DNA of 64,000 bases, taken from Rhodopseudomonas faecalis. Its GTDB lineage: Bacteria > Pseudomonadota > Alphaproteobacteria > Rhizobiales > Xanthobacteraceae. Below are positions 1-64,000 of the stretch, piece by piece; positions within the stretch are counted from its first letter, which is position 1, and every line of letters starts with the position of its first letter. The translations under genes and the position numbers were made by a program. The stretch spans positions 186,001 to 250,000 of the forward strand of contig NZ_QJTI01000003.1 of NCBI RefSeq assembly GCF_003217325.1, written 5' to 3'. Below the pieces are notes generated by a model. The model was not told the DNA's origin. It was given only the letters and a program-made list of their open reading frames with translations, and did not search any database.

Positions 1-756
1 GACCGCCGGCAGCAGCGACAGAAACGCCATCACCACCGCCCACAGCAGCGCGCCGCCGATGCCGAGCGCCCACAGCATCAGCCCGCCGAGCGCGCCCTGC
101 AGCATGGCGATCACCATGTTGCCCTTGATGGTGGCGCGGATCACCACGATGAATTTCAGCAACAATTCATTGAGCTGATGCTCATGCAGCGGCAGCACGC
201 CGCGAATCCGGCGCGTCAGCTTCTCGCCGTCGCGGAACAGAAAGAACAGCAGATACAGCATCACGCCGAGATTGATGACGAACTCAAAAGTGTTTTGGCC
301 GATGGTCAGCGCCTGCCCGGCCAGAAACTGGCTGCTCTTGAGCAGGCCATCTGACAATTGCTGCTGCAATGCGCCGAGATTGCCGATGTCGAACTCTTTC
401 ACCAGATCGGTGACCCAGGACGGCAGCGCCGCGGTCGCCTCGCGGAACAGCCGCACCAGATCGATCTCACCCGATTGGAACCTTGCATAGGTGCGGGCCG
501 CCTCCTTGGTCAGCGCCGCGCCGATCAGCGATAGCGGCAGCAGCACCATCATGATGATGATCGCCAGCGTCAGCAGCGCGGCGAGATTGTCGCGGCCGTT
601 CAGGCGCTGCCACAGCCAGCGATGCAGCGGCGTGAACACGATCGCGATCACCACGCCCCACAACAGGCCGCTATAAAACGGCAACAACACCCAGCCAAAG
701 GCCAGGGTCACCACCACGATCAGCAACACGAAGAACTTATTCTCGTCAGCGCGCAT
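1..756 (-). CDS. AI-2E family transporter / PerM-type permease (3' end outside window)
   Basis: Reading in from the left edge on the minus strand gives 252 uninterrupted codons from ATG 756. The protein opens with two hydrophobic segments (FFVLLIVVVTLAF, then FYSGLLWGVVIAIVF), followed by a soluble loop (ARFQSGEIDLVRLF), then further membrane segments around LGVMLYLLFFLFRDGEKL and ALGGLMLWALGIGGALLWAV. The central soluble loop and the LFRDGEKL stretch are typical of the AI-2E exporter/PerM family (8 TM, usually 350-380 aa), so roughly the last third is missing. The start overlaps the end of the upstream gene by 11 bp, so the two are probably cotranscribed. The transported substrate cannot be told from sequence; many members have nothing to do with AI-2. 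Confidence 0.85.
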   Translation of the reverse strand, partial: MRADENKFFVLLIVVVTLAFGWVLLPFYSGLLWGVVIAIVFTPLHRWLWQRLNGRDNLAALLTLAIIIMMVLLPLSLIGAALTKEAARTYARFQSGEIDLVRLFREATAALPSWVTDLVKEFDIGNLGALQQQLSDGLLKSSQFLAGQALTIGQNTFEFVINLGVMLYLLFFLFRDGEKLTRRIRGVLPLHEHQLNELLLKFIVVIRATIKGNMVIAMLQGALGGLMLWALGIGGALLWAVVMAFLSLLPAV

Positions 757-1255
757 GCGGACCGTTGTTTTGGAGACGGCAGGCGCTGACCACGCGCTGC
801 ACCAGCGCGCGAGCGGTGTCGTGATCAGCGGCGAGCGCCGCCAGCCACAACAGCACGCCGCCATGGAACAGCGCGGCGCCGGAGCCGACTGCGGTGAGAT
901 GCCAGATCACGCCGGGCCCGGCCATCATCAGCGCGCAGCCGGACGAATAGAGTAAGCCAAGCCAGATCGGCAACGGATGGCCGAGCCGCCAGGTGGTGAT
1001 CGCGAGCAGCGCGATGGCAATCACGGCCTTCACCACCGCCATGAACCGCAGCAGCATCGCAAGCTCGGCGTCGCTGCGCAGCAGTTCCGCTCCAGCCGGC
1101 GCCAATAGCAGGCCGGCCGCGGCAGCGATCATCGCCACCAGCAGCAGCGCCGGTTGCCAGAGGCTGCTGCGCCACAGCGGCGGCCGCGCGGCGGCGCGGG
1201 TCGCAGCATCTGCGGCGGCCCTTCGGTGCAAGGGGTAGCCGACGGCATCGGTCAT
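746..1255 (-). CDS. Hypothetical membrane protein, 169 aa
   Basis: The frame contains about five hydrophobic segments (WQPALLLVAMIAAAAGLLLAP, FMAVVKAVIAIALLAIT, LPIWLGLLYSSGCALMMAGPG, AALFHGGVLLWLAALAAD) and no motif I recognise. The open frame extends upstream to 1342, but the ATG at 1255 gives a plain start (MTDAVGYPLHRR), while the upstream codons overlap the end of the dsbA-like gene; I therefore chose 1255. Its 3' end overlaps the AI-2E permease start, which suggests translational coupling. The function is unknown. Confidence 0.65.
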   Translation of the reverse strand: MTDAVGYPLHRRAAADAATRAAARPPLWRSSLWQPALLLVAMIAAAAGLLLAPAGAELLRSDAELAMLLRFMAVVKAVIAIALLAITTWRLGHPLPIWLGLLYSSGCALMMAGPGVIWHLTAVGSGAALFHGGVLLWLAALAADHDTARALVQRVVSACRLQNNGPHAR

Positions 1256-1338
1256 CACCACCTCCGTGGGTCGATCAGCCACGCTAGCGCAACGTTGCCG
1301 GATCGGCAATTTCCCCGTCAGCGACGGAAATTGCCCGA

Positions 1339-2022
1339 TCACTCTTTCTTGGCGGCGGCCGCGCGGCGGGCATCGGCAACCGCCATGGCGAACTGCTCCT
1401 TGGTCAGCACGCCCGGCACCCGGAACTTGCCGATGATGTAAGACGGCGTGCCGACAAAGCCGAATGCCTTGGCCTGACTGTCGCTGCGCTTCAGCACCGC
1501 CTCGATCGCGGCGCGGTTCTTGTCGAGATCGCGGCCCGCGCGATCGACATCAAGGCCGGCGCGCGCCAAGGCGTCGCGCGCGGTGCTCTCGGTGAGACGC
1601 GAGGTCATCGCCATCAGCGCATCATGCGCTTCGATAAACTTGTCTTGATATTTGCACGCCAGCGCCAACCGCGCGGCATAGACCGAGGCCGGGCCGAGTA
1701 CCGGCCAATCCTTGAACACCATGCGGATCTTGCCGTCTTCCTTGACCAGCGCGTGCAGATCGGGCGCGATCTTGCGGCAATAGGGACACTGATAATCGGC
1801 AAATTCCACGATGGTGATATCGCCGGCCGGATTGCCGGCCACCGGAATCTCCGGATCGCGCAGCACCGAGGCTTCGCTCAGCACTTCAAGGTCGGAAGCC
1901 GCCAGCGCCGCGGTGCTGCCACCGAGCAGCAGCGCCGCACCGGTCAAGACCAGCGCATGACGGCGCGAAAGCTGGGGGCTGGTCGGCGCGCGGCCGGCGG
2001 ACATCGTCTGCGTGATCATCAT
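1339..2022 (-). CDS. DsbA-family thiol:disulfide oxidoreductase (Tat-like signal)
   Basis: This 227-aa protein has an N-terminal export signal with a twin-arginine-like SRRHALVLTGAALL around residues 19-32. A thioredoxin-fold domain of the DsbA/Com1 type follows. The redox motif is CPYC at residues 79-82, preceded by ITIVEFADYQ, and the cis-proline loop is GTPSYIIG near residue 190. It would form or isomerise periplasmic disulfides. The start is supported by an AGGAGA ribosome-binding site just upstream of ATG 2022. A DsbB-like protein (3949-4497) is encoded 2 kb away on the same strand and could be its reoxidant, although the two are separated by lrgAB and a secreted protein. The Tat assignment is an inference from the RR pair; a Sec route remains possible. 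Confidence 0.88.
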   Translation of the reverse strand: MMITQTMSAGRAPTSPQLSRRHALVLTGAALLLGGSTAALAASDLEVLSEASVLRDPEIPVAGNPAGDITIVEFADYQCPYCRKIAPDLHALVKEDGKIRMVFKDWPVLGPASVYAARLALACKYQDKFIEAHDALMAMTSRLTESTARDALARAGLDVDRAGRDLDKNRAAIEAVLKRSDSQAKAFGFVGTPSYIIGKFRVPGVLTKEQFAMAVADARRAAAAKKE

Positions 2023-2137
2023 GGTTCTCCTGCCGCCGCCACGATCCGTCCATGGCGACCCGCTCGCTTTGGCACATCTGGCCCAGGGACGATAGCGGCC
2101 GCGGCCGCCGCACGGCGGTCTCGCGCAGGATTGATCG

Positions 2138-2863
2138 TCAGCGCAGCAGCAGTGTGGCGGCCAGCGGCACCAGCAGCGAGGTCAGCAGCGCATTGAGGCT
2201 CATGGCGATGCCCGCGAACGCACCGGCAATGGCATTGACCTGGAACGCGCGCGCCGTGCCGATGCCATGCGAGGTCAGCCCGAGCGCAAAACCGCGCGCG
2301 CGAAAATCGCTGATCCGCAAGCGATTCATCAGCGGCGTCACCACGATCGCGCCGATGATGCCGGTCAGGATCACCGCGACCGCGGCAAATGACGGATCGC
2401 CGCCGATCGATTCCGCGATGCCCATCGCGACGCCGGCGGTCACCGATTTCGGCGCCAGCGAGCGCACCACGTCATCAGGCAGGCCGGCAAGCTGTGCCAG
2501 CCACACCACCGACAGGATCGCGGTGATGCTGCCGACGATCAGCGCCAGCAGCATCGGCACGATCGCGGCCACGATCGCGCGGCGGTTTTCATAGAGCGGC
2601 ACGGCGAGCGCCACCGTCGCCGGGCCAAGCAGGAAGTGCACGAACTGCGCGCCGCCAAAATAAGTCTGATACGAGGTGCCGGTCAGCAACAAAAACACGC
2701 CGATGATCCACATCGCGTGCAGCACCGGATTGGCGAGCGGATGACGGCCGGTGGCCTGCGACAGCGCATCGGTGGCCGCATAGACCAACAGCGTCACCGT
2801 CAGCCACAGCAGCGGCGTTTGCGACAGATAGACCCAGAGCGCAAAGGGATTGTCGCTGATCAC
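2138..2863 (-). CDS. lrgB: LrgB/CidB-family membrane protein
   Basis: This 241-aa protein is almost wholly hydrophobic and has the LrgB family core: FLLGPATVALAVPLY, SLAPKSVTAGVAMGIAESIGG and GFALGLTSHGIGTARAFQ. LrgB partners LrgA in a system first described as a holin-like modulator of murein hydrolase activity; in some species the pair transports pyruvate or other metabolites. The start is GTG 2863 and overlaps the lrgA stop in a GTGA arrangement, so the pair is translationally coupled. The physiological role here cannot be read from the sequence, although a pyruvate role would be interesting given the PFOR encoded at 14-19 kb. Confidence 0.9.
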   Translation of the reverse strand: MISDNPFALWVYLSQTPLLWLTVTLLVYAATDALSQATGRHPLANPVLHAMWIIGVFLLLTGTSYQTYFGGAQFVHFLLGPATVALAVPLYENRRAIVAAIVPMLLALIVGSITAILSVVWLAQLAGLPDDVVRSLAPKSVTAGVAMGIAESIGGDPSFAAVAVILTGIIGAIVVTPLMNRLRISDFRARGFALGLTSHGIGTARAFQVNAIAGAFAGIAMSLNALLTSLLVPLAATLLLR

Positions 2864-3240
2864 TTCGCCCTCCGCGTCAACAGCCGCGCGGCAAGCAGGA
2901 AGGTGCCGACCGTGACCAGCAGCGTGATCAGTGCCGAGACGATCAGCACCAGCGCGATCGCGACGCCGCGATCGGCGAGTAGATCGAGCTTTTGCACCAC
3001 GCCGACCCCAGCGGGCACGAACATCAGCGACATATGGGCGAGCAGCACCCGCGCCGCCTTTTCGACGCCGTCATGGCGCAGCGGCCCAAATTCCAGGATC
3101 GAGAACTGATCACGCAGCAGCAGCAGCAGCACCAATAGCGCGAGCCCGATCACCGGGCCGGGCAGCGGCAGCGCGAAGCCGCGCGCCAGCCCTTCGCCGA
3201 TCAATTGGCAAAGCAGGATCAGGCTGAAACTGGCGATCAT
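2860..3240 (-). CDS. lrgA: LrgA/CidA-family membrane protein
   Basis: This 126-aa protein has four hydrophobic segments and the CidA/LrgA pattern: LILLCQLIGEGLARGFALPLPG, then VIGLALLVLLLLL, the conserved loop with LLAHMSLMFVPAGVGVV, and a last segment VLIVSALITLLVTVGTF. It is the usual upstream partner of LrgB, and the 4-bp overlap with lrgB shows a two-gene operon. No LytTR or LysR regulator gene adjoins the pair, so its regulation is not evident. Confidence 0.9.
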   Translation of the reverse strand: MIASFSLILLCQLIGEGLARGFALPLPGPVIGLALLVLLLLLRDQFSILEFGPLRHDGVEKAARVLLAHMSLMFVPAGVGVVQKLDLLADRGVAIALVLIVSALITLLVTVGTFLLAARLLTRRAK

Positions 3241-3295
3241 CGGCGCGCCCCGCGGTCACGCGACCGGCAGCTGCGGCCGCGTGCCGTGCTGGCGA

Positions 3296-3856
3296 TCAGG
3301 CGCCCTTCAGCTTCTTGTTGCACTGGCTCCAGTAGCCGCCGCCCTTCTGGATCCAGCGCAATCCGCCGGTGGTGTTGTTGGCCTTGTTGATCTTCCATTG
3401 GTCCGCGCAGGTGTGCAGTCGCGCGCGTGCGGGCTTTTCCTCGGCGTATTTCGGATCGATCGCCGTGGGGAATACCGCCGCGCCGGGGGCCGCGGCCGGC
3501 TTCGCCGCCGCCTGTTTGCCATCGGGCTTAGCGTCAGGCTTGGCGCCGGTTTTGGCATCGGCCTTGGTATCCGGCTTGGCCTCAGGCTTCATCTCGGGCG
3601 TAGGCTCCGACTTCGCCTCAGACTGGGCCTCCGATTTGGCGTCGTCGGCCTTGCCCTCGGGCTTGGCCGCCGCCGCATCGGCGCAATCGGATTTGCGGAA
3701 ATCATTCCAGCTCTTGTCGCCGAGCGTGCCGGCCGCCTTGGCCGCCTGATATTTGGCGCTGCATTCCTGCGCCGTCAGCGCCTGAGCAGCCTGTGGCGGC
3801 AGCAGCGCGGTGCAAAGCAATGCGGCGCCTGCCAGCCATGTGGTGCGATTCATCAT
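3296..3856 (-). CDS. Secreted Lys/Ala/Pro-rich hypothetical protein
   Basis: This 186-aa protein has a clear signal peptide (residues 1-26, ending near AAQALTA). A Cys-containing N-terminal segment (QECSAKYQAAKAAGTLG...WNDFRKSDCA) is followed by a low-complexity linker of EAK/KPDAK repeats (about residues 65-120). A C-terminal segment with two further Cys (LHTCADQWK, WSQCNKKLKG) ends the protein. The N-terminal part resembles small secreted proteins of Bradyrhizobium relatives in which the Cys-Lys-Trp pattern recurs; no function is assigned to those that I know of. The start has a GGAGAG ribosome-binding site. The Cys residues could be substrates of the DsbA/DsbB pair encoded on either side (inference). 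Confidence 0.75.
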   Translation of the reverse strand: MMNRTTWLAGAALLCTALLPPQAAQALTAQECSAKYQAAKAAGTLGDKSWNDFRKSDCADAAAAKPEGKADDAKSEAQSEAKSEPTPEMKPEAKPDTKADAKTGAKPDAKPDGKQAAAKPAAAPGAAVFPTAIDPKYAEEKPARARLHTCADQWKINKANNTTGGLRWIQKGGGYWSQCNKKLKGA

Positions 3857-3948
3857 CAGCTCTCCTATCGCCTTCGCGATTGCCCCATCCTACTGCGCAG
3901 ATGCCAACTGACAACGTGCCAAGGCCGGTATTCGCCAAGCCCGCGCGC

Positions 3949-4497
3949 TCAACGGCGGCGATACACGATGCCGCCGATCGCCAGTACCACCATCGCCAGC
4001 GAAACCAACACATTGTAGCCGGCCAGCGACAGGCCGAGAAAGCGCCACTGCACCTCGTCGCAGGGAATCACCTTCACCGCGTCGAGTCGGTCGAGCAAGC
4101 TGCCGGCGCTGCCGAAATCGACGGCGCGCCCGGCGCAGCCGGCCGGCCCCTTCCAAAATCCCCATTCCACGCCCGAGTGGTAGGCGCCGAGCGCGCCATT
4201 GGTGACCATCGCCAGCGCCACCAGCACCAGCCCGGCGCGCAGCCATCCCGGCGCCGCGCCAAGCCAGGCGCCGAGCGCCAGCAACAACGCCAGCGGCGTC
4301 GCGAAGTAGTAGCCGTAGCGCTGCTCAAGGCACAGCGGACAGGGCCGGATATCGAGCACCAGCTCAAAGAACCAAGCGCCGGCCAGCGTGCCGGCCCCAA
4401 TCAGCGCCACGCCGAGCGCCGCCCACATCATGGGTGCAAGCGCCGCGCGCCGTCCCGCTTTGCTGTCCGCTGTCTCGATGCCGAACTCGGATGCCAC
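3949..4497 (-). CDS. dsbB: DsbB-family disulfide bond formation protein
   Basis: This protein of about 182 aa has four hydrophobic segments. The first periplasmic cysteine pair is CPLC at about residues 53-56 (context LVLDIRPCPLCLEQRYGYY). The second pair is in GCAGRAVDF and VIPCDEVQWRF. Both pairs are expected of DsbB, which reoxidises DsbA and passes electrons to quinone. I chose the GTG at 4497 because AGGAGA lies about 8 nt upstream; the frame is open further, to an ATG at 4572, but that leader is not conserved-looking. The family match is clear, while its pairing with the local DsbA-like protein is an inference from proximity. Confidence 0.88.
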   Translation of the reverse strand: MASEFGIETADSKAGRRAALAPMMWAALGVALIGAGTLAGAWFFELVLDIRPCPLCLEQRYGYYFATPLALLLALGAWLGAAPGWLRAGLVLVALAMVTNGALGAYHSGVEWGFWKGPAGCAGRAVDFGSAGSLLDRLDAVKVIPCDEVQWRFLGLSLAGYNVLVSLAMVVLAIGGIVYRRR

Positions 4498-4664
4498 GGG
4501 GAATCTCCTGCCTCTCTGCCCTCCTAGCGCCGACCGCCGGTGCTGTCGAGCAGTGCTCGGAATCGAACACAACGTGTGGCCGCTGCGTGATCCGGGTTGA
4601 CCGTAACGGGCCGCCCGCTATAGTCCGCCCGCTTCGCGATGTCGGCGCTGCCGAGGTCGCGCGG

Positions 4665-4749
4665 GCCCCTGTGGCGGAACTGGTAGACGCGCTCGACTCA
4701 AAATCGAGTTCCGCAAGGAGTGCTGGTTCGATTCCGGCCAGGGGCACCA
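4665..4749 (+). tRNA. tRNA-Leu (anticodon CAA)
   Basis: The 85-nt gene begins GCCCCTG and ends CAGGGGC-A-CCA, giving a perfect 7-bp acceptor stem with an encoded CCA. The anticodon stem CTCGA/TCGAG encloses the loop CTCAAAA, placing CAA at positions 34-36 (reads UUG). A long variable arm (TTCCGCAAGGAGTG region) and a GGTTCGATTCC T-loop fit a class II leucine tRNA. No integrase or duplicated tRNA 3' end was seen near it. Confidence 0.95.
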
Positions 4750-6665
<1,916 letters not shown>

Positions 6666-6671
6666 TCGGCT

Positions 6672-6701
6672 GCCGGCGGTTTGCTGCGGCAAGCCGCCGG
6701 C
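6672..6701 (+). terminator. Hairpin after gdhA
   Basis: A 13-bp inverted repeat, GCCGGCGGTTTGC / GCAAGCCGCCGGC with a TGCG loop and one wobble pair, starts 6 bp after the gdhA stop. There is no T-tract downstream, so it may act as a stabilising hairpin or a weak terminator rather than a classic intrinsic terminator. Confidence 0.55.
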
Positions 6702-7011
6702 GCCACCTGCTCCGCATCGGTGCGACGAAACGCCCTGGCGCGACCTCAAGGTCGCTTAATCAAGCCAACGCCGCGTATCCGTGCCATGCCCTGGGCGCCG
6801 TCATCACAACCAAAGCCAGAGAAATCAGCATCCTCAACCTGGGGCTGCTGCGATTCACTGCGCCTTCGGGTATAGTGCGGCCCGGCCAGAACATTCCCCA
6901 GGCTTCGCGCAGGTTAACCTTCAGACTATTTTAACGAAGACTTCCAGGCCGCTTTGGTCTTTCTCTGCGAACGTCCGGCATCCTAATGCCGCTGCGAAAT
7001 TGGACCGTGCC
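6702..7011. other. Intergenic region before the GNAT-like gene
   Basis: About 310 bp lie between the gdhA hairpin and the chosen ATG of the next gene. The frame of the next gene stays open through it, but the translation is not protein-like (Pro/His/Gln-rich, then mixed). The last 100 bp (6905-7000) are AT-richer than the surroundings and probably hold the promoter. I see no RNA gene. Confidence 0.45.
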
Positions 7012-8313
7012 ATGACAGCCCAGACTCTTTTGACCCGCGCAGCCGCGCAACGGCCGCCGATGGCGGCGGAGCCTCCGCTCCCCGTTGCCGCGCCGCCAGT
7101 CCGCTGCGCTGACACCGGGCTCTATATGCGCATCGTGCCGCTCAAGGCCTACGACAATCCCAATGGCCGCGAGCGCTGGCACAATCTCGCGGTGCGCGCG
7201 CTGGTGCCGAACGTGTTCTACGAACCGGAATTCGCAATTCCCGCGATGATTCCATTCGGCGATGATGTGCAGTTGCTGCTGATCGCCGACGAGCGCGGCC
7301 CGGATGTGCAATTGCTCGGCTTGCTGCCGTTCCGGATCTCGACCCGGCGCTGGGGCGTGCCGCTGCCGGTCGCGGTCGCCTGGAATCACCCCTTTGCGGC
7401 GCTTGGCGTGCCGCTGATCGACCGCGACCGCGCGCGCGACACCATCGCCACGCTGCTGAACGCCGCGCGCGTGCTGCCGGGCATGCCGCGCCGCATGGTG
7501 CTGCCGCTGATTCCAGATCACGGCCCGTTCGCCGAGCTGCTCGACGAGCTGCTACAACAGGACAATCTGCGCGAGCTGCGGCTCGACCGCTATGCGCGCG
7601 CGATCCTCGATCCGCCGCTCGGCGCGCGCGATCACTATCTGGAAAACAAATTGTCGTCGCGCACGCGCGGCAAGATGCGCACCGAGCTGCGCCGCATCGA
7701 GCGCCAGGGCACGGTGACATTCGACACCATCACCGCGCGCGATGAGATCGACGAAGCGCTCGAGGATTTTCTGGCGCTGGAGGCCGCCGGCTGGAAGGGC
7801 CGCGGCGGCACCGCGGTCAGTTGCTCGCCGGCCGAGATCGAATTCTTGCGCCAGACCGTGCGCAATCTCGCGGCCTGCGGCCGGGTGCGGATCGATCGCT
7901 TGCGGCTCGACGGCCGCACGCTGGCGTCATCGATCATCTACCTGACCGGCGATCAGGCCTGGTGCGCCAAGATTTGCTACGACGAAAGCCAGGCGGCCAG
8001 CTCGCCGGGCTCGCAGCTGGTGATGTACATCACCAGCGAGCTGCTCGCCGATCCGTCGATCGCGCGCGCCGATTCCTGCACGCCGCCCAACCGGCCGTTC
8101 ATGAGCAAGTTCTGGGGTGAGCAGCTGCCGCTGTCGAACCGCGTGATCGAGCTCGCGGGCGGCGATCCGCTGCACCCCTTGGCAGCGATGCTGGAGCAAG
8201 GTCGGCGCCGGCTCAGCCACGCGCTCCATGAGTTCAAGGAGCGCCGCAACGCCAGTCAGGACAAGCGGCGCCGCAAGAACGACGACCGTGAGAAACAGTC
8301 GGCGCCCGAGTAA
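7012..8313 (+). CDS. GNAT / BioF2-like acetyltransferase-domain protein
   Basis: The product is about 433 aa from ATG 7012; the frame is open upstream to 6781, but that leader looks non-coding. The sequence resembles the CelD/BcsL-type proteins with a BioF2-like N-acyltransferase fold. These have an N-terminal half reading LYMRIVPL...VFYEPEFAIPAMIPFG and a central HYLENKLSSRTRGKMRTELRR-like stretch (about residues 210-230). Next come FLALEAAGWKGRGGTAV and the core strand VRIDRLRLDGRTLASSIIYLTG, and the tail is charged (RRKNDDREKQ). Relatives are linked to cell-envelope polysaccharide or aminoacyl transfer, but the substrate here is unknown. No polysaccharide gene is next to it. Confidence 0.75.
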   Translation: MTAQTLLTRAAAQRPPMAAEPPLPVAAPPVRCADTGLYMRIVPLKAYDNPNGRERWHNLAVRALVPNVFYEPEFAIPAMIPFGDDVQLLLIADERGPDVQLLGLLPFRISTRRWGVPLPVAVAWNHPFAALGVPLIDRDRARDTIATLLNAARVLPGMPRRMVLPLIPDHGPFAELLDELLQQDNLRELRLDRYARAILDPPLGARDHYLENKLSSRTRGKMRTELRRIERQGTVTFDTITARDEIDEALEDFLALEAAGWKGRGGTAVSCSPAEIEFLRQTVRNLAACGRVRIDRLRLDGRTLASSIIYLTGDQAWCAKICYDESQAASSPGSQLVMYITSELLADPSIARADSCTPPNRPFMSKFWGEQLPLSNRVIELAGGDPLHPLAAMLEQGRRRLSHALHEFKERRNASQDKRRRKNDDREKQSAPE

Positions 8314-8361
8314 GCCACTCAGCAATTGATACACTCAGCGATTGATACCAAGTGATTGGCG

Positions 8362-8445
8362 CGTCATGGCCGGGTTCGTCCCGGCCATCGACGTTTTTGC
8401 ATTGCTTTGACGACGAAGGCTCCCGCGACAAGCGCGGGCATGACG
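8362..8445. repeat. Palindromic intergenic repeat, family A copy 1
   Basis: The element is bounded by CGTCATG and CATGACG and contains two stem-loops, CATGGCCGGG..CCCGGCCAT and CCCGCGACAAGCGCGGG. A second copy lies at 54858-54956 and a partial one at 31288-31311. It resembles the scattered palindromes common in Bradyrhizobium/Rhodopseudomonas genomes. It lies just after the stop of the GNAT-like gene. Confidence 0.7.
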
Positions 8446-8534
8446 GGGCAATGGTAGGAGCCTCTGGTATACGGTCCAATCGCGTGTTTCCATCACGCCC
8501 CGCGAACAGCCGCGCGCGATCACCAGCACGCAAA

Positions 8535-8570
8535 AGAAAACCCCGGCTCTGCGCGCGCAGAGCCGGGGTT
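8535..8570 (-). terminator. Intrinsic terminator of trpB2
   Basis: Read on the minus strand, the inverted repeat AACCCCGGCTCTGC / GCAGAGCCGGGGTT with a short GCGC loop is followed by TTTCTTTTG. It sits about 20 bp beyond the stop codon of the TrpB2 gene at 8593. The perfect GC-rich stem plus T-tract is a textbook intrinsic terminator. Confidence 0.88.
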
Positions 8571-8592
8571 GATGTCGTGCGAGACGTGACGA

Positions 8593-9957
8593 TCAGGCCG
8601 CGACTTCAGGCAGAGCCGCCAGCGACGCCGCCAATTCGGCCTCGTCATAGTCCTGATCAACCAGCTTGCCTTCGAAGTAGTTGATGTAGGACTGCATGTC
8701 GAAGTGGCCGTGGCCCGACAGGTTGAACAGGATGGTCTCGGACTTGCCCTCGGCCTTGCAGCGCAGCGCTTCGTCGATCGCGCAGCGCACCGCATGGGTC
8801 GATTCCGGCGCCGGCACGATGCCCTCGGTGCGGGCGAACTGCACGCCAGCCTCGAAGCACTTCACCTGATGATAGGACTTGGCCTCGATCAGGCCGAGTT
8901 CATAGGCGTGCGACACCATCGGGCCCATGCCGTGATAGCGCAGGCCACCGGCGTGGAAGCCCGGCGGCATGAACGAGGCGCCGAGCGTGTGCATCTTCAT
9001 CAGCGGCGTCATTTGCGCGGTGTCGCCGAAGTCGTAGGCGTATTTACCGCGGGTCAGGGTCGGGCAAGCCGCCGGCTCGACCGCCACGATACGGCGCTTG
9101 CGGCCACCGCGCAGATGCAGACCGATGAACGGGAACGCCAGACCGGCGAAGTTCGAGCCGCCGCCGGCGCAGGCGATCACCACGTCCGGATCGTCGCCGG
9201 CCATTTCCATCTGCTTGATGGCTTCTTCGCCGATGATGGTCTGGTGCAGCATCACGTGGTTCAGTACCGAGCCGAGCGCGTATTTCACGTCGGGGTTCTT
9301 CACCGCGATTTCCACCGCTTCCGAAATCGCCATGCCGAGCGAGCCGGGGCTGTTCGGGTTCTTGGCGAGAATGGCGCGGCCGCATTCGGTCTCGTTCGAC
9401 GGCGAGGCGACGCAGCGGGCGCCATAGGTCTCCATCAGCGCGCGGCGATACGGCTTCTGATCATAGGACACGCGCACCTGAAACACGGTGATGTCCATGT
9501 CGAACAGCGAACCGGCGAACGCCAGCGACGCACCCCACTGACCGGCGCCGGTTTCGGTCGTCAGCTTCTTGATGCCGGCCTGCTTGTTGTACCAAGCCTG
9601 CGGAATGGCGGTGTTGGGCTTGTGCGAGCCCGCGGGCGAGACGCCCTCATACTTGTAGTAAATCTTCGCCGGGGTATCGAGCGCCTGTTCGAGACGGCGC
9701 GCGCGCATCAGCGGCGAGGGACGCCACAGCTTGAACACGTCGCGGACCGGATCGGGAATCTCGATGTAACGCTCGGTCGCAACTTCCTGGAGGATCAGCT
9801 CCATCGGAAACAGCGGCTCGAAATCCGCAGGTCCCGCCGGCTGCTTGGTGCCGGGATGGAGCACCGCGGGCATCGGCGTCGGGAAGTCCGCGGCGAGGTT
9901 GTACCAAGCTTTCGGAATACTGTCTTCGTCGAGCAGGAACTTGATCTGATCGCTCAT
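8593..9957 (-). CDS. TrpB-like PLP-dependent enzyme (TrpB2 type)
   Basis: This 454-aa protein is longer than canonical TrpB (about 400 aa) and has the TrpB2 layout. An N-terminal extension (LADFPTPMP region) precedes RPSPLMRARRLEQAL and the PLP lysine in GSHKPNTA (Lys113). The phosphate-binding glycine loop is CAGGGSNFAGLAFPF, and the C-terminal part carries EGIVPAPESTHA and FNLSGHGHFDM. TrpB2 enzymes make tryptophan from indole and serine and do not depend on a TrpA partner. The usual trpFBA set is not in this window, so this is probably an extra, indole-salvaging copy. The start ATG 9957 has a GGAGAG ribosome-binding site. An FNR-like box lies about 115 bp upstream. Confidence 0.9.
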   Translation of the reverse strand: MSDQIKFLLDEDSIPKAWYNLAADFPTPMPAVLHPGTKQPAGPADFEPLFPMELILQEVATERYIEIPDPVRDVFKLWRPSPLMRARRLEQALDTPAKIYYKYEGVSPAGSHKPNTAIPQAWYNKQAGIKKLTTETGAGQWGASLAFAGSLFDMDITVFQVRVSYDQKPYRRALMETYGARCVASPSNETECGRAILAKNPNSPGSLGMAISEAVEIAVKNPDVKYALGSVLNHVMLHQTIIGEEAIKQMEMAGDDPDVVIACAGGGSNFAGLAFPFIGLHLRGGRKRRIVAVEPAACPTLTRGKYAYDFGDTAQMTPLMKMHTLGASFMPPGFHAGGLRYHGMGPMVSHAYELGLIEAKSYHQVKCFEAGVQFARTEGIVPAPESTHAVRCAIDEALRCKAEGKSETILFNLSGHGHFDMQSYINYFEGKLVDQDYDEAELAASLAALPEVAA

Positions 9958-10071
9958 GCAACTCTCCAGTTTTCGCTTTCAGAAGAGGTGCTTGCGTGAC
10001 GCCTCGATCACCTCCAAAACGGCTGCCGCGAAACGGCCGCGAACCTTAGGTTCACGGCAATCGCGGCTGCC

Positions 10072-10085
10072 TTGAGCAAGATCAA
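10072..10085. promoter_or_regulatory. Possible FNR/FixK-type box upstream of trpB2
   Basis: TTGAGCAAGATCAA has TTGA-N6-TCAA symmetry and matches the FNR/FixK consensus except for G at position 5. It lies between the pfkB stop (10162) and the trpB2 start (9957), the right place for a promoter reading leftward. It could be a chance match; it was identified by eye only. Confidence 0.35.
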
Positions 10086-10161
10086 TTGTGCTCTGATTGC
10101 CGTCAAGACTGCGCTTTTGTTGCAGCGTAGCAAGGCAGTGGAGAACGCCTTGAGCGTTCAC

Positions 10162-11133
10162 TCACTGGCTGTCCGTGCAAGCCAATTCGCTGAGATCGCG
10201 GATCGCGATCTGCGGCAGGAAACGGTCGATATCCTCGCGCCGGCACAGCGACGTTCCAGGGTTGACCAGCGCCGCCGTTCCCGCCGCGACGCCGAAGCGC
10301 AGCGCGTCCTGCAGACTGGCGCCTTCCACCAGGCTCGACACCATGGCGCCCACCAGACTGTCGCCAGCCCCGACCACGCTGGCGGGCGCCACCGTCAAGC
10401 CTTCGGCGCTCCAGGCATGATCGCGCGCGATCAACAGCGCACCCTTCGGGCCCATGCTGAGCGCCACCAGCTCGACCGCACCGCGCTCGATCAGCTGTCG
10501 GCCGGCACGGATCAGCGCAGCCTCGTCGGCATCGGCATCAACGCCGGTCAGCACCCGATATTCGCTCATGCTCGGCTTGATCAGAAAAATGCCGCCGGCA
10601 TCGAGCGCGGCGCTGAGCGCGGCATGCGAGGTGTCAACGATCACCTTGGCGCCGCGGGCGCGGCCGGCACGCACCACGCGCGCATAAAAATCATCGGGCA
10701 CGCCCGGCGGCAGGCTGCCGCTCGCCACCACGAATTTCGGCGCCGGTTCAGCATTGGCGACCGCGTCGATCAAGGCCTGCCATTCGCTCTCGCTCAGCTT
10801 TTCGCCAGGCAGCACGAAGCGATATTGCTTCTGGGTGCTCTCCTCGAACACCGTGAAATCTTCGCGGGTTTCGTTGGTGACCGGGATCACCTGGCTCTCC
10901 ACGCCTTCGGCATCGAGCAATTGCCGCAGCAGCTGGCCGATCGAACCGCCCGCCGGATAGATCGCGCGCACCTGTCCGCCGAGCCGGTCGATCACGCGCG
11001 CCACATTGACGCCGCCGCCGCCCGGATGGCGCAGCATCGGACCACATCGCAGCTTGGAAAACGGAGCAAGGGTCGGGACCGTGGTGGAGGCGTCGAGCGC
11101 CGGGCTCGGCGTAACGGTGAGAATGTTGGACAA
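10162..11133 (-). CDS. PfkB-family sugar kinase (6-phosphofructokinase II-like)
   Basis: This 323-aa ribokinase-fold kinase begins NILTVTPSPALD, typical of PfkB/FruK/LacC-type enzymes. GGGGVNVARVIDRLGG (about residues 38-53) forms the sugar site. The C-terminal anion hole and catalytic Asp are in VGAGDSLVGAMV, about residues 256-267. The family phosphorylates fructose-6-P, fructose-1-P or tagatose-6-P, and the exact substrate is not certain without comparison. It is single, with no PTS genes beside it, which argues against a FruK role. It is on the same strand as trpB2, 204 bp upstream. Confidence 0.85.
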   Translation of the reverse strand: MSNILTVTPSPALDASTTVPTLAPFSKLRCGPMLRHPGGGGVNVARVIDRLGGQVRAIYPAGGSIGQLLRQLLDAEGVESQVIPVTNETREDFTVFEESTQKQYRFVLPGEKLSESEWQALIDAVANAEPAPKFVVASGSLPPGVPDDFYARVVRAGRARGAKVIVDTSHAALSAALDAGGIFLIKPSMSEYRVLTGVDADADEAALIRAGRQLIERGAVELVALSMGPKGALLIARDHAWSAEGLTVAPASVVGAGDSLVGAMVSSLVEGASLQDALRFGVAAGTAALVNPGTSLCRREDIDRFLPQIAIRDLSELACTDSQ

Positions 11134-11394
11134 ACGACTATCCTGACTTGGTGTGAAACGACTTTAGCCGATCTGGGTGGGGTTCGTCATGAGCTCCCGA
11201 TGGAATGTCTCCACGCGCAATTTGTGGCCATAACCGCGGCGAATTGAAGCGTTCCGGCGCAATCTGGTCCAGGCCGGCAGGCTTGACCAGAGGAGATTAG
11301 CCGATCGGCGATGACGGTTGTTCGGGGCGGGGTCCGATGTCGCCTGCGACGCGGTGCCCCTGCCCGCTCCGCTATGCCACCGCGACAAATGAAA
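11134..11394. other. Intergenic region between the pfkB-like gene and the nfn terminator
   Basis: This 261-bp stretch upstream of the PfkB-like gene has no gene I can support. It should contain the promoter for that gene, and it ends at the terminator of the nfn-like gene. Confidence 0.45.
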
Positions 11395-11423
11395 AACCCG
11401 GCTCTGCATGGCAGAACCGGGTT
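11395..11423 (-). terminator. Intrinsic terminator of the PFOR/nfn operon
   Basis: On the minus strand, a stem AACCCGGTTCTGC / GCAGAGCCGGGTT with a CAT loop and one mismatch is followed by TTTCATTT. It lies about 50 bp after the stop of the nfn-like gene at 11476. Confidence 0.85.
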
Positions 11424-11475
11424 GATCTTGGTCGGGTCAAGCGGCGTGACGGCAGCGCCATCACGCCAGCTTGGA

Positions 11476-14310
11476 TCAGGCGAAGCCGTGCTTTTTCTTG
11501 CTCTCCAGCTCCTGGGTCTTGAACTGGTTGAAGCGCGGCAGGAACTTGTCCCAATCGATGATGTGGGCGTCGATTTCCGGGCCGTCGATGCAAGCGTGCT
11601 TGCGCACCATCTTGCCGTCGATGGTCACCGGCACCATGCAGGCGCCGCACATGCCGGTCGCGTCCACCATGATCGAGTTGAGGCTGGCCACCGTCTTCAC
11701 GCCATACGGCTTGGTGAGGTCGGACACCGCCCGCATCATCAACGGCGGACCGATCGCGATCACTTCCGCGATCTTGCGGCCCTTGCCCTGCTGATTGGCC
11801 TTCAGCATCTCCTCCAGCGGACCGGTGACGAAGCCCTTCACGCCGAACGAGCCGTCATTGGTGGTGTAGATCAGCTCGAGCTGGTCGCCGAACTCCTTCT
11901 TGATCTGGCCCATGCGTTCGTCTTCGCCGGTCCAGAACAAGAACTCCTTGGCCCGGAAGCCGGAGATCAGCGTGACGTGGTTGCCGAGCTTCAGGTGCTC
12001 GCGCAGGATCGGATAGACCGGCGGCAGACCGACGCCGCCGGCGCAGAACACCACGGTCTCATCCTTGCCGTAGTGATGCAGCTCCGAAGCGCGGCCGAGC
12101 GGGCCGGCGATGCCGCTGAAGGCGTCGCCGATCGCCATCCGGTTGATCTCCAGCGACGAGGTGCCCATGCCCTGCACGACCAGATCGATGGTGCCCTTTT
12201 CGGCATCCCAATCGGCCAGCGTCAGCGGGATCAGTTCGCCCTTCTCCCACGGCAGCACGCGCACGAACTGTCCGGCCTTGGCCGAACGCGCCACCATCGG
12301 CGCCCGCACCGTGAACTCAACGATGCCACCAGCGAGCGGCACCTTGTTGACGATGGTCTGCGCCACCTGGCCGAGCTCGGTGTAGCGCGCCGCACGTTCG
12401 ACGCGGTCCTTGATCTCGGCCGGGGTGAACGGGATCTCGCCGACGATCTCGCGCGCCGCCGCCTGGCCGTCGCCGGCCGCGCGGATCGCGGTGGAGCCGC
12501 CACGGGCAGCGTCGCCGCCGGTGTAGACGTCCTTGATCGAGGTGCGCTGCGAACCCTGCTCGACCTCAATGGTGCCCCACTTGTTGGTCTTCAGGCCCGG
12601 CTCGGCGTCCTTCATGATCGGGTTGGCGGTGTTGCCCAGCGCCATGATCACGAGGTCCACCGGCACGCGCTCGATTTCGCCGGTCGGCTTCGGGCTGCGA
12701 CGGCCGGACTTGTCCGGTTCGCCGAGCTCGTTGACGTCCAAGAGCGCGTGGGTGACGAAGTGGGTGTGGTCGTCGCCGATGAACTCTCGCGGCGCGCGCA
12801 GCACCTTGAGGTTGATGCCTTCTTCGAGCGCGTGATGCAGTTCTTCGACGCGCGCCGGCATTTCGCTCTGGGTACGGCGATAGACGATGGTGACGTTGGC
12901 GCCGAGCCGCTTGGCGGTGCGGGCCGCGTCCATCGCGGTGTTGCCGCCGCCGATCACGAACACTTCCTTGCCCTTGGTCTCGGGCAGCGGCGTCTCGTAG
13001 CGATCGTCCAGGCCGCGCATCAGGTTGACGCGGGTCAGGAACTCGTTGGCCGACATCACGCCCAAGAGATGCTCGCCGGGCACGTTCATGAAGGTCGGCA
13101 GACCCGCGCCGGTACCGACGAAGATCTTCCAAAAACCCTCAGCCTTGAGGTCTTCCAGCGTCGCGGTCTTGCCGACCACGAAGTTCTTCACGAAGCGGCC
13201 GCCGAGCAGCGTGATCTTCTCGACCACGTCGTCGATCAGCGTGTTGGGCAGACGGAATTCCGGAATGCCGTAACGCAGCACGCCGCCGAGATCGTGGAAC
13301 GCCTCGAAGATCGTGACCGGAAAACCTTCCACCGCCAGCAGATAGGCGTTGATCAGACCGGACGGACCGGAGCCGACCACCGCGATCGGCGGCTTGGTGG
13401 CCGCCGCCCAGGGCGAGATCCGGCCCAGGAAGCGATCATTGGCGTTCGGTTCGACCAGCTTCTGATGCTCGGGCAGATACCATTCGATCTGACCGATTTC
13501 GATCGGACGCTTGGTGTGGGTGCAGACGCCCTGGCACTGCAGTTCCTGCGGGCACACGCGGCCGGTGACGTTCGGCAGCGGGTTGCAGCTCTCGATCAGC
13601 TCGAGCGCTTCGCGGTGCTTGCCGTTGCCGAGCAGGTCCAGCATCTCGGGGATGTGGATCTTGACCGGGCAGCCGCCCTTCGGCTCGCTCTTGCCGTGGA
13701 TCAGCACGCCGAGTTCGCACGGCTTGTCGTCGCACTGCTTGTCGCGCATCACTTCGAGCCAGACGAACAGCTCGCATTCACGCACGCTGTAGCCGAGCGA
13801 CTGGTAACCAAGGTAGCCCTGGTTGACGAGTTCGAAGTCGATCGAACGTTCTTCCGCCGGACGAATGTAGGGCGGAATGAACGCTTCGCCCGGCCAGCCT
13901 TCCGACAGATTTTCGAACATCGGGTAGCGATCGCGCAGATGCACGTCGATCGCCTTGATGAACTTGCGCTTGAACTTGAGCGGCAGCGCCCAGATGAAGC
14001 GCTGCAGGATGATGCTCATGTCATCGCCGCGCGCCAGCAGATTCCACAGCGTCGCGGTGAACGCGGCGCCGAGTTCGGGCTGCTGGAACTCCCAGACCAG
14101 AGCCTGGGAGCCGTCGGCGATGAACATGCTGCGCAGCGACGCCGGGTCATTGACCAGGCGCTTCTGCAACAGCGCGAGCTGCTTCTGGAACACGCTGACA
14201 GCTTCGCTGTTCTGCAGTTCCTCCAGTTCGCTCCGTGCTGTGTCAAGCACGGTGCGAGCCTGTTCGTAGCGCTTCAGTTCGTCAGTGGTCATGCCGGTGG
14301 CGCCGCTCAT
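11476..14310 (-). CDS. Fused NfnB-NfnA-like NAD(P)H:ferredoxin oxidoreductase (GltD-like + FNR/SudB-like)
   Basis: This 944-aa protein has three visible parts. Residues 1 to about 165 are an extension I do not recognise (coiled-coil-like start, then helices). About 165-650 is a GltD/NfnB-like flavoprotein. It has a Cys-rich Fe-S segment ending in GRVCPQELQCQGVC, a first dinucleotide fold IAVVGSGPSGLINAYLL near residue 308, and a second, VFVIGGGNTAMDAARTAKR, near 450. About 660-944 is an NfnA/SudB-like ferredoxin reductase with GQFVRVLP, AGGVGLPPVYPI and a [2Fe-2S] ligand motif GMCGACMVP near 885, with the final Cys in KHACIDGPE. NfnAB catalyses reversible, often bifurcating, electron transfer between ferredoxin and NADH/NADPH; normally these are two subunits. 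The ATGA overlap with the upstream PFOR gene implies that the PFOR ferredoxin is the partner. Bifurcation itself is unproven. Confidence 0.85.
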   Translation of the reverse strand: MSGATGMTTDELKRYEQARTVLDTARSELEELQNSEAVSVFQKQLALLQKRLVNDPASLRSMFIADGSQALVWEFQQPELGAAFTATLWNLLARGDDMSIILQRFIWALPLKFKRKFIKAIDVHLRDRYPMFENLSEGWPGEAFIPPYIRPAEERSIDFELVNQGYLGYQSLGYSVRECELFVWLEVMRDKQCDDKPCELGVLIHGKSEPKGGCPVKIHIPEMLDLLGNGKHREALELIESCNPLPNVTGRVCPQELQCQGVCTHTKRPIEIGQIEWYLPEHQKLVEPNANDRFLGRISPWAAATKPPIAVVGSGPSGLINAYLLAVEGFPVTIFEAFHDLGGVLRYGIPEFRLPNTLIDDVVEKITLLGGRFVKNFVVGKTATLEDLKAEGFWKIFVGTGAGLPTFMNVPGEHLLGVMSANEFLTRVNLMRGLDDRYETPLPETKGKEVFVIGGGNTAMDAARTAKRLGANVTIVYRRTQSEMPARVEELHHALEEGINLKVLRAPREFIGDDHTHFVTHALLDVNELGEPDKSGRRSPKPTGEIERVPVDLVIMALGNTANPIMKDAEPGLKTNKWGTIEVEQGSQRTSIKDVYTGGDAARGGSTAIRAAGDGQAAAREIVGEIPFTPAEIKDRVERAARYTELGQVAQTIVNKVPLAGGIVEFTVRAPMVARSAKAGQFVRVLPWEKGELIPLTLADWDAEKGTIDLVVQGMGTSSLEINRMAIGDAFSGIAGPLGRASELHHYGKDETVVFCAGGVGLPPVYPILREHLKLGNHVTLISGFRAKEFLFWTGEDERMGQIKKEFGDQLELIYTTNDGSFGVKGFVTGPLEEMLKANQQGKGRKIAEVIAIGPPLMMRAVSDLTKPYGVKTVASLNSIMVDATGMCGACMVPVTIDGKMVRKHACIDGPEIDAHIIDWDKFLPRFNQFKTQELESKKKHGFA

Positions 14311-17300
14311 CGGATGATCTCCGCGTCGCAGTTGGCCGCCGCACGGCTGAGCTTGGCCGACAGTTCAGGGGTGACCTTGATCTTGTTGAACACGCCCGGG
14401 ATCACGTGAGCGACGTCCTTGCTGGCGCCGCCGACCACGATCTTGGTGAGTTCGAACACTTCAGGGACGTCCTGATAGCAGCTCTTGCAGTTGGTGCACT
14501 TGTCGAGATCGGACTCGGCAATGTCCACCGGGGAGGCGCCGTTGCCGTTCGCCGGCTTGGCACCGTTGGTCGCAGCCGCCGCGGCCGGAGCCGGAGCGAG
14601 CCCAGCCATCAGACCGGCGAAACCGCCAGCCGCCGGAGCATTCGAGGACGCCGCCAGTTCGCTCATGCCACGCGCGATCTGATCGAGCGAGCTTTCGCGG
14701 GCCTTCACCGACTCTTCATACTGGTGCTGCAGCGACTCGAGCTCAGCGCGATGGCTCTCGTCCAGCACGCGGATGTCGTAGCCGCCGAGATACTGCAGCG
14801 TGCGCCAGTAGCGGCGACGCTCCTCGACCAGCTTGATCACCGCCGCGCCGACCGAAAGCTTGATCAGCTTCTTGTCGCCATCGGTGGCGTAGATGAACGG
14901 CGTCTTGCCAGCGCGGGCGTCGGCATCGAGCGCCACGTAGTCGGCCACCGGCACGCCATCGGCATCAGCCTTGAGCGGCTTGAACTGCTTGCGGAAGCGG
15001 ACTTCGGTGTAGGCGAAGTCGGCCGGGGTCACCGGGGTCTTCAAGAGCTGGGTAGCACCGTTGTCATCGACATATTCGATCGACTGGGTGGCCCAATCCT
15101 GATCGGCTTCCGGGTTGCCGTCGAGCGAGAACCAGTTGTTCAGCTTCGAGCCCTTGCGCGGGTCGTGCACGAACACCGGGTTCATGCGGCTCTCCACCGC
15201 CTTGCGGGCCTGACGGTTGGCGACCGCATCGCCGATGCCGTGCTCAGCCTGGCAGGGGGTGTAGACGTCGAGCACCGCCGGGGAGTCGGTGTAGGTCAGG
15301 AACTCCAGCACGTTCTTCATGAAGTGACCCTGCAGCGCAGTCGAGGTCTGGATCACGAAGACGTTCGGGTGGAACGAGGCGATCAGGCCGAGTTCCTTAC
15401 GGGATTCCTGCTTACCGGTGTTGGCGATGCCGAAGCGCGACAGGTCGCTATCCTGACCGGTCAAGCTCGCGGTCGAGGTCTGACCGCCGGTGTTGGAATA
15501 GGCACCGGTGTTCAGCACCACCACCTTGATCGGGGTCGAGGTCGACAACAGACGCGACAGCGCGCCGAAGCCGATGTCGTAGGTCGCACCGTCGCCGCCC
15601 ATCGACAGCACGGTCGGCACCAGCGCCCGTTCTTCCGGCGAGAACTGATTCCAGCCGAAGTAACGGAAGTAGCCGTCGTGCTTGCTCGGCTCATAGGCAT
15701 CGCCGAGTTCGAGCTTGGCGACACGCAGCGCACGGAAGTCGTCGGACGCCTGCGCGATCAGACCTTCAAAGATACCCTTGGCAACGGCCGGAGTGTCCTG
15801 GAACAGGCTGTTCACCCACGGGTCGGTGTAGGGGTTGAAGGGGAAGGTCGAGGCGTACACGCTCGAACAGCCGGTGGCGTTGGCGATCACCATGCCGGAC
15901 GGGCCGTTGCCGGTCGGGCCGCTCTCGAACAGGTAGAGCCGCTTTTCCAGCGTCTTCATGGTGCGCTCGATGCGCTCGCGGCGGGCCGCGTCGGTGACGC
16001 TGTCACGCTTGGCCGAGAGCTTCTCGATCAGGCTTTCCAGCTCGCGCACGTGGTCCTTGCGGCGCTTGTCGTGCAGCGCGTGGTTGGTCGCGGTGACCAG
16101 ACGGATCGCGGTGACTTCGCCGCAGCCGCGGCAGGCACCGTGGCCGCCCGTGGTCGCGTAGTAGTTGGCGCGATCGAGGATCAGACGCTTGGTTTCGCCG
16201 TCGGGCTTGGTGGCGCCATCGACGAACCGGGCCGGGGTGTTGGCGGTGCGGCTGAAGAACTCGAAGCTACCCTGCAGCTTGTCCAGCAGCGCCTCGTCCT
16301 GCTCACGTTCCACCAGCGCGCCGGGGCCGCAGACGTCAACGCATTCCAGACAGCCGGTGCACTTCCACGGATCGACGTTCACCGAATACAGACCGCCGGA
16401 GCCCGGCTGGTTCTTCTCGGCCGCGTCGAAATACGGACGGGTGCGGGCCACCGGGAACACCGAGAGCGCCGCGGCGAGCTTGCCGAAGTTACGCTTCAAG
16501 GTGGCGTTGTCGGTGTCGATCGCCTCGGCCGCCTGCGCCACGATCTCGTGGAACGGCTTGTCGTCCTTGCCGGCGCGATACATCTCGCGCACCGCCTCGC
16601 TCAGCGCGTGGACGTGAGCGCTCAGCGCGTCGCGCTGCGCCGGGGCGATGTCGAGCTGCTTGATGGCCGAGGCCAGCAGCTCATGGATGTCGTGCACGCC
16701 GTTCGGGATCGCGGCATCCGGGCAGACCAGCGCGCATTCCAGACAGCCGGTGCACTGATCCGGGTTGAACTCCGGAACGTTGCGGCGGAACAGACCCTTG
16801 TCCTTCATGGCCGCCGAACCGGCGGGCATGAACATGCCGATGCCGGGCAGCACCGGGGCGTCGGCAATGGTGCCGTCGCGGAACGGGCCGGCGAGCACGT
16901 CGTCATAGTACTGCGGATCGAAGATGCCGGAGGCCTGGGCCGGACCGGCGACGCGGCACATCGAGGCCGAGATCGACACGTCGCGCTTGGCCTTCGGCGC
17001 GGCCTGGACTTCGGCTTCGGCGAATTCCGGCGCGTCGTAATTGACCTGCTGGGTCGCTTCCGAACCCTCGCGGATCACCGCCATGTTGCCTTCGACGATG
17101 TCGCCACCCTTCGAGCCGAACTTCTTGGAGATCTGCTGACGGATCTTGGTGAGCATCGCGTCGCGCGAAGCGTCGGCCACCACGCGGTCGACATGGCCGC
17201 ACACCGCGCCGATGAAGGCGATACCCATCATGCGGGTTTCGAGTTCGGCGGTCGGGGCGTGGCGCTTGGCCACCGCGAAGGCGTCGATCACATAGAACTT

Positions 17301-19298
17301 GATCTTCTTGTCGCGGATGGTCTGCCGCGCCTTGGCCGGCAGGTCACGCCACACTTCGAGCGGCGACAGGTTCGACTGCAGGATGAAGGTGCCGCCGGCG
17401 ACCAGGCCGCGCAGCGGGTTGGCATGCACGAACACCTTGTGGTCCGGCGAGATCACGATCTCGACGTCTTCCAGATCGGCGTTGGTGATCTTCACCGGCT
17501 CCGGCGACAGGGTGATGTAGTAGTTGGTCGGCGCGCCGCTCTTTTCCGAGCCATACTTCGGCGCGGACTTCGAGCGCATGTCGAGCACGCCGGCCAGAAT
17601 GTCGGTGAGCAGCTTGCCCGAGGCGATGGTGCCGTAGCCGCCGATCGAGTGGAAGCGGATGCGGAACGCCGAGGGCGGCAGCAGCTGCGGGTTCGGGCCG
17701 GTTTCCAGCGCCATCAGCTGGGTTTCCGGATAGGCCGCCTTCAGGCGATCCTGCAGCGCCGCCATGCGCGGCGACGGATTCTTCGAGAAGAACTGCGTGC
17801 CGAGATAGACGAACGGCGCGCTCTTTTCCTTCTCCATGTTCTCGAAGCAGGCGATCATGTCGCGCGGCTGCAGGTCGTGCGCGCCGAGACCGAAGATCGC
17901 GGTGGTGATCTTCGGCAGCTTGTCGATCGCCGGGATGCCAGCGTGGCGGACGCCGACGTCGCCGTTCTCACGCGCCTTGCACAGCGCCTGGGTGACGAGC
18001 GTGGTGAGCGCGGTGACTTCCGAACGCTCCAGCACGGTGACCGACTTCTTGCCGGCCAGCGCCGCGACCAGTTCGGCCTCGGGGAACGGCTGCAGCATCT
18101 TGATCGAGATCACGCCGACCTTCTTGCCCTGGCCGCGCAGATAGGCAGCGACCGCCTCGGCGTCGTCGGTGACCGAGCCGAGACCAACCACCACGTGCTC
18201 GGCGTCGTCGGCCATGAAGCTCATCACCGGCTGATATTCACGGCCGGTCAGCGCTGCGTATTCGCGCATCGCTTCCTTGACGAAGTTCGGCACCGCGCTG
18301 ACGAAGTGAGTGCGGTGATCGACCGCGCCGGCCTGGAAGTCCGGCTGGTTCTGCACGCCGCCGGTCAGGCCCGGATTGTCGACGTCAACCAGCGCCGGCA
18401 CCAGCTGGCGGGTGCCCTTCTCGGGCGCGTTGATCCACTGGCGCTTCCACTGCGCATGCAGTTCTTCCGGCACGTATTCCAGCGAGCCGGCGATCAGCTT
18501 GCCTTCGGAATCGGTCTCGACGGTGTCAGCGCGGCCGTCCAGATAAGCGATCAGCTTTTCCAGGTCGGAGGCGATGAAGTCGGCCTTGTGGCGGGCGAGA
18601 TACTGCTTGAGCTGGAACACGCGGCCCTTGGCGCCGTACAGCATTTCCTGCGCCACGGTCGGGCACTTGATGCGGCCGGCCGGGTCGCCGAGGAATTCGC
18701 GCAGCAGCTCGGGCTCCGGCATCAAGGCTTCGCTGAGCATGTGCGAGGTGGCGAAGCCGTCCATCGCATTGGCGACCGGGATCAGCGACATCGCGCTGAC
18801 CTTGTAGGAGATCGCGGCGAGGTCAGCGGCTTCCTGCGGATTGGAGCCGAACAGAATGGTGTAGCCGGACGGCAGCAGCGCATAGACGTCGTCATGGCCG
18901 GCCATCACGTTCAGCGAGTGCTTGGACACCACGCGCGCGGCGACCTGCAGCACAAAGCCGCCGACCTTCTTGCCAACGGTGACGTAATGCGATTCCAGGC
19001 CGTACAGAATGCCCTGGCTCGACGAGGCGTTGGAAACGAACTTGCCACCCGTCAGCGCCGCACCGAGCGCGCCGGACTGGGCCGAATGCTCACCTTCCGG
19101 CTCGAAGAAGAACGGATGCTTGCCCCAGACGTTGCAGCCGCCGGACGAACGGAACGCTTCATAAATTTCGGAAATTTCCGTCGAGGGGGTGATCGGGTAG
19201 CCGATGACGCCACCGCAGACATGCCCCATCACTTGGGCGACGGCACCGTTGCCGTGAATGACGGAGGGAATGCCAGGATATTTTGCGTTCATTGTCAT
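14307..19298 (-). CDS. Pyruvate:ferredoxin (flavodoxin) oxidoreductase with fused C-terminal ferredoxin
   Basis: This 1663-aa single-chain 2-oxoacid oxidoreductase is much longer than NifJ-type PFORs (about 1170-1200 aa). In order, the pyrimidine-binding domain (IGYPITPSTEISEIYEAF) is followed by the gamma domain (FHSIGGYGTIASGKLL). Two [4Fe-4S] motifs follow, CTGCLECALVC near 845-857 and CTGCLECVDVC near 978-990. The TPP domain has CRGCGE near 1055, a coiled-coil insert, GDGATYDIGFGALS near 1233 and AYSNTGGQTS. An Ala/Pro/Gly/Asn linker then leads to a C-terminal ferredoxin domain with CTNCKSC near 1601 and a last Cys in NCDAEII. It would oxidise pyruvate (or another 2-oxoacid) and CoA to acyl-CoA and CO2. 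The fused ferredoxin suggests built-in electron delivery to the next gene. The divergent upstream region holds an FNR/FixK box. The symbol nifJ fits only the core. Confidence 0.9.
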   Translation of the reverse strand: MTMNAKYPGIPSVIHGNGAVAQVMGHVCGGVIGYPITPSTEISEIYEAFRSSGGCNVWGKHPFFFEPEGEHSAQSGALGAALTGGKFVSNASSSQGILYGLESHYVTVGKKVGGFVLQVAARVVSKHSLNVMAGHDDVYALLPSGYTILFGSNPQEAADLAAISYKVSAMSLIPVANAMDGFATSHMLSEALMPEPELLREFLGDPAGRIKCPTVAQEMLYGAKGRVFQLKQYLARHKADFIASDLEKLIAYLDGRADTVETDSEGKLIAGSLEYVPEELHAQWKRQWINAPEKGTRQLVPALVDVDNPGLTGGVQNQPDFQAGAVDHRTHFVSAVPNFVKEAMREYAALTGREYQPVMSFMADDAEHVVVGLGSVTDDAEAVAAYLRGQGKKVGVISIKMLQPFPEAELVAALAGKKSVTVLERSEVTALTTLVTQALCKARENGDVGVRHAGIPAIDKLPKITTAIFGLGAHDLQPRDMIACFENMEKEKSAPFVYLGTQFFSKNPSPRMAALQDRLKAAYPETQLMALETGPNPQLLPPSAFRIRFHSIGGYGTIASGKLLTDILAGVLDMRSKSAPKYGSEKSGAPTNYYITLSPEPVKITNADLEDVEIVISPDHKVFVHANPLRGLVAGGTFILQSNLSPLEVWRDLPAKARQTIRDKKIKFYVIDAFAVAKRHAPTAELETRMMGIAFIGAVCGHVDRVVADASRDAMLTKIRQQISKKFGSKGGDIVEGNMAVIREGSEATQQVNYDAPEFAEAEVQAAPKAKRDVSISASMCRVAGPAQASGIFDPQYYDDVLAGPFRDGTIADAPVLPGIGMFMPAGSAAMKDKGLFRRNVPEFNPDQCTGCLECALVCPDAAIPNGVHDIHELLASAIKQLDIAPAQRDALSAHVHALSEAVREMYRAGKDDKPFHEIVAQAAEAIDTDNATLKRNFGKLAAALSVFPVARTRPYFDAAEKNQPGSGGLYSVNVDPWKCTGCLECVDVCGPGALVEREQDEALLDKLQGSFEFFSRTANTPARFVDGATKPDGETKRLILDRANYYATTGGHGACRGCGEVTAIRLVTATNHALHDKRRKDHVRELESLIEKLSAKRDSVTDAARRERIERTMKTLEKRLYLFESGPTGNGPSGMVIANATGCSSVYASTFPFNPYTDPWVNSLFQDTPAVAKGIFEGLIAQASDDFRALRVAKLELGDAYEPSKHDGYFRYFGWNQFSPEERALVPTVLSMGGDGATYDIGFGALSRLLSTSTPIKVVVLNTGAYSNTGGQTSTASLTGQDSDLSRFGIANTGKQESRKELGLIASFHPNVFVIQTSTALQGHFMKNVLEFLTYTDSPAVLDVYTPCQAEHGIGDAVANRQARKAVESRMNPVFVHDPRKGSKLNNWFSLDGNPEADQDWATQSIEYVDDNGATQLLKTPVTPADFAYTEVRFRKQFKPLKADADGVPVADYVALDADARAGKTPFIYATDGDKKLIKLSVGAAVIKLVEERRRYWRTLQYLGGYDIRVLDESHRAELESLQHQYEESVKARESSLDQIARGMSELAASSNAPAAGGFAGLMAGLAPAPAAAAATNGAKPANGNGASPVDIAESDLDKCTNCKSCYQDVPEVFELTKIVVGGASKDVAHVIPGVFNKIKVTPELSAKLSRAAANCDAEIIR

Positions 19299-19514
19299 GC
19301 GTCCATCTCTGCAATGCTGCGGGTCGCATCCGCCGCCGCTGGCGAACGAAAAGCGCTTCCCCTGCCGCGACCACTTCTGCGAGCGATCCGGCTAACCGAA
19401 CTCAAGTTTCAGAATTGACTGTCTTTGCGCGAGCCAGCCTGTTTATGTCGTGCGACGTTGCGGCCGCCTGCTCCGGGCCGTGCGGGTCCGTAGCACGGCC
19501 CCTATACCGTCGAT

Positions 19515-19528
19515 TTGACGCGCATCAA
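19515..19528. promoter_or_regulatory. FNR/FixK/AadR-type binding site
   Basis: TTGACGCGCATCAA matches the FixK/FNR-family consensus TTGA(T/C)-N4-ATCAA at every conserved position. It is 217 bp upstream of the PFOR start codon and 239 bp upstream of modE. Low-oxygen control of the PFOR/nfn operon is the natural inference, since PFORs are oxygen-sensitive and this regulator family operates in Bradyrhizobium and Rhodopseudomonas. Confidence 0.65.
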
Positions 19529-19723
19529 ATGAGAATCCCGCAGCAGTTTAGCGCAACAAAGTTGCGTGATTGCGGCAATTTCGCATTGCGGCATCGAATT
19601 GTCGCATTGCAACAGATTCGCGTCAGGGTTGGCACGGACATGGGCCGCTGTTTTCATATATCTTTCATGATCTTAACGCGGCTCTAATGCAGCGCAGGCA
19701 CCCGATTGCAGCCCGCCCCGCCT

Positions 19724-19748
19724 CGTTATATAGACAAACTATATCACG
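19724..19748. promoter_or_regulatory. Mo-box (ModE operator) in front of modE
   Basis: Ten-bp arms CGTTATATAG and CTATATCACG, separated by 5 bp, are inverted repeats with a single mismatch. They match the known ModE/Mo-box pattern (CGTTATAT..ATATAACG). The site ends 18 bp before the modE start codon, so ModE bound with molybdate would block its own operon. Confidence 0.82.
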
Positions 19749-19766
19749 GGAGTCGGGAGCTGGGGT

Positions 19767-20558
19767 TTGTCGATCGAAGCCAGCATTACCCTAAAGACTA
19801 AGAATGTCGCGGCGGTCGGCCGCGATCGAATCCGGCTTTTGCAGGCGGTCGCGCGCGAGGGCAGCATTGCCGCCGGCGCCCGGGCCGCCGGACTGACCTA
19901 CAAGGCCGCCTGGGACGCGCTCGACGCGATGACCAATCTGTTCGGGCAGCCGCTGCTGGAGCGGCGCACCGGCGGCAAATCGGGCGGAGGCGCCCACCTG
20001 ACCCCGACCGGACTGCGGGTGATCGAAGCCTTCAACCGGCTGGAAGCGGAAATGGCACGGGTGATCCGCGCGCTCGAGCCGGAGCTCGCCGGCAGCGGCA
20101 TCACCCCCAGCAATCTGGTCTCGGGATATTTTATGAAAACCAGCGCTCGCAACGCTTTGCGCGGCACCATCACCGCGATCACCGCCGATACGCTCAATGC
20201 CGAAGTCGCGGTCGCGGTGGCCGAGGACACCACGATCTACGCGCTGGTGACCAGCGAGAGCGCCGACAATCTCGGGCTGTGCGTCGGCCGCGAGGTGGTG
20301 GTGCTGATCAAGGCGCCGTTCGTGATGATCGCCCCCGGCCGCGAGCCGCCCAAAACCTCGGCGCGCAATTGCGTGCAGGGCACGGTGCGGCGCTGCGAGG
20401 TGTCCGGCGTCCACGCCGAGATCGTGCTCGACGTCGGCGCCGACAAGACGTTGGCGGCATCGATCACCGCCGCCAGCGCCGCCGACATGCGGCTCAACCC
20501 TGGCAGCCCGGCCTGTGCGGTGTTCGACGCCGCCCATGTGCTGATCGCGATCGATTGA
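19767..20558 (+). CDS. modE: Molybdate-responsive transcriptional regulator ModE
   Basis: The 263-aa protein has a LysR-like winged-helix N-terminus (RIRLLQAVAREGSIAAGARAAG...AAWDALDAM, about residues 20-60, then LLERRTGGKSGGGAHLT). Two tandem Mop/TOBE domains follow, each beginning with the same kind of motif: TSARNALRGTITAI (about 124) and TSARNCVQGTVRR (about 194). It binds molybdate and represses Mo-transport genes. The start appears to be TTG 19767, preceded by a GGGAGCTGGGG stretch; no ATG is available near the conserved N-terminus. It heads the modEABC operon and has its own operator directly upstream. Confidence 0.93.
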   Translation: MSIEASITLKTKNVAAVGRDRIRLLQAVAREGSIAAGARAAGLTYKAAWDALDAMTNLFGQPLLERRTGGKSGGGAHLTPTGLRVIEAFNRLEAEMARVIRALEPELAGSGITPSNLVSGYFMKTSARNALRGTITAITADTLNAEVAVAVAEDTTIYALVTSESADNLGLCVGREVVVLIKAPFVMIAPGREPPKTSARNCVQGTVRRCEVSGVHAEIVLDVGADKTLAASITAASAADMRLNPGSPACAVFDAAHVLIAID

Positions 20559-20679
20559 GGCGGCCGATGACGCCGTTCCCCACGCGCTCATTGCAGTTCG
20601 GCACCCGGCCTCGCAGCGGCCGGCCGCCGCTCGCCCTTCCGTTTCTTCCCACCACCAAGCTGACCAACAGGAGAGACCC

Positions 20680-21450
20680 TTGAAGTTCATCATGCCCATC
20701 AAGCTGGCGCTGATCGGCGTCGCCGTTGCCTGCGTCACCAGCTCCCAGGCTTTGGCCGACAGCGCCAATATCGCGGTTGCCGCGAATTTCACCGAGCCCG
20801 CCAAGGAGATCGCCGCGGCGTTCAAGGCCAAGACCGGCCATGAGGCGGTGCTGTCATTCGGCTCGAGCGGCCAGTTCTTCACCCAGATCAGCCAGGACGC
20901 GCCGTTCCAGGTGTTCCTGTCGGCGGACTCCGCCCGCCCGAAGAAGCTGGTCGAAGACGGTCTGGCGGTGAAGGACAGCCGCTTCACCTATGCGGTCGGC
21001 AAGCTGGTGCTGTGGAGCAAGGAGCCTGGCCTGGTGAAGGGCGAACAGACCCTCAAGCACGGCAAATTCGCCAAGCTGTCGATCTGCAACCCGGTCGCCG
21101 CGCCTTATGGTGCCGCCGCGGTCGAGGCGATGCAGACCCTGAAGCTCTATGACGAGCTGAAGCCGAAATTCGTGGAAGGCGCCAACATCTCGCAGGCATT
21201 CCAGTTCGTGCAGACCGGCAATGCCGAGATCGGCTTTGTGGCGCTGTCGCAGGTGATCAACGACAAGGACGGTTCGCGCTGGATGGTGCCGCAAAACCTG
21301 TATTCGCCGATCACCCAGGACGCGGTGCTGCTCAAGAAGGGTGAAAACGACGAAGCCGCCAAGGCGTTCTTTGAATTCCTGAAGGGACCGGAGTCGCGCG
21401 CCATCATCGAAAAGTTCGGCTACGAGGTCCCGCCCGCCAAGGCGAGCTGA
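20680..21450 (+). CDS. modA: Molybdate ABC transporter substrate-binding protein
   Basis: This 256-aa periplasmic protein has a signal peptide (KLALIGVAVACVTSSQALAD, cleavage near residue 27). The ModA-type ligand region follows: NIAVAANFTEPAKEIAAAFKA and VLSFGSSGQFFTQI, with SADSARPKKLVEDG and the later GNAEIGFVALSQV. It captures molybdate, possibly also tungstate, for ModBC. TTG 20680 is preferred over ATG 20692 because AGGAGA lies 5-6 nt before TTG. It sits 121 bp after modE, in the same orientation. Confidence 0.93.
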   Translation: MKFIMPIKLALIGVAVACVTSSQALADSANIAVAANFTEPAKEIAAAFKAKTGHEAVLSFGSSGQFFTQISQDAPFQVFLSADSARPKKLVEDGLAVKDSRFTYAVGKLVLWSKEPGLVKGEQTLKHGKFAKLSICNPVAAPYGAAAVEAMQTLKLYDELKPKFVEGANISQAFQFVQTGNAEIGFVALSQVINDKDGSRWMVPQNLYSPITQDAVLLKKGENDEAAKAFFEFLKGPESRAIIEKFGYEVPPAKAS

Positions 21451-21505
21451 GCCTCGCTGCATGAGACCGGGCGTTTCGAGAATGGCACCAACGGAGCGGA
21501 AAAAG

Positions 21506-21651
21506 CTCCCTCTCCCCGCGTGCGGGGAGAGGGGTGGGGTGAGGGGGCGCCTCCCCCAGGCTGAGCCGCCCGACCGCGCGAACACGCCCCCTCTCCCGAC
21601 CGCCCTCGCTTCGCTCCGGCGATCGACCTCTCCCCGCATGCGGGGAGAGGT
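21506..21651. repeat. Palindromic repeat, family B copy 1 (between modA and modB)
   Basis: Two copies of a CCTCTCCCCGC-tgc-GCGGGGAGAGG-type hairpin (21506-21533 and about 21628-21651) flank a spacer. The same architecture is inside the helicase gene at 44088-44214. It separates modA from modB by 237 bp and could attenuate or stabilise the operon mRNA. Confidence 0.75.
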
Positions 21652-21687
21652 TAGGACCACCCGTCATTTCCAACTCATGTTCCAGCA

Positions 21688-22374
21688 ATGAGCGGCCTTC
21701 CCCCCGATATTTGGCAGCCGGTTCGGCTCACGGTCGAGCTGGCGGCGATGACCACCTTGATCCTTTTGATCGTCGGCACGCCGATCGCGTGGTGGCTGGC
21801 GCGCTCCAAAGCCTGGTGGAAGGAAGGCATTGCCGCGGTGGTGGCGCTGCCGCTGGTGCTGCCGCCGACCGTGCTCGGCTTCTATCTGCTGGTGCTGTTC
21901 GGACCGGATGGCCCCGGCGGCGCGCTCGCCGGTCTGTGGGGCGGCCGCACGCTGGCCTTCACCTTCGAGGGCCTGGTGATCGGCTCGGTGGTGTATTCGA
22001 TGCCATTCGTGGTGCAGCCGATCCGCAATGCCTTTGCCGCGGTCGGCGACCGGCCGCTCGAAGTCGCCGCCACGCTGCGCGCCTCGCCGCTGAAAGCGTT
22101 TTGGACGGTGGCGGTGCCGCTGGCGCGCCCGGGCTTTTTGTCCGGCGCGGTGCTCGGCTTTGCGCACACCGTCGGCGAATTCGGCATCGTGCTGATGATC
22201 GGCGGCAACATTCCCGGCACCACCAAGGTGCTGTCGGTGGCGATCTACGATTATGTCGAGACCTCGCAATGGCGTGAGGCCAATATCCTGGCCGCGGGCA
22301 TGGCCGCCTTCGCCTTTGTGGTGATCCTGACCATGATGATGCTGGAAAAACGCACCGCGCGGATCAAAGGATGA
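21688..22374 (+). CDS. modB: Molybdate ABC transporter permease
   Basis: The 228-aa protein has about five membrane segments: [66 protein letters not shown], and two more at the C-terminus. The ABC-permease EAA-like loop is [27 protein letters not shown] in variant form (RPLEVAATL...). The ModB-typical [20 protein letters not shown] follows. Its end overlaps the modC start by 4 bp (ATGA). Confidence 0.94.
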
Positions 22375-23519
22375 GAGACCTCGCCAACTCGATCAACGCG
22401 CAGTTTCGCGGCCAGTTGGGCCGCTTCCGGCTCGACGCCGCATTCACCGTGCCGGCGACCGGCATCACCGGGCTGTTCGGCCCGTCCGGCTGCGGCAAGT
22501 CCACGGTGCTGCGCTGTATCGCCGGGCTGCAGCAACTGCCCGGCAGCCGCTTTTCGATCGCGGGCGACACCTGGCAGGACGAAAGCCTGTTTCGCAAGGC
22601 GCATCAGCGCCCGATCGGCTATGTGTTTCAGGAAGCCAGCCTGTTTCAGCATCTGTCGGTGAAGGGCAATCTCTTGTACGGCGCGCCGCGCCACCCCGCC
22701 GAGCAGAGCAACGGCCAGAGCATCGGCTTTGACGAGGTGCTGGAGTTGCTTGGCCTCGTGCCGCTGCTCGATCGTTCGCCGCGCCATTTGTCCGGCGGCG
22801 AACGGCAGCGGGTCGCGATCGGCCGCGCGCTGCTGTCGCAACCCAAGCTGCTGCTGATGGACGAGCCGCTATCGGCGCTCGACCGGCTCACCAAGGATGA
22901 CATCCTGCCATTTCTGGAACGGCTGCATGAGCGGCTATCGCTGCCGGTGATCTATGTCAGCCATGACATCACCGAAATCGAGCGGCTGGCCGACCATCTG
23001 GTGCTGATGCGCGCCGGCGAGGTGATCGCCTCGGGGCCGCTGACCCAGGTGCAGAGCGACCCGACGCTGCCGCTCGCCGCCTCGCGTGAGGCCGCCGTCA
23101 ATTTCGACGCGATCGTGCAGCGCTATGACAGCAACTACGGGTTGGTGACGTTGCAACTCGAAGGCGCTGAACTGCTGGTGCCGGCGCCGCCGGTCGCGGC
23201 CGGTGAGCGCCGCAGGGTGCGCATTGCCGCCGGCGACGTCAGCCTGGCGCGCCAACTGCCGCAGCAATCCACCATCCTGAACGCGCTGCCGACTAAGATC
23301 GTGTCGGCGACGCCGCTCAACGCCAGCGAGATGGTGGTGGTGCTGGCGCTCGGCGACGGCACGGGCGGCGCGCGCTTGCTGGCGCGCGTCACCCGGCGCT
23401 CATGGGATCATTTACAGCTTGCCACCGGCCAGCAGGTGATCGCCCAGGTCAAGGGCGTGGCGCTGGCGCCGGGACGCGGCGACAGGTCTCGCGACCCCAG
23501 CCACAGCCCGACGGCATGA
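22371..23519 (+). CDS. modC: Molybdate ABC transporter ATP-binding protein
   Basis: The 382-aa protein has Walker [11 protein letters not shown] near residue 37, the ABC signature [15 protein letters not shown] near 141, and Walker [15 protein letters not shown] with the catalytic Glu, then H-loop [12 protein letters not shown]-terminal molybdate-binding TOBE domain (about 310-375, [19 protein letters not shown]...[10 protein letters not shown]) is typical of ModC. It powers molybdate import with ModB. It is translationally coupled to modB and is the last gene of the mod operon. Confidence 0.94.
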
Positions 23520-23559
23520 TGACACCGGGGATGTCGCGCTTAGCTCGATGAGCGCGGCC

Positions 23560-24489
23560 TCACGCCGGGCCGAACGACCGCGTCACCGGATAGGCCAGGC
23601 CGGCATGGGCGGCCAGCCGCTCGATATCGCGCTGGCTGTCCAGCACCGCATAGCCGCCGCGCGCTTTGTTGGCGCAGGCGGCATCGAGCAGCCAGTGGCG
23701 CACCGCGAGCGGATCGGCGCGATCCTGCGTGACCAATTGCCGGCTGAGCAACAGCCCGGCGAGGCTGCTGGCCAATGCCGCGGCACTACAGGCCCCGCTG
23801 CGGCGCGCCACCCGGCCTTCCAAGGCCGCGCCGAAAATCCGGCTACCCGGCATCGCGATACCGCACCCGCCGCCGATCGCCAGCGCGCCATCGCAGCCCG
23901 GCGACGGCAATTGCTCGACCGCCTTGACCGCCAACACCGGCGCCGCCAGCGCGGCGCGCAGCAATTCGGCACTGCCTCTGCGACCCGCCGCCGCGATGAT
24001 CAGCACCTTGCGGCGCAGGCACAGCGCCAGCGCTTTGGCGAGCTGGCCGTCATGGTCGGCCATGGTGACAAACGCGCCGCCGCCGACATGAATGACCTGC
24101 GCGCCATGATCGACCGCCACCACGATCGCCCGCGCCAGCCGCTGCGGCGTGCAGACCGCGCCATCGGCGAAGATCGGCACCAGCAGGCCACGGCATAGCG
24201 GCGCCTGCCCTTCCACGGCGCTGCATGGCTGTCCGAAAATCACGCTGGCGGTATGGGAGCCCTGCGCCATGGTGCGATCGTTGCACGTGCGCGCTGTCAC
24301 AAATTCATCGGGAGCGAAATCATCGATCGGCGTCAGCCGCGCGCCGCGAAAACACTCGTGGGTGCGATCCACCGGCCCATCCAGCACGGCGATGGTGATA
24401 CGCGGATCACCGCCGCCGAGAGTGTACAGCAGGTCTTTTTGAAAAGCGGACCTCGGTAGGAACGCAGACTCGGCAGTGCCAGACATCAA
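23560..24489 (-). CDS. PatA/PatG-type subtilisin-like (S8) protease, divergent
   Basis: The 309-aa protein has the cyanobactin-maturation protease layout: ITIAVLDGPVDRTHECF with Asp37, QGSHTASVIFGQP with His79, CRGLLVPIFADG, and a serine region SGACSAAALASSLAGLLLSRQ with Ser235. The catalytic triad is thus kept, but the usual AAAGN(D/E)G oxyanion-hole segment reads IIAAAGRRGS, with Arg at the Asn position. The SGTS-type motif is also altered to SGACS. No secretion signal is evident. No precursor peptide or other RiPP gene lies next to it; modC is the convergent neighbour. It may be an active but diverged peptidase, or a non-peptidase relative. The start ATG 24489 may instead be ATG 24486. Confidence 0.72.
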   Translation of the reverse strand: MMSGTAESAFLPRSAFQKDLLYTLGGGDPRITIAVLDGPVDRTHECFRGARLTPIDDFAPDEFVTARTCNDRTMAQGSHTASVIFGQPCSAVEGQAPLCRGLLVPIFADGAVCTPQRLARAIVVAVDHGAQVIHVGGGAFVTMADHDGQLAKALALCLRRKVLIIAAAGRRGSAELLRAALAAPVLAVKAVEQLPSPGCDGALAIGGGCGIAMPGSRIFGAALEGRVARRSGACSAAALASSLAGLLLSRQLVTQDRADPLAVRHWLLDAACANKARGGYAVLDSQRDIERLAAHAGLAYPVTRSFGPA

Positions 24490-24664
24490 CCCTCATCCTT
24501 GAACACGCGGCGCTGACGATTTCGGCACCCCGTATTAGTCGCGCCCGGTACAATTTGGTTTCGGGAAATCGACTGCGGATGAGAAACTTTTTATTAACAG
24601 TTGTTAAGACAATCGGCCGGCCCAGCGTACACAATCGGATGCACCGCTGGATGTGCAGAATTGA

Positions 24665-25363
24665 TCAGATTGCCGCGGCGACCTGATGCAAGCCGATGAT
24701 GCGGGCCAGCGAGCGCACTTCCTGCTTCTGATCCTCGCGCAACTGGAAAAGCAGCGGCATCGCCGCCGACTTAAGCTGTTGCACTTCCTCGCTATCAGGA
24801 TCGATGGCCGGTGCGGCGCCCTTGGGATTGGCCTGCTGGGTGGCGTGCATCTTGCGCGCGACGGCACGCAGCGCCTGCTCGACCGACGGCCAATAATAGG
24901 CTTGCGACGACGACAGATTGAGCCGGCTCTTGATGGCGGCGATCTGTGAATCGCTGAGCAGCGCATAGGTCTTCTGCACCGGCGGCTTGCTGGCCGCTTT
25001 CGGCTTAGCCTCGAGCTTGGCATCGGGCTTGGCGTCTGGTTTGGCTTCCGGCACCGGCACCATCGCCGCAGCAGCTTCGACCGGCTTGGGCAGTACCAGC
25101 GGGGTATCGGCGGCAAAGGCCTGGCGCAGCGGCACTTCTTCCGGCGCGGCGGCGAGCGCGGCCGCGGATTCGGCGGCGTTGGTCGACACCGTCATCACCG
25201 CCAGCCGGTCGGTCTTGGCGGTGCGATTGGCGACCGGGCGGTGATTGGCGGACTCGGTGCCGGCCAATTCGGCGACACCATCATTGCGAGTCACGATGCT
25301 CAGCGCGGCTGCGCTGGCGATGAGCGTGCAACCCAGCGCCAGCAGGGCAATGGTTCGTGTCAC
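24665..25363 (-). CDS. Membrane-anchored or secreted hypothetical with C-terminal helical domain
   Basis: From GTG 25363 (chosen because GGGAGA lies 6-7 nt upstream), the protein of about 232 aa begins with a single hydrophobic segment (IALLALGCTLIASAAALSI). A long Ala/Pro/Lys-rich linker (KPDAKPDAKLEAKPKA) follows, then a conserved-looking helical C-terminus (ALLSDSQIAAIKSRLNLSSSQAYYW, LLFQLREDQKQEVRSLARI). The C-terminus loosely resembles the helical pattern of the CpxP/Spy LTXXQ proteins, but I cannot assign it. The codon frame is open further to 25408. Confidence 0.68.
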   Translation of the reverse strand: MTRTIALLALGCTLIASAAALSIVTRNDGVAELAGTESANHRPVANRTAKTDRLAVMTVSTNAAESAAALAAAPEEVPLRQAFAADTPLVLPKPVEAAAAMVPVPEAKPDAKPDAKLEAKPKAASKPPVQKTYALLSDSQIAAIKSRLNLSSSQAYYWPSVEQALRAVARKMHATQQANPKGAAPAIDPDSEEVQQLKSAAMPLLFQLREDQKQEVRSLARIIGLHQVAAAI

Positions 25364-25682
25364 GCTGGTCTCCCTTCCGCGGTACGGATCGCCGGCCATC
25401 TTGAACATAATTGCAGATTAAATATGGCTTAACCATAAGTTCCGCGGCGGCGCCCGGCGAGATCGTTAAGAACTGGTTACAACTCGGACTTGCTAGTTAC
25501 GGCCTGTTAACAGGTCGCGCGCGCCCCGGCACCGCATGGAAAAGCCCGGAAAAACAAGGTTTTCGAGCAGCGAGCAGCTCCGCTCAGGCCTGCAGCCTGG
25601 CGGAGGCGGCGCGTAGCAAGCCGATCGCACCACATCATCAAGGCGCGAAAACGGCCATCGGTCGCTCAGCTTGCGACAGGCG

Positions 25683-25916
25683 TCAGGCGGCGGCGAGGTC
25701 GTAAGCGTCCTGAATATCGGCGACGATTTCCGACGCTTCCCACAGGGCGCGTGCTTCAACCGCGCGGATATTGACGGTCCAGTTCACACCGCGCCGGGAG
25801 CGCGGCGTCTGCATGACGTCGAACTTCACCTGCCGGCAGAGCGGGTGACGCTGCAACGCATGGTACACCCGGGTTCGGATCTCACAGAGAGTCGCGGGGG
25901 TTTTTTCAACGAGCAT
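25683..25916 (-). CDS. Small conserved-type hypothetical protein, 77 aa
   Basis: This 77-aa soluble protein has a compact composition, with C-terminal VNIRAVEARALWEASEIVADIQDAYDLA. It looks like short proteins found in Bradyrhizobium-group genomes, although I cannot name a family. The frame is well formed (no long homopolymers, stop directly after AAA). About 95-130 bp upstream are two TTAA-N7-CTAA motifs (26010-26024 and 26033-26047) that resemble CtrA-type sites. Confidence 0.6.
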   Translation of the reverse strand: MLVEKTPATLCEIRTRVYHALQRHPLCRQVKFDVMQTPRSRRGVNWTVNIRAVEARALWEASEIVADIQDAYDLAAA

Positions 25917-26043
25917 GGCGGCATCCAGCTTTCGCTTTGGCTGGTAGCGCAGCAGCGCGATGATGCACGGCAGTCGCGATCAGCCATGCGTTATGGTGAA
26001 TCCGCTTGGTTAAGAAACAACTAAGTATGTGGTTAACGAATAA

Positions 26044-26066
26044 CTAACCGCCGAGCCGGCGGTTAG
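26044..26066 (-). terminator. Hairpin overlapping the thioesterase stop codon
   Basis: A perfect 10-bp inverted repeat, CTAACCGCCG / CGGCGGTTAG with a 3-nt loop, includes the TAA stop (26063-26065) of the thioesterase gene. On the minus strand it is followed by TTATTCGTTAAC, a weak T-rich tail. Confidence 0.55.
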
Positions 26067-26836
26067 CGTTTCTCGATCACCAGGCTCTGCACCGCGCGCC
26101 CGAAATAACCATGCAGGTCACCGAGCTTGGAGGACGCGATGCCGGCGCCATCGGGACTAATCCACATTTCCGAGTTCAGCAGCACCCACTCGCCGATCGG
26201 CGGCCGCGCCAGATTGATGCTGAGATCGGCGTTGATGAAGGTCCATTCCTTGAAATCCAGCACCGCCGAGGTGGCGTTGCTGAAATCGGCCGCCACCGCG
26301 GCGCGCATCACCGGCGAGATCGCATGGCCTTCGACGATCGGCCGGTCCATCCGGTACCAGATCGCGCCCGGGCCGAGCGACAGGAAACCGCCATGAACCT
26401 CGCGGATCGAAACGCAGGACACGAACGGATTGTTGTCGCCCATGGCGCGCAGCGGCTGGCCTTGCTCCGGCGGCGGCACGTCGATCGGCGGATGCTCGAT
26501 TTCATCAGGCAGTGTCTGCGCGCCGATCCGCATTTTCAGCACGGTGGCGCTGACCACCACCACGCCTTCAGCGAGCAGCCGCACCGCGCAGAGCTGAATC
26601 TTGCGGCCATCGCGGATCACCTCGGTCTCGAATGTGAGCGGCGCCACCGGCACCGGCCGCATCAGATCGATGGTGAGGCGAACGATCTGCATCGGCTGCG
26701 CGGTCGGAATCGACTCGGCGATAAACGCCACCAGCGCCGACGGCGGCGAGCCGTGCTGCATGGTGAGATCCCAGGGACCAGCCGCATACGGGCTGGTGGT
26801 GATGTGATTTCCGTCAATCCGATAGATCGCCTCCAT
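26063..26836 (-). CDS. Acyl-CoA thioesterase-like (double hot-dog) protein
   Basis: This 257-aa protein reads as a TesB-type double hot-dog protein. The first half carries WDLTMQHGSPPSALVAFIAE and LTIDLMRPVPVAPLTFETEVIRDGRKIQ. The second half carries WTFINADLSINLARPPIGEWVLLNSEMWISPDGAGIA. Such proteins hydrolyse acyl-CoA thioesters; the substrate is unknown. I prefer ATG 26836, which has TGAGG 6 nt upstream; GTG 26848 would overlap the stop of the nitronate monooxygenase. Either way it is coupled to that gene. Confidence 0.8.
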   Translation of the reverse strand: MEAIYRIDGNHITTSPYAAGPWDLTMQHGSPPSALVAFIAESIPTAQPMQIVRLTIDLMRPVPVAPLTFETEVIRDGRKIQLCAVRLLAEGVVVVSATVLKMRIGAQTLPDEIEHPPIDVPPPEQGQPLRAMGDNNPFVSCVSIREVHGGFLSLGPGAIWYRMDRPIVEGHAISPVMRAAVAADFSNATSAVLDFKEWTFINADLSINLARPPIGEWVLLNSEMWISPDGAGIASSKLGDLHGYFGRAVQSLVIEKR

Positions 26837-26844
26837 CGCCGACC

Positions 26845-27813
26845 TCACAGCGCCGGATCGATGGCAGCATCATATTCGCGCTTCAGCCGCGCGACGAGCT
26901 CGGCCACCGGCACGATGCTGGAGACCGAGCCGATGCCCTGGCCGCTGCCCCAGATTTCCTTCCAGGCTTTCGGCTTGGCGCGTTCGCCGCTGTCGTCGGT
27001 GCCAAAGCTCATCTTGGAGGGATCGGAGCTGGGCAGATTGTCGGGATCAAGCCCGGCCGCGGCGATCGACGGCTTGAGGTAATTGCCGTGCACGCCGGTG
27101 AACAGGTTGGAATAGACGATGTCGTCGGCGCTACAGGTGGTGATCATCTCCTTGTAGCGCTGCACGGCATTGGCTTCGTCGGTGGCGATGAACGCCGAGC
27201 CGATATAGGCGAAGTCGGCGCCGAGCACGCGCGCCGCGCGGATCGCCCGGCCATTGGCGATCGCCCCTGACAGCGCGATCGGTCCGTCGAACCAGGCGCG
27301 GGTCTCGGCCACGAACGCGAACGGCGACTGCGTGCCGGCATGGCCGCCGGCGCCGGCCGACACCAGGATCAGGCCGTCGGCGCCCTTCTCGACCGCCTTA
27401 TGCGCGAACTTCTGATTGATCACGTCGTGAAACACGATGCCGCCCCAGCCATGGGCGGCCTGGTTCAAATCCTCGCGCGCGCCGAGCGAGGTGATGATCA
27501 TCGGCACCTTATGCTTTTCGCAGAGCGCCAGATCCTGTTCGAGCCGGTTGTTGGATTTGTGCACGATCTGATTGACCGCGAACGGCGCTGACGGCCGCTC
27601 CGGATGCGCGCGGTCATGGGCGGCGAGTTCTTCCCTGATGCGATGCAGCCACTCGTCGAGCAGCGCGGCCGGGCGCGCATTCAACGCCGGAAACGAGCCG
27701 ACGATTCCCGCCTTGCACTGCGCGATCACCAGATCGGGGCCCGAGACGATGAACAGCGGAGAACCGATCACAGGCAGCGACAGACGGCCCTTAAACAAGG
27801 CAGGCATCGACAT
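26845..27813 (-). CDS. Nitronate monooxygenase / 2-nitropropane dioxygenase family FMN enzyme
   Basis: The 322-aa TIM-barrel flavoprotein has the family pattern: PVIGSPLFIVSGPDLVIAQCKAGIVGSFPALNARP at the N-terminus (FMN-proximal), VEKGADGLILVSAGAGGHAGTQSPF as the phosphate-binding segment, IALSGAIANGRAIRAARVLGADFAYIGSAFIAT, and the tail GIGSVSSIVPVAELV. The family oxidises alkyl nitronates; some members are enoyl-ACP reductases of the FabK type, so the exact reaction is uncertain. The pair with the thioesterase suggests lipid or CoA metabolism. Confidence 0.87.
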   Translation of the reverse strand: MSMPALFKGRLSLPVIGSPLFIVSGPDLVIAQCKAGIVGSFPALNARPAALLDEWLHRIREELAAHDRAHPERPSAPFAVNQIVHKSNNRLEQDLALCEKHKVPMIITSLGAREDLNQAAHGWGGIVFHDVINQKFAHKAVEKGADGLILVSAGAGGHAGTQSPFAFVAETRAWFDGPIALSGAIANGRAIRAARVLGADFAYIGSAFIATDEANAVQRYKEMITTCSADDIVYSNLFTGVHGNYLKPSIAAAGLDPDNLPSSDPSKMSFGTDDSGERAKPKAWKEIWGSGQGIGSVSSIVPVAELVARLKREYDAAIDPAL

Positions 27814-27939
27814 TCAGGCATTCCTCCGGCGTGTTCTTGTGTGCTTGGCGCGCGGCCGGACGGCCGCGACAGCCAGCAAAGCAAGAGCGCCGGCGCTGTG
27901 CAAGCGCGCGCTGCGCGTAGCTGCGCACGAAAACGTCTG

Positions 27940-28698
27940 CTAACGGCAGATAGCCCGCGTCACGAAATAATTGGTGTGACAATCGCTTGGCTCGCGCTGC
28001 CGGCCAGGGATCAACGCTTTCGCCGAACAGGCTTCGGCGGAATCGGTGGTCAGGCTCTTGCCTTCGCGAAAGCCCTTGCTGCGGCACAGCTGATCGGCGC
28101 CAGCCTTGCAATCGGCCGCGCCATCGCTGGCGGTCGGGCATTGCACGCGGCCCGACACCATCGAGGGCACCATGCTGCTGTCGGCAGGCGGGGCTGCCGG
28201 CGGGGGGACAGCCGGGACGGCAGGTGCGGCGACCGGCGGGGGGACCGGAGCAGGCGCCGCGGGCGCTGGAGCGGTGACGCGGCCAGCGGGAGCGGGAGCC
28301 GGCGCCGGTACAGCGGCACGGCCGGACGGAGCCGGGACGGGGGCCATCGCCGGAGGAGCGGGTTCTGCCGGCTTGGCGGCGGCCGCGGGGTCGGGCGCTG
28401 CGGGCGACGGCGTCAGGCTCGGCAGCATCGAAGTGGATTTGTCCCAGATCTTGCCGATCTCATCGATCAGGCCGGGCTTGTCATCCGCGGCCGGAGCGGC
28501 GGCGGGCGCAACGGGCGGCGCGCTTGGGACGGCGGGCGCGCCGGGTGGCGCGCTTGGGGCAGCGCTCGCCGGCGGCGGCGTTGCGGCCCGCTGAGCCATA
28601 ACGGCCGACATCATCGCCGGAGACATCACAAGCGCCATCGCGGCGACGGCGACACGCGCCGGCCCCGCGATCATCCACAAACCAGGAGAATCAGACAT
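27940..28698 (-). CDS. Pro/Ala-rich exported hypothetical protein
   Basis: From ATG 28698 the product is about 252 aa. It has an N-terminal hydrophobic signal (RVAVAAMALVMSPAMMSAVMA), then a very Pro/Ala-rich linker covering about 100 residues. The Cys-containing C-terminus has VQCPTASDGAADCKAGADQLC and PSDCHTNYFVTRAIC. The frame is open well upstream of 28698, but that translation lies antisense or in the shadow of the DedA-like gene, so I use the ATG before the signal. The folded part is only the last 80 residues. Function is unknown; the paired Cys suggest an oxidised periplasmic domain. Confidence 0.65.
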   Translation of the reverse strand: MSDSPGLWMIAGPARVAVAAMALVMSPAMMSAVMAQRAATPPPASAAPSAPPGAPAVPSAPPVAPAAAPAADDKPGLIDEIGKIWDKSTSMLPSLTPSPAAPDPAAAAKPAEPAPPAMAPVPAPSGRAAVPAPAPAPAGRVTAPAPAAPAPVPPPVAAPAVPAVPPPAAPPADSSMVPSMVSGRVQCPTASDGAADCKAGADQLCRSKGFREGKSLTTDSAEACSAKALIPGRQREPSDCHTNYFVTRAICR

Positions 28699-28805
28699 CG
28701 GCCGCACCGTAATCCCGGTGCGGCGCAGCGAAAAGCAAAAGCGCCGGCGCTGCGACATCACGCAACGGCGCCATGCGCGGGGCGAACGCCTTACCGCCTC
28801 AGGTT

Positions 28806-29399
28806 TTAGAAAGCGCGCAGCGCAATCACAAAGCCCAGCACCAACAGCGCGGTGCCGACCGCCACCCAGAACCCGAGCCGCCGCTCGATCGCCGCGCGGA
28901 TCGCGGTGCCGTAGCGGTTGAGCAGGATCGCCACGATGAAGAACCGGCCACCGCGCGCAATCAGCGAGAACAGGATGAACAGCCAGATATCGTAGCCGGC
29001 AAAGCCCGAGGTGATGGTCACCAGCTTGTAGGGGATCGGCGTCAGCCCCTTGAGCAGGATGATCAGCGCGCCGTATTGGGCATAGCCGGCCCGGAACGCC
29101 TCGACCTTGTCGCCATAGCCATAGAGCTGGATCAGCCATTGGCCGACCGAGTCATAGAGCAGCGCACCGATCGCATAGCCGGCGATACCGCCGGCCACCG
29201 AGGTCAGCGTACAGAGCACGGCGTAGAACCACGCCCGCTCCGGCCGCGCCAGCGACATCGGGATCAGCATCACGTCCGGGGGGACGGGAAAGAAGGAGCT
29301 TTCCGCAAAGGACACGCTGCCCATGATCCAGGTCGCGTAACGCTTGTGGGCGGCGTCGATACACCAGTCGTAGATTCGTCTCAGCATGGGCGCGATCAA
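28806..29399 (-). CDS. DedA/YqaA-family membrane protein (VTT domain)
   Basis: This 197-aa protein has several membrane segments and the DedA/VTT signatures: SFAESSFFPVPPDVMLIPMSLA, TSVAGGIAGYAIGALLYDSVG, then ILLKGLTPIPYKLVTITSGFAGYDIWLFILFSLIARGGRF. Family members are linked to membrane homeostasis and lipid scrambling. It is close upstream of the Pro/Ala-rich gene on the same strand. ATG 29387 (MLRRIYDW) is an alternative start. Confidence 0.87.
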   Translation of the reverse strand: MIAPMLRRIYDWCIDAAHKRYATWIMGSVSFAESSFFPVPPDVMLIPMSLARPERAWFYAVLCTLTSVAGGIAGYAIGALLYDSVGQWLIQLYGYGDKVEAFRAGYAQYGALIILLKGLTPIPYKLVTITSGFAGYDIWLFILFSLIARGGRFFIVAILLNRYGTAIRAAIERRLGFWVAVGTALLVLGFVIALRAF

Positions 29400-29447
29400 C
29401 CACCCTTAGGCGGTTTTGTCCATGCTTTGCGAACCAACTCCTGACAA

Positions 29448-29888
29448 TCAGCCGCTCTTGCGCACCGACAAAAGCGGCTGCAAAGCGACCACTTGCGCCG
29501 GCTTTGGGGCCGGCTCGGCGGCTTCGGCCGCGACAACGGGCCGCTCGAGCCGCGCCTTGAGCCGGTCCTTGGCCCGCTCCTTGGGCAGCTTTTCAGCGAT
29601 GCCAAGAAGCGCTTCGCGGCGGTCCATCTCGGCCCAGACGTCGTCCGGGCTGACATCGGCCGCGGCCCACAGCACCGCCAGATTGTAGAGCAGATCGGCG
29701 CTTTCGCTGATCACCGCATCGCGGTCACCGCCGACCGCGTCGATCGCCACCTCGATCGCCTCTTCGGCCAGCTTCTTGGCCATTTTCGCCGGGCCGCGCT
29801 GAAACAGCCGCGCGGTCCGAGAACTCGACGGGTCCAGGTCCCGGGCGGCCAGTACCGCCTGATAGAGCCGTTCAAGCGAATCGGACAT
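29448..29888 (-). CDS. HisE-like phosphoribosyl-ATP pyrophosphohydrolase
   Basis: The 146-aa protein shows the HisE pattern, PAKMAKKLAEEAIEVAIDAVGG and DAVISESADLLYNLAVLWAA, with the EExxE metal-binding helix and the (E/S)SADLLYNL segment. Its C-terminus is extended by about 45 residues (EAAEPAPKPAQVV). HisE hydrolyses phosphoribosyl-ATP in histidine biosynthesis. No his genes are near, so it may be a second, unlinked copy or a house-cleaning MazG-type relative. Confidence 0.78.
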   Translation of the reverse strand: MSDSLERLYQAVLAARDLDPSSSRTARLFQRGPAKMAKKLAEEAIEVAIDAVGGDRDAVISESADLLYNLAVLWAAADVSPDDVWAEMDRREALLGIAEKLPKERAKDRLKARLERPVVAAEAAEPAPKPAQVVALQPLLSVRKSG

Positions 29889-29989
29889 GTCGGCACACTA
29901 GTCCAGACAGATCGCCAGCGCGTTAACGAATAGAGCGGACGCCGCGAGATCGAGCGGCGTTCTGCCCGTCCGGCGCGCCGGAAACCGCG

Positions 29990-30382
29990 TCAATAGCCGT
30001 AATAGCCCCAGCCCGGCCGGTAGCCATAGGCCGGCGGCGGGCCGCCGTAATAGTAGCCGGGGCCGCCATAATAGCGCCGCTCATAATAATAGTCGCGCCG
30101 CTGCTGCGCGGCCGCCATGGCGCCGATCGCGCCGACGATGCCGACAAACGCCGCCGCGGCCGCCGCTCCGCCATCGCCGCGATGCCGGACATAACGGCGC
30201 TTCTTGCGGGCGGCGCTGAGGTCGGTGACCGACTGATCGGTGGCAACAGTGGCAACCGGCGCCTTGGGCGCGGCCGGGGCCACTCCCGCAAAGGCCGGCG
30301 CCGGACCGATCGACGTCACGCCGACCGCCAGCGCAAGCGCAAGCGCAATTCCGCTTTTGGTGGTGTGGTCGCTGGGCATCAT
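29990..30382 (-). CDS. Secreted Gly/Tyr-rich hypothetical protein
   Basis: The 130-aa protein has a signal-like N-terminus (SGIALALALAVGVTSIGPAPAFA), a basic middle (RKKRRYVRHRG), one hydrophobic segment (AAAAAFVGIVGAIGAMAAA) and a tail rich in Tyr, Gly and Pro (YYYERRYYGGPGYYYGG). Such tails occur in many small rhizobial envelope proteins and have no known function. The hydrophobic stretch could anchor it. Confidence 0.65.
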   Translation of the reverse strand: MMPSDHTTKSGIALALALAVGVTSIGPAPAFAGVAPAAPKAPVATVATDQSVTDLSAARKKRRYVRHRGDGGAAAAAAFVGIVGAIGAMAAAQQRRDYYYERRYYGGPGYYYGGPPPAYGYRPGWGYYGY

Positions 30383-30602
30383 GGCTCTCCGTCGTCTTCG
30401 AGCTTCAACCCCCGATGACGATATAGGTTCCCCAAGGTTCCGGTGCCGACCTGGGGAAGCCCCCAGGGTAAGGGGTGACCGTCAACGGGCTGCGTTATGT
30501 TGTCGCGATAGCCTGCGCATTGGTTTGATCGCCGATCCTGATCAAAGGTGGCGTTGATCCGAAGCGGCATCGATGATTTGAGGGCAGCCGCAAGACTGCG
30601 GA

Positions 30603-31190
30603 GTGGCCCGAGTGGACCCGACTGAAACTGGATATCACGCCACGCTGCGGCGGCTGTTCGACCTGTTCAAGGTGATGTGCGCCGGGCTGGCGACCGGGCT
30701 GATCACGCCCTGGCTGCAACCGCTGCTCGACCGCGTCGACCTGCCGCCCGGCGGCGTCGGCGTGGCGCTGATGGCGCTGCCATTCGCGCTGTTGGTGCAA
30801 TGGCTGGTGTGGCGCACCGGGCGGCGCTGGTGGACCGCGACGCTCGCCGCGCTGGTCACGATGCTGGCATTCGTCGCCGCGGTGAATGTCGCGATCCTGG
30901 TCGATGCTTTGACCTTCGACAGCGGCCGCAACATCCGCAACGCGCTGGCCGGCTTGGCCGGCGGCGGCACCGGCTCGCTGCTGCTGGTGCTGGGCCTGCT
31001 GCCGCTGCCGGGCGTGCCGGTGGAGCGCCTCGCCTGGATCGTCACCCCGCTGATCGGCACGCTGGCGGGCGGCCTGCTGGCGGTCGATTTCGCGGTCGGA
31101 TTTGAGTTCTTCTCTTTCCTCTACCCGGTGTGGCAAGCTGCGGTCGCGGTCAGCCTTGCGACCGGATTGCACCGCCGCAAACCGGGCTAA
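30603..31190 (+). CDS. Hypothetical polytopic membrane protein
   Basis: The 195-aa protein begins at GTG 30603 and has about five hydrophobic segments (VMCAGLATGLITPWL, VGVALMALPFALLVQWLVW, TLAALVTMLAFVAAVNVAILVDA, LLLVLGLLPLPG, LAWIVTPLIGTLAGGLLAVDFAVG). No family is recognised. The start is uncertain, as there is no good ribosome-binding site. It stands alone between minus-strand genes. Confidence 0.55.
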   Translation: MARVDPTETGYHATLRRLFDLFKVMCAGLATGLITPWLQPLLDRVDLPPGGVGVALMALPFALLVQWLVWRTGRRWWTATLAALVTMLAFVAAVNVAILVDALTFDSGRNIRNALAGLAGGGTGSLLLVLGLLPLPGVPVERLAWIVTPLIGTLAGGLLAVDFAVGFEFFSFLYPVWQAAVAVSLATGLHRRKPG

Positions 31191-31197
31191 CCTCCGC

Positions 31198-31240
31198 CAT
31201 CGAAGACCCTTGCCATCGAAGACCCTTGCCATCGAACAAG
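31198..31240. repeat. 16-bp tandem repeat
   Basis: CATCGAAGACCCTTGC occurs twice in a row (31198-31213, 31214-31229), followed by a partial third copy (CATCGAAC). It lies just after the stop of the membrane-protein gene and is followed by family-A and other palindromic repeat debris. Confidence 0.7.
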
Positions 31241-31287
31241 GGCCGATCGTGATGGCTCAGCCACCCTGCTCAGAGTCAAAGACGCAG

Positions 31288-31311
31288 ATGGCCGGGACGA
31301 AGCCCGGCCAT
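31288..31311. repeat. Partial palindromic repeat, family A
   Basis: ATGGCCGGG / CCCGGCCAT arms with a 6-nt loop match one stem-loop of the family-A element at 8362-8445. The following 31320-31365 stretch ends in GCTCGAAAACGCTA, shared with the repeat at 51452-51550. Confidence 0.65.
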
Positions 31312-31370
31312 GATAAGCGGAGTGGTTCGAGCCAGCAGCAACGTCGCTCGAAAACGCTAGGCTGGTGCCG

Positions 31371-32486
31371 TTAGCGCTTGCGCACAAACACCGTGCCGGC
31401 CGAGTAACCAGCGCCGAAGCTGCAGATCAGCCCGAGGTCGCCCGCGACGAGATCGTCGCAGCGCTTGTGGAACGCGATGATCGAGCCGGCCGACGAGGTG
31501 TTGGCATAGTCATCGAGGATGATGACGTTTTCCTCAGGGGTCGGATCGCGGCCGAGCACGCGGCGGCCGATGATCTCGTTCATGTTGATGTTGGCCTGAT
31601 GCAGCCACATGCGCTTGAGCGTCGGCAGTTCAATGCCGATCTCGGCGGCATGATCGTTGATCATCTCCGACACCAGCGGCACCACTTCCTTGAACACCTT
31701 GCGGCCCTGCTGCACGAACAATTTGTCCGGCAGATCGCGGCCTTCCGGCCAGGCGCGATTCAGGAAGCCGGCATTGTTGCGGATGTTGTTGGAGAACTGC
31801 GTGCGCAGCCGTGTGCCAAGCACATCCCAGCCGCCTTCCGCCTGGTCGGCGCGTTCCACGATCACCGCGGTCGCGACATCGCCGAAGATGAAGTGGCTGT
31901 CGCGATCGCGGAAATTGAGGTGGCCCGAGCAGATTTCCGGATTGACCATCAGCACCGCGTCGGCCGTGCCGGTGGCGATGTAGTCCACCGCGGTCTTGAG
32001 GCCGAAGGTCGCCGACGAGCAGGCCACGTTCATGTCGAACGCAAAGCCCGGCAGCCCGAGCGCCGCCTGCACTTCGATCGCCATCGCCGGATAGGAGCGC
32101 TGCATGTTCGAGGCGGCGCACAACACCGCGCCGATCCGTTCGCGCGGCTTGCCCCAGCGCTCCAGCGCCTGTTCGGCCGCCTTGACCGCAATTTCCGCCA
32201 GCAGCGACAATTCTTCGTTGGAGCGCTCCGGAATGACCGGCCGCATCACTTCCGGATCGAGAATGCCGGACTTCTGCATCACATAGCGCGACTTGATGCC
32301 CGAGGCCTTTTCGATGAAGGCCGACGACGACGGCAGCAGCGCCGCAATCTTGCCCTCGGCGATCGCCGCCTCGTTCTCCGCATTGAAGCGCTCGACATAG
32401 GTGTTGAAGCACTCGACCAGTTCGTCGTTGCTGATGCTCTCGGGCGGGGTAAAAAGGCCAGTCGCGGCGATGACGGCAGGACGCAC
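31371..32486 (-). CDS. 3-oxoacyl-ACP synthase III (KAS III/FabH-like), unlinked
   Basis: The 371-aa thiolase-fold enzyme keeps the KAS III triad: Cys156 in NVACSSATFG, His296 in LHQANINMNEIIG, and Asn329 in DDYANTSSAGS. The N-terminal half reads VIAATGLFTPPESISNDELV and carries long insertions compared with FabH (about 320 aa). I start at GTG 32486, with GGAG 6 nt upstream, although the frame stays open to 32630. It may start an unusual acyl chain or make an acyl product by condensation; no other fatty-acid gene adjoins. Confidence 0.85.
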   Translation of the reverse strand: MRPAVIAATGLFTPPESISNDELVECFNTYVERFNAENEAAIAEGKIAALLPSSSAFIEKASGIKSRYVMQKSGILDPEVMRPVIPERSNEELSLLAEIAVKAAEQALERWGKPRERIGAVLCAASNMQRSYPAMAIEVQAALGLPGFAFDMNVACSSATFGLKTAVDYIATGTADAVLMVNPEICSGHLNFRDRDSHFIFGDVATAVIVERADQAEGGWDVLGTRLRTQFSNNIRNNAGFLNRAWPEGRDLPDKLFVQQGRKVFKEVVPLVSEMINDHAAEIGIELPTLKRMWLHQANINMNEIIGRRVLGRDPTPEENVIILDDYANTSSAGSIIAFHKRCDDLVAGDLGLICSFGAGYSAGTVFVRKR

Positions 32487-33020
32487 GGAAAACTCCGGAT
32501 GACAATCGTTTGAGGTTGGAAGACGGCCAGGGACAGCAAGGGGGCCGTGCCTGCGGTCATCCGACGCCGATTTCGGCAGAGGTGCCTTGACATCAGACAA
32601 ATGCAGGCCGTGACCCGCGGCACGTCGCACCGCGCGTTGCCCCTGTCAATGGCTTGCCGGCGTCAAATAGTGGGGCGCGGCAAGCGGTCTCGATCTCGGC
32701 CTGCGACGCGCCCGACTATAGTCGAACCGGCTCAACCGGCGATTTTCCGCGCCGCGCACGCACCGCCTTCGCCGATGTTGCGCTGCATGATCGCCGCGCC
32801 CGCCCCGCGCAGTGCCCGCCGCTGGTTGTTTCAGTTTGGGAAACATCCCCAAAGGCGCGCATCAAGGGTGCATCTTGCGTGCAACACTCGGTTTATTTGG
32901 CACCCGAACGTTCGTGGTGATCTGGACAAGGCACCTGGTTTCGAATGACCTTTCCCGAGGTTCGGGATCACGGCTGGCGCTGCTCAAGCGCGAGCCGACG
33001 GGGTTGGACTGAGGCAGATC
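32487..33020. other. Intergenic region, no gene seen
   Basis: This region of about 530 bp lies between the KAS III-like gene (leftward) and the secreted protein (rightward), so it holds two divergent promoters. Open frames on both strands exist but read as shadow translation (Arg/Pro/His-rich). I see no hairpin or RNA feature of note. GC falls slightly around 32850-32950, near the rightward promoter. Confidence 0.4.
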
Positions 33021-33479
33021 ATGAAGTTCGCGACCGGATTGCTGGCGGCCGTGCTGGTTTTGGCAGGCATCGAGACGAGCCAGGCGCTGGTGCGGATCAC
33101 CGAAGACCGCGGCGGACGGATCGGCACCTATGTCGATAAATATCAGGGGCTGCGGCAATCCGGCGAAACGGTGATGATCGACGGGCTGTGCGCGTCGGCC
33201 TGCACCATCGTGCTCGGCGCCGTTCCGCACGACAAAATCTGCGTGACGCCGCGCGCCAATCTCGGCTTCCATGCCGCGTGGGACCTCGGCGTCAATGGCC
33301 GCGCGGTCACCAACCGCGAAGCCACCGATATGCTGTATTCGATGTATCCCTCGCAGGTTCAGCGCTGGATCGCCCAGCGCGGCGGGCTGACGCCGCGCAT
33401 GATCTTCCTGCGCGGCAAGCAGCTGATGAACATGTACAAGCCGTGCTATCTCGACGCACGGGCCAGCACCTCGCGCTGA
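33021..33479 (+). CDS. Secreted ClpP/crotonase-fold-like protein (COG3904-like)
   Basis: The 152-aa protein has a signal peptide (FATGLLAAVLVLAGIETSQA) and then ITEDRGGRIGTYVDKYQGLRQSGETVMIDGLCASACTIVLG, followed by NLGFHAAWDLGVNGRAV. The strand - Ser-Ala-Cys - helix arrangement followed by a conserved His resembles the ClpP-like periplasmic proteins of the COG3904 kind, with Ser in CASACT and His in GFHAAW as a possible dyad. Proteolysis is not proven. It is 94 bp before the SCO1-type gene. Confidence 0.72.
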   Translation: MKFATGLLAAVLVLAGIETSQALVRITEDRGGRIGTYVDKYQGLRQSGETVMIDGLCASACTIVLGAVPHDKICVTPRANLGFHAAWDLGVNGRAVTNREATDMLYSMYPSQVQRWIAQRGGLTPRMIFLRGKQLMNMYKPCYLDARASTSR

Positions 33480-33603
33480 GCCGCCCCGATCGGCGCGTGC
33501 AGCGCTTGCCGGTCGCCAGTTCGCCGCCTATCTGGAGAAGCAAGCCGTGTCCGAACTTTCGTGATACGATTGTGTGCGTGACATGAGGCGGGAGGATCGC
33601 GCC

Positions 33604-34194
33604 ATGGCCGCCGACAACAGACGCCCTCTCATCATCTTCGCGGCTTTTGCCATCAGTCTGGCGATTGGCCTGTTTGCGCTGTTTGCGCTCGGCGGACTGC
33701 GCAATGTCACGCCGTCGGCGACGATCGGCGGTCCGTTCCAGCTCAGCGATCAGAACGGCCAGCGCGTCAGCGATCAGAATCTCAAAGGCAAGCCGACCCT
33801 GATTTTCTTCGGCTTCACGCATTGTCCGGACATTTGCCCGACTGCGCTGTTCGAGATGACCGAGCTGTTGCGCGCCATGGGACCTGATGGCGACCGCATC
33901 AACGTCTATTTCGTGTCGGTCGATCCGGAACGCGACACCGCGGCGACGCTGAAAGAATATCTGTCGAGCTTCGATGAGCGCATCAAAGGGCTGAGCGGCG
34001 ATCCGGCCGCGATCGCCGCCATGATGACCAGTTACCGGGTCTATGCCCGCAAGGTGCCGCTCAAAGACGGCGACTACACCATGGACCACACCGCGCTGGT
34101 CTATCTGATGGACCGCAACGGCCGCTTCGTGGCGCCGTTCGATATCAAGCGCAAACCGGACGTGGCCGCGGCTGATCTCAAGCGCTATCTGTGA
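33604..34194 (+). CDS. SCO1/SenC-type copper chaperone for cytochrome oxidase
   Basis: The protein has 196 aa from ATG 33604, chosen because GGGAGG lies 8 nt upstream; alternatives exist at 33574 and 33583. An N-terminal membrane anchor (IIFAAFAISLAIGLFALFALGG) precedes a thioredoxin-fold domain. This carries the CuA-site motif CPDIC near residues 74-78 (GFTHCPDICPTAL), VSVDPERDTAATLKEYL, and the conserved His in MDHTALVYLMD near 162. SCO proteins deliver copper to the CuA site of cytochrome c oxidase. Its last 17 bp overlap the convergent glycosyltransferase gene. Confidence 0.92.
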   Translation: MAADNRRPLIIFAAFAISLAIGLFALFALGGLRNVTPSATIGGPFQLSDQNGQRVSDQNLKGKPTLIFFGFTHCPDICPTALFEMTELLRAMGPDGDRINVYFVSVDPERDTAATLKEYLSSFDERIKGLSGDPAAIAAMMTSYRVYARKVPLKDGDYTMDHTALVYLMDRNGRFVAPFDIKRKPDVAAADLKRYL

Positions 34195-36265
34195 GCGCGC
34201 GCACCGCCATCAGCTTGGCTGATGACGCACCCTTGCCGGCTGTCACCACGGCCTCGCGCCGCGCGAGACCATGCTCGGTCTTCTCCCAATGATGCGGCAT
34301 CAGCACGAACTGGCCGAGCGCGCGCCACGCCGCGATCGACAGGCATAGCCAGTAACCAGGCATCAGCAGCAGCCACCAGCCCTGCCAGGCGCGGCCGCGC
34401 CGCGACAGGCCGATCAGCGCCACCGCGGCGCTGCCGCCATAGCTCGCGGCAATGGTCAGGGCATAGACCAGGGTCATCGGCCCGATCACACTGGCCAGCG
34501 TTTCGCCGTGATACAGCCGCACGAGCGCATAGCCGAAATCAGTGAGCAGCAGCGGATGCAACAGCGCGGTGAGGATCGCGCCGCCGACCACGAAATTGAG
34601 TGTCAGCATGCCGCGCCAGCCCGCCTCGCGCCACAGCGTCCGCGGATCGCGCATATGCACGCCCCAGGTCTGCATCCAGCCTTTCATCCAGCGCGAGCGC
34701 TGCCGCAACCAGGCGCCGAACCGGAGCGGCGCTTCTTCATAGGTCACCGAGTCGAAGCTGATCGCGCGATAGCCGAAGCGGGCGAGACGAAAGCCGAGAT
34801 CGGCATCCTCGGTGACGTTGAACGGGTCCCAGCCACCGACCTCGCGCAGCACCGCCGTGCGGAAGTGATTGGAGGAGCCGCCGAGCGGCAAAGGCAGCGC
34901 AAAGCGGCTCATGCCGGGCAGCACCGCGTCGAACTGGCCGGCATATTCGGCCGTAAACAGCCGCGACAGCCAGCTATGGCTGAGATTGTCGATGCACAGG
35001 CTGGCCTGCACGCAGGCCACTGCCGGCCCGCCATCGGCAAAAGCACCGAGCGCGGCGCGCAACTGCCCAGGATCAGGACGGTCCTCGGCATCGAACACCG
35101 CGACATAGGTGCCGCGCACAAACGGCAGCGCGCAGTTCAGCGCCTTCGGTTTGGTACGCGGTCCTGACCCAGGCGCGACCAGCGTCAACAGATGCGGGCG
35201 CGGCGCGAGCCTGGCGATCGCCGCTAGCGTTTCAGTATCATCGGGCTCGACCACCAGGATCACGTCGAGCTGTTCGCGCGGATAATCGAGCGCCTCGATG
35301 GCGCGTAGCAGCGGCGCGACTGAACTCGCCTCGCGGTACAGCGCGACCACCACAGTATAGATCGGCCAATCGCGCGGCGCCGCTTGCAGCGCCGGCGCCG
35401 GCGCCGGCGGCGTCACCAACGCCGCCACCAGACGAAAGCCGACAAAGCTGAGAAACAGCAGCAGCGACAGCGCGCTGCCGACCGGATTGGCAAACAACAG
35501 CGGCAGCAACATCACCAGCGCCGCCCCGAGCGCGCGCTGCAGCAGCGCCAGCGCCGGGTGGCGACCTTGCCTCGGCGCCGCCGACAGTTTTGGAAAGCGG
35601 CGCTGCAGGCCGAACACCGCGAGGTCGGCGAGCGGCGCCGCGCCATGACGCAGCATGAACTGCCGCAGCGAGGCCGTGCTGGCGACGCGCAGCCGGGCAA
35701 TGGTCGAAGGGTAGCTTGCGGTCAGACGGCAGATGGTGCGCGCCGCCAGACGGCGCGGCGCCACCGTCCAGAGCAGTTCGCCGTTCCGGCGCAGCGGCAG
35801 CAAGCCCGACGCCGCCGCCAGTGGCAGTTGATCATCGCGCAGCGGCGTATCGGCGCGCGCCGGATGCGCGAACGGTTCTTCGGCGATCCCCAGATGCGCG
35901 GACAGTCGGTGCAGATAGGCGCGCTCGTCGATCGCGCCCCAGCGGATCAGCACCTGGTCGGCGCCGATGCCGAGCTGCTCGGCGCGGCGCTGCGCCGCGT
36001 GCAACAGCGGCGACGGCAATACCGCGCGCAGGCAGTGCAGCTCGGGCGCCAGACCTGCGAACCGCTCGCATCGCCTAATGTCGCTGTGGTCGGCTTGGTA
36101 CCGCCCAACTTCACAGCGCTCGTTTTCATGGCGCTCGTTTTCATGGCGCTCGTTTTCACGGCGCCCGTTTTCATGGCGCCCGTTTTCATGGCGCTCGACA
36201 TCACACCGCACGGCCACAACCGGAGCGCCGCCCGATTGGTGGCCACCAACAGCCCCCCACGCCAT
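34178..36265 (-). CDS. Membrane GT2 glycosyltransferase with N-terminal repeats
   Basis: The 695-aa protein starts at ATG 36265. Residues about 20-50 are pentapeptide repeats (RHENG/RHENE), encoded by a 15-bp tandem repeat. Then comes a GspE-N/MshEN-like domain (LGIGADQVLIRWGAIDERAYLHRLSAHLG) and two hydrophobic segments. The GT2 domain has FDAEDRPDP (DxD-like), EDADLGFRLARFGY, and QRSRW (Q-x2-R-W of processive enzymes, in WLRQRSRWMKGW). Several C-terminal membrane segments follow. The family makes exopolysaccharide or glucan chains; no synthase partner gene is adjacent, so the product is unknown. Its 3' end overlaps SCO1 by 17 bp. Confidence 0.83.
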   Translation of the reverse strand: MAWGAVGGHQSGGAPVVAVRCDVERHENGRHENGRRENERHENERHENERCEVGRYQADHSDIRRCERFAGLAPELHCLRAVLPSPLLHAAQRRAEQLGIGADQVLIRWGAIDERAYLHRLSAHLGIAEEPFAHPARADTPLRDDQLPLAAASGLLPLRRNGELLWTVAPRRLAARTICRLTASYPSTIARLRVASTASLRQFMLRHGAAPLADLAVFGLQRRFPKLSAAPRQGRHPALALLQRALGAALVMLLPLLFANPVGSALSLLLFLSFVGFRLVAALVTPPAPAPALQAAPRDWPIYTVVVALYREASSVAPLLRAIEALDYPREQLDVILVVEPDDTETLAAIARLAPRPHLLTLVAPGSGPRTKPKALNCALPFVRGTYVAVFDAEDRPDPGQLRAALGAFADGGPAVACVQASLCIDNLSHSWLSRLFTAEYAGQFDAVLPGMSRFALPLPLGGSSNHFRTAVLREVGGWDPFNVTEDADLGFRLARFGYRAISFDSVTYEEAPLRFGAWLRQRSRWMKGWMQTWGVHMRDPRTLWREAGWRGMLTLNFVVGGAILTALLHPLLLTDFGYALVRLYHGETLASVIGPMTLVYALTIAASYGGSAAVALIGLSRRGRAWQGWWLLLMPGYWLCLSIAAWRALGQFVLMPHHWEKTEHGLARREAVVTAGKGASSAKLMAVRALTDSA
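36116..36190. repeat. 15-bp tandem repeat inside the GT2 gene
   Basis: Five units of GCGCTCGTTTTCATG (one-base variants: GCGCTCGTTTTCACG and GCGCCCGTTTTCATG) run from 36116 to 36190, with a degenerate sixth on each side. The unit is in frame with the glycosyltransferase and encodes the R-H-E-N-E/G pentapeptide on the minus strand. Copy number could vary between strains. Confidence 0.85.
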
Positions 36266-36388
36266 CCGCTACGCTACCCCAACGCAAACGACGCTCGCCT
36301 ACGGCATCGGATGGGCTATAAGTCCCAGCCGACCCGGACCCCCGATCATGCAACCATCGATCGCGCCACACTTCAACGGAAGATTGTT

Positions 36389-37306
36389 TTGACGCCCGCC
36401 ACAACCATATCCCGCTGGCTCGCGGCTTTGGCGGTCGGCGTCATGCTGAGCGCCGCGCCCAGCGCGCCGTCGCTCGCGCAAAACGCGCCGGCCACGCCGC
36501 CCGCGGCGCAGCCTGCAACGCCCCCGGTGGTGCAGCCGGGACCGCAGGCAGTGCCCGGCTTCTGGGACCCGCGCCGCCGCCCCGAGCGGCCGGACCTCGC
36601 CAAGGTCACGGTGATCCGCTTTCTGACCGAGACCGATTATCCGCCGTTCAATTTCACCGGCCCCGACGGCAACCCGGCTGGGTTCAACGTCGAACTCGCC
36701 CGCATGCTGTGCGAGGAGATCAAGGCGACCTGCACCGTGCAGATGCGCCGCTTCGAAACGCTGCTCGACGCCATCGCCAGCAATCGCGGCGACGCCATCA
36801 TCGCCTCGCTGGCGGTGACGGCGCAGACCCGGGCCCGGCTCGATTTCACCGATCCCTATTACCGGGCGCCGGCGCGCTTTGCCTCGCGCAAGGACGGCGT
36901 GCTGATCGAGATGCGGCCGGAACTGCTGGAAGGCAAGAAAGTCGGCGCGATCGCCGGCTCCTCGCACGAGGCTTATCTGAAAGCGCTGTTCACCGACGCC
37001 GAATTGCGCCCCTATGCCAATGACGACGCGCTGCGCGCCGCCTTGCGCCGCGGCGAGGTCGATTTCATTTTCGGCGACGCGATTTCGCTGGCGTTCTGGA
37101 TCAACGGCACCGATTCAGAAAATTGCTGCGCTTTCTCGGGCGGTCCGTTTATCGAAAGCCGTTATTTCGGCGAGGGCATCGGCATCGGCGTCCGCAAGGG
37201 CAATGATGTTTTGCGGCAAGCGCTGAATTGGGGCCTGTTCCGGCTTTGGGAAAAAGGCCGCTTCACCGATCTCTGGCTAAAATATTTTTCGGTCAGCCCG
37301 TTCTGA
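36389..37306 (+). CDS. Periplasmic amino-acid-type (family 3) solute-binding protein
   Basis: The product is about 305 aa from TTG 36389, chosen because ACGGAAG lies upstream and a good signal peptide (ISRWLAALAVGVMLSAAPSAPSLAQ) follows; ATG 36311 in the same frame is an alternative. The mature part has the SBP_bac_3 pattern: TVIRFLTETDYPPFNFTGPDGNPAGFNVELARMLCEEI, then SLAVTAQTRARLDFTDPYY, and GEGIGIGVRKGNDVLRQALNW. Two Cys pairs sit in LCEEIKATC and ENCC. No ABC permease or ATPase genes are next to it, so it may be an orphan binding protein or a sensor domain. Confidence 0.82.
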   Translation: MTPATTISRWLAALAVGVMLSAAPSAPSLAQNAPATPPAAQPATPPVVQPGPQAVPGFWDPRRRPERPDLAKVTVIRFLTETDYPPFNFTGPDGNPAGFNVELARMLCEEIKATCTVQMRRFETLLDAIASNRGDAIIASLAVTAQTRARLDFTDPYYRAPARFASRKDGVLIEMRPELLEGKKVGAIAGSSHEAYLKALFTDAELRPYANDDALRAALRRGEVDFIFGDAISLAFWINGTDSENCCAFSGGPFIESRYFGEGIGIGVRKGNDVLRQALNWGLFRLWEKGRFTDLWLKYFSVSPF

Positions 37307-37347
37307 ATGCTCGCGCCCTGCGGCGCGGCTCTTGCGATCTGGAGTAA

Positions 37348-38991
37348 ATGATGTCCACCACCGACCTTGTCCCTTCCCCGAGTGATCTGCGCGCGATCGC
37401 CGAGCAGTCCAATGCTTGGCCGTTCGAGCAGGCGCGGGCGCTGGTGGCGCGGCTGAAGAAGGCGCCGAAAGACGAGGTGCTGTTCGAGACCGGCTACGGC
37501 CCGTCCGGCCTGCCGCATATCGGCACGTTCGGCGAAGTGGCCCGCACCACCATGGTGCGCTACGCGTTCCGCGTGCTGACCGAGGACAAGATCAAGACCA
37601 AGCTCTTGGCGTTTTCCGACGACATGGACGGGCTGCGCAAGGTGCCGGACAATGTGCCGAACCAGGAACTCTTGGCACAGCATCTCGGCAAGTCGCTGAC
37701 CAGCGTGCCCGACCCGTTCGGCACCCATCCCTCGTTCGGCGCGCATAACAACGCGCGGCTGCGCAGCTTCCTCGACACGTTCGGCTTCGACTACGAATTC
37801 GCCAGCGCCACCGACTACTACAAGTCCGGCCGGTTCGATGCCACGCTGCTCAAGGTGCTGGAACGGCTCGATAAGGTGATGGCGATCATGCTGCCGAGCC
37901 TGCGCGAGGAGCGCGCCGCCAGCTACTCGCCGTTCCTGCCGATCTGCCCGCGCACCGGCATTGTGCTGCAGGTGCCGATCGTGGCGCATGACGTCAAGGC
38001 CGGCACCATCTCCTATGACGACCCGGAAACCGGCGAGCGCGTCACGGTGCCGGTCACCGGCGGTCACTGCAAACTGCAATGGAAGCCGGACTGGGCGATG
38101 CGCTGGACCGCGCTCGGCGTCGATTACGAGATGGCCGGCAAGGACCTGATCGACTCGGTGAAACTGTCGGGCAAGATCGCCCAAGCGCTCGGCGGCAAGC
38201 CGCCGGAGGGCTTCAACTACGAGCTGTTCCTCGACGACAAGGGCCAGAAGATTTCCAAGTCGAAGGGCAATGGCCTGACCATCGACGAATGGCTGCGCTA
38301 TGCCTCGCCGGAATCGCTGGCGCTGTTCATGTATCGCGAGCCGAAGGCCGCCAAGCGGCTGTATTTCGACGTGATCCCGCGCAATGTCGACGATTACCAG
38401 CAGTTCCTGGACGGCTTCTCGCGTCAGGACGCCAAGCAGCAGCTCAGCAATCCGGTCTGGCACATCCATTCCGGCAAGCCGCCGCAGGGCGATATGCCGG
38501 TCACGTTCCAGCTGCTCTTGACGCTGGTGTCGTCATCCAATGCCGAAAACGCCGAAACGCTGTGGGGCTTCATCGGCCGCTATCGCCCGGGCGTGACGCC
38601 GCAGACCCACCCCAAGCTCGACGCCATGGTCGGCTACGCCATCAATTACTATCGCGACTTCGTGGCGCCGACCAAAGTGTTCCGCGATCCGACCGACGCC
38701 GAGCGCGCCGCGCTGCAGGATCTGCGCGATGCGCTGTCCAATTTGCCGGCCGACGCCACCGCCGAGGCGATCCAGGACGTGGTCTATGAGATCGGCCGCC
38801 GCGAGCCGTTCCTCGATCACAAGAAGGCGGCCAAGGACGGCAAGCCGGGCGTGTCGCTGGAATGGTTCAACATGCTGTACCAGGTGCTGCTCGGCCAGGA
38901 GAAGGGCCCGCGCTTCGGCTCATTCGTGGCGGTGTACGGCGTCGCCAACGCGGTGTCGATGATCGACGGCGCGCTGGCGCGTAGCGCTTAG
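37348..38991 (+). CDS. lysK: Lysyl-tRNA synthetase, class I
   Basis: The 547-aa class I synthetase has a HIGH motif variant, GLPHIGT, near residues 55-60, and the KMSKS variant KISKS near 301-305 ([14 protein letters not shown]). The class I LysRS fold, not the class II LysS type usual in bacteria, charges tRNA-Lys here. It occurs mainly in archaea and in some alphaproteobacteria and spirochaetes. ATG 37348 follows GGAG at about 7 nt. A hairpin follows the gene at 39017-39039. Confidence 0.95.
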
Positions 38992-39016
38992 CCGGCACTC
39001 CGCAGCATTGCCGCGC

Positions 39017-39039
39017 TGATCGGCTGAACAAGCCGATCA
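39017..39039. terminator. Hairpin between lysK and the EamA gene
   Basis: Perfect 9-bp arms TGATCGGCT / AGCCGATCA with a GAACA loop sit in the 66-bp gap between two convergent genes. There is no clear T-tract on either side. It may serve as a shared, weak terminator. Confidence 0.5.
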
Positions 39040-39057
39040 ATCGCGCCCGGCGCGGCC

Positions 39058-39981
39058 TCAGCTTGCGCCGGGTGCCGACTGACGCGCCGGCCGCGTCACC
39101 AGATAGATGCCGATCGCCACCGGGATCACGCCGAGCAGATCGCGGCTGTCGATCGCCTCGCCCAGCACCATCCAGGCAAACAGCATCGCCAGCGGCGGCA
39201 TCACAAAATGCCAGGCGCTGGCGGCGGTGGCGCCATAGAGCTTCAGCAGCCGGAACCAGAGCCAGTAAGCCAGGATCGATCCGCCGAGCACCAGAAAAGC
39301 GAAGGCGGCGGCGAGCGGCCAGCTCGGCGTGACGTCGCGCACGCTCGACAGCGAGAAGGCCAGCGGCGCCATGGCGACACCCGCGGCCAGATTCTGCACG
39401 CCATTGCCGATCCACAGGCTGCCCTGCGGCGACAGCCGCTTGAACAGGATGGTGCCGGCGACCAGCGACGCCAGCGAGGCCAGCGTGAACAGCACGCCCT
39501 GCCAGCCTTCGATGCCGAGCGTCAACCGATGCCAGACGATGAAGGTGACGCCGATCACACCGAGCGCGAGCCCGGCGATCTTGCGCCAAGTCAGCGGCTC
39601 ATTGAGCAGCAGCGCCGCCAGCACCGCGGTCACCACCGGATTGGCGCTGATGACGAGGCCGCTCAGCCCCGCCGACACGGTGAGCATGCCGGTGTAGGAA
39701 AAGCCGAGATAGAGCGCATTGTTGGCAAGCCCCAGCAGCGCGCACACCGCGATATCGCGCCAGCGCAGCGGCCCGTGTTCGCCGAACAGCCGGGCGAGGC
39801 CAAGGATCAGCACGCCGGCCAGCAAGAACCGCGCGGTCAGCAACAGCAGCGGCGGGCAATCGGCAACGCCGACCTTGCCGGCGACAAAGGCAAAACTCCA
39901 CAGCATGCAGAACAGCACGATCTGCAGCGGCCGCGCCAATCCGGCGCGCGAGGTGACGGCAACAAGAGAGGCGATCGGCAT
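39058..39981 (-). CDS. EamA-family (DMT) transporter
   Basis: This 307-aa protein has about ten hydrophobic segments in two EamA halves. The first is around ILFCMLWSFAFVAGKVGVADCPPLLLLTARFLLAG and SGLVISANPVVTAVLAALLLNEPLTWRK. The second is around ILAYWLWFRLLKLYGATAASAWHFVMPPLAMLFAWMVLGEAI. DMT exporters move amino acids or other small metabolites. It is divergent from a LysR gene with an 85-bp gap, and that regulator probably controls it. Confidence 0.9.
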   Translation of the reverse strand: MPIASLVAVTSRAGLARPLQIVLFCMLWSFAFVAGKVGVADCPPLLLLTARFLLAGVLILGLARLFGEHGPLRWRDIAVCALLGLANNALYLGFSYTGMLTVSAGLSGLVISANPVVTAVLAALLLNEPLTWRKIAGLALGVIGVTFIVWHRLTLGIEGWQGVLFTLASLASLVAGTILFKRLSPQGSLWIGNGVQNLAAGVAMAPLAFSLSSVRDVTPSWPLAAAFAFLVLGGSILAYWLWFRLLKLYGATAASAWHFVMPPLAMLFAWMVLGEAIDSRDLLGVIPVAIGIYLVTRPARQSAPGAS

Positions 39982-40066
39982 GCGGCAAGCTCCTGGCCTG
40001 CTGGTGTAGGGCGCCCGCTTCTCATTGGGAAATTAAATGATAGAATGCTGATCAGTGATTTTATGA
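39982..40066. promoter_or_regulatory. Divergent promoter region, EamA / LysR
   Basis: This 85-bp AT-richer gap contains AATGATAGAATGCTGATCAGTGATTTTATGAAT, in which imperfect inverted T-N11-A-type symmetry around TGATCA could be a LysR-type operator. It has only been read by eye. Confidence 0.4.
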
Positions 40067-40972
40067 ATGGCGATCACCATGCTCGATCTCGATCTGCTGC
40101 GCAGCTTCGTTGCGGTGATTGATGCCGGCGGCTTTACCCGCGCCGCGGAACGGGTGCATCGCACGCAATCGACGGTGAGCCAGCAGGTGCGGCGGCTGGA
40201 GGACGATCTGGGCCAGCTATTGCTGGATCGCTCCGGCAAGGATGTGATCCCGACCGAGGCCGGCGAGCGGCTGCTGAGCTATTCGCGCCGACTGCTGTCA
40301 CTGGCCGAGGAAGCGCGCGACGTGGTGGCACGGCCGAGCGGCGATGGCGCGGTGCGGCTGGGTCTCACCGAGGATTTCGCCGCGCACCGGCTGACCCGAT
40401 TACTCGGCAGTTTTGCGCGCTCGCGGCCGGGACTGCGGCTCGACGTGCGTGCCGGCCAGAGCCTCGATCTGCATCGCGATCTCGAGCGCGGCGACCTTGA
40501 TCTCGCGCTCCTGAAGCGCGACAGCGGCCGCGGCCCGGCGGTCGCGGTGTGGCCGGAGCGGGTCTATTGGGTGAACAGCAAGCATCACCCGTGCGATCTG
40601 AAAGCGGACTCGGTGCCGCTGATCTTCTTCCCGAGCGGCTGCGTCTATCGCGCCCGCGCCATCCATGCCATCGAGGCTTCGGGGCGGCGCTGGCATCTCG
40701 CTTACACCAGTTCGAGCCTCGCTGGCATTCAGGCCGCGGTCGCGGCCGGGCTTGGGCTGTCGATCCTGTCGGAAATCTCGATCCAGGCCGAACATCGCAA
40801 GCTGACCGCGCGCGACGGCTTTCCGGCGATCGAGCGCACCGAACTGGCGCTGATTGCCGCGCCCAACGCCAGCCCGGCCACGCTGCGGCTCGCCGAACGG
40901 CTTGCGGAATTCTGCGACAAGGTGCTGGCCGGCAGCCTGGATCAGCAGCAGCGCGCCGCGGCCACCGTGTAA
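40067..40972 (+). CDS. LysR-family transcriptional regulator
   Basis: The 301-aa protein begins with the LysR winged helix (LDLDLLRSFVAVIDAGGFTRAAERVHRTQSTVSQQVRRLEDDLG, about residues 5-48). A C-terminal co-inducer domain starts near VRLGLTEDFAAHRLTRLL. It most likely regulates the divergent EamA transporter. ATG 40079 is an alternative start. Its 3' end overlaps the convergent pdeM gene by 31 bp. Confidence 0.9.
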   Translation: MAITMLDLDLLRSFVAVIDAGGFTRAAERVHRTQSTVSQQVRRLEDDLGQLLLDRSGKDVIPTEAGERLLSYSRRLLSLAEEARDVVARPSGDGAVRLGLTEDFAAHRLTRLLGSFARSRPGLRLDVRAGQSLDLHRDLERGDLDLALLKRDSGRGPAVAVWPERVYWVNSKHHPCDLKADSVPLIFFPSGCVYRARAIHAIEASGRRWHLAYTSSSLAGIQAAVAAGLGLSILSEISIQAEHRKLTARDGFPAIERTELALIAAPNASPATLRLAERLAEFCDKVLAGSLDQQQRAAATV

Positions 40973-41682
40973 AGCTGGCGATCGCCGAGCACATGCGCGT
41001 GGAAGCCGGGTGCGCCGAACACCCGCAGGAACGCGGCGTCACGAATGCTCAGGCCGCCGGTATAGGCACCGAATGACGGCATCACCAGCCGCTCGCCATC
41101 GCTGGCAAAGCAGCGCCGCTCGATCGCGCGGCCGCGCGCCGCGATCCGCGCCTTGGGATGGAGATGACCGGCGATTTCACCATGCGCGCCGGTCGGCTCA
41201 TGGCGGAAGTTAATCGCGCCGATCGCCAGTGCACTCGCCACCGTGCCACCGAGCGCACAGGGCAGTTCCGGATCGTGATTGCCGACGATCCAGATCCAGT
41301 CGCGCCGCGCTTGCAGCGCCGCGAGGTGATCGCGATTGGCCGCCGATAGCCGATCATGCGCCTCACCATCATGAAAACTGTCGCCGAGCGCGATCACCGC
41401 TCTCGGATCAAAGCGCGCGATCACCGCGCCGAGCTGGCCGAGCGTCGCCAGGGTATCGTAAGGCGGCAGCAGCACGCCGCGGGTGGCAAAGCTCGAACCT
41501 TTTTCCAGATGCAGGTCGGCGACCACCAACAGCCGCTGGTCCGGCCAATACAGCGCGCCGGCGAGATCGGCGATCATGCTGACGCCGGCAATGGTGACGA
41601 CGTGCTGCCCTTCCCCTTGCGGAGTGGCGTCTGCGATCTGGGTGCTAGCAGCTTGGCTTCTCAATTGACGACGAGCCTTCAA
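40942..41682 (-). CDS. pdeM: PdeM, ligase-associated metallophosphoesterase/endonuclease
   Basis: The product is about 246 aa in a calcineurin-like phosphoesterase fold. The metal-ligand motifs are VVADLHLEKGS, ALGDSFHDGEA, VGNHDPELP, and a last AGHLHPKA. PdeM belongs to the ligase-associated DNA-damage-response set with the Lhr-type helicase encoded next door. The start is uncertain: TTG 41682 lies within a 14-bp triple repeat and there is no ATG before the conserved core; GTC codons, not GTG, precede it. The conserved start probably falls near TIAGVSMIADL. It overlaps the LysR gene by 31 bp. Confidence 0.85.
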   Translation of the reverse strand: MKARRQLRSQAASTQIADATPQGEGQHVVTIAGVSMIADLAGALYWPDQRLLVVADLHLEKGSSFATRGVLLPPYDTLATLGQLGAVIARFDPRAVIALGDSFHDGEAHDRLSAANRDHLAALQARRDWIWIVGNHDPELPCALGGTVASALAIGAINFRHEPTGAHGEIAGHLHPKARIAARGRAIERRCFASDGERLVMPSFGAYTGGLSIRDAAFLRVFGAPGFHAHVLGDRQLYTVAAARCC

Positions 41683-41709
41683 CGACGAGCCTTTAACGAC
41701 GTGCCTTTG
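41668..41709. repeat. 14-bp tandem repeat, three units, at the pdeM start
   Basis: ACGACGAGCCTTCA, ACGACGAGCCTTTA and ACGACGTGCCTTTG run head to tail. The unit spans the upstream side of the pdeM frame, so translation start and repeat number may be linked. Confidence 0.7.
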
Positions 41710-41710
41710 G

Positions 41711-41750
41711 CACCCCCCACCCCGACGCTCCCCCGCAAGGGGGGAGGGAG
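41711..41750. repeat. Palindromic repeat, family C partial copy
   Basis: CACCCCCCACCCCGACG, then CTCCCCCGCAAGGGGGGAG. It is the right-hand half of the element found inside the ligase gene (48477-48576) and near 63617-63657. It sits between the pdeM-side repeats and the helicase stop. Confidence 0.7.
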
Positions 41751-41756
41751 AAGAAA

Positions 41757-44438
41757 CTACCCCATCGCCGTGCGCACCAGTTCCTCGGCGGCCTCGGCGA
41801 GCAGATCGTCGGACGCCTCGCCGTACACCGCCTCGCGGCCGATTTCCAGCAGCACCGGCACCGCCAGCGGCGAGACCCGCTGCAGCGATTTATAGGCGAT
41901 TCGGCCGCTGATCCGGCTGAGCATATCGCCAAGCCGGCGCAGATCGAGCAGCCCGGTGGCGGCATCGGCGCGCGCGGCGCGCAGCAACACATGGTCGGGC
42001 TGGTGCTTGCGCAGCACGTCATAGACGAGGTCGGTGGAGAACAGCACCTGGCGCCGGCTTTTCTCGGCGCCGACAAAGCGGCGCGGAATCAGCCCGGAAA
42101 TCACCGCGCAGGTCTTAAACGTGCGCTTCATCAGCGCCGATTCCGCCAGCCAAGCTTCGAGATCATCGCCGAGCATGTCGGGCTCGAACAGCGCATCGAG
42201 ATCAAGCCGGCCCTGCCGGATCAGCGCCGACAGATCGCCGAGCCCCCACACCGCCAGCGCGTATTCATTGGCGACAAAGCCAAGCGGCCGTGCCCTGGCG
42301 CGTTCCAGCCGCCGCGTCAGCAGCATGCCGAGCGTCTGATGCGCGAGCCGGCCCTCGAACGGGTAGCACACCAGATAGTGCTTGCCGGCATGGGGAAAGC
42401 TCTCGACCAGCAATTGCCGCGAACCCGGCACCACCGACAATTCGGCCTGTAGGCTGAGCCAATCGCGCACCTGATCGGGCAGCGAAGCCCAGGCACGGCG
42501 ATCATCGAGCAGCCGCCGCACCCGATCGGCGAGATAGGTCGACAGCGGGAACTTGCCGCCCATATAGGACGGCACCCGCGCATCCTGATCATGAGCGCGC
42601 GAGACATAGACCTGATCCTCGGCCATCGCCTCGTAGCGCACCACTTCGCCGCCGAACACGAAAGTGTCGCCCGGCACCATCGACTCGATGAATCCCTCTT
42701 CGACTTCGCCGAGCAGCCGGCCGCCGCGGCCGATCGCCCCGGTGGCGCCGCTGCCGGCGCTGCGCGAGCGCACCAGCCGCACTTTCAGCATGGTGTCTTC
42801 GACGATGGTGCCGACATTGAGCCGGTAGCTCTGCCGCACTTTGGGATTGGCGACCCGCCAGCGGCCCTGCTGATCCTGCTTGATGCGCGCAAAGCGCTCA
42901 TAGCTTTGCAGCGCGTAGCCGCCGGTGGCGACGAACGCCACCACGTCGTCGAAATCACGGCGCGGCAGATCGGCGTAAGGCGCGGCGCTGATCACTTCCT
43001 CAAACAGCTGATCGGCGACAAACGGCGCAGCGCAAGCGCAGCCGAGCACATGCTGCGCCAGCACGTCGAGCGCGCCGCGCCGCAGCGGTGGGGTATCCTG
43101 GGCATTTTGGGCGACCGCCTCGATCGCGACCCGGCATTCCAGCACTTCAAAGCGATTGGCCGGCACCAGCACCGCGCGCGACGGCTCATCGAGGCGATGA
43201 TTGGCGCGGCCGATGCGCTGCATCAGCCGCGAGGCGCCTTTCGGCGCGCCGACATTGATCACCAGATCGACGTCGCCCCAATCGACGCCGAGATCGAGCG
43301 ACGAGGTGCAGACCACGGCGCGCAAGCGGCCGGCAGTCATGGCATCCTCAACCTTGCGGCGCTGCGCGACATCGAGCGAGCCGTGATGCAGCGCGATCGG
43401 CAGATTGTCGTCGTTGATGCGCCACAGCTCCTGAAACAGCATCTCGGCCTGGCTGCGGGTGTTGACGAACACCAGCGTGGTGGTGTGCCGGTTGATCAGC
43501 TCATAGATCTCGCCAAGCGCATGGCGCGCCGAATGGCCAGCCCAGGGCAGCCGCTCGCGGCTGTCGAGCATGGTCACGATCGGCTGCGCCGCGCCGCCCG
43601 CCATCACGATATCGGCTCGTTGTTCGCCCTCGCCGCTGACGGGAGCGGGTGAGTGATGCTGCGGCAACAGAAAACGCGCCAATTGCTCCGGTTCGGCCAC
43701 CGTGGCCGACAGCCCGACCATGCGCAGCTGCGGCGCCAGCCGCCACAGCCGCGCCAGCCCGAGCGACAGCAGATCGCCGCGCTTGGAGGTGACGAGCGCG
43801 TGCAATTCGTCCAGCACCACGCGGCGCAGCGTGCCGAACAGATGCGGCGCGTCATCGGAAGCCAGCAGCAGCGCCAATTGCTCCGGCGTGGTCAGCAGAA
43901 TCTGCGGCGGATAACGCCGCTGCCGCTGCCGGCGCGACACCGGGGTATCGCCGGTGCGGGTCTCGACCCGGATCGGCAGCGCCATCTGCGCGATCGGCGT
44001 TTCGAGATTGCGGGCGATATCGACCGCCAGCGCTTTCAGCGGCGAGATGTACAGGGTGTGCAGACCACCGCTATGCGGGGCCGCCTGCCCTTCTCCCCGC
44101 GTGCGGGGAGAAGGGGGCGCCTCGGTGGCAAGCTCGGCCGCTATTTCATCAGCCCCCTCACCCGACTTGCCGGCTGCGCCAGCAAGTCGACCTCTCCCCG
44201 CAAGCGGGGAGAGGTGCAAAGGAAGCGGTGACGACAATTCCACCAGAGTCGGCAGAAACCCGGCCAGGGTCTTGCCGGCGCCGGTCGGGGCGATCAACAG
44301 CGCCGAGCGTTGCTGCCGGGCCTGGTCCAACAGCGCGAGCTGATGCGGGCGCGGCGCCCAGCCGCGCGCCGCAAACCACTGCCGGAACCGCTCTGGCAGC
44401 AACTCCTCCACAGAACAGGGCTGGTCGATGGCATTCAC
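41757..44438 (-). CDS. Ligase-associated DEXH-box helicase (Lhr-type) with in-frame repeat insertion
   Basis: The 893-aa superfamily-2 helicase has Walker A IAPTGAGKTLAGFLP near residues 50-63, DEXH box VVLDELHALVTSKRGD, TTLVFVNTRSQAE, and the RNA/DNA-strand motif LMQRIGRANHR. It continues through the Lhr-type core to about residue 800. Residues about 76-118 (with PLAGRGRLAG and PRTRGEGQA) are translated from a family-B palindromic repeat (44088-44214) inserted between the first motif and HTLYISPLKALAVDIARNLE. The reading frame is kept, so the gene is probably functional. It forms a block with pdeM, and acts with the ligase and exonuclease at 47-50 kb in DNA repair. Confidence 0.9.
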   Translation of the reverse strand: MNAIDQPCSVEELLPERFRQWFAARGWAPRPHQLALLDQARQQRSALLIAPTGAGKTLAGFLPTLVELSSPLPLHLSPLAGRGRLAGAAGKSGEGADEIAAELATEAPPSPRTRGEGQAAPHSGGLHTLYISPLKALAVDIARNLETPIAQMALPIRVETRTGDTPVSRRQRQRRYPPQILLTTPEQLALLLASDDAPHLFGTLRRVVLDELHALVTSKRGDLLSLGLARLWRLAPQLRMVGLSATVAEPEQLARFLLPQHHSPAPVSGEGEQRADIVMAGGAAQPIVTMLDSRERLPWAGHSARHALGEIYELINRHTTTLVFVNTRSQAEMLFQELWRINDDNLPIALHHGSLDVAQRRKVEDAMTAGRLRAVVCTSSLDLGVDWGDVDLVINVGAPKGASRLMQRIGRANHRLDEPSRAVLVPANRFEVLECRVAIEAVAQNAQDTPPLRRGALDVLAQHVLGCACAAPFVADQLFEEVISAAPYADLPRRDFDDVVAFVATGGYALQSYERFARIKQDQQGRWRVANPKVRQSYRLNVGTIVEDTMLKVRLVRSRSAGSGATGAIGRGGRLLGEVEEGFIESMVPGDTFVFGGEVVRYEAMAEDQVYVSRAHDQDARVPSYMGGKFPLSTYLADRVRRLLDDRRAWASLPDQVRDWLSLQAELSVVPGSRQLLVESFPHAGKHYLVCYPFEGRLAHQTLGMLLTRRLERARARPLGFVANEYALAVWGLGDLSALIRQGRLDLDALFEPDMLGDDLEAWLAESALMKRTFKTCAVISGLIPRRFVGAEKSRRQVLFSTDLVYDVLRKHQPDHVLLRAARADAATGLLDLRRLGDMLSRISGRIAYKSLQRVSPLAVPVLLEIGREAVYGEASDDLLAEAAEELVRTAMG
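44088..44214. repeat. Palindromic repeat, family B copy 2, inside the helicase gene
   Basis: Two hairpins of the CTTCTCCCCGC-gtgc-GGGGAGAAG and CCTCTCCCCGC-aa-GCGGGGAGAGG type lie about 70 bp apart, with the same layout as 21506-21651. The length preserves the frame of the surrounding gene. Confidence 0.8.
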
Positions 44439-44686
44439 CCGATCAACGCTAGAGATTCGCCGCCGTGCGGTCGAGCACTCGTACCATTACGGGCACGTCG
44501 CGGGCGGCAGTCGGACAATGCCCCGCAGCGGTATGGAAACGCCGCTTTCACGGAACCGGGCGCGGCAGAATCAGGTTGTTTACCAGTTGGTTACGACAGA
44601 TTTCCGCCCGGTGTGGCAGCCCGGGCACAGACAGTTGCAGTGCCCTGCCGTAATCTGCGCCGACATTTTCATTGGGGGTTCTTGCC

Positions 44687-46042
44687 ATGAAACGAATTCT
44701 TGCCGGCGTCGCGCTCGTCGGAACTGCCGTCAGCGCCCAAGCCGCCGATCTCGCGACCAAGGCCCCCTATCTGAAGGCGCCGGTGGTGGCTGCCTATGAC
44801 TGGACCGGCTTCTATCTCGGCGTAAACGCCGGCGTCGGCATGAGCCGCTCGCTGACCTCGCACAATTATCCCGCTGACGGCACGATCAACAGCACCTATC
44901 TGCAGTCGGAAGGCGCGTTCGGCGGCGGCCAGATCGGCTACAATTGGCAGACCAACGCCTTCTCGCTGTTCGGCCCGGTGCTGTTCGGTATCGAAGCCGA
45001 CATCCAGGGCAGCGGCGCCAACAACGGCGACGCCACGCTGAGCAGCGGCGCGGGCTTGGTTGGCTACAATCAGAAGCTCGACTGGTTCGGCACCGTGCGC
45101 GGCCGCGTCGGCTTGGTGCGTGGTCCGTTCGTGAGCTACTTCACCGGCGGTTTCGCGGCCGGCGACGTCAAGACCTCGGTCACCGGCACCATTCCTGGCG
45201 GCTATTCGTTCAATCGCACCCAGACCGGCTGGACCATCGGCAGCGGCCTTGAAGCGGCGCTCGGCGGCAACTGGACCGGCAAGATCGAGTATCTCTATCT
45301 CGACCTCGGCAACAAGAACGACTTCATCGGCAACGAGGCGCTGCGCACCGAAACCCGCGAGCACCTGTTCCGCGTGGGCGTGAACTATCGCTTCGGCGGC
45401 AATGGCCTGTACGCCCCGGTGCCGGCGGCGAACTGGGCTGGCTTCTATCTCGGTGGCAATTTCGGCGGCGCCACCGGCCGCGATCGCACCACCGCCTCCC
45501 TTGGCGGCGCCACTGACAGCTTCACCCTGTCGCCGGACGGCTTCATCGGCGGCGGTCAGATCGGTTACAATTGGCAGGCGGCGAACTGGGTGTTCGGTCT
45601 GGAAACCGACTTCCAGGGCTCGACCCAGCGTGACAACCGCACTTCGGTGCTCGGCTCGAACGTGTTCTACGACGCCAAGCTGCCCTGGTTCGGCACCGTG
45701 CGTGGCCGCGTCGGCTACTCGGTCGGCTCCACCCTGTTCTACGCGACCGGCGGTTATGCTTATGGCAGCGTGAAGACCAACATCGTCACCGCCACCACCA
45801 ACGAGACCTTCACCAAGACCAAGAGCGGCTGGACCGCGGGCGCGGGCATCGAAGCCCCGTTCACTTTGCTCGGCCTGCTGGGCCCGAACTGGACCTCGAA
45901 GACTGAGTATCTCTATGTCGATCTCGACTCGACCACCGATCTGTTTGCCGGCACTGGCGTGAACACCACCAAGGCCACCGAGCATGTGTTCCGCACCGGC
46001 ATCAACTATCACTTCAATTCGCCGGTGATCGCCAAGTACTGA
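44687..46042 (+). CDS. Outer-membrane protein with two tandem Omp25/31-type beta-barrels
   Basis: The product is about 451 aa from ATG 44687 (GGGGGTT upstream), with a signal peptide ending at SAQAAD. Residues about 40-245 and 250-450 are two copies of an eight-strand Omp25/31-like barrel. Matching pairs are WTGFYLGVNAGVG and WAGFYLGGNFGGA, GGGQIGYNWQ in both, LDWFGTVRGRVGL and LPWFGTVRGRVGY, and KIEYLYLDLG and KTEYLYVDLD. Ordinary members have one barrel. It follows the expected C-terminal strand ending NYHFNSPVIAKY rather than a final Phe. A strong terminator follows. Confidence 0.9.
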   Translation: MKRILAGVALVGTAVSAQAADLATKAPYLKAPVVAAYDWTGFYLGVNAGVGMSRSLTSHNYPADGTINSTYLQSEGAFGGGQIGYNWQTNAFSLFGPVLFGIEADIQGSGANNGDATLSSGAGLVGYNQKLDWFGTVRGRVGLVRGPFVSYFTGGFAAGDVKTSVTGTIPGGYSFNRTQTGWTIGSGLEAALGGNWTGKIEYLYLDLGNKNDFIGNEALRTETREHLFRVGVNYRFGGNGLYAPVPAANWAGFYLGGNFGGATGRDRTTASLGGATDSFTLSPDGFIGGGQIGYNWQAANWVFGLETDFQGSTQRDNRTSVLGSNVFYDAKLPWFGTVRGRVGYSVGSTLFYATGGYAYGSVKTNIVTATTNETFTKTKSGWTAGAGIEAPFTLLGLLGPNWTSKTEYLYVDLDSTTDLFAGTGVNTTKATEHVFRTGINYHFNSPVIAKY

Positions 46043-46066
46043 GCGAGCACGCCTTCCGAACGGCAA

Positions 46067-46097
46067 AACCCCGGCCTTGCGGCCGGGGTTTTTGTTT
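46067..46097 (+). terminator. Intrinsic terminator of the double-barrel OMP gene
   Basis: AACCCCGGCC-ttgc-GGCCGGGGTT followed by TTTGTTTG begins 25 bp after the stop codon at 46042. Perfect 10-bp stem plus T-tract. Confidence 0.9.
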
Positions 46098-46156
46098 GTG
46101 CGGAGGCATTGAGAGCTGGGGCGGCATCGGTCCCGATCAGCTCAGGGATTTTCTGC

Positions 46157-47083
46157 TCACGGCTTTTGCGCCACCACCACCAGGCCCGGCACTGGCTGGC
46201 CGCCCTCGTTGCGCGCTGAGGCGTGGTCGAGCACCAGCTCGCGCAGTCCGCTGTGTTGCAAGCAGGCGCGCACATAATCAGCGCCATGGGCGTAGCGCAG
46301 CCCCTGGCCGAGCACCACGCCGTCGCCGGCATGGGTCTCGACCGTGAACGCCAGCAGCCCGCCAGCGGTCAGCACCCGCGCCGCCTCCAGGATCGGCGGC
46401 AGCAGATCGTGCAGATAGATCGCGACGTCGGCGGCGATCGCGAGATCAAACTGTTCGGGCGCCTGCTGCCGCAAGCCCGCCACGACATCCGCGACCAGCA
46501 CCTCGCGATAGACCCCGGTGGCGCGCGCCAGTTCGGCCATGCGCGGCGACAGATCGATGCCGATCATGTCGTCGGCCTGGGCTGCGAAGGCGCGGCCGGC
46601 GAGCCCGGTGCCGCAGCCCAGATCGATCACCCGCCGGAACAGCGCCGGCTTGCCGGCCGCGACGCGCGCCGCCAGCACCGCCTTGAACAGCAGCGCCGGC
46701 CCGCGATAGCCGAGATTGCCGAGCAGCGAGGCTTCAAACCGCGGCGCATATTGATCATAGAGCGTGCGCAGATAGCCGACCGGCATCGGCGCCGGCGCAG
46801 CGCTGCGCAGCCGGATCAGCCGCAGGCTGGCGCCATGGCAATCGGCCGGATCGCTGTCGGCCGCGCTCTGGAACGCCGCGACCGCGCCATCCTGGTCGCC
46901 GCGCTGCTCGCGCAGCTCGCCGAGCGCGAACCAGGCGCTGGTGAAGGATGGCACCAGCTCGACCGCCTGCAGCAATAATTCCTCGGCGGCGTCATGATCG
47001 CCGCGCAGCCGCAGGTCGCGCGCAAAGTCGAATCGCCGATCGGCGATCGTGTCCCCGGAAGACATGAACACGCGGGTCGACAT
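46157..47083 (-). CDS. TPR-linked SAM-dependent methyltransferase
   Basis: The protein of about 308 aa starts at ATG 47083 (MSTRVFMSSGD). Residues about 15-80 carry tetratricopeptide-like helices (DHDAAEELLLQAVELVPSFTSAWFALGELREQRGD). From about 110 there is a class I methyltransferase with motif I VIDLGCGTGLAGRAFA near 152 and the downstream IAADVAIYLHDLLPPILEAARVLTAGGLLAF. The methyl acceptor is unknown. It lies between the two blocks of the ligase-associated DNA-repair set and is divergent from the exonuclease gene. Confidence 0.83.
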   Translation of the reverse strand: MSTRVFMSSGDTIADRRFDFARDLRLRGDHDAAEELLLQAVELVPSFTSAWFALGELREQRGDQDGAVAAFQSAADSDPADCHGASLRLIRLRSAAPAPMPVGYLRTLYDQYAPRFEASLLGNLGYRGPALLFKAVLAARVAAGKPALFRRVIDLGCGTGLAGRAFAAQADDMIGIDLSPRMAELARATGVYREVLVADVVAGLRQQAPEQFDLAIAADVAIYLHDLLPPILEAARVLTAGGLLAFTVETHAGDGVVLGQGLRYAHGADYVRACLQHSGLRELVLDHASARNEGGQPVPGLVVVAQKP

Positions 47084-47155
47084 CGCGGACTGATCCGTTG
47101 GCGGTTTGGCTGGATAAAGACTCCTGGAGGCGCGGCGGCGGCCTATATAGCGAAG

Positions 47156-48199
47156 ATGGCTCGCCCGCAAGATATCCTGATGCCGACCCAAGCCGGTCTG
47201 TGCTGCCCGCTTGGCGGTTTCCATATCGACCCGGTGCGGCCGGTCGAGCGCGCGGTGATCACCCACGCCCATTCCGATCACGCCAGGTCCGGCCACGGCG
47301 CGGTGCTGGCCACCGCCGAAACGCTCGATCTGATGCGGCTGCGCTATGGCCCCAATTTCGCCGGCCAGACCCAGGCGCTGCGCTATGGCGAGACGCTGCG
47401 GCTTGGCGAGGTCAGCGTCAGCCTGCACCCGGCCGGTCATGTGCTGGGCTCGGCGCAGGTTGCAGTTAGCTATGGCGGGCTGCGGATCGTGGCGTCCGGC
47501 GACTACAAGGATGCGCTTGATCCGACCTGCACGCCATTCGAGCCGATCCGCTGCGACGTGTTCATCACCGAAGCGACGTTCGGGCTGCCGGTGTTTCGCC
47601 ATGGCGATGCCGCCGCCGAGGTCGCCAAATTGCTGGCCTCGGTGAGGCTGTTTCCGGAGCGCGCCCATCTGGTTGGCGCCTATGCGCTCGGCAAGGCGCA
47701 GCGGGTGATCGCGCTGCTGCGCGCCGCCGGCTATGACGCGCCGATCTATCTGCACGGCGCGATCGAGCCGCTGACCCGCTACTATCAATCGCGCGGCATT
47801 GCGCTCGGCGAATTGCGCGCCGTGAAAGACGCCAGCAAGGCCGAACTCGCCGGCCAGATCACGCTGGCGCCGCCATCGGCAACCAGCGATCTGTGGACCC
47901 GGCGCTTCCCCGATCCGCTGACCGCGTTTGCCTCGGGCTGGATGCGGGTGCGCGCCAGAGCGCGGCAGCGCGGCGTCGAACTGCCGCTGGTGATTTCCGA
48001 CCATGCCGATTGGGACGGCCTGACCGCCACTATCAAGGCCAGCGGCGCCGGCGAGATCTGGGTGACGCACGGCCAGGAAGACGCGCTGGTGCATTGGTGC
48101 ACGACCCAGGGCCTTGCGGCGCAGCCGCTCGAACTGGTCGGCTATGGCGAGGAAGATGACGACGCCGCGGCGCCGGCCAGCGAGGCCGCGACGCCATGA
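47156..48199 (+). CDS. Ligase-associated MBL-fold DNA exonuclease
   Basis: The 347-aa product has metallo-beta-lactamase motifs: VITHAHSDHARSG near residues 34-46, HPAGHVLGSAQV, and SGDYKDALDPTCTP, with the beta-CASP-type C-terminal part (LVGAYALGKAQRVIALL, GEIWVTHGQEDALV). This is the exonuclease partner of the ATP-dependent ligase in the ligase-associated DNA-damage response. ATG 47156 is chosen, as the upstream frame is poor. Its stop overlaps the ligase start by 4 bp. Confidence 0.9.
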   Translation: MARPQDILMPTQAGLCCPLGGFHIDPVRPVERAVITHAHSDHARSGHGAVLATAETLDLMRLRYGPNFAGQTQALRYGETLRLGEVSVSLHPAGHVLGSAQVAVSYGGLRIVASGDYKDALDPTCTPFEPIRCDVFITEATFGLPVFRHGDAAAEVAKLLASVRLFPERAHLVGAYALGKAQRVIALLRAAGYDAPIYLHGAIEPLTRYYQSRGIALGELRAVKDASKAELAGQITLAPPSATSDLWTRRFPDPLTAFASGWMRVRARARQRGVELPLVISDHADWDGLTATIKASGAGEIWVTHGQEDALVHWCTTQGLAAQPLELVGYGEEDDDAAAPASEAATP

Positions 48200-50034
48200 A
48201 CCGCTTCGCCCATCTGCTCGATCGGCTTGGCTATGAGCCCGGCCGCAACGCCAAGCTGCGGCTGATCACCGATTACTTGCGCAGCACCGCCGATCCCGAA
48301 CGCGGCTACGCGCTGGCGGCGCTGACCGGCGCGCTGTCGTTCAAGCACGCCAAGCCGGCGCTGATCCGCGATCTGATCGCGCAGCGCGCCGACCCGGTGC
48401 TGTTCGCGCTGTCTTACGACTATGTCGGGGACCTGTCCGAGACCGTGGCGCTGATGTGGTCGAGGGAGGCGGCTATCTCCCCTCCCCCTTGCGGGGAGGG
48501 GTCGGGGGTGCGGGACCGCAACGGAAGCTCTACCTCGGGGCACCCCCACCCCAGCCCTCCCCGCAAGGGGGAGGGAGCGCGCCGTGCCTGGGGCGATGGC
48601 CATGACGACCAAGCGAGAGAAGCAGCGGGTGTGGTCGCAGAAGATCGCGCGGCCAAGCTCCGCAACGATCACACGCCGTCGCTGACCGAGGTGGTCACCA
48701 CGCTGGCGACGCTCGGCAAAGCCGAGCTGCCGGCGCAGCTGATGCGCTGGCTCGATGAACTCGACGAGACCGGACGCTGGGCGCTCTTGAAGCTGGTGAC
48801 CGGCGCGCTGCGGATCGGCATTTCCGCGCGGCTCGCCAAAACCGCGGCGGCCGCGCTCGGCGACCAGGACCCGCATGACATCGAACTGGTCTGGCCCGGG
48901 CTCACCCCGCCCTATCTCGAACTCTTCGCCTGGCTGGAAGGGCGCGGCGACAAGCCTGACAACAGCGATCCGGCGCCGTTCCGCCCGGTGATGCTGGCCC
49001 ATGCCATTGAGGACGCCGATTTCGCCGCGCTCGACGCTCGCGATTACATCGCCGAATGGAAATGGGACGGCATCCGCGTGCAGGCGGTCAGCGGCCAGGA
49101 CCCAGATGGCGCGATGGTGGCGCGGCTTTATTCGCGCAGCGGCGAAGATATCTCCAAGAGCTTTCCCGATTTGCTGCCCGCGCTGCGCAGGCCCGGCGCG
49201 ATCGACGGCGAACTCCTGATCGTGCGCGACGGCCGCGTGCAACCCTTCAACGTGTTGCAGCAACGGCTGAACCGCAAATCGGTGACGCCCAAATTGATCC
49301 AGGAGTTTCCGATCCATTTGCGCGCCTATGATCTGCTCGCCGATGGCGATCAGGATCTGCGCACGCTGCCCTTTGCGGCGCGGCGCGCGCGGCTGGAAAG
49401 CTTTGTCGCGGCGCTCGATGATCCACAAATCGATCTGTCGGCCACCATCGATTTTGCCGATTGGCCAGCATTGACCGCGGCGCGGCACGATCCCGCCAGC
49501 GCCGGCGCCGGCCTTGATGCCGATGCCGTGGAAGGCGTGATGCTGAAACGCCGCGACGCGCTTTATCTGCCCGGCCGCCCCAAGGGCCAATGGTGGAAGT
49601 GGAAGCACGATCCTCATGTGATCGACGCGGTGCTGATGTATGCGCAGCGCGGCCACGGCAAGCGTTCGTCTTACTACTCCGACTACACATTCGGTCTGTG
49701 GACTTTGGTGGACGGCGCGGAGGTGCTGGTGCCGGTCGGCAAAGCCTATTTCGGCTTCACCGATGAGGAACTGCTGCAAATCGATCGCTTCGTCCGGCGC
49801 AACACCACCGAACGGTTCGGCCCGGTGCGCCATGTGGTGCATGAACCCGAGCACGGCCTGGTGCTGGAAGTGGCGTTTGAGGGGCTGCAGCGATCCTCGC
49901 GCCACAAATCCGGCGTGGCGATGCGCTTTCCACGCATCAGCCGACTGCGTTGGGACAAGCCGCCGCGCGATGCCGACCGGCTGGCGACGCTGGAACGGCT
50001 GCTGGACCGGCCGCGGCTCGTGCGTGATCGCTGA
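48196..50034 (+). CDS. ATP-dependent DNA ligase with in-frame repeat insertion
   Basis: The 612-aa ligase has the adenylation motif EWKWDGIRVQ with Lys near residue 289, IDGELLIVRDGRVQPFN, EGVMLKRRDALYLPG, and the C-terminal OB-fold region VDGAEVLVPVGKAYFGFTDEEL...HEPEHGLVLEVAFEG. It is the ligase of the ligase-associated set, not a LigD fusion (no polymerase or nuclease part). About residues 94-127 derive from a family-C palindromic repeat (48477-48576), and the following 30 residues also look non-conserved, yet the frame continues. ATGA overlap couples it to the exonuclease gene. Confidence 0.9.
   Translation: MNRFAHLLDRLGYEPGRNAKLRLITDYLRSTADPERGYALAALTGALSFKHAKPALIRDLIAQRADPVLFALSYDYVGDLSETVALMWSREAAISPPPCGEGSGVRDRNGSSTSGHPHPSPPRKGEGARRAWGDGHDDQAREAAGVVAEDRAAKLRNDHTPSLTEVVTTLATLGKAELPAQLMRWLDELDETGRWALLKLVTGALRIGISARLAKTAAAALGDQDPHDIELVWPGLTPPYLELFAWLEGRGDKPDNSDPAPFRPVMLAHAIEDADFAALDARDYIAEWKWDGIRVQAVSGQDPDGAMVARLYSRSGEDISKSFPDLLPALRRPGAIDGELLIVRDGRVQPFNVLQQRLNRKSVTPKLIQEFPIHLRAYDLLADGDQDLRTLPFAARRARLESFVAALDDPQIDLSATIDFADWPALTAARHDPASAGAGLDADAVEGVMLKRRDALYLPGRPKGQWWKWKHDPHVIDAVLMYAQRGHGKRSSYYSDYTFGLWTLVDGAEVLVPVGKAYFGFTDEELLQIDRFVRRNTTERFGPVRHVVHEPEHGLVLEVAFEGLQRSSRHKSGVAMRFPRISRLRWDKPPRDADRLATLERLLDRPRLVRDR
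48477..48576. repeat. Palindromic repeat, family C, inside the ligase gene
   Basis: CTCCCCTCCCCCTTGCGGGGAGG and CACCCCCACCCC..CTCCCCGCAAGGGGGAG form two inverted hairpins, joined by GGGGTG. Partial copies are at 41711-41750 and 63617-63657. Confidence 0.8.
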
Positions 50035-50134
50035 TCGCCGCGGCGTGCGGCCGCCATTGACGGCGGCGCGCTGGTTCCCCATCTGCAGCGCACTTGCTAT
50101 GATGGCCGTGTGACTGCGCGCGTCAGGAGGACCC

Positions 50135-50434
50135 ATGCCCAACGATCCACGCGATCTGCCCGCCACCGATGACAGCCTGACGCGCTTTCTCGGCGGCTCG
50201 CCCGCGGCGGTGGCCGTCCGCCTGATGTTGATGTCGCTGCTGGTCGGCGTGGTGCTGGCGGCGATCGGCTTCGATCCCTGGAATATCGTGGCCAGCGTGC
50301 AGGCGTTGTTCATCCGGGTGTGGGAACTGGGCTTCGACGCCATCAACGGGCTGTGGCGCTACTTCCTGCTCGGCGCCGTGGTGGTGATCCCGATCTGGCT
50401 GCTGTCGCGGCTGTTCGGCGCGCCGCGCCGCTGA
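50135..50434 (+). CDS. Small membrane protein, DUF6460-like
   Basis: The 99-aa protein has two hydrophobic segments (VRLMLMSLLVGVVLAAIGF and YFLLGAVVVIPIWLLSRLFG). AGGAGG precedes ATG 50135 by 7 nt. It resembles small integral proteins that are widespread in Rhizobiales (DUF6460-like). It is 100 bp after the ligase gene, so cotranscription is possible. Confidence 0.75.
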   Translation: MPNDPRDLPATDDSLTRFLGGSPAAVAVRLMLMSLLVGVVLAAIGFDPWNIVASVQALFIRVWELGFDAINGLWRYFLLGAVVVIPIWLLSRLFGAPRR

Positions 50435-50706
50435 CGCAAGCCCGGCGCTGCCCGGCATCGACACCTCGGCGCGGCAACAACCGGCGCGTGCCGACACCGG
50501 CACGATGATCGCGCGCCGCGCTGGCGCCGGCATGATCCGCCGATCGGCGGCGATGCATCCTGGCAACGCCGCTATGCAGCTTTGGCCCGTTCACTATGTC
50601 GCAGCCCGCCGGCTGCAGGGCTGGCGCTATCCAGCTATGGTACGGCTGTCGTTTCCATCACACCCGGCGTAACAATGGTCCGGGAAGGCACAGCGTATCG
50701 GATCAC

Positions 50707-51444
50707 ATGATGCAATTGCGATTTGTCGGCTGCGGTGACGCATTCGGCTCTGGCGGCCGTCTCAACACCTGCTTTCACGTCAGCGGCCAGCAGGCCAATC
50801 TGCTGATCGATTGCGGTGCCACCTCGCTGCCGGCGCTGCAGCGCTACGGCATTTCACGCAACGACATCGACCTGATCCTGATCACGCATTTCCACGCCGA
50901 CCATTTTGGCGGCGTGCCGTTCCTGCTGCTGGAAGCGCAATGCAGCCGGCGCAAGCGGCCGCTGGTGATCGCCGGCCCGCATGGCATCGACCTGCGGCTG
51001 ACCCGGCTGATGGAAGCGATGTTCGAGAATTCCACGCTCAACAAGCAGCATTTCGAGCTGTCGGTGATCGGGCTCGATCCCGGCGTGCCGCATGTGTTCG
51101 GCGAGGTGACGGTGACGCCCTATCCGGTGGTGCATGGCGATTCCGGCGGGCCGTTCTATGCCTACCGGGTCGAGGCCGAGGGCCGCTCGATCGCCTATAG
51201 CGGCGACACGCAATGGACCGATTCACTGATCGCGGCCGGGCGCGACGCCGACCTGTTCATTTCGGAAGCCTACACTTACGAGCGGGCGACCAAGAGCCAT
51301 CTCAGCCTGAAGACGCTGGAAACGCATCTGCCGCAGATCAATCCGAAGCGGGTGGTGCTGACCCATATGAGCGACGAGATGCTGCACAAGCTGAATACCA
51401 TCAGCCATCTGGCCGCGCAGGACGGCATGATCATCGAACTATGA
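50707..51444 (+). CDS. MBL-fold hydrolase (tRNase Z-like / metal-dependent)
   Basis: The product is 245 aa from ATG 50707. The MBL motifs are LITHFHADHFGGVP near residues 58-71, an aspartate-bearing IAYSGDTQWTD, and a C-terminal VVLTHMSDEML. The fold is of the RNase Z/AttM group, but the substrate is not known. Possible upstream starts at 50596 give a Gly/Arg-rich leader unlike protein. A repeat follows it, then convergent pyrD. Confidence 0.83.
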   Translation: MMQLRFVGCGDAFGSGGRLNTCFHVSGQQANLLIDCGATSLPALQRYGISRNDIDLILITHFHADHFGGVPFLLLEAQCSRRKRPLVIAGPHGIDLRLTRLMEAMFENSTLNKQHFELSVIGLDPGVPHVFGEVTVTPYPVVHGDSGGPFYAYRVEAEGRSIAYSGDTQWTDSLIAAGRDADLFISEAYTYERATKSHLSLKTLETHLPQINPKRVVLTHMSDEMLHKLNTISHLAAQDGMIIEL

Positions 51445-51451
51445 GGCTTAC

Positions 51452-51486
51452 AGCTTTCGGTTCTGATGGAATCAGAACCGAAAGCT
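51452..51486. repeat. Perfect 16-bp hairpin with conserved tail (repeat family E)
   Basis: Arms AGCTTTCGGTTCTGAT / ATCAGAACCGAAAGCT have a GGA loop. It is followed by GATCTGACGCGTTTTCTTGA and the GCGAACCGGTATCCACTTCG stretch to about 51550. This type of element recurs in intergenic spaces of Rhizobiales. It may also act as a bidirectional terminator between the MBL gene and pyrD. Confidence 0.75.
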
Positions 51487-51572
51487 AATTTGATGATCTG
51501 ACGCGTTTTCTTGACGCGAACCGGTATCCACTTCGCTCGAAAACGCTATGCGCACGCCGCGCTGGCCGATGA

Positions 51573-52667
51573 TCAGACCGGCCACTCTTCCGCGGTGATG
51601 GTCGGCGCGTCGGCGCCGACGATCTCCGACAGCTGCTCGCGCCCGGTGCGGCGCAGGGTCGAGGACAGATCGTTCTTGATGGCCTCGACCAGGCCGAGCC
51701 CCTTATAGACCAGCGCCGAATAGAGCTGGATCAGGCTGGCGCCGGCCCGGATCTTGGTCAGCGCCGCGCCGCCGCTATCGATGCCGCCCACCCCGATCAG
51801 CGGAAACGCCCCTTCGGCGCGCACAAAGGTTTCCGCCACCATGCGGGTCGACAGCCGGAACAACGGCCGGCCGGACAGGCCGCCGGCTTCCTTGGCGCGC
51901 TGCTGTTCGCGTAGGCTGGCCGGCCGCGACAGCGTGGTGTTGGCGACGATCATGCCATCGACCCGGCGCGACCTCGCGATATGCACCACGTCATCAAGCT
52001 CACTCAGCGTCAGATCGGGCGCGATCTTGAGCAGCACCGGGGTGTCGCCGGCGCTGGCGCGCACCCGCTCGCGGGCGTCGATCACCTTGGCGAGCAGATC
52101 ATCGAGCGCCGCCGCCTGCTGCAGATTGCGCAGCCCCGGCGTGTTCGGCGACGACACGTTCACGGTGAAATAGCTCGCCACCGGCGCAAAGGCTTCGATC
52201 AGCTGCACATAATCGGCGACGCGATCGACCGAATCCTTGTTGGCCCCGACATTGACGCCGACAATGCCGCCGCGATGATTGCGCGCCGCCAGCCGGCGCA
52301 GCACCACTTCGCTGCCGTCATTGTTAAAGCCCATGCGGTTGATCACCGCCTCGTCGCGCTCCAGCCGGAACAGCCGCGGCCGCGGGTTGCCGGGTTGCGG
52401 GCGTGGCGTCACGGTGCCGATCTCGACAAAACCGAAGCCGGCGCGCAGCAGCGCGTCGGGCGCCTCGGCATTCTTGTCGAAGCCCGCGGCAATGCCGACC
52501 GGATTGGGGAAATTCAGGCCGAAGGCGCGCACCGCCAGATTGGCGTGCTCCGGCTTCGGGGTGGCCTGCGGCACCAGCCGCATGCCCTGGATCGCCAGCC
52601 GGTGGGCGTCTTCCGGATCAAGCCAGCGCAACAGCGGCAACGACAAAGCATCAAAGGCACGGATCAC
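51573..52667 (-). CDS. pyrD: Dihydroorotate dehydrogenase (quinone), class 2
   Basis: The 364-aa protein has the membrane-associated class 2 PyrD length and pattern: N-terminal helices SLPLLRWLDPEDAHRLAIQGMRL, FGLNFPNPVGIAAGFDKNAEAPDALLRAGFGFVEIGTVTPRPQPGNP, VNVSSPNTPGLRNLQ with the catalytic Ser, and IGVGGIDSGGAALTKIRAGASLIQLYSAL. It oxidises dihydroorotate to orotate in pyrimidine synthesis, passing electrons to quinone. The start is GTG 52667 and overlaps the DUF952 stop (GTGA). Confidence 0.95.
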   Translation of the reverse strand: MIRAFDALSLPLLRWLDPEDAHRLAIQGMRLVPQATPKPEHANLAVRAFGLNFPNPVGIAAGFDKNAEAPDALLRAGFGFVEIGTVTPRPQPGNPRPRLFRLERDEAVINRMGFNNDGSEVVLRRLAARNHRGGIVGVNVGANKDSVDRVADYVQLIEAFAPVASYFTVNVSSPNTPGLRNLQQAAALDDLLAKVIDARERVRASAGDTPVLLKIAPDLTLSELDDVVHIARSRRVDGMIVANTTLSRPASLREQQRAKEAGGLSGRPLFRLSTRMVAETFVRAEGAFPLIGVGGIDSGGAALTKIRAGASLIQLYSALVYKGLGLVEAIKNDLSSTLRRTGREQLSEIVGADAPTITAEEWPV

Positions 52668-53008
52668 GGCTCAAGCTCCGGAATGAGATGCGAGCCATCC
52701 GGGCGAACCGGCAATTCCAACACAGCCCGCACGGCGCCGATGTCGAGCGCGCCATACAGATGCGGAAACAGCTCATCATTGCGCGAGGGCTCCCAGCGCA
52801 GCGCGTCGCCGAGCGCGTCGGCATCGACCGCGATCAGGAACAGGCCGCTGCGCCCGGCAAAATGCCTGCTCAGCGTGCCGCTAACCTGCGCCGCGGTGGA
52901 GAAATGGATGAAACCGTCGCGGAGATCGTCAGCGCTGCCCGCAAAGGCGCCCTGCCGCTCGGCTTCGCGCCAGGCAGAAGCGTCGCAAATCTTGTAGATG
53001 GTCCGCAC
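52664..53008 (-). CDS. DUF952-domain protein
   Basis: The protein is about 114 aa from GTG 53008 (AGGA 10 nt upstream), because the family start VRTIYKICDASAWREAE is there. It carries the DUF952 pattern GFIHFSTAAQVSGTLSRHFAGRSGLFLIAVDADALG...WEPSRNDELFPHLYG. No function is known. It is coupled to pyrD by a 4-bp overlap. The frame remains open to 53170. Confidence 0.85.
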   Translation of the reverse strand: MRTIYKICDASAWREAERQGAFAGSADDLRDGFIHFSTAAQVSGTLSRHFAGRSGLFLIAVDADALGDALRWEPSRNDELFPHLYGALDIGAVRAVLELPVRPDGSHLIPELEP

Positions 53009-53362
53009 GGGTCGGCGATCCTGCCTGTTAGAGACGCCGGAACGGCTACGAGCATCCGTTGCAACGCCCTTGGTCTCAATGGTTTGCACGGCGTCGACGG
53101 CGTCGGAAAGCCAATGCGAGGGGCGGCCGAACGGACTGCCGCGGGCGACGCCCAAGCCGCACACCCGCAATTGACACCCGCGCCGCTGGTCGGGACCGTC
53201 CCGGCAGGCCGCAACCGACCGTATCGGGCGCCTTGGTGCAGTTCAAGATCGCCATTCAGCGCAAGCGGTGGATTGCACAATGTTCCGAATTGAGGCAATA
53301 ATTCCTAGTTTCATATCGCTGATGCGGTTCCCGGTTGGACATCGCGGAACAGGACAAGCGCC
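53009..53362. other. Intergenic region between DUF952 and the S24 regulator
   Basis: About 350 bp with no gene I trust. The promoter of the rightward regulator should be in 53270-53350. An imperfect GTTCC..GGAAC inverted repeat (53327-53350) near its start might be an operator for self-control. Confidence 0.4.
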
Positions 53363-53989
53363 ATGCTGACCCACGACCAGATCTGGACTGCGCTGGATCG
53401 TCTCGCGGCACGCGCCGGGCTGTCACCGTCCGGTCTCGCCAAGCGGTCGGGCCTCGACCCCACCACCTTCAACAAATCCAAGCGCATCACCAATGACGGC
53501 CGCGAACGCTGGCCTTCGACCGAATCGGTGGCGAAGGCGCTAGCCGCGACCAGCACCACCATCGACACCTTCGTCAGCCTGATTGGCGATGGCCAGCGCG
53601 CGGTGCAATCGGTGCCGCTGCTCGGCCTCGCGCAGGCTGGCTCCGGCGGCTTTTTCGACGATGGCGGCTTTCCGGTGGGCGAAGGCTGGGACGAGGTCGG
53701 GCTGCCGTCGATCAACGACGAGCACGCCTACGCGCTGGAGATTTCCGGCGATTCGATGCGGCCGGCCTACCGCGCCGGCGACATCATCGTGGTGTCGCCG
53801 GGCACGCCGATCCGCCGCGGTGACCGCGTGGTGGTCAAGACCCGCGAGGGCGAAGTGCTGGTCAAGGAATTGAAGCGGCGCACCTCCAAGGTGCTCGAAT
53901 TGGCATCGCTCAATCCTGCCCATCCCGACCGCACCTTTGCGCCATCGGACATTGAGTGGATTGCCCGCATCGTGTGGGCCAGCCAATAG
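53363..53989 (+). CDS. HTH regulator with S24 (LexA/CI-like) autoprotease domain
   Basis: The 208-aa protein has an N-terminal HTH (LDRLAARAGLSPSGLAKRSGLDPTTFNKSKR, about residues 11-41) and a C-terminal S24 fold. A candidate Ala-Gly cleavage site is in LAQAGSGG, the serine in ISGDSMRP, and the lysine in VVVKTREGEVLVKE. It resembles phage CI or LexA-type repressors that cleave themselves. No phage gene is near, and the target is unknown. It is not the canonical LexA (no SOS neighbour). Confidence 0.85.
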   Translation: MLTHDQIWTALDRLAARAGLSPSGLAKRSGLDPTTFNKSKRITNDGRERWPSTESVAKALAATSTTIDTFVSLIGDGQRAVQSVPLLGLAQAGSGGFFDDGGFPVGEGWDEVGLPSINDEHAYALEISGDSMRPAYRAGDIIVVSPGTPIRRGDRVVVKTREGEVLVKELKRRTSKVLELASLNPAHPDRTFAPSDIEWIARIVWASQ

Positions 53990-54078
53990 GCTGAGTCGTT
54001 GCCAACGCGGCCGGCGGCCGTCATCAGATCGCCGGTTCGCTCTGCTATTTTCAATCACCAACTTGAAGGAACCCATTG

Positions 54079-54837
54079 ATGGAACGACGTCATGCCTTGA
54101 AGGCCCTGGCGGGTCTTGCGCTGTGTCCGCTGTGCGCACCGGCCGGCTTTGCTGCCGAGCACACGCCGCATTGGAGCTACGAGGGCGAAGGCGCCCCGCA
54201 GCATTGGGGCGAGCTCGACGCCGCCAACAAGGTGTGCGCGATCGGCAGCCAGCAATCGCCGATCGACATCAACGGCGCCATCAGCGCCGACCTCGCCGCC
54301 ATCGACCTGAAATGGGCCGACCGCGCCGCGACCATCGTCAACAATGGCCACACCATTCAGCTGAATTTCGCCGAAGGCAGCACGCTGACCCGCGGCGACA
54401 CCACCTACAAGCTGCTGCAGGTGCATTTCCACCGCCCGAGCGAACACCTGATCAATGGCAAGCCGTTCCCGATGGAAGCGCATTTCGTGCACCGCGCCGA
54501 TAGCGGCGCGCTGGCCGTGCTTGGCGTGCTGATCGCCGGCGGCGGCAGCAACGAGGCATTTTCAAAGATCGTCGCCACCATGCCGGCCGAACACGGACCG
54601 GCGGTGCCGGCCGATTCCAGCATCAATCCGAAGGCGCTGCTGCCGGCCAAGCTCGGCTATTATCGCTACCAGGGTTCGCTGACCACGCCGCCCTGCACCG
54701 AGATCGTCGATTGGTTGCTGCTGACCGACTACATCACGGTGTCGACCGAGGACATTCTGGCCTTCGCCAAGCTGTATCCGATGAATGCCCGGCCGGTGCA
54801 AGGCGACAACCGCCGCTTCGTGCTGCGCTCGAGCTGA
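54079..54837 (+). CDS. Alpha-type carbonic anhydrase, exported
   Basis: The protein is 252 aa from ATG 54079 (AAGGAACCC upstream), with a Tat-like leader (MERRHALKALAGLALCPLC). The alpha-CA core has SPIDINGA, the zinc ligands in LQVHFHRPSEH (His116, His118) and EAHFVHRA (His135), and SLTTPPCTEIVDWLL. It would hydrate CO2 in the periplasm. It is preceded by the S24 regulator but there is a 90-bp gap, so a shared promoter is unproven. Confidence 0.92.
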   Translation: MERRHALKALAGLALCPLCAPAGFAAEHTPHWSYEGEGAPQHWGELDAANKVCAIGSQQSPIDINGAISADLAAIDLKWADRAATIVNNGHTIQLNFAEGSTLTRGDTTYKLLQVHFHRPSEHLINGKPFPMEAHFVHRADSGALAVLGVLIAGGGSNEAFSKIVATMPAEHGPAVPADSSINPKALLPAKLGYYRYQGSLTTPPCTEIVDWLLLTDYITVSTEDILAFAKLYPMNARPVQGDNRRFVLRSS

Positions 54838-54857
54838 TCGGGCGCACCTTGTCTTCG

Positions 54858-54956
54858 CGTCATGGCCGGGCTCGTCCAGGCTCGTCCCGGCCATCTACGT
54901 CTTGGATCACGCACGGCGTTGAAGACGTGGTATCCGCGACACGCGCGGGCATGACG
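54858..54956. repeat. Palindromic intergenic repeat, family A copy 2
   Basis: It is bounded by CGTCATG and CATGACG and holds the CATGGCCGGG and CCGCGAC..GCGCGGG stems as in copy 1. It occupies the gap between the carbonic anhydrase stop and the convergent TIGR02186 gene. Confidence 0.75.
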
Positions 54957-54980
54957 GGTCACAATTGAGCGGCGCATCCC

Positions 54981-55772
54981 TCAGTCCTTGCGGAACACCA
55001 CCGAGGCGATCCAGCCGGTCATCAGCGCCATCAGCGCGGTGACCAGGCCGTAAGCGAGGCCATTGTTGCGCGCGGCGCTGGCAACGAACTGCTCAAAGCC
55101 GACCTTGACGATTTCGAAGCCGGTGGTGGTCTTGGTCAGCAGCGCGCCATCGGCAAAACACTGGATCTCGACCTCATAGGCGCCGATCGGCACCTCGGCC
55201 GGCAGCGGAATCCCGGTGCGGAACAAGGTCGGCGTCAGGAACGTCACCGCCGCGGCGTCCTGCCGGTACAGGCCCTGGCCCTCGCGCAGCCGCACAAAGG
55301 CCGAGCGGAACGCATCATCCGGCACCACGTCGCCATAGTCAGCGCCGACCCGCTGGGTCAGCAGGATGTTGTTCATGCCAAGCTGCTGACGGCGCTGGGT
55401 GTCGGCCGAGGCGATCGCTTCCAGCGGCCGATTGGCGAATACCGCGAGATAGGCCGGGACATTGATGAACTGCCGCGAGTCGGTGTTGACCCAGATGCCG
55501 AGCTTGCGCTCCTTGCGCCGCGTCACCATGTCGGCGCGCGGCCCGCGCACCGTGACCACGAGGTCATAGCCCGGCCGCACGGCCGCGCCGGCTTCCCGCT
55601 CGATCGAGCCGAACAGCACCAGCTCGCCGCCGGAATAATTGGTGGTCACGGTGATGCGGTTGTTGGAGATCGACACGATCAGCTGCTCGGCGCGCGCCGC
55701 ACCGGCCAGCACCGCCACCAGCAGCAGCGCCGATAGCGAGCTCAGCAGGCGCAGGGCGACTTGGCGTGTCAT
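54981..55772 (-). CDS. TIGR02186-family exported membrane protein
   Basis: The 263-aa protein has a signal (LLSSLSALLLVAVLAGAARA), then the domain ITVTTNYSGGELVLFGSIER..., and a C-terminal transmembrane helix ending GWIASVVFRKD. This type is usually encoded next to TauE/SafE transporters, and here it overlaps the TauE gene by 4 bp. The function is unknown. Confidence 0.85.
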   Translation of the reverse strand: MTRQVALRLLSSLSALLLVAVLAGAARAEQLIVSISNNRITVTTNYSGGELVLFGSIEREAGAAVRPGYDLVVTVRGPRADMVTRRKERKLGIWVNTDSRQFINVPAYLAVFANRPLEAIASADTQRRQQLGMNNILLTQRVGADYGDVVPDDAFRSAFVRLREGQGLYRQDAAAVTFLTPTLFRTGIPLPAEVPIGAYEVEIQCFADGALLTKTTTGFEIVKVGFEQFVASAARNNGLAYGLVTALMALMTGWIASVVFRKD

Positions 55773-56695
55773 CCGCTCACTCCGGTTTCGCGGACGGTGA
55801 ACAGCTCGGCCGGACGGATGCCGAGTTCAATACCAAAGCGCACGCCGACCGCCAGGATCAACAGGCCAAGCAACAGCCGCAGCTGCTCGCTGCGGATGCG
55901 CTGCCCGGCCCTGGCGCCGAACTGCGCGCCGGTGACGCCGCCGATCATCAGAATCAAGGCCAGCACCGCATCGACCAGATGGTTGGTGACGGCGTGCAGC
56001 ACGGTGGCGATCAGCATGGTGAACAGCGTCAACACCATCGAGGTGCCGATCACCGTCGAGGTCGGCACCCGCAGCAGATAGATCAGGATCGGCACCAGGA
56101 TGAAACCGCCGCCGACCCCCATCACCGCGCCGATGAACCCGATCAAGAGCCCGATCGCCACCACCGGGATCACCGACAGATAGATCTTGGAGCGCTTGAA
56201 CCGGATCTTGAACGGCATCGCGTGGAGCCAGTTGCGGCTGCCGGTGCGTTTCACCATCGGCGGCTGGCCGCGATTGGCGCGCATGATGGCGCGCATCCCT
56301 TCCCACACCATCAGGCCGCCGACCGTGGTCAGCAGCGCCACATAGGACAGCGCGATCATCAGATCGAGCTGACCGATCGAACGCATCAGCGTGAAAAACC
56401 ACACCCCGAGCAAGGTGCCGAGCACGCCGCCGCATAACAGCACCAGCGCTAAGAGCGGATCGAGCGCTCTGCGCCGCCAGTAGGACAACGCACCGGAAAA
56501 CGACGAGGCCGCCATGTGGCTGGTGACCGTGGCCACCGCAACGGCCGGGGAAATGCCGGTGAAGATCAAGAGCGGCGTCATCAGGAAACCGCCACCGATG
56601 CCGAACATGCCCGAAATGAACCCGACCGCGGCGCCCATCGTCAGGATGAGCAGCACGTTGACCGGAAGGTCCGCGATCGGGAGATAAAGCTGCAC
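55769..56695 (-). CDS. TauE/SafE-family sulfite/anion exporter
   Basis: The product is about 308 aa from GTG 56695 (the family start VQLYLPIADLPVNVLLILTMG lies there). Motifs GAAVGFISGMFGIGGGFLMTPLLIF and IGFIGAVMGVGGGFILVPILIYLL are the two conserved TauE half-repeats. Members export sulfite, sulfoacetate or other organo-sulfonates. It is coupled to TIGR02186. Confidence 0.88.
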   Translation of the reverse strand: MQLYLPIADLPVNVLLILTMGAAVGFISGMFGIGGGFLMTPLLIFTGISPAVAVATVTSHMAASSFSGALSYWRRRALDPLLALVLLCGGVLGTLLGVWFFTLMRSIGQLDLMIALSYVALLTTVGGLMVWEGMRAIMRANRGQPPMVKRTGSRNWLHAMPFKIRFKRSKIYLSVIPVVAIGLLIGFIGAVMGVGGGFILVPILIYLLRVPTSTVIGTSMVLTLFTMLIATVLHAVTNHLVDAVLALILMIGGVTGAQFGARAGQRIRSEQLRLLLGLLILAVGVRFGIELGIRPAELFTVRETGVSG

Positions 56696-56853
56696 GCGCG
56701 CCGCCGCTGCTCGTGGAAGGAACTGATCGCGTCGCACGCGATAAGCCGCAGGCATAGCCGAAATCGATGCACGCGCGATTAAAGAAAACGCGACCGGCGG
56801 AGTTTTTCAACTCCGCCGGGGTGTTGGACCGATCCGTTGGTGAACAAACGCGC

Positions 56854-59800
56854 TTAATGCGCGGCGCGCTTGCCGATGGTCTTGGCGGTGGCGGCCGGGG
56901 CGCCATCCCAGCCGGCGGGCGGCGCCGGAACGTTGACGGCGTCGGCCGGCTGCGGCTCGGCGACAAAGGTCTGGATCGCCAGTTTGGCTGCGGCCAGCGA
57001 CTGCGGATCGAGCCGCTTGGCGACGTCGTCGCGCTTGCGGCCGGAATCGACATCGCCCTGCGCGGCGGCCAGGCTGAACCATTTGTACGACTCAGCGAGG
57101 TTCTGCTCGACGCCGATGCCGCGGGCATACAGGATGCCGAGATTGAACTGGCTGTCGGCGATGCCGCGTTCGGCCGCCTTGCGGAACCAGTGCGCCGCGA
57201 CCTTGTAATTGGGTCCGCGCGCGCCGCCATCGGCTTCCAGCACCGCGAGATTGTGCATCGCCTTGGCGTTGCCGCGCTCGGCGGCGATGGTGTAGTAGCG
57301 CCGCGCCGTTTCGATGTCCTTCTTCACGGCCAGGCCCTTCTCGTACAGGGTCCCGATCCGGAAGATCGCCGGCACCACCTCGGCCTGCGCCGCGCGCTGA
57401 TACCATTTGGCGGCTTCGTCGTAGTTCACCGGCACGCCGCGGCCCTCGGCGAAGCGGACGCCGACCTCATAGGCCGCATTCGGGTCGCCCTTGAGCGCGG
57501 CATTGCGCAGCAGCGGCCCGCCGATCTCGTTCGGCAGCTTTTCGCCGGCCGGAATCGACACCAGCTTGACCGGGGTACGCGACGGCTCCGCGACGCTGAC
57601 ACGCGGCGCGGCCGAGATCGACCCGGTGATATCGGGCGCCGGCGGCGGCGCCGGTTCCGCGGGCTCGCTCGGCGCGCTGAACGACGACGACTGCCGGTCG
57701 ATCGGGGTCGGCGAGGTCAGCGACGGCTGCGCGGGCGCGGCCTGCACCGCGGGCGCGGCTTCCTCGACCGACGGCGGCGGCAGTTGCGTGGTGCTTTCGG
57801 CGACCGGCGGCGTCTTGGGGCCGCTGTCGCTGTCGAGCATGGTCATCGCCATCCGGAAGGTGCCGAGCACGATCACCACCACCGAGGCGCCGACCAGCAA
57901 CGAGCGGATCTTGGCGCCAAGCGTGGTGCTCTGCGCCTTGGGCGCCGGTTCGATCGGAATCTGCTTCTTGCCGGAGCCGCCCTTGTCCTGCGCGGCGGCG
58001 GCAGCGGCCTGCGCGGCGCGGCGCGCGGCCGCGATGAAGCTCGACGAGCTGGTCTGCTCGTTGCTCGGCGCGGGCTTGGGCACGGCGAGATCGCTGATCG
58101 CGCTTTCCGAGGCGGCGATCCGCTCCGACGGCGAGGTGCGCGCCGACGGCCGGGTGCCGGGCTCGAGCGGGAAATCGGGCGCCAAATCGGACTTGCCGGC
58201 CGAGGGCCGCGCGGCAACCGGTTCTTCGGACGAGCTGGCCGCGGGCTGCGGCTCCAGGATTTCCTTGATGGTACGCGCGGGCTGCGGCTCGGGCTCGGTG
58301 GCCGGCTGCGCCGGGAACTTGCGCGGCGCGGCGTCGAACACCGCGCGCGCCGGCTCCTCCGGCCGCGGCGTGATCGCCTGCGGCGGCGCGGGCACGGCGC
58401 TCGGCGCTTCGCTGCGCGGCGCGATCGGGGCCGACGGCGGCTCAGCGGCCGGCGCGGGACGCATGGTGCGCAGATCGCCTTCGATGGTGGCGAGCCGATC
58501 GACCACATGGCCGAGCGTGCTGTGCACCGCTTCCAGCGAATCCTGGGTGTGGCGGTCGAGTTCAGACTGGCTCAGGCGCAGATCGGAGATGTCGCGCTTG
58601 ATCGCCTCGACCGCGCCGCCATCGGCGCCGGCGGTCGGCGGCGTGGCGATCGCGGCAAAACTGTCCTGCTGCCGTTCGAGATGGCGCAGGATGTCCTGCA
58701 GCCCCTCTTCGATCCGGCTCATACCCGCGCCGCCATTGGCGCCGCGGCTCTCCGAGGCGGCCTCCAGCCGCTCCAGCAGATAGCTGACGCGCTGCTCGAG
58801 ATGGGCGAAGGTCGACGCGCCGTCATTGCCGACCGGCAGATTGTCGAGCCGCTCCGACAGCGCCTGCATCGCGCCTTCGAGCTGCGCGGACGGTTCGGAC
58901 GCAGCCGGCCGCTCGCGGCTTTCCAACGACAGCGTCAGCGCGGCGATGCGCTGTTCCAGCGCGGCGAACGACACGCTGTGATCGGTGCTGGCGATCTGAT
59001 CGATCTTGGACGACAGCGCCCGCACGTCCTCGCTGAGCCGGCCCAGCGCTTCGTTGGAGGCGACATTGGCGACGATGGCGCGCAGTGCCGCGATCGCGGT
59101 TTCGAGCTGCTGCAACGTGCCCGGATCGTCGCTGCTGCGCACGATCATGTCGATCTTGCCGCCGAGACTGCGGATCGCATCGTCGAAACCGGCGAGCTGT
59201 TCCGCGGGCGTCAGCGTGCGCAGCACTTCGCGGATTTCGGTCAGCGCGCGTTCCACGCTGGCGAGCGCCTGAGCGTCGATGCCGTTCTGCCGGCTGTCAT
59301 CGATGCGCTGCGCCAGCGAGCGCACTTCGCTCTCGAGCTTGTCGATGGCGTGGCGCGGCATCGCCTCGGTGATCGCCTGCCGGATTTCGGCCAGCTCGGT
59401 GCGGAACCCGGCGATCGACTGCTCGACATGGTCCGGGCGCTGCAGCGCGTCGATCTGGTCGGTGATGCGGCGCAGCTGCTGTTCGAGATTGGCCAGGCCG
59501 GCCTGCGGCACTTCCGCCATCGGCTGCGACGGCGGCTCGGGCGGCGCGACGCGCGGCGCGGCCGGCATCAGGCGCTGGGCATCGAGTTCGCTTTGCCGGG
59601 CGGCAACCTCGGCAATGGCGAAATCGAGCGAGCCGGGGCTGATCGAGGGCGCGTTGTAGAGCTGCGCGGCGGCGCGTTCGACCCGCTCGATCGAGGGCTG
59701 CGGCGCCACCGGCGCGCGCGCCGGTTCGTTGATCTTGGACAGACGGGCGTCGAGCCGCGAGATCGCGTCATTGAGCTGGCGCGCCACGGGCGGTTCGCTG

Positions 59801-60063
59801 CTGCGGGTCGCCGGACGCGACATCAGCTCGATTTGCCGGGCGATTTCGTCAAGACGCTGATGGATATCGGCAACTTCGCGGGCGTCATTCTCCGGCAGCG
59901 GCGGCGGTGCCGCCGGTCGCGGACGGGCAAAAGGCGGGGCGTCACCGACCTGGGCGCTGATCCACTCGCCAAGCGTCATCCCGGCACGCCGCGCAGCCGC
60001 TTCGGCGCGTTCACGCACGGACGGTTCGATCCCCTCGACGCTCCACGATACGCGCGAATTCAT
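56854..60063 (-). CDS. PodJ-like polar localisation protein with SEL1 repeats
   Basis: The 1069-aa protein begins MNSRVSWSVEGIEPSVRERA, the typical PodJ-type N-terminus. A long coiled-coil-rich part (about 80-560) follows, then a Pro/Ala-rich linker. A single transmembrane helix lies near 717-740 (KIRSLLVGASVVVIVLGTF). Periplasmic SEL1-type repeats occupy about 895-1010, with NLGILYARGIGVEQNLAESYKWFSLAA-like units. PodJ organises a cell pole in Caulobacter. No peptidoglycan-binding domain was seen at the end. A CtrA-like motif lies upstream at 60183-60197. Confidence 0.82.
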   Translation of the reverse strand: MNSRVSWSVEGIEPSVRERAEAAARRAGMTLGEWISAQVGDAPPFARPRPAAPPPLPENDAREVADIHQRLDEIARQIELMSRPATRSSEPPVARQLNDAISRLDARLSKINEPARAPVAPQPSIERVERAAAQLYNAPSISPGSLDFAIAEVAARQSELDAQRLMPAAPRVAPPEPPSQPMAEVPQAGLANLEQQLRRITDQIDALQRPDHVEQSIAGFRTELAEIRQAITEAMPRHAIDKLESEVRSLAQRIDDSRQNGIDAQALASVERALTEIREVLRTLTPAEQLAGFDDAIRSLGGKIDMIVRSSDDPGTLQQLETAIAALRAIVANVASNEALGRLSEDVRALSSKIDQIASTDHSVSFAALEQRIAALTLSLESRERPAASEPSAQLEGAMQALSERLDNLPVGNDGASTFAHLEQRVSYLLERLEAASESRGANGGAGMSRIEEGLQDILRHLERQQDSFAAIATPPTAGADGGAVEAIKRDISDLRLSQSELDRHTQDSLEAVHSTLGHVVDRLATIEGDLRTMRPAPAAEPPSAPIAPRSEAPSAVPAPPQAITPRPEEPARAVFDAAPRKFPAQPATEPEPQPARTIKEILEPQPAASSSEEPVAARPSAGKSDLAPDFPLEPGTRPSARTSPSERIAASESAISDLAVPKPAPSNEQTSSSSFIAAARRAAQAAAAAAQDKGGSGKKQIPIEPAPKAQSTTLGAKIRSLLVGASVVVIVLGTFRMAMTMLDSDSGPKTPPVAESTTQLPPPSVEEAAPAVQAAPAQPSLTSPTPIDRQSSSFSAPSEPAEPAPPPAPDITGSISAAPRVSVAEPSRTPVKLVSIPAGEKLPNEIGGPLLRNAALKGDPNAAYEVGVRFAEGRGVPVNYDEAAKWYQRAAQAEVVPAIFRIGTLYEKGLAVKKDIETARRYYTIAAERGNAKAMHNLAVLEADGGARGPNYKVAAHWFRKAAERGIADSQFNLGILYARGIGVEQNLAESYKWFSLAAAQGDVDSGRKRDDVAKRLDPQSLAAAKLAIQTFVAEPQPADAVNVPAPPAGWDGAPAATAKTIGKRAAH

Positions 60064-60379
60064 GTGCTTAGTCCGGTTCCGGCTGACGCTTACGCCTGCA
60101 GCCGCTCCGCGCGTCCCAAAGAATAGACAACCGAATTCGCCGCGGGGCGTCTGCCTCTGAATTCGACTTTTTCGTGTTAGAGTAAATAACGGGTTAAGGA
60201 CTGCCCCGATCAGGGACGAAAGTTCGGAAGCGGGAAATTATTACCGTCGCACTGGGCAGCCCGACGGTAAGATCAATACTGGCGAGCTTTTACCGCATAG
60301 CAGCCCCGCAATTTTGATTGCTGCGCCGCAGAAATTTTCCTAAAGGGGTCCAACCAAAGGCCCCACCCGAGAGGACCAA
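60064..60379. promoter_or_regulatory. Divergent region between podJ-like and fadE-like genes
   Basis: This 316-bp AT-rich gap has promoters for both sides. TTAACCCGTTATTTA (minus strand, 60183-60197) has the TTAA-N7-TTTA spacing, 7 of 8 for the CtrA motif. AGAGGACC precedes the fadE-like ATG. Confidence 0.5.
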
Positions 60380-62170
60380 ATGCCAAGCTACAAAGCTCCG
60401 TTGGACGACGTTAGTTTTCTGCTGAACGATGTGTTTCAGTTCGATCGCTACAACAACCTACCGGGCTTTAGCGACGCCTCTCCAGACCTCCGGGAAGCCA
60501 TCCTCTCGGAAGCGGCCAAGCTCAGCGAAGAAGTGCTGCAGCCGCTGAACCGCGTCGGCGACAAGCAGGGCTGTACGCTGCATGCCGATGGCCGCGTCAC
60601 CACCCCGGATGGTTTTAAGGAAGCCTACAAGCAGGTCACCGAAGGCGGCTGGCTCGGCCTGTCGGCCCCGGTGGAATATGGCGGCCAGGGGCTGCCGGTG
60701 ACGCTGACCCAGGCGGTCGCGGAATTCCAGTCGTCCGCCAATATGGCGTTTTCGATGTATCACGGCCTGACCATGGGCGCGACCGCCGCGCTCTTGGTAA
60801 GCGGCTCCGAGGAGCAGAAGGCCAAATACGTTCCGAAGATGATTGCCGGCGAATGGACCGGCACCATGAACCTGACCGAGCCGCAATGCGGCACCGATCT
60901 TGGCCTGCTGCGCACCAAGGCCGCCAAGCAGGCCGACGGCAGCTACAAGATCACCGGCACCAAGATCTTCATCTCGGCCGGCGACCATGACCTCGCGGAC
61001 AACATCATCCATCTGGTGCTGGCGCGCATCGAAGGCGCCCCGGCCGGCGTCAAGGGCATCTCGCTGTTCCTGGTGCCGAAATTCCTGGTCAATGACGATG
61101 GCTCGCTCGGCGGCCACAACGGCGTGAGCTGCGGCGCCATCGAGCACAAGATGGGCATCCACGGCAACGCGACCTGCGTTCTCAACTACGACAACGCCAC
61201 TGGCTGGCTGATCGGCGAAGAGAACAAGGGCATGCAGGCCATGTTCGTGATGATGAACGAGGCCCGGCTCGGCGTCGGCGTGCAGGGCCTGGCGGCGTCC
61301 GAGGTCGCCTATCAGAACGCGGTCACCTATGCCCGTGAGCGGCTGCAGGGCCGCTCGCTGACCGGCGTCAAGGCCACCGACAAGCCGGCCGACCCGCTGA
61401 TCGTGCATCCCGACATCCGCCGCACGCTGCTGTCGATCCGCGCCTTCAACGAAGCCGCCCGCGCGCTGGTGATCTGGACCGCGCTGCAAAGCGACGTCGC
61501 CCATCGCTCCGACGACGCCCAGCAGCGCCAGGCGGCCGACGACCACATGGGCCTGATGACCCCGATCGTGAAGGGCGTGCTCACCGACCTCGGCTTTGCC
61601 AATGCGGTGCAGGCCCAGCAGATTTTCGGCGGCCATGGCTACATCGCCGACAACGGCATGGAGCAGTTCGTGCGCGATGCCCGCATCGCCATGATCTATG
61701 AAGGCGCCAATGGCATTCAGGCGCTCGACCTGGTCGGCCGCAAGCTGCCGCGCAACGGCGGCCGTGCGGTGATGGCGTTCTTTGCCGAGGTCAATGGCTT
61801 CATCAAGGAGCACGGCGAAGACGCGGCGATGAAGCCCTATACCGCGCCGCTGGCGGTTTCGCTCGGCCATCTGCAGAAGGCCACCACCTGGCTGATGATG
61901 AACGCCATGGCGCAGCCGGACAATGCCGGCGCCGCGGCCACCGACTACATGCATTTGTTCGGCCTGGTGGCGCTCGGCTACATGTGGGCCAAGATGGCCA
62001 AGGTGGCGCAGGACAAGATTGCGGCTGGCGAGGCCACGCCCTATCTGACCAGCAAGCTCGTCACGGGCCGGTTCTTTGCCGAACGGATGCTGCCGGAAAC
62101 CGCGCTGCGCCTCACCCGCGTCGAAAGCGGCTGCGGCACCGTGATGGAACTGCCGGCCGAAGCGTTTTGA
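60380..62170 (+). CDS. Acyl-CoA dehydrogenase, long (FadE/DmdC-like) type
   Basis: The 596-aa protein has the three-part acyl-CoA dehydrogenase fold plus a C-terminal extension. Motifs are [16 protein letters not shown] (FAD and substrate loop), the catalytic Glu in [12 protein letters not shown] (near 440), and [20 protein letters not shown]. Length fits the DmdC-like group (3-methylmercaptopropionyl-CoA dehydrogenase-like) as well as long FadE. It starts the operon with the thiolase and FadB; substrate is unknown. Confidence 0.9.
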
Positions 62171-62179
62171 TCATAACTC

Positions 62180-62263
62180 CGTCATTGCGAGCGACGCGAA
62201 GCAATCCAGAACAGCGACACAGGCTGGATTGCTTCGCAGGCTTCGCTTGTTCGCATTGGCGTC
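62180..62263. repeat. Palindromic intergenic repeat, family D
   Basis: CGTCATTGCGA...GAAGCAATCCAG and CTGGATTGCTTCG...TCGCATTGGCG form an imperfect long hairpin. This type (CGTCATTGCGAGC..GCAATGACG) is common in Bradyrhizobium relatives. It lies between the acyl-CoA dehydrogenase and the thiolase genes. Confidence 0.75.
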
Positions 62264-62330
62264 AGAAAACCTGATTGTTCTACAATTCGTCCGACTCGCG
62301 TGAGCCAGGACAGATAACGGGAGAAAATGG

Positions 62331-63539
62331 ATGCCCGAGGCCTATATTTACGATCACGTTCGCACCCCCCGCGGCCGTGGCAAGCCCGACGGCGCGCTGC
62401 ACGAGGTCACCGCGCTGGCGCTCGCCACCGTGCCGCTGCAGGCGCTCAAGGAACGCAACAATCTCAAAGAAGACGTGGTCGACGACGTGATCCTCGGCGT
62501 GGTGGATCCGGTCGGCGAGGCCGGCTCCGACATCGCCCGTTTTGCCGCGATGAAGGCCGGGCTCGGCGAAGCAGTGCCGGGCGTGCAGATCAGCCGGTTC
62601 TGCGCCTCGGGGCTCGATGCGGTGAACTTCGCCGCGGGGCAGATCATCAGCGGCCAGCACGAACTGGTGATCGGCGGCGGCGCCGAATCGATGAGCCGCA
62701 TCGGCATCGGCGCCTCGGGCGGCGCCTGGGCGATGGACCCGTCGATGGCGATCCCGTCCTACTTCATGCCGCAGGGCGTATCGGCCGACCTGATCGCCAC
62801 CAAATACGGCTTTTCGCGCGACGACGTTGACGGCTACGCCGTGCGGAGCCAGCAGCTCGCCGCCAAGGCCTGGGACGAAGGCCGCTTCAACAAGTCGGTG
62901 GTGCCGGTCAAGGACATCAACGGCGTGACGATCCTGGCCAAGGATGAGCACATGCGTCCCTCGACCACCATGCAGTCGCTGGCGCAGCTGCAGCCGTCAT
63001 TCGCGGCGATGGCGGCGATGGGCGGCTTCGATGCGGTGGCGATCCAGTCGCATCCGGAAATCGAGAAGGTCAATTTCGTGCACCATGCCGGCAACTCGTC
63101 CGGCATCGTCGATGGCGCCGGCGCCGTGCTGCTCGGCAGCAAGGAAGCCGGTGACAAGCATGGCCTGAAGCCGCGCGCCAAGATCCGCGCCTTCGCCAAT
63201 GTCGGCTCCGAGCCGGCGATGATGCTGACCGGGCCCGTCGATGTCACCAACAAGCTGTTCGCGCGTTCCGGCATGACGAAGAGCGACATCGACCTGTTCG
63301 AGCTCAATGAGGCGTTCGCCGCGGTGGTGCTGCGCTACATCCAGGCGTTCGAGATCGATGACGACAAGATCAACGTCAATGGCGGCGCGATCGCGCTCGG
63401 CCACCCGCTCGGCGCCACCGGCGCGATGATCCTCGGCACCGTGCTCGACGAGCTGGAGCGGACCGGCAAGGCGACCGCCCTGGTGACGCTGTGCATCGGC
63501 GGCGGCATGGGCACCGCGACCATCATCGAGCGGGTGTGA
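62331..63539 (+). CDS. Acetyl-CoA C-acyltransferase (thiolase)
   Basis: The 402-aa protein has the acylated Cys in [15 protein letters not shown] (near 95), the conserved [29 protein letters not shown] with its His, and the C-terminal Cys in [13 protein letters not shown]. It performs the last step of beta-oxidation or a related condensation. It is the second gene of the operon with the acyl-CoA dehydrogenase, with the FadB-like gene after it. Confidence 0.93.
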
Positions 63540-63616
63540 TCACTTGATAGTGCCGCGGGCCGGGCAACACGCGCCGGCCTGCTCCATGGGCGGGGCCCGC
63601 GGCGAAGCTTCCGATG

Positions 63617-63657
63617 TGGCCCCCACCCCCGCCCCCTCCCCGCAAGGGGGAGGGGAG
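63617..63657. repeat. Palindromic repeat, family C partial copy
   Basis: GGCCCCCACCCCC..CCTCCCCGCAAGGGGGAGGGG matches the right half of the ligase-gene insertion. It lies between the thiolase and fadB-like genes. Confidence 0.7.
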
Positions 63658-63711
63658 AAGAACAACAACCGCCGCGCCTATCATGGCTGCTGGCATCGAA
63701 GGAGCTAACAG

Positions 63712-64000
63712 ATGGCCTTCAAGATTTTCAAAGTCGAGACCGACGCCGACGGCATCGCGCTGGTGACCTGGGACCTGCCCGGCCGCTCGATGAACGTGCT
63801 CGACGCCGCCACTATCGAGGAACTGGGTGCGATCGTCGACCAGACCACCGCTGATGCCGCGGTCAAGGGCGTGGTGATCACCTCCGCCAAGGAGGCGTTT
63901 TGCGCCGGCGCCGACCTGTCGATGCTGGAGGGCATGAACAAGCAGTTCGCCAAGATCAAGCAGGAGCAGGGCAACGAAGCCGCGCAGAAGATGCTGCTCG
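63712..64000 (+). CDS. FadB-like multifunctional enoyl-CoA hydratase/3-hydroxyacyl-CoA dehydrogenase (5' part)
   Basis: From ATG 63712 with AAGGAG nearby, the frame stays open to the window end. It reads as the crotonase half: [23 protein letters not shown] and [24 protein letters not shown]. The CAGADLSML segment is the oxyanion-hole region of enoyl-CoA hydratase. The place after an acyl-CoA dehydrogenase and a thiolase supports a FadB/FadJ role. Whether the second, dehydrogenase half follows cannot be seen. Confidence 0.85.

Follow-up and report, generated by a model that had tools for sequence, protein, structure and literature searches.

In the pyruvate:NADP+ oxidoreductase of Euglena, PFOR is fused on one chain to a flavodoxin/P450-reductase-type module. 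The likeness of this enzyme to the locus described here is that PFOR would be wired to NADP+ reduction without a free ferredoxin. In the window (the whole analyzed stretch of 64,000 nucleotides from Rhodopseudomonas faecalis), however, a ferredoxin is fused to PFOR and the Nfn-type reductase is a protein of its own, so that two reading frames with a 4-bp overlap stand in place of the single Euglena chain. The single-chain PFORs of Moorella (6cin) and D. africanus (1b0p) have the PFOR domains and three cluster sites in common with the window protein but comprise 1171–1232 residues against 1663, the window PFOR adding insertions, a C-terminal helix, a linker and the ferredoxin. Extra C-terminal domains exist in some PFORs, for example domain VII of D. 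africanus.

The electron-bifurcating NfnAB of T. maritima and P. furiosus (4ylf, 5jca) shares with the second protein of the locus the folds of both halves, the N5 Arg and the [2Fe-2S] Asp-Cys3 motif, whereas the window protein is one chain in reverse order, carries an extra helical N-terminal domain, has RDx2Cx4Cx15C for RCx2Cx4Cx3C and is encoded next to a tethered donor instead of relying on a free ferredoxin. AadN of R. palustris, from the genus of the nearest relatives, is also a single-chain Nfn with insulated electron transfer, but it belongs to Pattern B, acts in benzoate degradation and has no PFOR partner described in the available part of that paper (PMC9973337). Closest of all is the Pattern C fused Nfn, with NfnB followed by NfnA and a length about 200 residues above that of other fusions, which occurs in Actinobacteria and Proteobacteria and is listed as uncharacterised in the accessible text of a 2019 review (Liang et al. 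2019, PMC6405883). The same text describes for it no function, PFOR partner, Cys-to-Asp change or tailed PFOR. The original prediction had treated the Nfn halves as separate subunits in known systems; this does not always hold, because NfnB–NfnA fusions are already a described class (NF009415; PMC6405883, as far as its accessible text goes). The fusion itself is thus known, and its tie to PFOR is new: in titles and abstract openings of open-licence PMC text, we found no description of PFOR with a fused ferredoxin, of PFOR with a Pattern C Nfn or of PFOR in an rnf operon.

Gene pair and flanking elements

The following elements were located in the window:

14307..19298, minus strand: PFOR-ferredoxin coding sequence, 1663 aa, a divergent single-chain PFOR
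11476..14310, minus strand: NfnB–NfnA fusion coding sequence, 944 aa, Pattern C Nfn, NF009415
11395..11423, minus strand: intrinsic-terminator-like hairpin with a 13-pair stem and a T-rich tail, about 50 bp past the fusion stop
19515..19528, minus strand: FNR/FixK-like box TTGATGCGCGTCAA, 216 bp upstream of the PFOR start

Based on ORF coordinates and Pfam domains, the predicted arrangement of a 1663-aa PFOR with a C-terminal ferredoxin, overlapping by 4 bp a 944-aa NfnB–NfnA fusion, was confirmed. The PFOR stop and the fusion ATG overlap at 14307–14310, and a start codon with the same 4-bp overlap was found in 49 of 64 loci. The proposal that the operon has its own terminator also agrees with the data, the stem at 11395–11423 being the longest in a hairpin scan with 8 hits (expected from shuffled sequence: 6.3). 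Plus-strand ORFs of 1727 and 1032 aa covering both genes were taken as shadows of the conserved minus-strand frames.

The upstream box was called with a consensus that we take to represent FNR/FixK sites. In 30 of 66 upstream regions, compared with 1.75 expected, a box agrees with the consensus at 9 or all of its 10 scored positions. In the window, a pfkB gene is located past the terminator, and glycogen-related genes are found downstream of the pair in five loci (L058, L061, L066, L076, L077), where they lie on the opposite strand, convergent to the pair, and do not belong to the same transcript. As for a larger conserved cluster, no convincing flanking gene was widely recurrent among the matches listed: the top flanking cluster among them spans 10 groups at no more than 40% identity and resembles a low-complexity frame, and the next ones are common to about six related alphaproteobacterial loci or to two to four loci.

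Domains and cofactor sites of the two proteins

Pfam annotation of PFOR gave POR_N, PFOR_II, POR, Fer4-type motifs, TPP_enzyme_C and a C-terminal Fer4_15. The canonical PFOR domains, the TPP-binding region and three [4Fe-4S] sites are all present. The score against the pyruvate:ferredoxin oxidoreductase model TIGR02176 was 421 bits, below the cut-off of 911, and the substrate could therefore be another 2-oxoacid. The features of this protein are as follows:

16722..16754, minus strand: first 4Fe-4S motif (C849, C852, C855, C859), invariant in 66 aligned PFORs
16329..16361, minus strand: second 4Fe-4S motif (C980, C983, C986, C990), invariant in 66 aligned PFORs
16122..16133, minus strand: first Cys pair of the third cluster site (C1056, C1059); C1144 and C1349 complete the set, all invariant
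14646..14780, minus strand: long C-terminal helix, residues 1507–1551, in an AlphaFold2 model of residues 790–1663
14532..14645, minus strand: disordered Ala/Ser/Gly/Pro-rich linker, residues 1552–1589, pLDDT under 50
14310..14510, minus strand: C-terminal ferredoxin domain, residues 1597–1663 (C1601, C1604, C1607, C1657)

The alignment contained 66 rows including the window, 15 of 80 loci having been dropped by the coverage filter as contig-cut or broken copies. We assume that C1056, C1059, C1144 and C1349 hold the cluster next to TPP. T37, R122 and N1269, which are presumably functional, are retained in the window protein, and the 6cin alignment covers T37 and R122. For the insert between the two Fe-S motifs, Pfam gave nothing below E 0.069. 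The tail is a single-[4Fe-4S] ferredoxin matched by Fer4_15 over residues 1597–1663 (E 2.9e-9 for the protein).

The 944-aa protein contains Fer4_20, Pyr_redox_2, NAD_binding_1 and DHODB_Fe-S_bind domains. It shares with Pattern C Nfn (NF009415, PRK12779) the domain order, with the NfnB half N-terminal and the NfnA half C-terminal, the extra length of about 200 residues over Pattern B and a full-length match to NF009415 (residues 1–944 of 944, 1984.1 bits, cut-off 1519). Its features are given below:

13840..14310, minus strand: mostly helical N-terminal domain, residues 1–157
13669..13746, minus strand: altered entry-cluster motif R189-D190-x2-C193-x4-C198-x15-C214 (canonical RCx2Cx4Cx3C)
13483..13554, minus strand: further cluster residues C253, C259, C263 and E276, invariant
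13252..13254, minus strand: R353, aligned with an Arg of P. furiosus NfnL (EFR, 5jca_L), invariant
11479..12363, minus strand: NfnA half, residues 650–944, with an FAD/NAD domain and a [2Fe-2S] site (D883, C888, C891, C907)

For residues 1–157, Pfam returned nothing at E values up to 5, and the PDB sequence matches did not rise above chance level (best E 0.22). The main change is at the ferredoxin-entry cluster, where the first Cys is replaced by Asp (D190) in all 79 aligned fusions (79 rows including the window; 2 of 80 loci dropped by the coverage filter) and an inserted loop turns Cx3C into Cx15C. Instead of the NfnB motifs RCx2Cx4Cx3CPV and GRVCPQExQCx3Cx13Gx2ER, the fusion has RDx2Cx4Cx15CPV and GRVCPQELQCQGVCx9Gx2EW, so that the E-R after the second cluster motif becomes E-W (W in 77 of 79). 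The canonical entry-cluster motif was taken from loci L132 and L133 and from the accessible text of PMC6405883. In the NfnA half, ERxPxT is represented by GELIPLT, the Arg being replaced by Leu (L693) in all 46 aligned sequences. These changes, L693 for Arg and E-W for E-R, raise the possibility that the NADH branch or the entry site operates differently from its canonical NfnAB equivalent.

Other sites are conserved. R353, invariant in the 46 aligned sequences, corresponds to what we take to be R201 of P. furiosus NfnL. This is the position of the N5 Arg of NfnB, the presumed contact to N5 in the bifurcating FAD (PMC6405883, accessible text). The [2Fe-2S] ligands D883, C888, C891 and C907 are likewise invariant in 46 sequences, and the flavin-site residues are retained alongside them. 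In structure comparison the NfnB half resembled 5jca_L (TM 0.86 by target) and the NfnA half 5jca_S (0.89), which is the NfnI chain and its nearest solved structure. The AlphaFold model of the fusion has pLDDT under 50 at residues 248–261, 343–352 and 882–888 and does not settle the cluster ligands.

Joint occurrence of the tail and the fusion

In 77 of 80 named loci from Pseudomonadota and Actinomycetota, the fusion is immediately preceded by the ferredoxin tail; for Actinomycetota, these named loci are the evidence. Among the three loci without a seen tail, two are cut by contig ends, and L052 has none in the 301 bases available upstream. L070, considered as a ferredoxin-less PFOR beside Nfn, was rejected since a different reading frame of that stretch encodes its ferredoxin. 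Holders of the fusion include Rhodopseudomonas, Rhodoplanes, Blastochloris, Propionivibrio, Accumulibacter, Vibrio, Tetrasphaera and Bifidobacteriaceae.

The joint search of genomes for both architectures, put forward with the original prediction, could have separated the two genes and did not. Among 297 genomes of the window's order, 13 hold the fusion and all 13 have the tailed PFOR as well; in a second order (48 genomes), all 8 holders have PFOR. The second order adds little because its 8 holders all come from one genus and are genomes that also occur in another sample of this analysis. No fusion without PFOR was seen among these 13 and 8 holders, nor a tailed PFOR of this Nfn-linked family without the fusion in the 297- and 48-genome samples. 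The 77 of 80 loci and the sample of the window's order rule out chance adjacency.

Seven genomes without the fusion have an orthologous PFOR that lacks both tail and partner and is nested inside the tailed family, and a second PFOR copy in genome G212, located away from the fusion, is also tail-less and branches separately. In the tree, which omits L109 and L110 because they are truncated versions of L131 and L130, two separate tail-less branches (L087–L093; L094) fall inside the tailed family. Distances in the PFOR core correlate with those in Nfn (r 0.90, a value that none of 199 permutations attained), which partly reflects shared descent. The linkage of tail and partner is supported within this family but does not extend to a distant branch of tailed PFORs, which has rnf genes instead of Nfn. 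The PFORs of that branch sit inside rnf operons beside a flavin-type acceptor, RnfC.

Proposed electron pathway and its alternatives

Based on the above results, we suggest, with a probability of roughly 60%, that the pair forms a dedicated pyruvate:NAD(P) oxidoreductase complex, induced under anaerobic conditions, with a tethered ferredoxin, NADH as co-donor and an insulated NADPH supply. PFOR would convert pyruvate and CoA to acetyl-CoA and CO2 and pass single electrons via its three [4Fe-4S] clusters to the ferredoxin. The helix and flexible linker may act as a swinging arm carrying the ferredoxin to the adjacent Pattern C Nfn, where delivery is predicted at the remodelled entry cluster with its inserted loop and Asp, a putative ligand in place of one Cys. 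Judging by homology, electrons would then move through the proximal cluster to the NfnB FAD, the presumed site of NADP+ reduction. Since the [2Fe-2S] cluster and the NfnA FAD are retained, NADH could supply the second, high-potential electron and is probably the co-donor. The net reaction would be pyruvate + CoA + NADH + 2 NADP+ -> acetyl-CoA + CO2 + NAD+ + 2 NADPH. Its purpose may be to provide NADPH by an insulated route in cells that ferment or form storage polymers; apart from the glycogen-related neighbours, the storage-polymer link draws on general physiology.

It is possible, though considerably less probable, that the same tethered chain operates without confurcation and that the Nfn-like partner is a plain reduced-ferredoxin:NAD(P)+ reductase, a functional counterpart in bacteria of the Euglena enzyme. 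The altered entry cluster and the lost ERxPxT Arg are consistent with this, and P. furiosus NfnII reportedly lacks NAD+-dependent activity despite its close similarity to NfnI (PMC6405883, accessible text). However, the invariance of the N5 Arg and of the [2Fe-2S] site, Asp ligand included, speaks against this alternative, as does the likeness of the NfnA half to NfnI. The complex might also run in reverse, with NADPH bifurcated to reduce the tethered ferredoxin for reductive carboxylation of acetyl-CoA to pyruvate, for example in phototrophs on acetate. Rhodopseudomonas, Rhodoplanes and Blastochloris would suit such a role, but we consider it improbable, given that the other holders named above, from Propionivibrio to Bifidobacteriaceae, are not known to be phototrophs, and given the glycogen-related genes near the pair in one group; a precedent in its favor is the fused Pattern B Nfn AadN, for which a role in supplying low-potential electrons has been proposed in R. 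palustris (PMC9973337, available part). It is very hard to credit that the tail benefits only PFOR, whether by shielding it or as a general electron outlet, with Nfn merely co-transcribed. Domain VII of D. africanus and the distant tailed PFORs without Nfn would fit such a role, which does not predict that family orthologues without an adjacent fusion are tail-less; moreover, the distant PFORs too adjoin a flavin-type acceptor.

The preferred reading, a complex confurcating NADH and ferredoxin electrons, assigns a partner and a testable reaction to an Nfn class listed as uncharacterised (PMC6405883, accessible text). The Asp-for-Cys swap makes a sharp spectroscopic prediction, and the two-gene cassette is a possible tool for producing NADPH from pyruvate in engineered hosts. 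The rnf-operon parallel suggests that PFOR-to-acceptor wiring has originated or been retained in more than one context. More tentatively, and at less than even odds, tailed PFORs may constitute a superfamily of "wired" pyruvate oxidases that use a tethered ferredoxin instead of a diffusible one, with the Cys-to-Asp switch at the partner entry cluster excluding free ferredoxins. One branch would feed the confurcating Pattern C Nfn, yielding NADPH with NADH, and the distant rnf-embedded branch would feed an ion pump directly. Pattern C, used to root the Nfn tree (PMC6085437, in its available part), may then be a specialised one-donor derivative and not the Nfn root. For R. palustris, the problem of insulating electron chains has been raised (PMC9973337, available part), and the pair described here would be a natural example of such insulation by tethering.

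Gene pair and anatomy of its products

The PFOR (a pyruvate:ferredoxin-oxidoreductase-type protein) and the fused NfnB-NfnA protein (hereafter, the fusion) were located as follows:

14307-19298, minus strand, PFOR CDS, 1663 aa (ORF call)
11476-14310, minus strand, fusion CDS, 944 aa (ORF call)
11395-11423, terminator-like hairpin with a 13-pair stem

The original prediction of a PFOR with a ferredoxin after a flexible linker, overlapping by 4 bp a protein with NfnB-like and NfnA-like halves in an operon with its own terminator, agreed with the annotation. The ATG of the fusion overlaps the PFOR stop by 4 bp. Based on Pfam, PFOR domains are present in the PFOR, whose C-terminus is a Fer4_15 ferredoxin (the tail, residues 1597-1663), and the fusion contains Fer4_20, Pyr_redox_2, NAD_binding_1 and DHODB_Fe-S_bind. 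The NCBIfam model NF009415 spans residues 1-944 of 944 in the fusion (1984 bits vs. a cut-off of 1519); the PFOR falls below the canonical PFOR model (421 bits vs. a cut-off of 911). In the genome (4.07 Mb in 62 contigs), there are a single PFOR match and a single full-length fusion, the four other fusion matches being partial, with identity of at most 35%. The closest named relatives belong to Rhodopseudomonas, with fusion identity of up to 93%.

In the AlphaFold2 model of PFOR residues 790-1663 (40 sequences, mean pLDDT 74.8), a long helix (1507-1551) is followed by a stretch with pLDDT below 50 (1552-1589) and then by the ferredoxin. The linker is 25% Ala, with abundant Ser, Gly and Pro (65 sequences), and its length (up to 140) is overestimated for some sequences. 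The core cluster Cys residues are invariant in 66 sequences, and those of the tail are kept in all but one, locus L070.

The claim that NfnB and NfnA are otherwise separate subunits did not hold. NF009415 corresponds to Pattern C of Liang et al. 2019 (PMC6405883), described there as an uncharacterised fused Nfn with NfnB first, about 200 residues longer, from Actinobacteria, Alphaproteobacteria and Gammaproteobacteria. That article reports that Poudel et al. 2018 treat homologues of the Pattern C type as basal in the Nfn tree; passages of Poudel et al. 2018 itself (PMC6085437) agree, and its main text does not contain the term PFOR. In the legend of Figure 2 in PMC6405883, PFOR is one of the abbreviated gene names given for the surroundings of nfn in several microbes, and one of these cases may be Pattern C.

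Joint occurrence and history of the tail and the fusion

A scan of named genomes for the fusion gave 132 matches, of which the best 80 were taken as loci. Among these 80, which by their record titles come from Alpha-, Beta- and Gammaproteobacteria and Actinomycetes, an upstream PFOR of the window's type, whole or cut by a contig end, was found in 75. The tail and its stop precede the fusion in 77 (direct search of upstream DNA). A contig end interrupts the upstream DNA in L078 and L080, and the tail was not found in the 301 bases present upstream of the fusion in L052. Two of these loci hold more than the pair: in L063 (Rhodopseudomonas infernalis), a partial second fusion (13792-14664, query 669-944, 91% identity) lies downstream of it at a distance of about 3 kb, and in L079 (Acetobacteraceae MAG), another NfnB/GltD-like reading frame (4630-5889) follows the fusion.

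In 297 genomes of the order Rhizobiales, with only the best two candidates scored per genome in each search, a PFOR of the window's family exceeded 2000 bits in 20. A 21st match, in genome G014, was of a distant rnf type. The fusion was found in 13 of the 20, and all 13 fusion-bearing genomes had the PFOR, so the fusion did not occur in this sample without its partner gene. Extra matches to the fusion in G161 and G267 were separate NfnB proteins (48-49% identity). The other seven genomes (G180, G203, G223, G243, G260, G266, G292) have PFORs 66-71% identical to the query, with the match stopping at query residues 1536-1561, short of the ferredoxin; the fusion was absent from these genomes at E 1e-100 and was not found within 15-16 kb around their PFORs. 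In G212, contigs L098 and L099 each hold part of the pair, the tail preceding the fusion, and a second, tail-less PFOR copy (L094) has no fusion within 15 kb. The G212 fusion lies in two overlapping frames (L098:3519-6738, query 34-399 and 406-944), a break caused by assembly or decay. Among 398 genomes of Pseudomonadota, the only tailed PFORs of this family besides the window's own were eight from one genus, g202, and the fusion comes next in all eight. A sample of 48 genomes of its order gave the same eight holders and no others.

Within the window's PFOR family, no tail without the fusion was found in the order and phylum samples, but three distant rnf-type PFORs are tailed as well. In nine genomes (L095; L130, the same as L140; L131, the same as L134; L135-L139; L141), a PFOR some 1650 residues long is flanked by an RnfB-like gene on one side and an RnfC-like gene on the other. 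Of 150 genomes sampled from one order, 8 have this type, as does G014. Three of these PFORs were compared with that of the window and share about 35% identity with it. The three C-termini that were read (L095:1647-10678, L130:5367-14423 and L131:4571-13658) carry a single-cluster ferredoxin different from the window's tail. RnfB-, RnfC- and RnfG-like neighbours are supported by Pfam in L095; the next match in both L130 and L131 is RnfG-like, and RnfD- and RnfA-like sequences were recognized by eye. Possibly, an Rnf ion pump is fed here directly by pyruvate.

The PFOR core tree comprised 88 sequences (76 tailed, 9 scored as tail-less, including L070, and 3 of the rnf type). The tail-less L087-L093 are recovered as a single clade (support 1.0), and L094 groups with the tailed L097 and L100 (0.94); both groups are nested in the tailed family, although some deeper nodes among them are weak (0.15-0.65). 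The simplest account of this tree involves at least two losses of the tail, one in genomes that no longer have the partner gene (L087-L093) and one in a copy apart from the partner (L094). In L087 and L088, the C-terminus is a short stub rich in Ala and Pro. L070 (Rhodoplanes elegans) was rejected as truly tail-less, with a frame change in the linker (L070:7701-8110) and the ferredoxin in another frame. Distances of the fusion correlate with those of the PFOR core (r 0.90, 65 sequences) and of the tail (r 0.76), values reached in none of 199 permutations.

Altered entry cluster of the fusion

The model of the fusion, built from 46 sequences (mean pLDDT 81.7), matches the NfnL and NfnS chains of P. 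furiosus NfnI (5jca_L and 5jca_S) with target TM scores of 0.86 and 0.89. Residues 1-157 are mostly helical in the model, and no known relative of them was found by Pfam or PDB sequence search. The canonical NfnB motif is given as RCx2Cx4Cx3CPV (PMC6405883), whereas the fusion has RDx2Cx4Cx15CPV. D190, like R189, C193, C198 and C214, is present in 79 of 79 fusion sequences. By the dihydropyrimidine dehydrogenase ligand scheme, the lost Cys is presumably a ligand of the distal cluster, and the inserted loop adjoins this altered site. Ferredoxin is predicted to dock near the distal cluster (PMC6405883, section 8). From the motif, we infer an Asp-ligated cluster; the alternatives are that the entry cluster is lost or is present in a [3Fe-4S] form. 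The docking face can be read as remade for the tethered ferredoxin. Separate NfnB proteins with the canonical motif were also found in two genomes of the order (L132:657-2171 and L133:1131-2684) and offer a useful contrast to Pattern C.

Elsewhere, the 46 aligned fusion sequences all keep R353, the [2Fe-2S] residues D883, C888, C891 and C907, and also Y477, R478 and R479, which by analogy are assigned to the NADPH site. However, the fusion has ELIPLT where canonical NfnA has ERxPxT, and its second cluster motif is followed by E-W in place of the canonical E-R pair. Both differences count against full canonical function.

Regulation, neighbourhood and proposed function

Upstream of the PFOR, 216 bp from its start, is an FNR/FixK-like box that matches 10 of 10 positions of the consensus that we assumed. 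Boxes with 9 or 10 matches occur in 30 of 66 upstream regions (1.75 expected from mononucleotide shuffles) and are absent from 36. Of the 16 perfect boxes, 11 come from Rhodopseudomonas, four from betaproteobacterial MAGs and one from an Acetobacteraceae MAG; the box therefore does not reflect shared ancestry only. The single box of the window is weakened because a looser pattern is commoner across the window than in shuffles (27 vs. 9.9). A ModE-like regulator (HTH_1 and two TOBE domains) and modAB-looking transporter genes lie upstream on the opposite strand (19767-22374).

Widely conserved flanking genes were not found among the listed gene clusters around the loci. In five loci (L058, L061, L066, L076, L077), the opposite strand downstream of the pair carries genes for a cyclic-nucleotide-binding protein and a 4-alpha-glucanotransferase, joined in four of them by GlgX-like and GlgB-like genes (Rhizomicrobium-like group, L058:11289-16350 and L077:15715-18021; identities from Pfam for L058 and, for GlgB, L077). 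In the window, a pfkB-family kinase gene lies downstream, past the terminator.

What the analysis establishes is the gene pair, whose members occur and are missing together, with the tether, the altered motif and the upstream box. Pyruvate oxidation and NADP+ reduction would be assigned to the pair from family knowledge. Contact between the two proteins, the reaction direction and NADH as co-donor are what we infer. The fusion might instead be a plain reductase, or the pair might run the reverse reaction. The best reading is an insulated complex that would pass electrons from pyruvate to NADPH, and the glycogen-related and pfkB neighbours would fit anaerobic use of stored sugar.
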